From a virus: a stretch of 27,163 bases of DNA. Under the pieces are notes generated by a model. That model worked only from the letters and a program-made list of their open reading frames with translations. It ran no database searches and was not told the origin of the DNA. Shown piece after piece: positions 1 through 27,163 of the stretch. The translations under genes were made by a program, and so were the position numbers. The DNA is taken from positions 1 to 27,163 of IMG/VR virus record IMGVR_UViG_3300050821_002351; one strand, written 5' to 3'. Position 1 is the first letter of the stretch, and every line of letters begins with the position of its first letter.

Positions 1-2
1 AA

Positions 3-74
3 GACATCAGGAAATGCGCTATTCATGTCGAGGAAGTGCCGACGATTGATGCTAGTCCGTGTTCTAGCGAGTGA
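3..74 (+). CDS. Possible C-terminal tail of an upstream gene (partial)
   Basis: The third forward frame is open from the window edge to a TGA at 72-74 and reads as a 23-residue tail ending in PCSSE. Nothing in it is recognisable. The other two forward frames also stay open for some distance (to stops at 46-48 and 112-114), so the frame choice is a guess based on composition. It would be the end of a gene lying left of the window, separated from the next start by a hairpin-forming spacer. Confidence 0.22.
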   Translation, partial: DIRKCAIHVEEVPTIDASPCSSE

Positions 75-76
75 AC

Positions 77-140
77 CGGGACCCCAATGCGCAGCAGCAC
101 ACAGAGTAATCTGACATGGCGTTAGCGGTTGGGGATCCCG
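77..140 (+). other. Long inverted repeat in the spacer before the first complete gene
   Basis: Bases 77-87 (CGGGACCCCAA) pair with 129-140 (TTGGGGATCCCG): 11 base pairs with a single bulged A at 135, closing a 41-base loop. Four T residues follow at 141-144 and the ATG of the next gene is at 145. It could be a structured leader, a weak terminator with an oversized loop, or a processing site. The long loop and short T run argue against an efficient intrinsic terminator. The lengths do not fit a tRNA. Confidence 0.4.
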
Positions 141-144
141 TTTT

Positions 145-321
145 ATGACAGATCCTGCATGGTGTCCAACTAGAGGAGATTGTTTAGATCCTATTCATTG
201 GCCGTGGTGGACATGGGTTATTGGATTCTTTGCTCAGTATGTAATAGTTGTTTTGATAGCTAGTTTTGATCGAATCAAAACAGCAATTTGGATAGTATTG
301 CGAAATTGGAGAAAACGATGA
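145..321 (+). CDS. Small single-span membrane protein, unknown
   Basis: This is a 58-residue protein with a tryptophan-rich stretch (HWPWWTWVIGFF), a hydrophobic segment at about residues 20-40 (VIGFFAQYVIVVLIA) and a basic C-terminus (RNWRKR). The pattern suits an inner-membrane protein with a cytoplasmic positive tail. Its stop overlaps the next start as ATGA (318-321), which supports both as translated genes. No strong Shine-Dalgarno is visible; a G-rich run (131-134) lies about 10 bases upstream. I do not recognise the family. Small membrane proteins beside packaging genes can be lysis or superinfection factors, but nothing here identifies a role. Confidence 0.55.
   Translation: MTDPAWCPTRGDCLDPIHWPWWTWVIGFFAQYVIVVLIASFDRIKTAIWIVLRNWRKR
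250..281. repeat. Perfect inverted repeat with an extra half-site copy
   Basis: GTTTTGAT (263-270) and ATCAAAAC (274-281) are perfect 8-base arms around CGA, and an additional direct copy of GTTTTGAT sits at 250-257. The three half-sites look operator-like, yet they lie inside the small membrane-protein gene, encoding part of its hydrophobic segment and the residues after it. This may be a regulator site or coincidence in AT-rich coding sequence. Confidence 0.3.
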
Positions 322-557
322 TTCCGAGAACTTTCCATAAGTTCTATGCAGATGTGATGGGATACTTTTGGTTTCCTTGTCCAGTCTGTGGAGAGCCATT
401 CGGGGGACATGAATTAGATGAGAATTATGTAGCTCTTGAAGCTACCGCGAAAGATGGCAAAGCCATGGCGACAGTGGTCTGTCCCAAGGAAGCTTGCAAG
501 GCGGAGGCAGTAAGACGTAATATGGCAGCTGGTTTCCCTAGGATCGTCAGGAGCTAG
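318..557 (+). CDS. Small Cys-rich phage protein (possible zinc knuckle)
   Basis: The 79-residue protein starts at the ATG within the ATGA overlap at 318. An upstream in-frame start near 288 is less likely because it would run far back into the preceding gene. A CPVCGEPFGGHE motif at about residues 21-32 and a second cysteine pair in CPKEAC (about 59-64) form a C-x2-C...C-x4-C arrangement that could bind zinc. Proteins with a CxxCGxxFGGHE block are familiar as uncharacterised small proteins next to phage terminase genes. Function is unknown. The next gene begins one base after its stop. Confidence 0.72.
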   Translation: MIPRTFHKFYADVMGYFWFPCPVCGEPFGGHELDENYVALEATAKDGKAMATVVCPKEACKAEAVRRNMAAGFPRIVRS

Positions 558-558
558 C

Positions 559-933
559 ATGGCTAAGATGAATCAGTACAAAACGGATTACGGCACCAAG
601 GGCGAATCCGGAGAGAAGGAACCCAAGGGCGCAGCTGCGGCCGATCGCTGGCAGAAGAAAGTCTCGGTCCCGATTGCGGATCGGGAGAAGGGCCAAGAAG
701 GCTACACGCGCGAGCGGGAACCTGCTGGCGCTAAAGGCAAGGATAGTACCGGCGAACGCAGGGAAAAGATTGAGGGCGGCGTCGGTCAAGGAAAGGCTGA
801 TGCATTAACCGGCCGCAAAGCATCCCATGCTGGTGCCCATGATGGCCGCACGGGCGAGATGAATTCCGGGAAACAAGAAGGCGTTATTTACCGTCATCAG
901 CGCGGCAAGATGGGATTCACCCATAAAGGCTAA
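559..933 (+). CDS. Hydrophilic, probably disordered protein, unknown
   Basis: This is a 124-residue protein very rich in Lys, Glu, Gly, Arg and Asp, with almost no hydrophobic stretches, and probably disordered. A good Shine-Dalgarno (AGGAG, 549-553) precedes the ATG. Short degenerate repeats of KG, GE and RE type are visible but no domain is. It is sandwiched between two other small genes at 1-2 base spacing, so it is clearly part of the same operon. I do not recognise the family. Confidence 0.62.
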   Translation: MAKMNQYKTDYGTKGESGEKEPKGAAAADRWQKKVSVPIADREKGQEGYTREREPAGAKGKDSTGERREKIEGGVGQGKADALTGRKASHAGAHDGRTGEMNSGKQEGVIYRHQRGKMGFTHKG

Positions 934-935
934 GA

Positions 936-1340
936 ATGAGCCAAATGAAGGGCTATGTATGGCATTCCAAGACAGGGCAATTGGCTTCTGCATTAGAAAA
1001 GTACGGCTATGACCAGCCCAATTGGAAAATGCTCGAGCAAGCGCTGGATCTGGCCTATGAGCAGGAATGCTTAAACGATAGCGTCAATGGGCGCTTGAAA
1101 TGGGCACAGCAGGAAATGGTCAAGGTAGCGGTTAATTCTGGCCGCTATGCCGTTCGATGCTATGAGATCAATATCGATACGGAAGTCTGGGCGTTTGCGG
1201 GATGCAGATACAAAGCAGATCACAAAGATACGCTATACGAGGACGATAAGAAAACCCTGAAAGAGCCATTTGTGGAGCAATTCGGCCGGATTTGTGCGCC
1301 GATAGAATGGGTTAGAGAGCATTGCAAGGAAGTCAAGTGA
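936..1340 (+). CDS. Hypothetical protein
   Basis: This 134-residue soluble protein has a helical, Gln/Glu/Leu-rich first half (about residues 17-65) and a mixed second half with RCYEINIDTEVWAFAGC. There are no membrane segments or catalytic motif I can name. It follows the previous stop by two bases, and its own TGA (1338-1340) overlaps the GTG start of the GroES-like gene, so the two are likely translationally coupled. The role is unknown. Confidence 0.7.
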   Translation: MSQMKGYVWHSKTGQLASALEKYGYDQPNWKMLEQALDLAYEQECLNDSVNGRLKWAQQEMVKVAVNSGRYAVRCYEINIDTEVWAFAGCRYKADHKDTLYEDDKKTLKEPFVEQFGRICAPIEWVREHCKEVK

Positions 1341-1660
1341 GACCGCTCCGGGATCACATCCTGGTGAAGCCAGACCCCATTGCGGGCCATGTGAGCAAGC
1401 GGATAGTGGTGAATGCTCGTACGGTAGGAACAGGGGAGAATCATGCTGGCAGCCGTGAGCAGCTGGGCCGTACGGGTACTGTTGTTGCTGTGGGTCCTGG
1501 TAAGACCACGCGAAAAGGGGTCCAGCACTCGCCAGCCCTTTCTGTAGGCGATCGCGTACTTTTTGGCGAATGGGACTACCCTGAGGTACCCGCTCTCGGG
1601 CCAGATAGGCTACTGGTTCTGTCATGGCAAGACATATGCGGAATCATCGAGAATGAATAA
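1337..1660 (+). CDS. GroES-like co-chaperonin (Cpn10 fold)
   Basis: The 107-residue product shows the Cpn10 pattern: RPLRDHILVKPDP at residues 2-14, GTVVAVGPGK at 47-56, VGDRVLFGEW at 70-79 and a closing VLSWQDICGII at 94-104. The segment between about 15 and 46 is where the mobile loop that contacts GroEL would sit. Phage GroES-like proteins (T4 gp31 is the model) pair with host GroEL to fold capsid proteins, so help with coat folding is the likely role. I chose GTG 1337 because it sits in a GTGA overlap with the upstream stop and has AAGGAAG six bases upstream. A TTG at 1322 is the alternative. No GroEL gene is in view. Confidence 0.85.
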   Translation: MRPLRDHILVKPDPIAGHVSKRIVVNARTVGTGENHAGSREQLGRTGTVVAVGPGKTTRKGVQHSPALSVGDRVLFGEWDYPEVPALGPDRLLVLSWQDICGIIENE

Positions 1661-1814
1661 AGTCATCTCCGATCTCGGGATCAGCGGGCAGATCACCGCC
1701 GGACTATGGCTGCTTCTCGCCGCGGCTGGACCCTTCGCTGGCGAAGGGGCTGCTCGACGAAGCGAAGCTAGGAAACTGGACCCTAAGAGCACCTGGGGCG
1801 CCGGGTTTCGCTAG
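1653..1814 (+). CDS. Possible small membrane peptide overlapping the GroES-like gene
   Basis: This 53-codon frame starts at an ATG inside the last codons of the GroES-like gene (8-base overlap) and fills the otherwise empty space before the next gene. Residues 14-30 are hydrophobic (TAGLWLLLAAAGPFAG) and the rest is basic. The middle contains a perfect DNA hairpin (1731-1748), so the constraint may be on RNA rather than protein. There is no convincing Shine-Dalgarno. It is plausible but unproven. Confidence 0.35.
   Translation: MNKVISDLGISGQITAGLWLLLAAAGPFAGEGAARRSEARKLDPKSTWGAGFR
1731..1748 (+). other. GC-rich stem-loop
   Basis: CCCTTCG (1731-1737) and CGAAGGG (1742-1748) pair perfectly around a CTGG loop. 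GC-rich flanking sequence, with GCTTC and GAAGC further out, could extend the folding. No T run follows, so this is not an intrinsic terminator. It may be an mRNA stability or processing element between the GroES-like gene and the packaging genes. Confidence 0.4.
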
Positions 1815-1820
1815 ATCATA

Positions 1821-1958
1821 ATGCCACTAACAAAAAAAGGGTCAAAGATCATGGGAAACATGGTCAAGGAGTACGGCGGCAAGAAGGCTAAGGAAGTGTT
1901 CTACGCTAGCCGAAATAAGGGTACGATCAAGGGAGTAGAAAAAAAGCGTCAGAAGTAG
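1821..1958 (+). CDS. Very small basic phage protein (MPL-KKGS type)
   Basis: This is a 45-residue lysine-rich protein: MPLTKKGSKIMGN, then KEYGGKKAKEVFYASRNKG and a basic tail. It resembles the small basic proteins starting MPLxKGxS, followed by a KAxxxxxA segment, that are common near phage packaging genes and are unnamed. It lies between the GroES-like gene and the small terminase, in the same direction. It may bind nucleic acid given its charge. The ATG at 1821 has no obvious Shine-Dalgarno. Confidence 0.6.
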   Translation: MPLTKKGSKIMGNMVKEYGGKKAKEVFYASRNKGTIKGVEKKRQK

Positions 1959-1969
1959 ATAATAGCTAG

Positions 1970-2245
1970 ATGGCGCTTGGACGAAAAACTGGTGGCAGGA
2001 CTCGCGGCACTCCCAACAGAGCTAGTACAGCTAGACAGGAGTCTGTGTCGAATTCCGGGTTAACGCCGCTCGACTACATGCTGAATCTTCTGAGAACCGA
2101 AAATGCTAAGCCAGAGGACAGGAAATGGGCGGCTCAGACTGCGGCCCCTTACATTCATCCAAAGCTAGCCAATGTGGACATCGGCAATGCTGGCGGGAAG
2201 CCATTCGAAGTGAAGCTGTCTGACAGCGATACCAAACTCCTATGA
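1970..2245 (+). CDS. Terminase small-subunit-like / DNA-packaging protein
   Basis: This is a 91-residue protein beginning MALGRKTGGRTRGTPNR, followed by LTPLDYMLNLLR (about 31-42) and a KWAAQTAAPYIHPKLA block (about 52-67). The GRKxGGRxxGTPNK start and the AAPYxHPKL block are typical of small phage proteins directly upstream of large terminases, and they are commonly annotated as small terminase subunits. The expected role is recognition of the packaging start on concatemeric DNA. The protein is shorter than classical TerS proteins, so it may be only part of the recognition machinery. Its TGA overlaps the next ATG (2242-2245). Confidence 0.65.
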   Translation: MALGRKTGGRTRGTPNRASTARQESVSNSGLTPLDYMLNLLRTENAKPEDRKWAAQTAAPYIHPKLANVDIGNAGGKPFEVKLSDSDTKLL

Positions 2246-2409
2246 TTCACCTGATCGAGCCTAAGCGTCGCAAAGAGTATTCCAAGGAATTCAAGCAGGA
2301 AGTGGCGGAAAGGATGATTCTGGAGAGCCTTACATGTCGCCAAGCCTCTGAGATATATGGAATCTGTGTGGATAATGCTTGGCGCTGGCGCAATCAGTTC
2401 TCGCCGTGA
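2242..2409 (+). CDS. Mini helix-turn-helix protein resembling IS3 OrfA / HTH_Tnp_1
   Basis: This 55-residue protein has RRKEYSKEFKQEVAERM at about residues 9-25, CRQASEIYGI at 32-41 and NAWRWRNQF at 45-53. It is the N-terminal helix-turn-helix pattern of IS3-family OrfA proteins, including the final WRxxF. There is no OrfB, integrase domain or inverted repeat nearby, so this is not an insertion sequence. Its ATG overlaps the previous stop and its TGA overlaps the GTG of the large terminase, so it is embedded in the packaging operon. I infer a DNA-binding role in packaging-site recognition or regulation. Confidence 0.72.
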   Translation: MIHLIEPKRRKEYSKEFKQEVAERMILESLTCRQASEIYGICVDNAWRWRNQFSP

Positions 2410-3728
2410 AACTGACAGTCAAGCAGGAGCAAGCCAACGACTTGCTTGGCAGCTCAGCCGAGCAAATCCTGCTGTATGGAGGCTCCAGATCCGGCAAGAC
2501 ATTCCTGATTGTCCGTGCGATCGTGGTCCGAGCCTTGGCCGCTTCGTTCTCGAGACATGCAGTGTTCCGGTTCCGGTTCAACGCTGTCATGGCTTCGATC
2601 GTTGCGGACACCTTTCCCAAGGTCATGCGCAGCTGCTGGCCCGAGCTTAAGTACAGCGTAGACAAGCGGGAATGGGTAGCCAGGTTCGAGAACGACTCGG
2701 AGATATGGTTCGGCGGTCTGGACGACAAGGAACGGACTGAGAAGATCCTAGGCATGGAGTTCTCGAGCATCTTCCTGAACGAAGCCAGCCAGATCCCGAA
2801 GTCCAGCCGGGACATAGCGGTGACTCGCCTAGCGCAGAAGGTGAAGATCGACGGGACCGAGCGGGATTTGCGGCGCAAGCTATATCTAGACGAGAATCCT
2901 CCAAGCAAAGGACACTGGACCTACAAGCTCTTCATAGAGAAGCGTGATCCGGATACCAAGATACCGCTAGGAGATCAGCAGAACTATGTTGCGCTGCAGA
3001 TGAATCCATATGACAACATGGATAATCTGCCGGCGGACTATATAAAGACGCTCGAGGGGCTGAGTGCCAGGCTGCAGAAACGGTTCGTTAGAGGAGAGTT
3101 TGCCGATGCTAACCCGGATGCCCTTTTTGATGATGCAACGATTGACAAATGGCGGGTGCTTGACGGGGTGGTGCCCGACTTGCAACGCATCGTCATTGGC
3201 GTGGATCCCTCTGGAGCCAGCGACCGGGACACTACCGAGCATGACTCAATCGGAGTTATTGTCGCTGGCCTTGGAACTGATGGGAACGCATACGTGCTCG
3301 AAGACTGCACCGTTAAGGGAGGACCGAGACTGTGGGGGGCGATTGCCACGGGGGCTTTTGACCGGCACCAAGCTGACCTCATTGTTGGGGAGGCTAACTT
3401 TGGTGGCGCCATGGTTCAACACGTGATTCAGACAGCGCGGCCCAGAACGCCCTACAAGGCTGTCATTGCCAGCAGGGGTAAGGTAGTGAGGGCCGAGCCG
3501 ATTGCGGCGCTATATGACGTTGGTAAGGTGCGCCATGTGGGATATTTCAGGGATCTGGAGGATGAGCTAGCCGGATTCTCGACCATTGGCTATACAGGGA
3601 CAGGAAGTCCTAACCGGGCTGATGCTGCGATCTGGGCTCTTTCGGAGCTATTCCCTGGAATTGTTGCAGAGCGCAAGAAACAGAAGGTCAAACCCTTACC
3701 GCAACAGCGTATGATTTGGGCAGGATGA
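2406..3728 (+). CDS. terL: Terminase large subunit (packaging ATPase/nuclease)
   Basis: This is the packaging motor ATPase and headful or site nuclease, which docks on the portal. Numbering from the GTG at 2406 (440 residues), Walker A GGSRSGKT is at 25-32, Walker B SIFLNEAS at 121-128 with catalytic E126, and a coupling motif LDENPP at 161-166. The RNase-H-like nuclease half has D267 (GVDPSG), E329 (GEANFGG) and D406 (NRADAAIWA). All key residues look intact and the length is normal. GTG 2406 overlaps the upstream stop (GTGA). A TTG at 2379 would add nine residues but lies within the HTH gene. The stop overlaps the next ATG. Confidence 0.95.
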   Translation: MKLTVKQEQANDLLGSSAEQILLYGGSRSGKTFLIVRAIVVRALAASFSRHAVFRFRFNAVMASIVADTFPKVMRSCWPELKYSVDKREWVARFENDSEIWFGGLDDKERTEKILGMEFSSIFLNEASQIPKSSRDIAVTRLAQKVKIDGTERDLRRKLYLDENPPSKGHWTYKLFIEKRDPDTKIPLGDQQNYVALQMNPYDNMDNLPADYIKTLEGLSARLQKRFVRGEFADANPDALFDDATIDKWRVLDGVVPDLQRIVIGVDPSGASDRDTTEHDSIGVIVAGLGTDGNAYVLEDCTVKGGPRLWGAIATGAFDRHQADLIVGEANFGGAMVQHVIQTARPRTPYKAVIASRGKVVRAEPIAALYDVGKVRHVGYFRDLEDELAGFSTIGYTGTGSPNRADAAIWALSELFPGIVAERKKQKVKPLPQQRMIWAG

Positions 3729-3913
3729 AATATCTTCCTTACGAATCTTTACCAGAAGATGGAGATAACTGGACAATCAATTGTGTCCAGGCTCATACAT
3801 TGGAAGCGACTTCTTTTATTGCGGCTGGATCACATATAAAATTTAGATTTAATGATCGTCCAACAAGCCAAAGAGTAAGGCGAGACGGCGATACTTCTCC
3901 AAGGACTGAATAA
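3725..3913 (+). CDS. Small hypothetical protein
   Basis: This 62-residue protein starts at an ATG overlapping the terminase stop (ATGA, 3725-3728). It reads MKYLPYESLPEDGDNW at the start, a central ATSFIAAGSHIKF, and a polar C-terminus. No family is recognised. Position and overlap support translation, but a role cannot be assigned. Confidence 0.55.
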   Translation: MKYLPYESLPEDGDNWTINCVQAHTLEATSFIAAGSHIKFRFNDRPTSQRVRRDGDTSPRTE

Positions 3914-3915
3914 TC

Positions 3916-4557
3916 ATGCAACTAGACGATATCAACATCTCCGAATACTTCGATTCTGCCATCATGCCGTATGGTATGAGACTCACGCATCTGCCGAGCG
4001 GACTGTCGGTCGCCGGCAACTGCAAGCATGAGCAGAGCAAGCTTAAGCTGAGGGATACCCTGACGAATCAGCTCAGCATCTTTGTATCTCAGTGGGAGGG
4101 AGAGAACAAGGCTCATGTGCGCAAGAGCGCGGCAGAGATAGAGAATGAAGAACTTAAGATGAGGCTAGCGCGTCTTGAGGAAATGTTTATGCGGGGCAAT
4201 GGCGGTGCTGTAGGAACAACGGCACTTCCTGAGCCACAAGCTCACCCCGCTCCTAGCAAGAGTATTGTCAAGCGTAGAGAAGCGCAGAAACCGAAAGGCA
4301 CGCATAACTGGACGCCAGAACGCCGTGCTGCTGCGGCCCAGCGCATGAAAGACAGGCAAGCAGCCAAGTATGGCCTGAATCCTCCTGCCGAGTCTCCCAA
4401 GGTCGATACGCCCATGGGGCAGATGACGGAGCAGGAGTTTGTCAGGCGAGCGATGCGGCCACCTACTGAGCCGCCACAGAAACTTCCGCGCGCACATGAT
4501 AGTCATGGTTCGACGGTAGTAAAGAAATCACCGGATGTGACTTGGATCAAAGAGTGA
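3916..4557 (+). CDS. Release-factor-like phage protein lacking the GGQ loop
   Basis: This is a 213-residue protein. Residues 20-53 (GMRLTHLPSGLSVAGN, then HEQSKLKLRDTL) resemble the stretch of bacterial class-I release factors just after the GGQ loop, where RF1/RF2 read VRxTHxPTGxVV followed by ERSQxxN. The GGQ tripeptide and the codon-recognition domain are absent, so peptidyl-tRNA hydrolysis is not expected. Residues about 70-92 (IENEELKMRLARLEEMF) form a likely coiled coil, followed by a Pro/Ala/Lys-rich tail with RRAAAAQRMKDRQAAKYG. Phages carry short release-factor-like proteins of this sort near packaging genes, function unknown. It may have been recruited to bind ribosomes or RNA, or for a structural role. 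Confidence 0.72.
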   Translation: MQLDDINISEYFDSAIMPYGMRLTHLPSGLSVAGNCKHEQSKLKLRDTLTNQLSIFVSQWEGENKAHVRKSAAEIENEELKMRLARLEEMFMRGNGGAVGTTALPEPQAHPAPSKSIVKRREAQKPKGTHNWTPERRAAAAQRMKDRQAAKYGLNPPAESPKVDTPMGQMTEQEFVRRAMRPPTEPPQKLPRAHDSHGSTVVKKSPDVTWIKE

Positions 4558-4730
4558 TGTGGAACTATCTGACGCCATTTCATGTGATCTATGAGCCTGC
4601 TAGGCGGTATGAGATTCCCGAAAGATTCAGGATCATTCTAGACGCGCCCTATATTCTATGCATTGATACATGGGCGAAATGTCGAATAGAGAATTGGGAT
4701 TGCGGCATTGTTGATCATCTGAATGCCTGA
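4557..4730 (+). CDS. Small hypothetical protein
   Basis: This 57-residue protein begins at an ATG in a TGATG overlap with the previous stop (4555-4559). It is aromatic-rich (MWNYLTPFHVIYEPARRYE) with RIILDAPYILCIDTW in the middle. No family is recognised. Its last eight bases overlap the start of the HNH endonuclease gene. The endonuclease may have inserted at this gene end, so the C-terminus could have been altered. Confidence 0.5.
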   Translation: MWNYLTPFHVIYEPARRYEIPERFRIILDAPYILCIDTWAKCRIENWDCGIVDHLNA

Positions 4731-5205
4731 AACTCTTAAAGAACTTCTGAGCTATGAACCGGAAACGGGAATATTCCGGTGGAAAAGTTCGCGCGGTCGC
4801 GTAAAAGCTGGAGATGTAGCTGGCTGTTCTAAAAATTCTTGCGGCTATGTCCAGATAAAAGTTAAGGGATTAAGCTGTAAGGCTCATAGATTGGCATGGC
4901 TCTTTGTTTATGGAGATATTCCAAAGGAAGAAATTGACCATATCAATGGGATTCGTGCGGACAATAGAATATGCAACCTAAGGCTTGCAACAAGAGCGCA
5001 GAACCAAAGAAATAGAGGAATAACGAAACGCAGTTCGAGCGGCTTAAAGGGCGCCTATTGGTATCCAAGGCTAAATTGTTGGGTAGCCAAAATCCGCGTT
5101 AATGGAAGACTGCTTCATCTAGGATATTGGCCTAGCAAATATTCGGCTCATAATGCCTATAAATTTGCTGTTCCTTTACTGCATAAAGAGTTCGCTCGTG
5201 TCTAG
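4723..5205 (+). CDS. HNH homing endonuclease with C-terminal AP2 domain
   Basis: This is a 160-residue protein. The HNH core has H55 (KAHRLAW), DHINGIRADN at 72-81 with the general-base H73, and NLRLAT at 85-90. Residues about 107-150 (GLKGAYWYPRLNCWVAKI, then LHLGYWPS) form an AP2-type DNA-binding domain. HNH-AP2 proteins are typical free-standing phage homing endonucleases that nick intron- or gene-free alleles and spread by repair. The gene is more AT-rich than its neighbours. It overlaps both flanking genes by eight bases, so it sits seamlessly between an unknown gene and the portal. No intron is evident around it. Confidence 0.9.
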   Translation: MPETLKELLSYEPETGIFRWKSSRGRVKAGDVAGCSKNSCGYVQIKVKGLSCKAHRLAWLFVYGDIPKEEIDHINGIRADNRICNLRLATRAQNQRNRGITKRSSSGLKGAYWYPRLNCWVAKIRVNGRLLHLGYWPSKYSAHNAYKFAVPLLHKEFARV

Positions 5206-7267
5206 CACCATTCCCCAGGAGTCGATCGAATTCTTCCGGCGTTCGGAAGACTACAGCTCGCACTATCGCCAGCAAGGTCTAGAGGACTTGCGCTTTTCCT
5301 ATGGCAGCCAATGGCCACCAGAAATGCAGAATCAGCGGCATCTGGAGAAGCGTCCTATGTTCACGATCAATGAGACGGATTCCTACATCCGTCAGGTCGT
5401 GAACCAGATCCGCCAGCAGCGGCCCAGAATCAAGGCTCATGGGGTTAACTCGAGCGCTGATGCCAAGATTGCGGAGATCATTACAGGTTTGACCAGACAT
5501 ATTGAGGAGTTATCCGATGCTTCTAACGCTTACGATCTGGCCGCCGAATTCGCGGTCCGAATGGGGTGGGGCTATTGGAGGCTTAGGGCGGATTACTGCA
5601 ATGATGATAGTTTCGACCAAGACGTATTCATCGAGCCTATTTGGAATCCGTTTTCGGTTAGCTTTGATCCGTACTCGCACGCCCCGGACGGTTCGGACCA
5701 GACGAAATGCCTGATATCCGGGATGATGGCGAAGGATGATTTTCGCAGGATGTATCCGGATGCTCAGGAGACAAGCTTTAGCGTAAGAGCGGTAGGAGAT
5801 ACGACCGGAGAATGGCTGACCAAGGATTCGATTCGGTGGGGTGAGTTTTATAAGCTCGACAAGGAAAAGCACAAACTCATTAATCTGTCTGACGGGTCTT
5901 CCTGGTGGCATGACGAGATTCCGGACAGCGGCATTCTCGAGCGCGCCGGGATCAAGGTAAAAGGTGACCGGGAAAGCTGGCGTCATCGCGTCAATTGGTA
6001 CAAGGTTACGGCTGTAGAAGTGCTTGAATCGCGGCTATTGCCTGGACGCTGGATTCCGGTAGTGCCGGTCTATGGCTCTAATATCGTGGTTGACGGCAAG
6101 ACGCAGCGGTTCGGCATGACTAGACATATGAGGGATCCTCAGCAAGTCCTGAATTTCACCCAGACCGCGATTATCGAAACTGTTGCTTTGGCGCCTAAAG
6201 CCAAATGGGTTGCTGCCTCGGAAGCGGTCAATAACACCCTGAATGAGTGGCAGGCGGCCAACATTAGCTCTTATGCGCTACTGAGGTATGAGCATCGGGA
6301 CGAGCAGGGGAACGAGATTCCTATGCCTCAGCGGCAAGCGCCTGAGCCTCCGCCCGAGGGCTGGCTAGTTGCTGCTAATAATGCACATGAGTCATTGCAG
6401 CGAGTCGCCGGAATGTTCGATCCTGCTATGCGTCGAGATGGTCCGACCAGCGGCAAGGCTTTGAATGCCGAACAGCAACAATCGGATATGTCGAGCTACC
6501 ATTTCTATGACAATTTCACGCGATCTGTTAAGCATACGGGCCGGATTATCCTGTCGTGGATTCCTGCCTACTATGGCAAGCGCCGGGTTATGCGGATTAT
6601 CGGGGATGATGGGAAACCGGATCTGGTGACCATCAATGACGATCAGGCGGTCAGCAAGATCGAGAATGATTTGACGGTAGGGCAATACGATGTGGTCATG
6701 GAGACGGGGCCGGGATATAACTCTAAGCGCCAGGAAGCGGTGGAGTCTATGGCCCCGCTCCTGCAGGGTCCAAACAATCCGCTTATGCAAGTTGCCGGGG
6801 ATTTATTCTTCCGAAATATGGATTTCCCAGGTGCAGAGGTTATTGCGGATCGGCTGGCTGCAGCGAACCCGCTTGCACAGATCGATGACAAGTCCGACAT
6901 CCCGCCCCATGCGCAAATGATGATCAAGCAGCTGCAGACTCAGTTGCAGCAGGCCGGACAGCAGTTGCAGGCCGCAGGAATGCAGATCAAGAGCCGAGCG
7001 GATATTGAGTCCATGAAAGAAGCGGCCGAGTCTCATCGTCTGCAGATCAAGGAAAGTGCAGAGACCCAGCGGGAGATGATGCGCGATCGCACCAAGCAGG
7101 ACGATATGCATACGAAGGCTCATGCGACCCTGAGCGCGGCGGAAATCAATGGTGCGGTGGAGATCATGAAGCAGATCAAGCAGCACGGCCATGAGCGCGT
7201 ATTGGCTGCTTTCGAGGCATTGGTAAACCAGCAACAGGCACAAACCACGAACGGATCGGGACAATGA
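5198..7267 (+). CDS. P22-like portal protein
   Basis: The portal is a dodecameric ring at one capsid vertex through which DNA enters and leaves, and it binds the terminase and the gp4-like protein. The 689 residues from the GTG at 5198 are close to the P22 portal (725). Recognisable blocks are RPMFTINETDSYIRQVVNQIRQQRPRI early, WGYWRLRADY (a conserved core region), RDPQQVLNF and NAEQQQSDMSSYHFYDNF. The C-terminal 120 residues are a Gln-rich coiled coil or barrel-like helix (QLQTQLQQAGQQLQ onward). An ATG at 5153 would lie deep inside the HNH gene, so GTG 5198, with AAAGAG upstream and an eight-base overlap with the HNH stop, is preferred. The stop overlaps the next ATG. Confidence 0.93.
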   Translation: MSSTIPQESIEFFRRSEDYSSHYRQQGLEDLRFSYGSQWPPEMQNQRHLEKRPMFTINETDSYIRQVVNQIRQQRPRIKAHGVNSSADAKIAEIITGLTRHIEELSDASNAYDLAAEFAVRMGWGYWRLRADYCNDDSFDQDVFIEPIWNPFSVSFDPYSHAPDGSDQTKCLISGMMAKDDFRRMYPDAQETSFSVRAVGDTTGEWLTKDSIRWGEFYKLDKEKHKLINLSDGSSWWHDEIPDSGILERAGIKVKGDRESWRHRVNWYKVTAVEVLESRLLPGRWIPVVPVYGSNIVVDGKTQRFGMTRHMRDPQQVLNFTQTAIIETVALAPKAKWVAASEAVNNTLNEWQAANISSYALLRYEHRDEQGNEIPMPQRQAPEPPPEGWLVAANNAHESLQRVAGMFDPAMRRDGPTSGKALNAEQQQSDMSSYHFYDNFTRSVKHTGRIILSWIPAYYGKRRVMRIIGDDGKPDLVTINDDQAVSKIENDLTVGQYDVVMETGPGYNSKRQEAVESMAPLLQGPNNPLMQVAGDLFFRNMDFPGAEVIADRLAAANPLAQIDDKSDIPPHAQMMIKQLQTQLQQAGQQLQAAGMQIKSRADIESMKEAAESHRLQIKESAETQREMMRDRTKQDDMHTKAHATLSAAEINGAVEIMKQIKQHGHERVLAAFEALVNQQQAQTTNGSGQ

Positions 7268-7488
7268 CACATGCAGAGTTTGCGAGGATGAATGGACGTA
7301 TCGAAAAGCTCAGGTCAGTGCTTGCTTACATCGTAAATCAGCCCATTACACCTGATGGCAGGGAATGCGATCAATTGCACTGCATGAACTGGATTGCATG
7401 GGCTAGACGGTTTGCAAAAAGCTCTATTGAGACTGATCTAAACATAGAAGCCGGAAGAAACGAACGTGCGGAGCACATAGATGGGTGA
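7264..7488 (+). CDS. Small hypothetical protein
   Basis: This 74-residue, mostly helical soluble protein starts in an ATGA overlap with the portal stop. It includes RMNGRIEKLRSVLAYIV and a C/H/W-containing centre (CDQLHCMNWIAWARRF). No family is recognised. It overlaps the scaffold start by eight bases. Its position between portal and scaffold suggests a late-operon accessory protein. Confidence 0.58.
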   Translation: MTHAEFARMNGRIEKLRSVLAYIVNQPITPDGRECDQLHCMNWIAWARRFAKSSIETDLNIEAGRNERAEHIDG

Positions 7489-8404
7489 AGCAACCGTAGT
7501 AACAGGAGATACGCGCGCCGATTTCATGGCGTCCAAGGGGAAGATTGCGCCTTCGCAGGGTCTTCCTACCAAGCCAGTCGAGTCCAAATCCATTAAGACG
7601 GAAGTCAGCAAAACCGCTGAGAAGCAGGAAACGGCTGTAGTCGAGGCTAAGGCTGCGGAGCAGAGCAAGGAGAAAAGCAGCGTCGATGAGCGCATTTCCG
7701 AGCTTACAGCTAAGCGCCGGGACGCTGAAAAGCGTGCTGCGGATGCTGAAAAGCGTGCTGCGGAACTGGAACGGGAGCGCGATATTGCTTTGAGGCCCAA
7801 GGATTCGAAGCCGAGGCCGGAAGATTTCCAGGATCCAGTGAAATATGGAGAGGCATATGGGGAATGGCTGGCTGACCAGAAGGTAAGGAAAAAGGATGAG
7901 GCTGACCGCAAGGAAGCGGAGGAAAAGCGCCAGACTAGGCTGACTGCTGACTGGAATCAGCGCTACAAGAAGTGCCAGAAGGAAATCGACGACTTTGACG
8001 ACGTGATCATGGCGGAGCCTTTGTCTCTCCAGCCCTGGATTCAGCAGGCCATGTTCGAATCAGAGGTTGGTCCGCAGTTGCATTACTACTTCTCCAAGGA
8101 TCGGGACGAGGCAGGAAAGGTAAACGCTATGCCAGCTCCTGCTGCATTGCGTTATCTGGGCCGGATTGAAGTCAGGATTGAGGCTGAAAACGAGGCTCGC
8201 GGCAAGAAAAGCAATGTGGAAGTGCCTCCGCTGCCAGTTCCGAAACTTGAGCCATTCCGTCGCGCCAAAGAGGCTCCAGAGCCTATCAAGCCGATCGAAG
8301 GAAGCCAGCAGGTAGGCCCTGGCGGGGTGGTGGATGCAGACGGGAACGTAACCGGCAGTTATTTGGAGTACCGGAATGCCCGCCGTGCGGGAAAGATCAA
8401 ATAG
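7481..8404 (+). CDS. Capsid scaffolding protein
   Basis: This is a 307-residue, highly charged, helical protein lying between portal and coat, the usual scaffold position. Residues about 65-105 are a coiled coil with an internal repeat (DAEKRAA at about 86 and again at 93, then ELERERD), and a second charged helix runs through KVRKKDEADRKEAEEKRQ. A more ordered part follows (EIDDFDDVIMAEPLS to RYLGRIEVRIEAE). Scaffolds of this class copolymerise with the coat in the procapsid and leave before or during packaging. P22 scaffold is 303 residues. Sequence alone does not show the coat-binding helix-turn-helix, though the basic C-terminus (YRNARRAGKIK) is compatible with one. Confidence 0.82.
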   Translation: MGEATVVTGDTRADFMASKGKIAPSQGLPTKPVESKSIKTEVSKTAEKQETAVVEAKAAEQSKEKSSVDERISELTAKRRDAEKRAADAEKRAAELERERDIALRPKDSKPRPEDFQDPVKYGEAYGEWLADQKVRKKDEADRKEAEEKRQTRLTADWNQRYKKCQKEIDDFDDVIMAEPLSLQPWIQQAMFESEVGPQLHYYFSKDRDEAGKVNAMPAPAALRYLGRIEVRIEAENEARGKKSNVEVPPLPVPKLEPFRRAKEAPEPIKPIEGSQQVGPGGVVDADGNVTGSYLEYRNARRAGKIK

Positions 8405-8411
8405 ACCGACG

Positions 8412-8428
8412 AATGGTCATTGACCATT
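8412..8428. promoter_or_regulatory. Perfect palindrome, operator-like
   Basis: AATGGTCA (8412-8419) and TGACCATT (8421-8428) are perfect 8-base arms around a single T. The site begins eight bases after the scaffold stop and overlaps a TTGACC hexamer that could be a -35 element. It is too tight for a good RNA hairpin, so a dimeric DNA-binding protein is the better guess. No matching regulator gene is in the window apart from the mini-HTH protein. Confidence 0.4.
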
Positions 8429-8450
8429 AGCAATAACAGGATACTATACA
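8420..8450 (+). promoter_or_regulatory. Weak sigma70-like promoter candidate
   Basis: TTGACC (8420-8425) and TATACA (8445-8450) are 19 bases apart, in a locally AT-rich gap after the scaffold gene. A second interrupted dyad (TATAC and GTATA around AGATATC, 8445-8461) follows. It could drive the two small genes at 8482-8954. Both hexamers and the spacing are suboptimal. Confidence 0.35.
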
Positions 8451-8481
8451 GATATCGTATACAAACTAATGGCACAATCTA

Positions 8482-8805
8482 ATGGATCCCGCGCTGGCAT
8501 TGGCTCTTTCGCTAGAAACTGCCGACTATCTGCAAACTCGCCAAATCATAGACAGGCCGCAGCAATGCGAAACTGTAGGAAAGCGGATTACCTGTTTAGA
8601 TCGTTCGGAACAGAATCCGATGCTTGGTCGCCATCCTTCGCAATCCAGAGCGGCTATATTCTTCGGAATTGGAGCTGCATCTACCGTGACACTGAACCAA
8701 GTATTGCCGGAACCGTGGAAGTCACGACATATCTATACGGTGATCGGTTTCGAAGCAGCTATAGTCTCTCATAACGCATATATGGGTGTGCATTTCCATT
8801 TCTGA
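8482..8805 (+). CDS. Small membrane protein of the NPxLGRHPS type
   Basis: This is a 107-residue protein. After an N-terminal helix (ALALALSLETADYLQTRQI), it has a cytosine-pair loop region with C29 and C38, then NPMLGRHPSQSR (about 45-56), a hydrophobic segment (AAIFFGIGAASTVTLNQVLP) and a C-terminal YTVIGFEAAIVSHNAYMGV. The D-x-x-QTR...NPxLGRHPS...IGxEAxxVxxN layout matches an uncharacterised family of small phage and bacterial proteins, with about two membrane helices. Its role is unknown. The only upstream in-frame codons run into a stop at 8467, so ATG 8482 is the start. It sits between scaffold and coat, an unusual place for a membrane protein. An overlapping frame from 8469 has no recognisable content. 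Confidence 0.72.
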   Translation: MDPALALALSLETADYLQTRQIIDRPQQCETVGKRITCLDRSEQNPMLGRHPSQSRAAIFFGIGAASTVTLNQVLPEPWKSRHIYTVIGFEAAIVSHNAYMGVHFHF

Positions 8806-8954
8806 TGTGCTGGGCATGCGACCGTTTATGGGTCTTGCGGGCGTTCGGTTATGAAGGCAAGAAAAGAGGCCATCCCCGCAAAAGACCGTGGGGATTCAAT
8901 TCTCATAAGGTTTATCGGGCTTTGACAGCGAAAAAATTGTCGTGCTATAAGTAG
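8805..8954 (+). CDS. Tiny basic CxxC protein
   Basis: This 49-residue reading frame starts in a TGATG overlap with the previous stop (8803-8807). It begins MCWACDRLWVLRAFGYEG, is rich in Lys and Arg, and has a C-x2-C pair near the start and a further Cys near the end. No family is recognised. The coat promoter lies inside its last 11 codons, so the gene and the promoter share sequence. The coupling-type start is the main support. Confidence 0.48.
   Translation: MCWACDRLWVLRAFGYEGKKRGHPRKRPWGFNSHKVYRALTAKKLSCYK
8922..8951 (+). promoter_or_regulatory. Near-consensus sigma70 promoter for the coat gene
   Basis: The -35 hexamer TTGACA (8922-8927) is a perfect match. After an 18-base spacer, TATAAG (8946-8951) matches the -10 at five of six positions and is preceded by TGC, an extended -10. 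An A6 tract lies in the spacer (8931-8936). Transcription would start near 8958 and run into the coat gene. It is the strongest promoter-like sequence I see in the window, and it suits the high copy number of coat protein. It overlaps the end of the 49-residue gene. Confidence 0.75.
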
Positions 8955-8957
8955 TAC

Positions 8958-9074
8958 TTAGAGCGCCGGTCTGGGCGACATACAGACGGAGTAGCGAGCC
9001 TTAATCGCGCAAATATCGTGTTGGCCCCCATGGGTAGTCGGGACCGAAATCCCAACTAACTTTTCGGAGGCCAC
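8958..9074 (+). other. Structured 5' leader of the coat gene
   Basis: About 117 untranslated bases separate the predicted transcription start from the coat ATG. CCGGTCTG (8966-8973) pairs with CAGACGG (8983-8989) with one bulged G, and GTTGG (9020-9024) can pair with CCAAC (9052-9056). The unpaired end carries CGGAGG (9065-9070), a strong Shine-Dalgarno four bases before the ATG. The leader may protect the mRNA or set the coat translation rate. It matches no riboswitch class that I recognise. Confidence 0.45.
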
Positions 9075-10334
9075 ATGGCCAATACGGAACTTACGATTTC
9101 CAAGATCACCAACGAGGCGTTGATGGTCCTGGAAAATTCACTCACATTCACGATGTGTGTGAACCGCGATTACGACGATCAATACGCGGTCGTAGGCGCG
9201 AAAATTGGCGACACGGTAAACGTCCGTCGCCCGGTGCGGGTGATCGGTACGACCGGCCCTAACCTGAATATCGAGGATTTTAATGAAACCTCTATTCCGG
9301 TTGTCCTGACGACTCAGTTCCACACGGATACGCAGTTCGGCACTAAAGAGCTGGCGCTTAACGTGGACATGTTCAGCGATCGCGTTCTTAAGCCCCAGAT
9401 TGCCGCCATTGCCAACAAGATCGACTTTCAGGGTACTACGACCGCTGCCAATGGCATTGCGAACATCGTAGGAACCCCAGGAACACCGCCGACAGCGCTC
9501 CTCACCTACCTTACTGCAGCCGCCTTCCTGGACGCTGAAGGGACGCCTCGGGATGGTGAGCGCTCATGTGTGATCGAGCCTTTCACGTCGGCGACCATTA
9601 TTGATGCCCTGAAGGGCTTGTTTGTGCCTCAGGACAAGATCGGATCCCAGTACATGCGGGGCCTGATGGGCCGTGATTCCGCAGGGATGAACTGGTATAA
9701 CGATCAGAACATTGTCAGTCACACGTTCGGGTTCGCCACTGGCGCAACCACCATCACCGTGAACGGTGCGAACCAAGGATTGGCAACCGGCTGGGCGGCA
9801 ACCTCGACCATCAGTATCAACAACTCAGCCAATAACGTCACCCTGCAGGTAGGGGATGTCCTTCAGTTCCCTGGATCGAATGCGGTCAACCCTCAGAACC
9901 GTCAGGCTTATGGCTCCAACAGACTGCGTAACTTCGTGGTAACTGCGACCGCTACCCAGTCCGGGGCGGGTAACTTCAACGTAGTGGTATCTCCCGCTGT
10001 GATCTACGGCGGACAGTTCCAGAACGTGACAGCTGCCCCCACGACGGGCGGCACGGTTACCTTCACCAGCCTGCCGACTGCTGGAGCTTCGAGCGCGGTT
10101 ATCTCTCCACAGAATATCGTGCTGCACCGCAATGCCCTGACTTTGGCAGTAGCAGACTTGGAATTGCCGGAGGGTGTCCACTTCGCGGGTCGAGCATCGG
10201 ATGAAGAAATTGGCCTGTCGATTCGCGTGGTGCGCCAGTACACGATCAATAACGACGCCATTCCAACCAGGCTTGATGTCTTGTTCGGATGGGCGATGCT
10301 ATATCCGGAGCTTGGCTGTCGGGTTGCGGCCTAG
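9075..10334 (+). CDS. Major capsid protein, P22 coat family (HK97 fold with I-domain)
   Basis: This is a 419-residue coat protein, close to P22 gp5 (430). The family is recognisable in LTISKITNEALMVLENSL (residues 6-23), KIGDTVNVRRPVRV (43-56), FGTKELALNVDMFSDRVL (88-105) and MRGLMGRDSAGMNWYNDQN (194-212). Residues about 224-345 are Thr/Asn/Gly/Val-rich beta structure and correspond to the inserted I-domain that stabilises P22 coat folding. The fold resumes at VLHRNALTLAVADLELPEG and ends DVLFGWAMLYPELGCRV. It assembles with the scaffold onto the portal. The gene has its own promoter and strong ribosome-binding site, and the GroES-like protein upstream may assist its folding. Confidence 0.95.
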   Translation: MANTELTISKITNEALMVLENSLTFTMCVNRDYDDQYAVVGAKIGDTVNVRRPVRVIGTTGPNLNIEDFNETSIPVVLTTQFHTDTQFGTKELALNVDMFSDRVLKPQIAAIANKIDFQGTTTAANGIANIVGTPGTPPTALLTYLTAAAFLDAEGTPRDGERSCVIEPFTSATIIDALKGLFVPQDKIGSQYMRGLMGRDSAGMNWYNDQNIVSHTFGFATGATTITVNGANQGLATGWAATSTISINNSANNVTLQVGDVLQFPGSNAVNPQNRQAYGSNRLRNFVVTATATQSGAGNFNVVVSPAVIYGGQFQNVTAAPTTGGTVTFTSLPTAGASSAVISPQNIVLHRNALTLAVADLELPEGVHFAGRASDEEIGLSIRVVRQYTINNDAIPTRLDVLFGWAMLYPELGCRVAA

Positions 10335-10343
10335 GAGCTAACG

Positions 10344-10745
10344 ATGCCTGGACGCGCTCTAGGGGTAATGACCAGCCAGTCTTGCGGCGAGACGCTGCAG
10401 CTTTTGTACATCGCTACCACCGTTTCGCAGCATCTTTTTATTGCAACCATCCCATGCATTCTAACTGCGGTTACTTACCGTATTCGTGTGGGATCAAGTT
10501 CAGGGACTTTCCAGATCGTCAAATGCCCAACTGGTACGGCTCCTGCAAATGGCACAGTGATTACATCGGCCATTGACATTAGCGCAACTCCTACGGCTGA
10601 TACGACGCTTACAGCTGCGCTGACGGTTGGAAATAACAGTTCTAATGTAACTCTGAATACTGGCGATTCTCTTGCAGTGGTTATCGGCGGAACGATGACT
10701 AGTGGTGTAGGGCTGATCCAACTTTTCGTAGAACCTGTAGCTTGA
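10344..10745 (+). CDS. Putative virion-associated beta-rich protein
   Basis: This 133-residue protein has AGGAG (10333-10337) seven bases before its ATG. After an N-terminal part containing LLYIATTVSQHLFIATIPC, the rest is Thr/Ser/Gly/Val-rich beta structure with LNTGDSLAVVIGGTMTSGVG and a terminal LFVEPVA. Small proteins of this composition directly after the coat gene are often decoration or head-surface proteins, but I cannot name a family. It is about 10 bases after the coat stop, so probably co-transcribed. Confidence 0.65.
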   Translation: MPGRALGVMTSQSCGETLQLLYIATTVSQHLFIATIPCILTAVTYRIRVGSSSGTFQIVKCPTGTAPANGTVITSAIDISATPTADTTLTAALTVGNNSSNVTLNTGDSLAVVIGGTMTSGVGLIQLFVEPVA

Positions 10746-10758
10746 TAGCGAGGAATAA

Positions 10759-11499
10759 ATGCCTAATCCCGGACCAGCAACTAACATCGTAAGTAACTCC
10801 ATGGCGGAGCTGATCACGGTCAGCCAGCCCTCGCGTACGATCTATCCCTCCGCCCAGTTAACGGCTCTGACGGCGCCCGGTAATGGGACCATGAGTTTTA
10901 ACTATGTGAACGTGCCGAATGCGTTCACCTGCAGTCGGGTCGATGCTCTGGTGGCCTTTTCGGTAGCTTCGAGCGCAACCACTAATACCTATGGTCTGGC
11001 TATCACTGCCATTGCCGGCATTTATACGCAAACTTCTCTCGGAGCTGGCACTGCTACTACCTTGGGTCTGACCGCGCTGACCACTGGATCTGTGACGGTC
11101 AGTTATAGCGTAGCCAGCAACACGGCAGGGGTGACCCAGCTTAATCAGAGTGCGCTGCGGAATATCTCTGTACCTCTTGGCTTTGCCTCGGTCTATCAGG
11201 GTGAATACCTGGTGGGATTTGCGATTTCGACCAATACCACATCGATCGGGCTTTCCACCACCGCACTTGGTCAAACGATGTCTATCTACGGTGGCGCACA
11301 GCTGCAAACCGGTCAGAACTATGCAGTCGAATTTACGGGCGCAACCGCCACTTCTGGTGGACTTTTCCCAGGCATGGGCGTGCACTCGGTAACGCAAAGT
11401 GCTCCGCTGGCTACCTATGCGGTTTCCGACATTAATGCTACCGGCGTAAACCTTTCTGCTGCTAATATTGCTCTGGTGTTCCGCAATGTCACTGTCTAA
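10759..11499 (+). CDS. Putative virion surface protein, copy A of a duplicated pair
   Basis: This is a 246-residue protein rich in Thr, Ser, Ala, Gly and Asn, predicted all-beta, without a signal peptide. It is plainly homologous to the protein at 13767-14468. Shared blocks include SRTIYPSAQLTALTAP, YGLAITAIAGIY, SVASNTAGVTQLNQ, TTALGQTMSIYGG, AVEFTGATATSGG and YAVSDINATG. By eye about two thirds or more of the last 130 residues match. I infer a capsid decoration or head-fibre protein because of its position just after the coat. Its high Ser/Thr/Asn content would suit modification by the glycosyltransferase encoded next. The family is not recognised beyond phage virion-like proteins. Confidence 0.72.
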   Translation: MPNPGPATNIVSNSMAELITVSQPSRTIYPSAQLTALTAPGNGTMSFNYVNVPNAFTCSRVDALVAFSVASSATTNTYGLAITAIAGIYTQTSLGAGTATTLGLTALTTGSVTVSYSVASNTAGVTQLNQSALRNISVPLGFASVYQGEYLVGFAISTNTTSIGLSTTALGQTMSIYGGAQLQTGQNYAVEFTGATATSGGLFPGMGVHSVTQSAPLATYAVSDINATGVNLSAANIALVFRNVTV

Positions 11500-11501
11500 A
11501 A

Positions 11502-12233
11502 ATGAAAGCAGAACTGGTAGTACAGGACTTTTCTGGAGTCCATAACAAGGATGTAGACGCTACTCGTCTACGCCTTACCAAAGGCGGCACCTGGAAGAAG
11601 CAGCGAATTGCCGTTGTTATTCCTGCCGCCGATACCATCCCTGCCAAGGTAGCTCTTAGCCATTGGAATCTAGCCTTTCCTCCGAATAATGGGGTAGTCC
11701 GCATTTTGGCTCAAGGCATGGAAGTCGGGGACGCTTATACGACCGCGATCGAGCAAATCCTGGCTCATCCGGAAATAGGGAAATGGGAATATCTGCTGAC
11801 GATCGAGCACGATAACGCCCCTCCTGCAGACGGTGTTATGAAGCTTCTGGAGCGGATGGAAGAGCATCCAGAGTTGTCGTGTATCAGCGGTTTGTATTAC
11901 ACCAAGGGTATCGACGGATGTGCTCAGATCTGGGGTGATCCTAAAGATCCAGTCCTGAATTTCCGTCCGCAGCCTCCCGATCCAGAGGGAAAGCTAGTGG
12001 AATGCTGCGGTACCGGGATGGGGTTTGCTCTCTGGCGTATGAAGATGTTCAAGGATCCGAAGCTTCGCAAGCCATGGTTCAAAACTCAGACCAAAGACGG
12101 CATGATGACCCAGGATTTGTACGCTTGGCAGGACTTTCGCAAGAATGGCTATCGGTGCGCTATCGACTGTAGCGTGAAGGTTGGACACTATGATTTAACT
12201 GGAGTGTTCGGTCAGCCCGACATGATGTATTAG
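11502..12233 (+). CDS. Glycosyltransferase, GT-A / family 2-like
   Basis: This is a 243-residue protein. A first beta-strand and nucleotide-sugar region is KQRIAVVIPAADTIPAKV (33-50), and LLTIEHDNAPPADGVMKLL (98-116) holds an E-H-D variant of the DxD metal/sugar-nucleotide motif. Further on come CCGTGMGFALWRM (168-180), TQDLYAWQDFRKNGYR (203-218), the position of the catalytic acid motif, and VGHYDLTG with H229. These match phage-encoded GT-A enzymes that transfer a sugar from a nucleotide donor. The acceptor is unknown; a virion protein from the neighbouring genes is the likely guess because no lipid-carrier or O-antigen genes are nearby. It starts two bases after the copy A stop. Confidence 0.8.
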   Translation: MKAELVVQDFSGVHNKDVDATRLRLTKGGTWKKQRIAVVIPAADTIPAKVALSHWNLAFPPNNGVVRILAQGMEVGDAYTTAIEQILAHPEIGKWEYLLTIEHDNAPPADGVMKLLERMEEHPELSCISGLYYTKGIDGCAQIWGDPKDPVLNFRPQPPDPEGKLVECCGTGMGFALWRMKMFKDPKLRKPWFKTQTKDGMMTQDLYAWQDFRKNGYRCAIDCSVKVGHYDLTGVFGQPDMMY

Positions 12234-12241
12234 GAGAAGTT

Positions 12242-12391
12242 ATGGATACCAGCGTTGATGTGCATGTGGCCGCAGCGGAAGAGGCTTTGAGGCAGATAGT
12301 TGCCGTGGCTACCGCTCAGGAAGCCGATCTGTCCAAGAAAAATGCATTTGTTGCGACCATGCAGGCCGCGCTAGCAGCCCTGAAAGCTTGA
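12242..12391 (+). CDS. Small helical hypothetical protein
   Basis: This 49-residue, Ala-rich protein is predicted to be a single amphipathic helix or helical hairpin (HVAAAEEALRQIVAVATAQE, then AFVATMQAALAALKA). A strong Shine-Dalgarno (AGGAGAAG) lies just before the ATG. It sits directly after the glycosyltransferase and its stop abuts the end of the minus-strand HNH gene. The role is unknown; it could be a partner or oligomerisation peptide. Confidence 0.62.
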   Translation: MDTSVDVHVAAAEEALRQIVAVATAQEADLSKKNAFVATMQAALAALKA

Positions 12392-12784
12392 TTATGAAAA
12401 TTTACCTAGCTTGTCTCTTTTTACATGATGTTTAGCGGCATGTTTTCCATTGCTTTCGCAAAGCGCCAGATTATCTGGGCTATTGTCATCTCGTATGCCA
12501 TTTTTGTGATGAACCGCTTCTTTCTTGGTAAGCCGTCTTCCAACGATTTGTTCCATAATAAGTCTATGCTCAAGAACATATCCAAGCTTAGTAGCATCAG
12601 GATGATTGGGAGCGTAGATATAGATGTATCCATCGGAAGCATGCAATACCCCGCCCCTCCATTTAGGATTACCGGAGCCTGATTTAGATGTGTCATAACA
12701 TTTTTGGCTACAAAAGAACTTTTTCTGACACGGAAAAGTTGAATATGAATTGCCACATTGTTTGCAAATTCTGGAGACTGGCAT
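12392..12784 (-). CDS. HNH homing endonuclease with N-terminal zinc ribbon
   Basis: This is a 130-residue protein on the strand opposite all its neighbours. The first 30 residues carry C7, C10, C25 and C29 (CKQCG and CSQKC), a zinc-ribbon-like module. The HNH core is EHRLIME (72-78), VHHKNGIRDDN (91-101) with the H92-H93 pair, and DNLALCES (104-111). It probably cuts phage DNA lacking the gene and spreads by repair. The ATG at 12784 has AGAGG upstream. An in-frame start at 12940 would add a low-complexity FFFLFF extension read through the methyltransferase gene and is rejected. The gene is AT-rich and exactly fills the gap between two plus-strand genes. Confidence 0.85.
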   Translation of the reverse strand: MPVSRICKQCGNSYSTFPCQKKFFCSQKCYDTSKSGSGNPKWRGGVLHASDGYIYIYAPNHPDATKLGYVLEHRLIMEQIVGRRLTKKEAVHHKNGIRDDNSPDNLALCESNGKHAAKHHVKRDKLGKFS

Positions 12785-13379
12785 GAGGTCCTCTGCTAAG
12801 TTGAAATCGATAAAGGCAGAGCCAAAGTCTATCACAAGATTGGATGTAGGTTGTGGGAAAAACAAGAAAAAGAATGATGATGGTCTTGGAGAATGGACCG
12901 GTATCGACCAATACAAGATGGATGGGGTTGATGTCGTCATGGATGTGCGCGCCCGCTGGCCGTATGACGATGATTCAGTGGACGAGGTTCACTCGAGCCA
13001 TTTTATTGAGCATCTGACTGGCGAAGAGCGGGTGCATTTCTACAATGAGCTTTATCGGGTTCTCAAGCCTGGAGCGAAAGCAACGATCATTACTCCGCAT
13101 TGGGCCAGCAATCGGGCCTATGGCGATTTCACCCATGCGTGGCCTCCAGTGAGCGAGATGTCCTTTTACTATCTGTCGAAAAAATGGCGGGAGACGGACG
13201 CCCCGCATACGGATATTCGCTGGAATCCTAAAGGCTATTCCTGCGATCTGGAATGCGCTTGGGGCTATGGAATGCGGCCTGATCTTGTGACCCGCAACAG
13301 CGAATACCAGCAGTTTGCTATGGCAAATTATAAAGATGCCTGCTTAGACACTCATTGCACCATGACCAAGAAGGCATAA
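12783..13379 (+). CDS. Class I SAM-dependent methyltransferase (Methyltransf_11-like)
   Basis: This is a 198-residue protein. Motif I is RLDVGCG at 19-25 (SAM binding), GIDQY at 40-44 fits motif II, and VHSSHFIEHL (69-78) with ELYRVLKPGAKATI (89-102) fits the later motifs. The fold is the kind seen in enzymes for O-, N- or C-methylation of sugars and small molecules; the target cannot be told. DNA methylation motifs (DPPY, NPPY) are absent, so it is not an obvious restriction-type enzyme. The ATG at 12783 is preceded by GGAG (12773-12776). It overlaps the HNH start codon on the other strand through the shared CATG. It probably works with the glycosyltransferase upstream. Confidence 0.8.
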   Translation: MRSSAKLKSIKAEPKSITRLDVGCGKNKKKNDDGLGEWTGIDQYKMDGVDVVMDVRARWPYDDDSVDEVHSSHFIEHLTGEERVHFYNELYRVLKPGAKATIITPHWASNRAYGDFTHAWPPVSEMSFYYLSKKWRETDAPHTDIRWNPKGYSCDLECAWGYGMRPDLVTRNSEYQQFAMANYKDACLDTHCTMTKKA

Positions 13380-13766
13380 ATGGCGACCGCGACGGCGTTT
13401 GGACAGACTAACGGGCAATATCATGCTTCGGTAACGGCTACGCCGACTGCTACGCCATTCCAACTTGTCGGCAATGCTCAGAGCGTGCGGCAGCAGATCA
13501 GGATTGTAGTAGCCAACACGACTTCAGGATTGGTGCATATCGCTTGGGGGCAGACCGCACAGATTGCCACGAACATTGCCGGCGCTGGTGGCACTCCGAC
13601 CGCAGGCCAGCAAACACCGCTAGCCAGCAGCGGAGGCGGGATGCTCACGTTTCTTGGGTCTGAAGTCGAAGTACTGGATTTCCCGGTCAATTCATTCTTT
13701 GCTTTGTGGTGTGGCACTGCAGCTGCAACGGCTGACGTATATATGTCTCCTGGAGAAGGGGTCTAG
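13380..13766 (+). CDS. Putative virion-associated protein
   Basis: This 128-residue, beta-rich, Thr/Ala/Gly-rich protein starts immediately after the methyltransferase stop. It contains QQIRIVVANTTSGLVHIAWG, a Gly/Ala/Thr-rich loop, LTFLGSEVEVLDFPV and a terminal DVYMSPGEGV. Small phage head or tail-associated proteins of this size often end in a VxxTPGEG-like segment, so it is likely a virion component, but I cannot name it. It precedes copy B of the duplicated surface protein. Confidence 0.6.
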   Translation: MATATAFGQTNGQYHASVTATPTATPFQLVGNAQSVRQQIRIVVANTTSGLVHIAWGQTAQIATNIAGAGGTPTAGQQTPLASSGGGMLTFLGSEVEVLDFPVNSFFALWCGTAAATADVYMSPGEGV

Positions 13767-14468
13767 ATGGCCCTGCATGCCGATCTTCCATCAGGTCTAG
13801 CCTCGACGGGGATTGGCCCCCTAAAGATCCCGAACCGGACGATCTTTCCTGATGGCAATCTGACAGCCATTACTGCCCCGACAATGGGCAGTATGAGTTT
13901 TCAGTACTTGCCTGTAGCAGGGGCATTCAGTGCCAGCCGGGTTGATGTTCTGGTCGGAATGTCAGTAGCCTCGACCGCTTCTGCCGTTACCTACGGCTTG
14001 GTCATCACAGCCATTGCAGGGATTTACAGTAATAGTGCTTCGACGCTGAATTCGCTTTCTACCGGCTCGACCACGGTCAGTTTCAGTGTTGCCAGCAATA
14101 CGGCAGGCCAGACGCAGCTTAACCAAGCGGCTGTTCGAGCTATCTCGGTTCCGATGAACGTTTCGTTCAATCCTGGCGAGTATTTCGTGGCGTTTGTGCT
14201 TTCCACGAATACCAGTTCGATCGGAGCGGCAACTACAGCCCTTGGACAGACACTCTCGATGTATGGCGGCAATCAGTTGCAGACTGCCTCTAATATCGCG
14301 GTAGAGTTCACCAATGCTACGGCTACATCAGGCGGTTTGTATGCCGGCATGGGGGTGCATTCGGTAGCCCAGAATGCGGCATCAGCGACTTATGCGGTAT
14401 CTGATATCAATGCTACGGGGTCTGCTCTTTCCGCAGCTAACATTGCGCTTATATTTCGTAATGTCTGA
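13767..14468 (+). CDS. Putative virion surface protein, copy B of a duplicated pair
   Basis: This 233-residue paralogue of the 10759-11499 protein shares SRTIYP/NRTIFP, YGLVITAIAGIYS, SVASNTAGQTQLNQ, TTALGQTLSMYGG, AVEFTNATATSGG and YAVSDINATG. The N-terminus differs (MALHADLPSGLAST) and a ~10-residue internal segment is missing relative to copy A. It starts right after the previous stop (TAG then ATG) and its TGA overlaps the gp4-like start. Keeping two diverged copies suggests two distinct structural positions or two receptor specificities. All-beta, no signal peptide. Confidence 0.72.
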   Translation: MALHADLPSGLASTGIGPLKIPNRTIFPDGNLTAITAPTMGSMSFQYLPVAGAFSASRVDVLVGMSVASTASAVTYGLVITAIAGIYSNSASTLNSLSTGSTTVSFSVASNTAGQTQLNQAAVRAISVPMNVSFNPGEYFVAFVLSTNTSSIGAATTALGQTLSMYGGNQLQTASNIAVEFTNATATSGGLYAGMGVHSVAQNAASATYAVSDINATGSALSAANIALIFRNV

Positions 14469-15424
14469 TGGCACAACCTCTGAACATAATCTCGTCCGCC
14501 TTCCGGTCGATAGGTGCATTCGGCTCAGGCGACACCATAGGAACCGCCGAGACTAACGACGCGTTCTATCTGCTTAACGAAATGCTGGATCAGTGGTCAA
14601 ACGACCACTTGCTGGTATTCTCGGTACAGGAAGTCATTCTGGAGCTTGTCGGTGGACAATACATTTACACCATTGGCCCGGGCGGTTCTGTGGGTTCATC
14701 TTTTACCGGATCCGTTAGCGGAACTGTGCTTACTGTCACTAATCTCGCATCGGGTGCTATCTCTACTGGACAGATTATCTCTGGTTCCGGTATTACTGCA
14801 GGTAGCGCCATCACGAGCCTCGGAACGGCTTTTGGCGGCAATGGTAACAACGCAATAGGGACCTACAATCTTAATCTGTCGTCTCCCTCGACAGGAAGTA
14901 TCACCATCACCTCTTACCAGCCGCGTCCCATGCGGATCAATACGGCCTTTGTGCGTGTCGTGAACAGCATTACCGGGACGCTCGATTATGACGTTGATGT
15001 CTGGCCTTACGAGCGCTACCAGCAGATAGGAATCAAGACTCTGCCTGGACCGTGGCCGAAGATTATCTCGATGCTGCCTACGGAGCCGCTAGCGAGCCTG
15101 TATTTCTTCCCCAATCCTAGCCAAGGGGAGATGCATATCTTTGTCGATACGGTGCTGAACAACTTCTCCACCGTCAATGACAATATCGTGCTGCCGCAAG
15201 GCTATCAGGGGGCTATGCACTGGGGCTTGGCTGAATTGCTTATGCCTGAGTATGGAAAGCTTGAGCCGACCCAAGTACAGATGATCCAGAAGTTTGCAGC
15301 TGCCGGCAGGTCGTTAGTCCGTCGCACCAATATGAATCCACAGGTCCCCGCCACATTTGATGATGTGCTATTGCAGCAGATTCGCAAGGATGCTGGCTGG
15401 ATCCTACATGGCGGGTTCGCATAA
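14468..15424 (+). CDS. P22 gp4-like tail accessory / head-completion protein
   Basis: This is a 318-residue protein whose ends match the P22 gp4 family, which binds under the portal and starts tail assembly. The N-terminal part reads ISSAFRSIGAFGSGDTIGTAE, then DAFYLLNEMLDQWSNDHLLVF. The C-terminal part has YFFPNPSQGEMHIFVD, VLPQGYQGAMHWGLAELLMPEYG and RRTNMNPQVP. P22 gp4 is only 166 residues. Part of the extra length here is a Gly/Thr/Ser-rich beta module at about residues 77-149. P22 gp4 also has a muralytic activity; no separate lysozyme motif can be seen here. The TGA of copy B overlaps its ATG, and its TAA overlaps the next ATG. Confidence 0.87.
   Translation: MAQPLNIISSAFRSIGAFGSGDTIGTAETNDAFYLLNEMLDQWSNDHLLVFSVQEVILELVGGQYIYTIGPGGSVGSSFTGSVSGTVLTVTNLASGAISTGQIISGSGITAGSAITSLGTAFGGNGNNAIGTYNLNLSSPSTGSITITSYQPRPMRINTAFVRVVNSITGTLDYDVDVWPYERYQQIGIKTLPGPWPKIISMLPTEPLASLYFFPNPSQGEMHIFVDTVLNNFSTVNDNIVLPQGYQGAMHWGLAELLMPEYGKLEPTQVQMIQKFAAAGRSLVRRTNMNPQVPATFDDVLLQQIRKDAGWILHGGFA
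14696..14914 (+). repeat. Inserted beta-module in the gp4-like protein
   Basis: About 73 residues with FTGSVSGTVLTVTNLASGAIS, TGQIISGSGITAGSAIT, LGTAFGGNG and GTYNLNLSS. The same module, diverged, is present in the next large gene at 16087-16290. The surrounding gp4-like sequence reads naturally across it, which points to a domain insertion into a loop. Confidence 0.6.
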
Positions 15425-15678
15425 TGGAGGATAGGCGGAAGGGAGTTTTATCAGATGAAGAATTCGAAGCCATTGCCCGTAGAGCTGCCGAACTTTCGTG
15501 CTCGCCAGAGTACGCAGAAAAGCTCTCTAGAAATGTCGCCCGCATCATTTGGGAAGAAATCTTCCCGCAGTATGTCGGTACTGGGCTTATATCGAAAGGT
15601 CTCTGGATCCTTGGGGCGGCCATTCTTGCCTTGGCTGGTTGGCTCTCGGGTGCGGGGAAAATCAAGTTTGGCGGATAA
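15424..15678 (+). CDS. Small membrane-anchored protein between the two tail-closing genes
   Basis: This is an 84-residue protein with a charged helical N-terminal domain (MEDRRKGVLSDEEFEAIARR, continuing AELSCSPEYAEKL) and one C-terminal membrane segment (LISKGLWILGAAILALAGWL, about 55-75) followed by SGAGKIKFGG. The start shares a base with the previous stop. No family is recognised. A membrane helix next to tail-closing genes could mean a protein that helps DNA entry or is retained in the envelope, but that is inference. Confidence 0.62.
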   Translation: MEDRRKGVLSDEEFEAIARRAAELSCSPEYAEKLSRNVARIIWEEIFPQYVGTGLISKGLWILGAAILALAGWLSGAGKIKFGG

Positions 15679-17328
15679 GTGAGCGATTTTGACTTCTGCG
15701 GACCTACTTACACTGCTCGTTCCATCTATGCGGATGACGAGGAGTGCATTAATTGGTACCCAGAAGTCCTAGAGGTAAAGCGTCCTGACGGGCGCGGTCA
15801 GGTCAATCTCTATCCTGTTCCCGGCAAGACCACGCTCCTGACCTTTGCAGACCTAGCAGAAGTCCGAGGACTAGGCGTATTCAGCGGCTCGACCATCCTG
15901 ATAGCCGTCTGCGGATCCAGCGTCTACAGCGTCTCTACGGGCTTTGTGGCGACTTTCGTTGGAAGTCTAGCTACTAGCGCAGGGCCTGTCTCGATCGCGG
16001 ACAACGGCACACATGTAATGCTGGTGGATGGCAATAGCCGTTATGTCTATGTGCCAAGCACTGGCTACTTTTCCAGCATCGGTACCGGAGCCTCGTTCAA
16101 TGGGACGATGGCTGGATTTACCCTGACCGTTAATTCGATGACGAGCGGGTTCCTGGGGCTTTTCCAGACCGTAAGCGGAGCCGGGATCACTCCGGGCACA
16201 CAGATTACAGCCTTTGGAACAGGCACAGGAACAACCGGAACCTATACCATCAGTCTGACCAATACACTCGGTCCAGAGGCAATGACTACCGTTGATGGTG
16301 CCTTTACGGGAGGCTCCCAGGTAGGGGAAGTAGACGGATTTTTCGTCTATGCGAATCCAAATAGCAATCAATGGGGAGCCAGTAACCTGAATTCTCCTGC
16401 CAGTCAGCCGCTGTCTGTCGGGCTTAAAGACGGGTCGGCGGATTTCCTGGTTACCCTGATTGTAAACAATCGGGAAGTCTTCCTGCTCGGGGAGCGTTCG
16501 AGCGAGGTTTGGGTAGATCAAGGATCATTCCCTTTCCCGTTCGTCCGGCTTCCGGGAACCTCGACCCAGCATGGCTGCGCGGCTCAGTATTCCATTTCCC
16601 GCCTTGGGGGAAGCTTTGCATGGTTAGGGAAGGATTCTCGTGGGCAGGGAATAGTCTGGAAGATGAACGGATATATCCCGGAACGCATCTCGACCTATGC
16701 AGTGGAAAATGCGATTACGAGCTATCCGGTCATCTCTGATGCGCGGGCCTATACATACCAGCAGGGAGGGCATGAGTTCTATGTCCTGACCTTGCCAAGC
16801 GCCGATATCACATGGGTCTATGACGACACCTCTAGGCTTTGGCACAAGAGACTATATCGAGACAATCTGAATGTGCTACATCGCGACAGAGGCAATTGCG
16901 CAGCGGTCTTTTCGAACAAAGTCGTGGTAGGCGACTGGTCTAATGGCAATCTCTACTCGCTCGACCTTGGCGTTTATACCGATGCTGGCGGGGTTCCGAT
17001 TTGGCGCATGCGGCGCGCTCCTCATTTGACAGCAGACCTAAAGCGCGTGGCATACCAAGAATTACAGATTCAATTTGAACCTGGAGTTGGGCTTGTTACA
17101 GGCCAAGGGAGCAATCCTCAGGCGATGCTTACATATTCAGACGATGGGGGATCCACATTCTCCAATCAGCATTGGACATCTGTAGGAGCGATAGGACAGT
17201 ATAAGAATCGGGCTCGCTGGCAGCGTCTCGGAATGGGTCGCGACCGGATCTTTCAAGTAGAAGTGTCAGATCCCGTGAAATGGGTGATAATTTCGGCTAA
17301 CTTACGGGCGCAAGCATCGGCACATTAA
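15679..17328 (+). CDS. P22 gp10-like packaged-DNA stabilisation / tail hub protein
   Basis: This is a 549-residue beta-rich protein starting with GTG directly after the previous TAA. Family marks are GPTYTARSIYADDEECINWYP (8-28), RGQVNLYPVPGK (39-50), LGVFSGSTILIAVCGSSVY, and the QLxQYG-like cycle of beta blades through SIADNGTHVMLVDGN, RSSEVWVDQGSFPFPFVRLPG, HEFYVLTLPSADITWVYDD and LWHKRLYRD. P22 gp10 (472 residues) forms a ring plugging the tail after packaging. About 65-70 extra residues here (about 137-204) are the repeated beta module. It is followed at one-base overlap by the next structural gene. Confidence 0.88.
   Translation: MSDFDFCGPTYTARSIYADDEECINWYPEVLEVKRPDGRGQVNLYPVPGKTTLLTFADLAEVRGLGVFSGSTILIAVCGSSVYSVSTGFVATFVGSLATSAGPVSIADNGTHVMLVDGNSRYVYVPSTGYFSSIGTGASFNGTMAGFTLTVNSMTSGFLGLFQTVSGAGITPGTQITAFGTGTGTTGTYTISLTNTLGPEAMTTVDGAFTGGSQVGEVDGFFVYANPNSNQWGASNLNSPASQPLSVGLKDGSADFLVTLIVNNREVFLLGERSSEVWVDQGSFPFPFVRLPGTSTQHGCAAQYSISRLGGSFAWLGKDSRGQGIVWKMNGYIPERISTYAVENAITSYPVISDARAYTYQQGGHEFYVLTLPSADITWVYDDTSRLWHKRLYRDNLNVLHRDRGNCAAVFSNKVVVGDWSNGNLYSLDLGVYTDAGGVPIWRMRRAPHLTADLKRVAYQELQIQFEPGVGLVTGQGSNPQAMLTYSDDGGSTFSNQHWTSVGAIGQYKNRARWQRLGMGRDRIFQVEVSDPVKWVIISANLRAQASAH
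16087..16290 (+). repeat. Inserted beta-module in the gp10-like protein
   Basis: Residues about 137-204 read FNGTMAGFTLTVNSMTSG, LFQTVSGAGITPGTQITAFG and TGTGTTGTYTISLTN, matching the module at 14696-14914 in order (GT-LTVT...SG-GIT-G-IT...GTG...GTY). It interrupts the beta-propeller-like array of the gp10 family. Confidence 0.6.
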
Positions 17329-17696
17329 TGGCTAGCCAATCCTATTTAACCCCCGGAACTACCGGCGACTTTACGGGCATCCCCAAGCCAGAAGCTCCTA
17401 TCGCCAAAAAGGATAGCGGGGCTGTAGAACAGGCTTGGTGGCGTTTCTTTAATGCTATTGCGGGTGTGCCTCAGACGGAATCTGCCGTGGTCGTAGGGAC
17501 TTCTCCGACCTTCTATAAAGCCAGTCAGCGCGGGCAAATGCTCATCACTGGAAATGCGGCTTCTGCGGTCACGATAACTCGCAAAAATACATATACCCCT
17601 GGGCCAGTATCAGGATATTTCCCGATGTCTCCGGGAGATATCCTAACCGTCACTTATGGTGGTGGCGCTCCTACTTTGACGTTTTTCCCATCATGA
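17328..17696 (+). CDS. Small structural protein, unknown
   Basis: This 122-residue protein starts at an ATG sharing a base with the gp10-like stop. It contains GIPKPEAPIAKKDSGAVEQAWWRFFNAIAGVP (about 17-48, a proline-bounded linker into an amphipathic helix) and a beta-rich C-terminus with QMLITGNAASAVTITRKNTY, SGYFPMSPGDILTVTYGGG and FFPS. The layout, helix then beta sandwich, resembles small phage head- or tail-associated proteins. Its position between the tail hub and the ejection proteins fits a tail or needle-associated part, but P22-needle features are not visible. Its stop overlaps the next ATG. Confidence 0.6.
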   Translation: MASQSYLTPGTTGDFTGIPKPEAPIAKKDSGAVEQAWWRFFNAIAGVPQTESAVVVGTSPTFYKASQRGQMLITGNAASAVTITRKNTYTPGPVSGYFPMSPGDILTVTYGGGAPTLTFFPS

Positions 17697-17869
17697 ACGA
17701 AGACGCCGGCAGAAAGCTTGCATGGGATGCCTATTTTTCGGCAGTCATGGCTATGAGCCTGCATCCTGGGACGACTCGAGACAAGGCTATACCGAGGACT
17801 GTAGTGGAATGCGCGATCATTGCAGACGAAATGATGGAAGAGCGCGATAGGCGCTTTGGAGGCGACTGA
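17693..17869 (+). CDS. Small hypothetical protein
   Basis: This 58-residue, helical, acidic/basic protein has ATGA overlap at both ends (17693-17696 and 17867-17871 as TGATG), making translation likely. It reads RKLAWDAYFSAVMAMSLHPG, then CAIIADEMMEERDRRFGGD. No family is recognised. It lies between two virion genes. Confidence 0.6.
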   Translation: MNEDAGRKLAWDAYFSAVMAMSLHPGTTRDKAIPRTVVECAIIADEMMEERDRRFGGD

Positions 17870-18864
17870 TGCCATTTTCCATCGGTGCGGCAATCCTTGG
17901 AGGAACTAGCCTTATAGGCGGTCTGCTGGGCGCGAATGCTGCCTCTGGAGCCGCTAGTTCTCAGGCCGGAGCCGCACAGAATGCCACTAATGCCCAACTT
18001 GGAATGTTCAACCAAGTCATGGGCAATCTTTCGCCTTACATGCAGCAAGGTGTTGGTGCTCTTAACTCTCTCGATTATCAGCTAGGAATTGGATCAGGAA
18101 ATTCCTACGGTCCTGCCGGAAATATGGGGGGAGGATTAGCTCCAGCGCAGTCGAGCGGTGCTGCAGCTGCAGGAGCAACGCTTCCTCCTCAATATGCCAA
18201 TGCCGGATATACCCTACAGCCTAACGGCATGGTGCAGGATCAGTATGGCAATAGCTATCCTGGGAGTGCTTTTGGCGTTACTACCACGGCCGCACAAGCG
18301 GCCAGACCTACCAGCGGTCAGCAGACTTCTGGAATGCAGGCAGCTGCATCAGGTAATGGCACTCCTGGAAGTGCCGGATGGTTGATGCATCCTTTCGGCG
18401 CTTCGGATCTGAATGCGAATTTAGCGCCTGGATTCAATTTCCAGTTAGGGCAGGGCGAAGGGCAGATTGCCAATGAAGGAGCCGCTACCGGAATGAGCGG
18501 TAATACCCTTGCAGGTCTGCAGAGCTTCGGACAGAACTATGCGCAAAATGCCTATCAGCAAGCATTCCAGAACTACACGACCAATCAGCAGAATATCTAC
18601 GGCCGTCTTGGGAATCTTGCCCAACTTGGTGAACAGGCTTCTACAGGAAGTGCCTCGGGCGCTCCGCTATTCTCTAGCGGGATCTCGCAGACTATTCAGG
18701 GATTGGGGCAGGCACAGGCTGCTGGACAAGTCGGCGTAGCTAACGCTCTTAGCGGCGGGATTGGTAATCTTGGTAGCGCCTATGCTTTCCAGAATCTACT
18801 GTCTGGAGGCGGCGGCGCAGGTGCTGCAGCGGTTCCGTGGGATGCAGGATTGGGAGCCGGATAA
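17869..18864 (+). CDS. Putative DNA-ejection protein 1 (Gly/Ala/Gln-rich)
   Basis: This is a 331-residue protein. The first 25 residues are a glycine-zipper-like hydrophobic helix (IGAAILGGTSLIGGLLGANAA), followed by a Gln/Asn-rich helical part (GAAQNATNAQLGMFNQVMGN) and a low-complexity middle. The C-terminal part has GFNFQLGQGEGQIANEGAATG, SFGQNYAQNAYQQAFQNYTT and GRLGNLAQLGEQAS. This pattern is typical of podovirus internal virion proteins released into the envelope on infection. In P22 this slot holds gp7, gp20 and gp16. The glycine-rich start could insert into membranes. Stop and next start overlap by one base. Confidence 0.7.
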   Translation: MPFSIGAAILGGTSLIGGLLGANAASGAASSQAGAAQNATNAQLGMFNQVMGNLSPYMQQGVGALNSLDYQLGIGSGNSYGPAGNMGGGLAPAQSSGAAAAGATLPPQYANAGYTLQPNGMVQDQYGNSYPGSAFGVTTTAAQAARPTSGQQTSGMQAAASGNGTPGSAGWLMHPFGASDLNANLAPGFNFQLGQGEGQIANEGAATGMSGNTLAGLQSFGQNYAQNAYQQAFQNYTTNQQNIYGRLGNLAQLGEQASTGSASGAPLFSSGISQTIQGLGQAQAAGQVGVANALSGGIGNLGSAYAFQNLLSGGGGAGAAAVPWDAGLGAG

Positions 18865-20378
18865 TGCCGGATTACAGTATTCCGCTCCAAGTCAATCAGC
18901 CCAATACGCTTGGAGCTTTGGGTAATCTCGTCAACACTGCGCAGGGAATCCAAAGCTTCCAGAGCGGAGCAATTCAGCAACAGCGGCTCGGCATTAATCT
19001 GCAATCGGAGGTTCAGGCCAACAATGAACGCAAGGCAGTTATTGCTGCTATGCAGAGCGATCCTGATTTGCAGGCCGATCCTACGACGGGCTTGATTGAT
19101 CCTGCGAAATCGACTGCAAAACTACAGCAATTGGCCCCGCAGACCTGGAGCTATTACACAGGCAATGTCGCTACCAGCAATCAGCAGACTGCTAAGACCA
19201 ATGACATGCTTATTGGGCTGGATAGCGATGCTCGAGAGGCTTTGAGCCGCATTACAGCTTCGCATGTAGGCCAGAATGATCCTTCTGCGCTTCTAAGCGA
19301 TTTGCAGGACTGGAAAGCCAATACTAAAGGGCCGCAAGCTGCGCAGTTAGCTAATTCAATTGCGGATGCGGTTGGCAAGATGGGAAACAATCCGCAGAAA
19401 TATGATTCTTTTTTGCAGACTGCTTCTCTCAGGGCCGAGGCAGTTCCTAGCATTATTGCTGCCAGGCAAGCAGGAACTACATTGCTCAATCAAGGTCCGC
19501 AGGCTACTCCTACTGTTAGCCAGCCTAATTGGAGCGGTCTAACCTATGGCCAGAAAGCAGGGGAGCCCATTCCTTTGGGTGCTCCTGCCGGTTGGCAAAT
19601 AGATTCAGCTGGGAATCTGGTTCCTGTTGCTGGATTCTTGCCAGGAAAGAAGACACCAGGAGGTCCTCCAGCTGCAGCGCCAGCATCTACCTCTTTACCC
19701 GCCCCTCCATCTTGGATGAACAAGCAGCAGGCAGCTAATGCAGCTGATGCACAGACTCGTTGGAGTTCTGCTCAAACGCGCGATGTAGATCCGGCTTCTG
19801 GCTATAACGCTACCAGTCAGGTCTACTCTAATTTGAAAAGCTTGTTGGACAAGAATCCGAACACTGGTCCGGGAGCTAATGCATGGAATCAATTCCTGGG
19901 AAGAATAGGAACAGGAACCAACCATACATTCGATCCCAATACTAGCTATCAGGAAGTAGCTGGGTATTTGGATCGTTTGTCGGCGCAGAATTCTGCTGCT
20001 ACTGGAGCCGCTACTAACTTTGCTCGAGAACAGCAAGCTGGGGCTACCGGAAATCCTGAAGTCATGGGGCCGACTGCCTTGGCAGAGAAGCTTCGTTTTG
20101 GTGCCTCGGTTAATGAGGCAGCACATGCCTATGCTTCCGCCTCTCGAGCCTTTCTGACCAAGCAAGGAGCCAATGCTGCCTATGCCAATCCTCAAATGTT
20201 CGAGCAGGCATGGACCAATAATGCCAGTCCGATTGCTTTCCGTTTGATGGCCGATCTTAAGAACAAAGACAATGCTGATTTTGCTGCTACTGCGGCTAGA
20301 GCTTCTCCGCAAGATCATCAGCAATATCTGAATCTCAGGGACTATTTACTGAAGGGCCTTTTGCCCCCAAATGGATGA
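18864..20378 (+). CDS. Putative DNA-ejection protein 2
   Basis: This is a 504-residue, Gln/Ala/Asn-rich, mainly helical protein. Its N-terminal third reads IPLQVNQPNTLGALGNLVN, SFQSGAIQQQRLGINLQSE and LQADPTTGLIDPAKS; a Pro/Ala-rich linker lies around residues 265-300 (GKKTPGGPPAAAPASTSLPA). I prefer the ATG at 18864, which shares a base with the preceding stop and is preceded by GGGAG; an upstream start at 18837 would add nine residues within the previous gene. It occupies the position of P22 gp20. No enzymatic motif is visible. It ends inside the next start (eight-base overlap). Confidence 0.7.
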   Translation: MPDYSIPLQVNQPNTLGALGNLVNTAQGIQSFQSGAIQQQRLGINLQSEVQANNERKAVIAAMQSDPDLQADPTTGLIDPAKSTAKLQQLAPQTWSYYTGNVATSNQQTAKTNDMLIGLDSDAREALSRITASHVGQNDPSALLSDLQDWKANTKGPQAAQLANSIADAVGKMGNNPQKYDSFLQTASLRAEAVPSIIAARQAGTTLLNQGPQATPTVSQPNWSGLTYGQKAGEPIPLGAPAGWQIDSAGNLVPVAGFLPGKKTPGGPPAAAPASTSLPAPPSWMNKQQAANAADAQTRWSSAQTRDVDPASGYNATSQVYSNLKSLLDKNPNTGPGANAWNQFLGRIGTGTNHTFDPNTSYQEVAGYLDRLSAQNSAATGAATNFAREQQAGATGNPEVMGPTALAEKLRFGASVNEAAHAYASASRAFLTKQGANAAYANPQMFEQAWTNNASPIAFRLMADLKNKDNADFAATAARASPQDHQQYLNLRDYLLKGLLPPNG

Positions 20379-22443
20379 TGATCCGATCGAACTCGCGCTT
20401 CGACCGCAAACCTCGGCGGCGGCGTCCTCATCGTCTTCCGATCCGATCGAACAGGCGCTAAATCCTGCCACGCGCCAGGCAAGCCCTAGAACTCCTATTG
20501 TAGTTCCGGATTCACCCAGACAAGCATCACTGCCAGCGCTTGCCCTGCATGGCGCTTTAGACGTTGCTGGAGGTGTTGGAGAGACACTTACCAGCGGAGC
20601 CTTGGGTTTTGCTGGGCAATTAGCAGGAGGAGCGGCCAGTTATGCGGGGCGCTTTTTGCCTGGAGGCGACTGGGATCGAGCGCAACGATGGGCGAATAAG
20701 GTACAGCAAGAAGTCTCTACCGCAGGCGGCTTGTATGGGGAGCCAGAAACCACCACGGGTCAAACTATCCAGAAAGGCATGAACTGGATAGGCGGGAAGA
20801 TTTCAGCTTTTGCTAGCGGTGCTGGTCAGAAGACTCTTGATATTACCGGATCCCCTACGTTAGCCTCAACGGTAGACGCCACTTTGCAGGCTCTCCCGCA
20901 ATTAGCAGCTGCCAAGCTTGCCCAGCGTATGAGCGGAGGGACATCAGAGCCAGAAGCCATTCCGCAGCCTGCGGTTGCAGGATTTGCTCCTGATTCGATC
21001 GTTAAGGCCCCACAGGCAACAGGACAGGCTGTAGTAGGAGGTACTTCCGCGCCTGAAGTGGCTCTTGCTGCCAAATCAATTCAGCCAACAGTAGAAACTC
21101 CATCTGTTCCTATTCCAGAAGCAATAGACCATGCTCCGGGTGATCTAGGTCCCGCATTGCAGGCGCAGAGGGAGGCAATTCTGGCTAGAGTCGGGCATCA
21201 GAGCGCTAGGACAAGCGCTGTTACTGGCAATGGTCCTGCCACCATGTTCGATTTCGATTCTGCCAAAAGCCTGTCAGAAGCCGGGCAAATGATGCGTCAG
21301 CAGATTGATTCTGAAACTGCGGCTAATGCAGCATTCGCTAGCAAGATACAGCAGGCCACTGGCGGTACGGCTGGCCTGGATCAGGCAAGCCTAAATGCTA
21401 GAGGAGATACCATTGATGCCGCTCGAGCTGGGCTTCAGCAATGGCACGATAATCAAGTAGCCAGTCAGTATGCTGCCGCTCGTACTGCCTTGGGTGATAC
21501 TCCAGTAAAACTGAATAGTCTTGCAGAAATTGCTCCTGATCCGGCTAAGGTTTCTGGCACTCCACAGGGATTGGCGTTCAAAGCGCAATTGGATAAGGTA
21601 ATGCAATCTCTAGGGATTGCTGATCCCCAAGGGAATATCTTATCTACCAGCGTCAACAATGCCGAAAGACTTCGGCAATGGATGAATTCAAGCTGGAAGC
21701 CGGAAACATCAGGATTCATAACAGAGCTTAAGAACGCTCTCGACACTGATGTTACACAAGCAGCCGGTAAGGATGTATTCGAACAGGCTCGAGCGGCCCG
21801 GACCTTGCAAGCGCAACAATTGCAGAATCCGGCTTTCGAAAGGATTGCAGGTCTATCAGACGCCAAGAATTTCGAAGCTATTCCTGATGCTGTTGCTAGG
21901 CTTCCATCCGATCAGCTGGCGCATGTGGTGAATGTTTTTTCCAATATGCCTGAAGGATTGCAGCCCCTAGGTACTCAGGCATTGCAGGAGATTGCTGGTC
22001 ATTATGCCAATAGAATTGTAGAAGCCGGGACTCCTAAAGCAGTAGGAGGCTCCTGGTCTGACATTGGAGTATCCAAATATCTGCAAAACAATAATGCTCG
22101 TTTGGCCCAAGTATTTACGCCAGAAGGCATGAATATGATCGGCGATCTGAATCAGGCAGGGAAAATTACGGCAATGGACAAACGTTATATAGGAGCCGCA
22201 GGACAGAGCCAGAACTTCCTGCAGCGCGGTCTAGTTTATGCATTGCCCAAGCTAGGAGGTATGGCAGGAGGGGCAGCTGGAAGCTTGTTGGCTGGTCCTT
22301 TAGGTGCTGGCTCAGGCGCATTGGCTGGTGAAGCCGCAATGAGCCAAATGTCCCAGAAGATGCAGGCTGCTTATGCCCGCAAACAGATGCAGCAGCGTAT
22401 CAAGCCTCTAGGGCCAGGTCCGGTACCTGCGGCGCAGCCATAA
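20371..22443 (+). CDS. Putative DNA-ejection protein 3
   Basis: This is a 690-residue protein. It begins with two copies of a DPIE-x-AL-x-P motif (residues 4-12 and about 24-32) separated by a Ser/Ala run, and the matching DNA GATCCGATCGAAC is repeated. A Gly/Ala-rich region follows (GVGETLTSGALGFAGQLAGG), then a proline-rich linker, and a long helical part. Near the C-terminus a GGMAGGAAGSLLAGPLGAGS stretch could insert into membranes. It sits in the place of P22 gp16, an internal protein that helps DNA cross the cell envelope. I see no lysozyme or transglycosylase motif. Its last residues (KPLGPGPVPAAQP) are proline-rich. Confidence 0.68.
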   Translation: MDDDPIELALRPQTSAAASSSSSDPIEQALNPATRQASPRTPIVVPDSPRQASLPALALHGALDVAGGVGETLTSGALGFAGQLAGGAASYAGRFLPGGDWDRAQRWANKVQQEVSTAGGLYGEPETTTGQTIQKGMNWIGGKISAFASGAGQKTLDITGSPTLASTVDATLQALPQLAAAKLAQRMSGGTSEPEAIPQPAVAGFAPDSIVKAPQATGQAVVGGTSAPEVALAAKSIQPTVETPSVPIPEAIDHAPGDLGPALQAQREAILARVGHQSARTSAVTGNGPATMFDFDSAKSLSEAGQMMRQQIDSETAANAAFASKIQQATGGTAGLDQASLNARGDTIDAARAGLQQWHDNQVASQYAAARTALGDTPVKLNSLAEIAPDPAKVSGTPQGLAFKAQLDKVMQSLGIADPQGNILSTSVNNAERLRQWMNSSWKPETSGFITELKNALDTDVTQAAGKDVFEQARAARTLQAQQLQNPAFERIAGLSDAKNFEAIPDAVARLPSDQLAHVVNVFSNMPEGLQPLGTQALQEIAGHYANRIVEAGTPKAVGGSWSDIGVSKYLQNNNARLAQVFTPEGMNMIGDLNQAGKITAMDKRYIGAAGQSQNFLQRGLVYALPKLGGMAGGAAGSLLAGPLGAGSGALAGEAAMSQMSQKMQAAYARKQMQQRIKPLGPGPVPAAQP

Positions 22444-22483
22444 CCATGCTTTTACGGCCGCTATAGCTAAAAGAATCTGAATC

Positions 22484-23518
22484 ATGGCTACCTACAATCT
22501 TAGCCCAATTGGCAACGAATTCGAGCAATTTTTCGGTGCTGCCGGGGCTAATTTTCCTCCGAATCTGCCCCTAAATGGCGGATTCCTGAACACGTTCCAG
22601 GCAGGAACCTCTACGCCTATTGCCACGTTTGCTAACAATTTAGGATCTATCCAGAACTCTACCACGATGCAGTTAGGGCCTGATGGCCGCTTTGCGGGGG
22701 CTATCTGGCTGCTGTCTGGGCAGGCGTACAAGTTCCAGCTTACAGACTCGACCGGATTCCAGATATGGATTGTCGATAACGTTTCCGGAATCAATGATTC
22801 CTCGCAGATCACTAACGCCGAGTGGATAGCATCGGGCGCGGTTCCTACTTACTCGAGCGCTACTACCTTCACGACCCCAGGAAACACGACCGGGACATTT
22901 CAGCCTGGGCGAAGAGTAAAGGCTACTGTAACAGCAGGCACCGTATATGGGACAGTCTTCACAAGCACGTTCGGTGTATCCACGACCATTGTGCTTACGA
23001 TGGATACTGGACAGGCACTCGATAACGGATTGAATCAAGCTCTGGTTGGGTTGCTAGGGGAGAGCAATCCTAGTGTTCCGCAGATACTTCCATATAACAC
23101 GGTATTTTTCAGGGCGCATAGATCATCCAACCAAACTACTGGTACTACCGCAATATTTGATGTGATAGATAGCCAGACAGGAGGAACAAATTACAGCAAT
23201 AGCACTGGAATATTCACCGCACCTTTCACTGGATGGTATCACTTCGATTGCGCATTAGCTGTGTCCAATACTGGAGGCGCGGGGATTATTGCTGGCAGCT
23301 CCATAACTGCAAATTCTGTTAGAGTTGCAGGATATACAGTAACCATAGCAGCGGGAGTTGTTGGAGGATGGGGAATATCTACCACATGCCCATTAACTGC
23401 AGGACAGACCGTGCTTTGCGGAAACGATTCCGGATTCACTGCCTCATATATTCTTGTCTCTGGAGCTTCTCTAGGGGATACAAGTTTTTGCGGTTATCTG
23501 GTGGCTAGAACAGCATGA
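22484..23518 (+). CDS. Tail fibre with C1q-like tip domain
   Basis: This is a 344-residue protein. Residues 1-105 form an adaptor module (LPLNGGFLNTFQAGTSTPIATF, LGPDGRFAGAIWLLSGQAYKF, DNVSGIND) shared with the next gene, probably the tail-binding domain. Residues about 118-190 form a second beta module common in phage tail proteins (SATTFTTPGNTTGTFQPGRR and KATVTAGTVYG). The C-terminal 140 residues resemble a C1q/TNF-like trimeric head (FFRAHRSSNQ, FDVIDSQTGGTNYSNSTG, IFTAPFTGWYHFDCAL, FCGYLVA), likely the receptor tip. A 40-base gap with a short inverted repeat (CTTTTA 22449-22454 and TAAAAG 22468-22473) precedes it. Its stop overlaps the tailspike ATG. Confidence 0.8.
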   Translation: MATYNLSPIGNEFEQFFGAAGANFPPNLPLNGGFLNTFQAGTSTPIATFANNLGSIQNSTTMQLGPDGRFAGAIWLLSGQAYKFQLTDSTGFQIWIVDNVSGINDSSQITNAEWIASGAVPTYSSATTFTTPGNTTGTFQPGRRVKATVTAGTVYGTVFTSTFGVSTTIVLTMDTGQALDNGLNQALVGLLGESNPSVPQILPYNTVFFRAHRSSNQTTGTTAIFDVIDSQTGGTNYSNSTGIFTAPFTGWYHFDCALAVSNTGGAGIIAGSSITANSVRVAGYTVTIAAGVVGGWGISTTCPLTAGQTVLCGNDSGFTASYILVSGASLGDTSFCGYLVARTA

Positions 23519-25212
23519 GCGTATTTCTTTCTCCGGTTGGGAATGGTGATGTTTTCCTGAATCCTCCGGCATCTCTTGCTGGTGCTGGATTGCCTGCTAA
23601 TGGTGGATTCATAAATACTTATTTGGCCGGCACTACTACGCCAGCGGCAACCTATACAACATCCTTAGGAAATGTAGCCAATACAAATCCTATCGTACTT
23701 ACCCCGGCTGGCATGGCACCTTTTGAAATTTGGCTTACCGGCGGTATTTCATACAAGTTCATTATCACAGATATTTATGGCGTCCAAATAGGCCCCACAT
23801 ATGACAATATTGTCGGGCAATATGATGCCACACAAGTTTCATATACGCCTGGAGGTACTGGAGCCGTAACAACTACGGTAGCTATTGAGTTAGGCCGCCA
23901 ATGGATAACACCGGAAGATTTTGGAACTAATGTTGGAACTGGAGGAGACGATACTACAGCTTTAAGCGCATGGATAACTTATCTTAACACTGTATCCACC
24001 AATCAGTTTGGGAAGATGGCTTCCACTGTCTACAACATTAGTGCCCCTCTTCCTCAAATCAATAGCAGCGGAGTGTGGATTCTTGGGGCTGGTTCTGATG
24101 ACTTCCATAACGGAGGAACCGGAACCGATCAGACCTTCATAAAATGGATAGGAAGCTCTAGTTCTGGAACCATGCTCACGATAGCTCCTACCAGTGGAGC
24201 ACAGCAATACTTAGTAGGCAACCGACTTTTGGGGGTGAGTTTCGATTGCAATAGCGGAACCATTGCTAACGGGGTTTTGCTTCAATCTATACGGGGCGGC
24301 GAATTTGAATTACGCGTCAAGGATGCCGGGACCGCCGGACTTACTTGCGGAGTAGTTGCTTCTCTCACTTCGGATCCTCGCGACTTCCAGATAAACAAAA
24401 TTCGATATAAGGGAAGTCAGACAAATGGATCGGGAGTTAACGGCATCTCATTAGTGCTCAATGGAGATTCTGGAGCCAATCCGTCTTTCAATATATTCGA
24501 AATCATAGATATTGTTCATTCAAATGCTTTGGCTATTCAGTCAATTAACGCGGACTCGAATATTTGGATAAATGTTCGATGTTTCAAAACAGGAGGGGGA
24601 ACGGCTAACAATTCTATCGAATGGGATGGTGGAGCTACTGCAGCACAGGCTACCAGAAGCGAATTATTCCATGTTCTTTATACTACGGTGGCGGCTCATG
24701 CTAAAGGGGCAGGATTTGCAGTAGCTCCAGGTAATATCAAGATCCTATCTCTTAACAAAGAGAACAATACGCCAGATCCTGTTGTAGATGGTGGGGCACA
24801 GGTTTCATGGTGGGATAGCGATACTTGGGTTACCGGAAGATGGGCTTCCTATGTTCCTGTGTTAACCGCAGGCTCGGGAGCATTCGGAGTAAGTCCTCCA
24901 ACGGCAACTGGGCGCTATATTCTCACTGGAAATGTTGTCAACTTCTCGATTGTCATTACATTTCAGGCAGCCAACAGTGTTGGAACTGCGGGAAGTTTCA
25001 TTGGTGCTACCCTGCCTATTACATCAGGAGCATCTTGCTCTGCGGCTGCCACTGGATGGGAAACTACAACAGGAACAGCTTTGATGGCCAAGATAAACTC
25101 GGCTGCTACCACAATGTTTATTTTCAAATATGATGGGGTTTCTTTTGTGGGTGCAAACAGCTTTGTGGAGATTATCAGTGGAAGTTACGAAGTCGTGCCT
25201 CCAGTCATCTAA
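23515..25212 (+). CDS. Tailspike with right-handed beta-helix
   Basis: This is a 565-residue protein starting in an ATGA overlap. Residues 1-115 repeat the adaptor of the fibre upstream (LPANGGFINTYLAGTTTPAATY, SYKFIITDIYG). Then comes QWITPEDFGTNVGTGGDDTTALSAW, the DDT-x-A start typical of phage beta-helix tailspikes. Residues about 160-430 fit a parallel beta-helix (GVWILGAGSDDF, GVLLQSIRGGEFELRV, GISLVLNGDSGANPS). The last 120 residues (GRWASYVPVLTAGSGAFGVS, then GRYILTGNVVNFSIVITF) form a small beta domain common at tailspike ends. Such spikes bind and often cleave or deacetylate surface polysaccharide; substrate and catalytic residues cannot be read. Confidence 0.82.
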   Translation: MSVFLSPVGNGDVFLNPPASLAGAGLPANGGFINTYLAGTTTPAATYTTSLGNVANTNPIVLTPAGMAPFEIWLTGGISYKFIITDIYGVQIGPTYDNIVGQYDATQVSYTPGGTGAVTTTVAIELGRQWITPEDFGTNVGTGGDDTTALSAWITYLNTVSTNQFGKMASTVYNISAPLPQINSSGVWILGAGSDDFHNGGTGTDQTFIKWIGSSSSGTMLTIAPTSGAQQYLVGNRLLGVSFDCNSGTIANGVLLQSIRGGEFELRVKDAGTAGLTCGVVASLTSDPRDFQINKIRYKGSQTNGSGVNGISLVLNGDSGANPSFNIFEIIDIVHSNALAIQSINADSNIWINVRCFKTGGGTANNSIEWDGGATAAQATRSELFHVLYTTVAAHAKGAGFAVAPGNIKILSLNKENNTPDPVVDGGAQVSWWDSDTWVTGRWASYVPVLTAGSGAFGVSPPTATGRYILTGNVVNFSIVITFQAANSVGTAGSFIGATLPITSGASCSAAATGWETTTGTALMAKINSAATTMFIFKYDGVSFVGANSFVEIISGSYEVVPPVI

Positions 25213-25275
25213 AGATGAAGAATGGCCTTGGATTCCTCCTATTGACAGGAGACTTCCTATTCCAGGAGTTCCGCG

Positions 25276-25683
25276 ATGATTTACCTCCGCAAGATATCGG
25301 TCGATAATCAAGGCGCCTTCTATCAGTTCTATGATGAAGACGAATTACTCTTCTATGTCGCCACCCATACCTATCAACAGACAGACGGCTCATGGCTCCC
25401 CAAGACTCCTGTTGGTGTGTATGACTTGGTGCGCGGAAATCACACTCTGAAGACCGGACAGACGTTCTATACCTTTGAGGTTATGAACGTTCCTGGACAT
25501 ACAGGAATACTGTTGCCGCACACCGGGAATCTACCTGAGCGAGATTCAGAAGGATGCTATCTCTGCGGTACGCATGTAAGCACGCTAGGAACCGTCAAGG
25601 ATGTATCTAATAGCGTTGATGCCTACACGCTCTTTACCGGACATTTCGACGGAGTAACTTCGGGACAGGTGACAATCGAGTGA
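25276..25683 (+). CDS. DUF5675-family protein
   Basis: This is a 135-residue protein with GAFYQFYDEDELLFYVATHTY (13-33), KTPVGVYDLVRG (43-54), and the family core NVPGHTGILLPHTGNLPERD (71-90) plus SEGCYLCG (91-98). H82 and C94 lie in an H-x2-N...S-x-G-C layout that recalls the catalytic His and Cys of L,D-transpeptidase-type enzymes, although that relation is my inference. DUF5675 proteins are common in phage late regions and unassigned. CAGGAG (25263-25268) precedes the ATG. It opens the lysis region, so a wall-related role is plausible. A 30-codon frame from 25215 overlaps and is ignored. Confidence 0.75.
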   Translation: MIYLRKISVDNQGAFYQFYDEDELLFYVATHTYQQTDGSWLPKTPVGVYDLVRGNHTLKTGQTFYTFEVMNVPGHTGILLPHTGNLPERDSEGCYLCGTHVSTLGTVKDVSNSVDAYTLFTGHFDGVTSGQVTIE

Positions 25684-25838
25684 ATAATCAGGGGCCAATA
25701 ACTAATCCTGGAGACTATCCCAAGAAACTCGACCCTGTCTGTCCGCTCTGCAAGCAGAATCCGCATGCCAATACCTGCGGCATGTGGTCCCCGTACCAGA
25801 ACTGGCTCAAGGAGCATCAGAAAGCGTGTGGCTCCTGA
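25680..25838 (+). CDS. Cys/His-rich mini-protein
   Basis: This is a 52-residue protein starting with GTG in a GTGA overlap with the DUF5675 stop. C21 and C24 (CPLC), H29, C33, H46 and C50 could form a small zinc site. The remainder is polar and proline-rich (NPGDYPKKLDPV). No family is recognised. It overlaps the next gene by 13 bases, which supports it being a translated part of the lysis operon. Confidence 0.55.
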   Translation: MNNQGPITNPGDYPKKLDPVCPLCKQNPHANTCGMWSPYQNWLKEHQKACGS

Positions 25839-26044
25839 TCGCTCGAGCAATTTCAGCGCTGGAGCTTTTGGCTGGAGGGTCGGCACTTACCTTCGTTCTG
25901 GTCTATGTCGTGGTGCACAATTTCACTGTTACCTGGCCGTTCGTGGCCTATACGACCATGTATGGGACTTACCATATGGGGCGTGCTATGTTCCGGGAAT
26001 TCCTGAGGTCAAAGATGGGGAATCATGAATCTGACTCTCATTAG
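25826..26044 (+). CDS. Holin candidate (small membrane protein)
   Basis: This is a 72-residue protein from the GTG at 25826, with AAGGAG at 25809-25814. Residues about 2-30 are strongly hydrophobic (WLLIARAISALELLAGGSAL, then TFVLVYVVV) and residues 32-50 form a second, weaker segment; the C-terminus is basic and hydrophilic (RAMFREFLRSKMGNHESDSH). Size, topology and position just upstream of Rz/Rz1 fit a holin, which makes the membrane hole that starts lysis. An upstream GTG at 25784 would add 14 residues. No endolysin is identified beside it. It overlaps Rz by 20 bases. Confidence 0.6.
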   Translation: MWLLIARAISALELLAGGSALTFVLVYVVVHNFTVTWPFVAYTTMYGTYHMGRAMFREFLRSKMGNHESDSH

Positions 26045-26522
26045 CGCTCTTGGTGGACTTCTTCTATCTGTGGCAGCATTCTTTTATGGGCAACACGTCG
26101 CCAATACCGCTTGCCAAGCAGATAAAGAGGCTATGCAGCTGGATGCATCAAAGAAAGAAGCAAGCTTCAAAGCCGCAGTATCAGGAGTCCAAGACGTTGC
26201 CAATGCCCACGAGCAAGGAGTAGTTTATGACTACCAGAAACGCGTACAGGCTCTTGCCGCTGCCAATGCTGATGCTAGCGACAGTCTTAAGCGGATGCGC
26301 GACGCAATCGCCATCTATGCCGCCAAGCCTAACCCTGCAGGATTGCCCCAAAGCTCCTCCGTTCCCGTATCCCCTCCCGACCCCAGAGTTATCGAGCTGG
26401 GAAGCTTGGCCGGGTCGCTGGCAATTGGAGGTGCAGAACCTAGCCAAGACGCCGCTAGCTGTGCCGTCAAGCTCCGTGCTGCCGAAGCCTGGGCAGCCAC
26501 AGTGATAGGGGAACAGAAATGA
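26025..26522 (+). CDS. Rz: Rz-like i-spanin
   Basis: This is a 165-residue inner-membrane spanin. An N-terminal signal-anchor (LTLISALGGLLLSVAAFFYG, residues 3-22) is followed by an Ala/Lys/Glu-rich helical periplasmic domain (KEAMQLDASKKEASFKAA, QGVVYDYQKRVQALAAANAD) that would be a coiled coil bridging to Rz1. It ends with CAVKLRAAEAWAATV. Rz proteins fuse the two membranes at the last step of lysis in Gram-negative hosts. The Rz1 gene is completely embedded in the +1 frame. G-rich sequence (26017-26020) precedes the ATG, and the stop overlaps the next ATG. Confidence 0.82.
   Translation: MNLTLISALGGLLLSVAAFFYGQHVANTACQADKEAMQLDASKKEASFKAAVSGVQDVANAHEQGVVYDYQKRVQALAAANADASDSLKRMRDAIAIYAAKPNPAGLPQSSSVPVSPPDPRVIELGSLAGSLAIGGAEPSQDAASCAVKLRAAEAWAATVIGEQK
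26227..26505 (+). CDS. Rz1: Rz1-like o-spanin lipoprotein, nested in Rz
   Basis: This is a 92-residue frame lying wholly within Rz, shifted +1. It begins MTTRNAYRLLPLPMLML, then ATVLSGC with the lipobox LSGC; the processed lipoprotein would start at C24 and carry Ala at +2, suited to the outer membrane. The mature part is rich in Pro (PSMPPSLTLQDCPKAPPFPY and PLPTPE), the signature of o-spanins. It partners the Rz coiled coil. A proper lipobox and polyproline in an alternate frame of Rz are strong evidence that this is not a shadow. Confidence 0.83.
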   Translation: MTTRNAYRLLPLPMLMLATVLSGCATQSPSMPPSLTLQDCPKAPPFPYPLPTPELSSWEAWPGRWQLEVQNLAKTPLAVPSSSVLPKPGQPQ

Positions 26523-27028
26523 CCGTAGCAGCCACTATAGCCCGCTGGAGTGCTCTTTTCCTGCTCATGCTTGTCATGACAGCCATATGCCCGTTTGCGA
26601 TGGCTGTAGCCCTGATTTGGGCCACTCCTGACGGTCCTAATTCTCTTCCTTCATGGCTATATTTTCTGAATACCTGGGATGACCTAATTCCTACTCAGGG
26701 TGAGAAAGATGTGGCTTCTGTAGCTTGGGTGAGGACGCACCTAGGATGGTATGTGAAGACTTGGTATTGGCTCGGCCTAAGGAACCAATCCTACGGCCTG
26801 TTCCATATGATTCCTGGGCCTACAGATTGGCCTAACACGTCCTGGGTGCAATCCTTGCCGTCCGCTAGGATCTACACGGCAAGTATGCTTACTGGCGGCA
26901 AAGCCTACTTCGAGTGGCACTTACCCTATGTCTTAAGATTCGGCTGGAAGCTTAAGGACATCATCGATTCCAAGCACACGCCTGATGATCGTCCTATGTT
27001 CTGCTTCCAGCCGTTCAAGGGTCCTTAG
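26519..27028 (+). CDS. DUF7338-like phage membrane protein
   Basis: This is a 169-residue protein starting in an ATGA overlap with Rz. One N-terminal hydrophobic region (about 10-36, ALFLLMLVMTAICPFAMAVA) anchors it. The rest is rich in Trp and Tyr, with WLYFLNTWDDLIPTQGEKD, HLGWYVKTWYWLGLRNQSYG and GKAYFEWHLPYVLRFGWKLKD. The WYxKTWYWLxRN core resembles an uncharacterised family frequent in phages near lysis or tail genes. Its role is unknown. It ends four bases into an opposite-strand gene. Confidence 0.72.
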   Translation: MTVAATIARWSALFLLMLVMTAICPFAMAVALIWATPDGPNSLPSWLYFLNTWDDLIPTQGEKDVASVAWVRTHLGWYVKTWYWLGLRNQSYGLFHMIPGPTDWPNTSWVQSLPSARIYTASMLTGGKAYFEWHLPYVLRFGWKLKDIIDSKHTPDDRPMFCFQPFKGP

Positions 27029-27163
27029 CGCCTTTGTATTCTAGAGTCTCCTCCGCAATCGTCAGTGCAGGGCGGCGGGGGAGGAGGCGGAGGAGCTATC
27101 ACAGGCAGCGTCGAGTGGACGTAGAAGTATGTGCCGCCCGATACTTTGCAGCCGGCTGCCTGG
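27025..27163 (-). CDS. C-terminal end of a minus-strand gene with polyproline stretch (partial)
   Basis: Reading leftwards from the right edge, one frame stays open for 45 codons to a TAA at 27025-27027. It gives AAGCKVSGGTYFYVHSTLPV, then IAPPPPPPPPCTDDCGG and a basic SRIQRR end. Cys residues flank the polyproline run. It converges on the DUF7338-like gene and overlaps it by four bases. The beginning is outside the window, so the function is unknown. The opposite strand gives a glycine-run frame here that is shorter and less protein-like. Confidence 0.42.
   Translation of the reverse strand, partial: QAAGCKVSGGTYFYVHSTLPVIAPPPPPPPPCTDDCGGDSRIQRR

Follow-up and report, generated by a model that had tools for sequence, protein, structure and literature searches.

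A surface domain linked to a glycosyltransferase and a methyltransferase in phages: a candidate virion-glycosylation cassette

Glycosylation of virus particles

To our knowledge, glycosylated phage particles have been documented in few systems, and the choice of a protein target by a phage glycosyltransferase (GT) is largely an open question. Serotype-converting O-antigen (gtr) clusters consist of a membrane flippase, a lipid-carrier GT and a polytopic GT. Mycobacteriophages (Che8 and others) encode GTs, and glycans covalently bound to their virion proteins are reported at the C-terminal ends of the capsid and tail-tube subunits (Freeman et al. 2023, cited in PMC12619734 and PMC11256854). The sugar-bearing protein in these phages is the major capsid protein or the tail-tube protein; the accessible parts of these sources mention neither a domain like the one described below nor a constant pairing of a GT with a methyltransferase (MT). 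In the archaeal virus STIV the coat protein is glycosylated, possibly by the small stand-alone GT-A enzyme A197, for which the accessible text mentions no such domain or MT partner (PMC10551542). In chlorovirus PBCV-1, a eukaryotic giant virus, the GT domains and methyltransferases of A064R and A061L build and methyl-cap the coat-protein glycan, and most of the viral GTs are predicted to be soluble and cytoplasmic; A064R combines three domains in one protein and its acceptor is the terminus of the N-glycan (PMC9614988, as far as its accessible text goes).

The locus analyzed here lies in a 27,163-nucleotide stretch of a virus record (IMGVR_UViG_3300050821_002351, positions 1 to 27,163; "the window"), in which a P22-like coat gene and a gp4-like gene enclose two surface paralogues that in turn flank a GT and an MT. 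The paralogues share a C-terminal beta-sandwich domain for which we use our own label, PAR. On the basis of genes and structure models, we hold with moderate confidence that the cassette is a virion-glycosylation module adding a methylated sugar to PAR-bearing virion proteins. A literature search that lay mostly outside subscription papers and preprints found no published description of a PAR-GT-MT unit in phages.

The cassette between coat and gp4-like genes

The slot is bordered on the left by the P22-like major coat protein gene (9075..10334, + strand; PF11651, 2.5e-33) and on the right by a gp4-like/SU10 adaptor-like gene (14468..15424, +), whose Pfam match is below the curated cut-off. 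Directly 3' of the coat gene, and belonging to the slot, is a gene for a small Ser/Thr/Asn (S/T/N)-rich (29%) protein (10344..10745, +). It is followed by surface paralogue A (246 aa; 10759..11499, +), which has an N-terminal MPNPGPA tag and a C-terminal PAR (profile E 2.2e-56). Paralogue B (233 aa; 13767..14468, +) has the PAR domain without the NPGPA tag, and its stop codon overlaps the ATG of the gp4-like gene (TGATG), one of the tight junctions typical of this late module. A preliminary description of the window had called these two ORFs homologous and S/T/N-rich and had placed a GT-A enzyme, an SAM methyltransferase and an HNH endonuclease between them, all of which was borne out: blastp aligns the paralogues at 62.4% identity over 221 aa (E 1.6e-84), with S+T+N contents of 33% (A) and 31% (B). 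The PAR profile matches only these two among window ORFs of at least 60 aa at E up to 1.

The GT (243 aa; 11502..12233, +) was assigned to the GT-A fold by its model (pLDDT 86) and by invariant acidic residues. The top match is STIV A197 (2c0n; Z 19.1, 170 residues aligned, 2.2 A), a likewise small and stand-alone viral GT-A, although the solved-structure search gave no match to it at the sequence level; the match to LH3 has a Z of 17.2. The best fold neighbours comprise one viral GT whose target is suspected to be a coat protein, and GTs acting on proteins, polysaccharides or glycolipids. E102, D104, N105, D205 and H229, which we take to be the DXD-like, base and metal positions, are invariant in 47 aligned GT sequences; H103 varies. 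Profile libraries detect the family unevenly. The window sequence matches only PHROG 1574 (function unknown) and has no match to Glycos_transf_2 (PF00535), while 25 of the 47 aligned sequences match PHROG 12406 ("glycosyltransferase") and four match PF00535 at E<=0.01 (best 0.0023). In INPHARED the close matches of the GT are three environmental records of 42,585 bases that come from a single spring (MW202524, MW202718 and MW202743), all with 59.6% identity.

The predicted partner of the GT is a class I SAM methyltransferase (12783..13379, +; Methyltransf_11, 4.1e-8). Its only solved sequence relative is a methyltransferase with no assigned function, and its own action on a sugar is putative. 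The window encodes the two enzymes in separate genes, with linkage to a surface domain, unlike the single polypeptide of PBCV-1 A064R; a natural GT-MT fusion that recalls A064R is found in one of the scanned loci (L065). Between them lie a 49-aa ORF (12242..12391, +), probably lineage-specific, whose only matches (L002 and L082) come from one near-identical contig, and the HNH gene (12392..12784, - strand; HNH_3, 2.2e-10), whose start codon overlaps on the opposite strand that of the MT (CATG, with the MT start taken as 12783). The preliminary description listed the HNH gene among those between the paralogues. It is missing from the GT-MT junction in the closest relatives (L003-L005), which removes it from the pathway, and occurs at the same junction in L055 at 57% identity. 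With its HNH_3 domain and its presence or absence at one site between relatives it belongs with the HNH homing endonucleases, and is likely a mobile insert with a predicted homing function. A further small slot protein (13380..13766, +) has no family match and changes rapidly (dN 0.39 against L003). Purifying selection was found, with silent sites near or at saturation. There was no Rfam match within 8400-15000, and promoter-like and terminator-like sites occurred at chance frequency.

Paralogue B was modelled (pLDDT 78), and the fold of paralogue A is taken from that model. The best match is chain 9jwb_Z of the cyanophage A4 capsid (Z 12.6, 150 aligned, 3.1 A), that is, ORF25L of Anabaena phage A-4L, which is part of the solved capsid asymmetric unit and only 15% identical to the paralogue; the annotation of A-4L, in which many genes are hypothetical, lists neither a GT nor an MT. 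The Bxb1 tail tip (Z 11.5) and the Douge central fibre (Z 11.3) come next, and the following matches are at 8.3. The PAR model resembles solved capsid and tail-fibre proteins, and the window proteins would be virion components and are candidate glycan acceptors. No S/T column of PAR is invariant, the best being position 147 (S or T in 62/65). The family is poorly covered by Pfam and PHROGs profiles: three PHROGs were matched by one of 52 members each, and one Pfam family by one member. Paralogue A has no relatives in INPHARED, and the PAR profile matched no PDB sequence at E up to 1.

An N-terminal NPGP[AS] peptide is common to the coat-slot proteins, paralogue A included (65/80 and 64/80 coat loci); NPGPA occurs in 147 of 277 loci, whereas 59 permuted motifs averaged 1.2. 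A sister phage (L234) with a 67% identical coat has in the same slot an NPGP-tagged protein, a GT2 (3.9e-25), a C-methyltransferase, an HNH and a rhamnosyl-O-methyltransferase (8.8e-59). In L198 and L211, possible GTs adjoin NPGPA proteins; like a 232-aa protein of L226 they lack a Pfam match, and a 286-aa protein of L226 matches a SET domain, so that none of these was counted.

Linkage of PAR, GT and MT

The preliminary description had proposed a comparison of related phages, and the outcome favours its core idea: the three components do co-occur across very different phages, on contigs from 4.6 to 448 kb. The GT-side sample contains 81 GT loci with 76 distinct GT ORF sequences. The MT is on the GT strand in all 81 (median gap 31 bp, maximum 1774), and PAR is detected by profile in 72, each time within 3.1 kb. 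Six more have an upstream S/T/N-rich protein with a PAR-like C-terminus by profile-profile comparison (probability 86-99%, against 0.1-0.3% for four other window proteins as controls); these C-termini were chosen by eye and compared pair by pair in one run each, with no calibrated library, the match spans only about 90 columns in two of them (L015 and L021), and further iteration of the PAR profile did not recover the six. The remaining three loci have 2.1 kb or less of upstream sequence.

Two coat searches gave a second sample of 160 listed loci. Among the 83 of at least 10 kb, 15 have GT and PAR, three PAR alone, none GT alone and 65 neither (Fisher 6.7e-14; 4e-11 with near-identical positives merged, and 2.7e-8 with negatives halved too). 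The positives cluster near the query because both coat queries came from PAR-bearing phages. MT is present in 13 of the 15, the L136/L137 stretch stopping 0.3 kb past the GT, and in two of the three PAR-only loci a GT is located elsewhere on the contig. In the 77 loci below 10 kb, PAR was seen without GT in L085, L102 and L233, MT alone in L133 and L190, and GT with MT but no PAR in L143, whose contig begins inside the GT. When records were found through PAR, 6 of 32 had no GT, all six being fragments of 5-28 kb.

Duplication of the surface protein, given a key role in the preliminary description, turned out to be incidental rather than a defining feature. Two PAR ORFs occur in 8 of the 81 GT loci; four of these are the window's own lineage (L002-L005), the only one with the tight par-GT-MT-par bracket, and one (L016) is a frame artefact in which an out-of-frame stretch joins PAR and GT into an apparent fusion. 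Looser brackets are seen in L020 and L101, where the second PAR is 3.5-4.2 kb past the MT, and several PAR-found loci also have two PAR ORFs. Phages keeping both surface proteins without the enzymes had been named as refuting virion glycosylation. L085, with two tandem paralogues between coat and gp4 and neither GT nor MT, goes halfway toward this; its record is fragmentary and 5.5 kb long, and the enzymes could be encoded outside it.

A matrix-correlation search for GT-PAR co-evolution was not rewarding. Pairwise distances correlate weakly between GT and PAR (Spearman 0.10, p 0.04, 77 loci), against 0.49 between GT and MT; the enzymes therefore do not track a particular PAR sequence. Over the 77 loci the GT is far more conserved than PAR (mean pairwise distance 0.33 vs 0.75), the pattern to be expected from an unchanging chemistry and a diversifying exposed surface.

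Proposed virion glycosylation and its alternatives

The PAR-GT-MT set recurs in many uncultured viruses and therefore probably coats the particle with a methylated sugar. The location of the GT among structural genes, from coat to gp4-like, together with this linkage, fits virion glycosylation, and the core idea of the preliminary description is the best-supported reading, without its duplication and HNH parts. In the proposed pathway, the soluble GT-A enzyme (11502-12233) would act in the cytoplasm during late assembly, taking a host-made nucleotide sugar and joining the sugar to hydroxyl residues on proteins with a PAR domain. The SAM enzyme (12783-13379) would O-methylate the transferred sugar. 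The modified proteins (10759-11499 and 13767-14468) would sit outside the particle as capsid-decoration proteins, and in other phages PAR would be the tip of a fibre-like protein. Homology, gene order, PAR-GT-MT linkage, predicted folds and purifying selection were observed; we infer that the window proteins are located on the virion, and likewise sugar transfer, the acceptor residues and a methyl on the sugar rather than on the protein.

GT and MT could instead modify a host cell-surface glycan, for superinfection exclusion or receptor masking, with PAR as the receptor-binding tip. Receptor recognition and receptor change must match, which would link the three genes; moreover, PAR frequently forms the C-terminal tip of a long fibre-like protein, tail-tip fibres of mycobacteriophages have related folds, and serotype-changing phage GTs are known (PMC12619734, accessible text). 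Yet PAR is also a stand-alone coat-slot protein of about 240 aa with a coat-lineage tag, the genes are inside the head module, and neither GT nor MT has a membrane-type hydrophobic segment. Among 10 further ORFs scanned on a 35.9-kb sister contig no other sugar gene and no gtr-type membrane protein was recognised. A GTDB scan gave a single confirmed relative, on a MAG contig of 4.6 kb, which makes a lysogenic role unlikely. We regard a host-glycan target as improbable.

Somewhat less probable still is that the enzymes glycosylate and methylate a different virion protein, such as the variable S/T/N-rich fibre shaft or a neighbouring small slot protein, PAR being just a marker of the same assembly. 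The weak GT-PAR correlation agrees with this, as does the gene directly upstream of the GT, which is S/T/N-rich (median 33% in 87 loci, vs 17% for 956 other genes); in several loci (e.g. L050 and L074) the neighbour of the GT is a gene other than PAR, in many cases S/T/N-rich, so its product could be the acceptor. However, PAR is the element common to the loci, whereas the fibre-like proteins vary widely in length and shaft, and the stand-alone protein consists mostly of PAR. Hypermodification of phage DNA is very improbable: DNA-modifying phage GTs are known (cited in PMC12619734, accessible text), but the scanned ORFs included no recognisable gene for nucleotide hypermodification, GT and MT are linked to a virion surface domain, and the best GT fold neighbours act, or are suspected to act, on proteins, polysaccharides and glycolipids.

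Under the virion-glycosylation reading, PAR might tentatively be seen as a portable acceptor domain, a beta-sandwich tip that tailed phages shuttle, along with a dedicated GT-MT pair, between capsid decorations and fibres, and that marks its carrier protein for a methylated glycan. The three-gene unit, with its candidate acceptor domain, makes the target choice of a phage GT directly testable and suggests a role for a family of S/T/N-rich surface proteins. It also hints at methyl-capped glycans as a possibly widespread feature of virions among uncultured phages.

Gene content between the coat and gp4-like genes

The full IMG/VR record of 27,163 bases, which a nearly identical 35,854-base contig extends, comes from a tailed phage with a P22-like gene order: terminase, portal, coat, gp4-like, head closure (Hc3 profile) and DNA ejection. 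The slot between the end of the coat gene (9075-10334) and the start of the gp4-like gene (14468-15424) contains, in order, a small S/T/N-rich protein, paralogue A (10759-11499), a glycosyltransferase (GT, 11502-12233), a 49-aa ORF, a minus-strand HNH endonuclease gene (12392-12784), a methyltransferase (MT, 12783-13379), a second small protein, and paralogue B (13767-14468). The plus-strand genes are tightly joined: 2 bp separate the stop of paralogue A from the GT start, and further tight junctions are found at MT/13380, at 13766/13767, and at 14468 (TGATG). The paralogues are 62% identical over 221 aa, and the preliminary description of a related pair flanking the GT and MT, between the coat and tail-closing genes, is borne out. 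Both are also carried by the close relative L003, each nearest its window counterpart (87% and 83%); thus the duplication is older than the split of the two phages. At locus L085 this slot holds two tandem copies that are not separated by any enzyme gene.

Several other features of the genome were noted. The start codons of the HNH gene and the MT overlap, and a minus-strand HNH gene occupies the same GT-MT junction in a distant phage (L055:10752-11231). A second HNH gene (4723-5205; PHROG 99, 2.4e-66) lies directly before the portal ORF and overlaps it as called. A similar inserted segment is found in the gp4-like (residues 77-160) and head-closure (15679-17328, residues 136-208) proteins, in both cases matching PHROGs 38233 and 21413. 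The consecutive genes 22484-23518 and 23515-25212 have an N-terminal domain in common (PHROG 26190) but different C-terminal parts; they are possibly another duplicated surface pair.

Linkage of the surface domain to the two enzymes

A profile of PAR, our label for the C-terminal beta-sandwich domain of the paralogues, was seeded with these two sequences alone. Six iterations over 1,439 ORFs taken from the initial loci extended it to 68 ORFs; over the full set it stabilised at 143. PAR either makes up a stand-alone protein of ~240 aa or forms the C-terminal portion of a longer S/T/N-rich protein (up to 1307 aa); in 68/68 ORFs the match stops 11-22 residues short of the C-terminus. No Pfam or PHROGs family covers PAR: among the 52 members checked, a single one matched a Pfam family and three PHROGs each had a single matching member, and all of these matches were weak. 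One PAR protein (L090:2155-3630), on a 12.4-kb record without GT, has a collagen-like GPTGP stretch.

The coat-side searches, in which neither PAR nor GT was the query, listed 160 loci, and counts were made on the 83 that reach 10 kb or more: 15 have PAR and GT, three PAR only, none GT only, and 65 neither. In two of the 15 the sequence runs out before there is room for an MT. The table is inflated by near-identical contigs: when the positives are merged, 11 loci with both remain (p 4e-11), and p becomes 2.7e-8 if the negatives are also halved. The 77 shorter loci include three with PAR alone, two with MT alone, and one with GT and MT, a contig (L143) that starts inside the GT. These counts show joint gain or loss of PAR and GT-MT within one coat lineage, to the extent covered by the records.

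Among 81 GT loci (the best 80 of 214 confirmed IMG/VR stretches, plus L001), a same-strand MT is present in all, mostly directly after the GT, and PAR is detected by profile in 72, always within 3.1 kb. In six more, an upstream protein has a PAR-like C-terminus by profile-profile comparison, the C-termini having been picked by eye; the remaining three (L012, L019, L044) have 2,052, 1,935 and 2 upstream bases. GT was found in 25/32 loci retrieved with PAR (22/29, plus L004, L030 and L031), a sample that is not independent because its query derives mostly from GT-positive loci and several of its contigs also occur in the GT set. One further PAR locus has a GT elsewhere on the same contig, and the other six are fragments of 5-28 kb.

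Predicted place on the particle and the variable slot

The model of PAR, made from paralogue B (pLDDT 78), is mainly beta. Its best match is chain Z of the cyanophage A4 capsid (ORF25L of A-4L), followed by the Bxb1 tail tip and the Douge central fibre, all about three Z units above unrelated rows. The word "glycosyl" is absent from the accessible text of the Douge structure paper (PMC13033339).

The slot is hypervariable in the coat lineage to which the window belongs, ranging from 0 to 9.6 kb (47 loci with both borders found; L193-L270, and 9075-14468, coat gene included, in the window). Slot proteins often begin with NPGP[AS]; such a protein is present in 65/80 and 64/80 coat loci, against 1.2 loci on average for permuted motifs, nearly all of them ANPGP, a register shift of the motif. 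Since only 12/80 GT-found loci have it, the peptide goes with the coat lineages rather than with the GT. It is present in paralogue A and absent from paralogue B, and it also occurs in stand-alone PAR proteins from several other phages. The peptide may serve for docking to this capsid type. Slot proteins with a common N-terminal NPGPA often differ in the rest of the body. The interval appears to be a site at which capsid surface modules are exchanged.

Enzymes and probable virion glycosylation

The GT, predicted to adopt a GT-A fold, is strongly conserved in an alignment of the window's sequence and 46 relatives, sampled closest first (74% mean column identity; 58 invariant positions, including E102, D104, N105, D205 and H229). 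The MT, which matches SAM-methyltransferase families in Pfam, is more variable (42%, 25 rows). Comparison of the window with L003 gave a dN of 0.11 for the GT, whose silent sites are saturated, and dN/dS values of 0.09 (MT) and of 0.10 and 0.07 (the two paralogues) at dS >1; by these values all four genes are under purifying selection.

Other loci lend independent support to the pairing of sugar and methyl genes. L234, whose coat is 67% identical to that of the window, has in the same slot (L234:8831-13503) an NPGP-tagged 568-aa protein, a family-2 GT, a C-methyltransferase, an HNH and a rhamnosyl-O-methyltransferase. Downstream of its PAR-GT-MT set, L065 encodes a natural fusion, a 427-aa protein in which an MT domain follows a GT-like one (L065:11354-12637). 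The circular environmental podovirus genome MW202524 has PAR, MT, GT and MT between the major capsid and stabilisation genes, along with three more genes annotated beta4glucosyltransferase, gtA and yqgM-like.

The GT and MT, a soluble pair tied to a surface domain and placed among head genes, would on the simplest reading decorate that domain, PAR, with a methylated sugar. Three observations count against it: the correlation of GT-PAR distances is weak, no invariant hydroxyl was found in PAR, and in some loci another gene is nearer the GT than the PAR gene. The closest precedents are STIV A197 (PMC10551542), PBCV-1 A064R/A061L (PMC9614988), and mycobacteriophage virion glycosylation (as cited in PMC12619734 and PMC11256854). 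The virion glycosylation first proposed for this cassette is judged right in kind, with PAR-GT-MT as the unit in place of the paralogue bracket. The sugar may offer protection, tuning of adsorption, or evasion. We regard PAR-GT-MT as a probable form of virus-encoded virion glycosylation.
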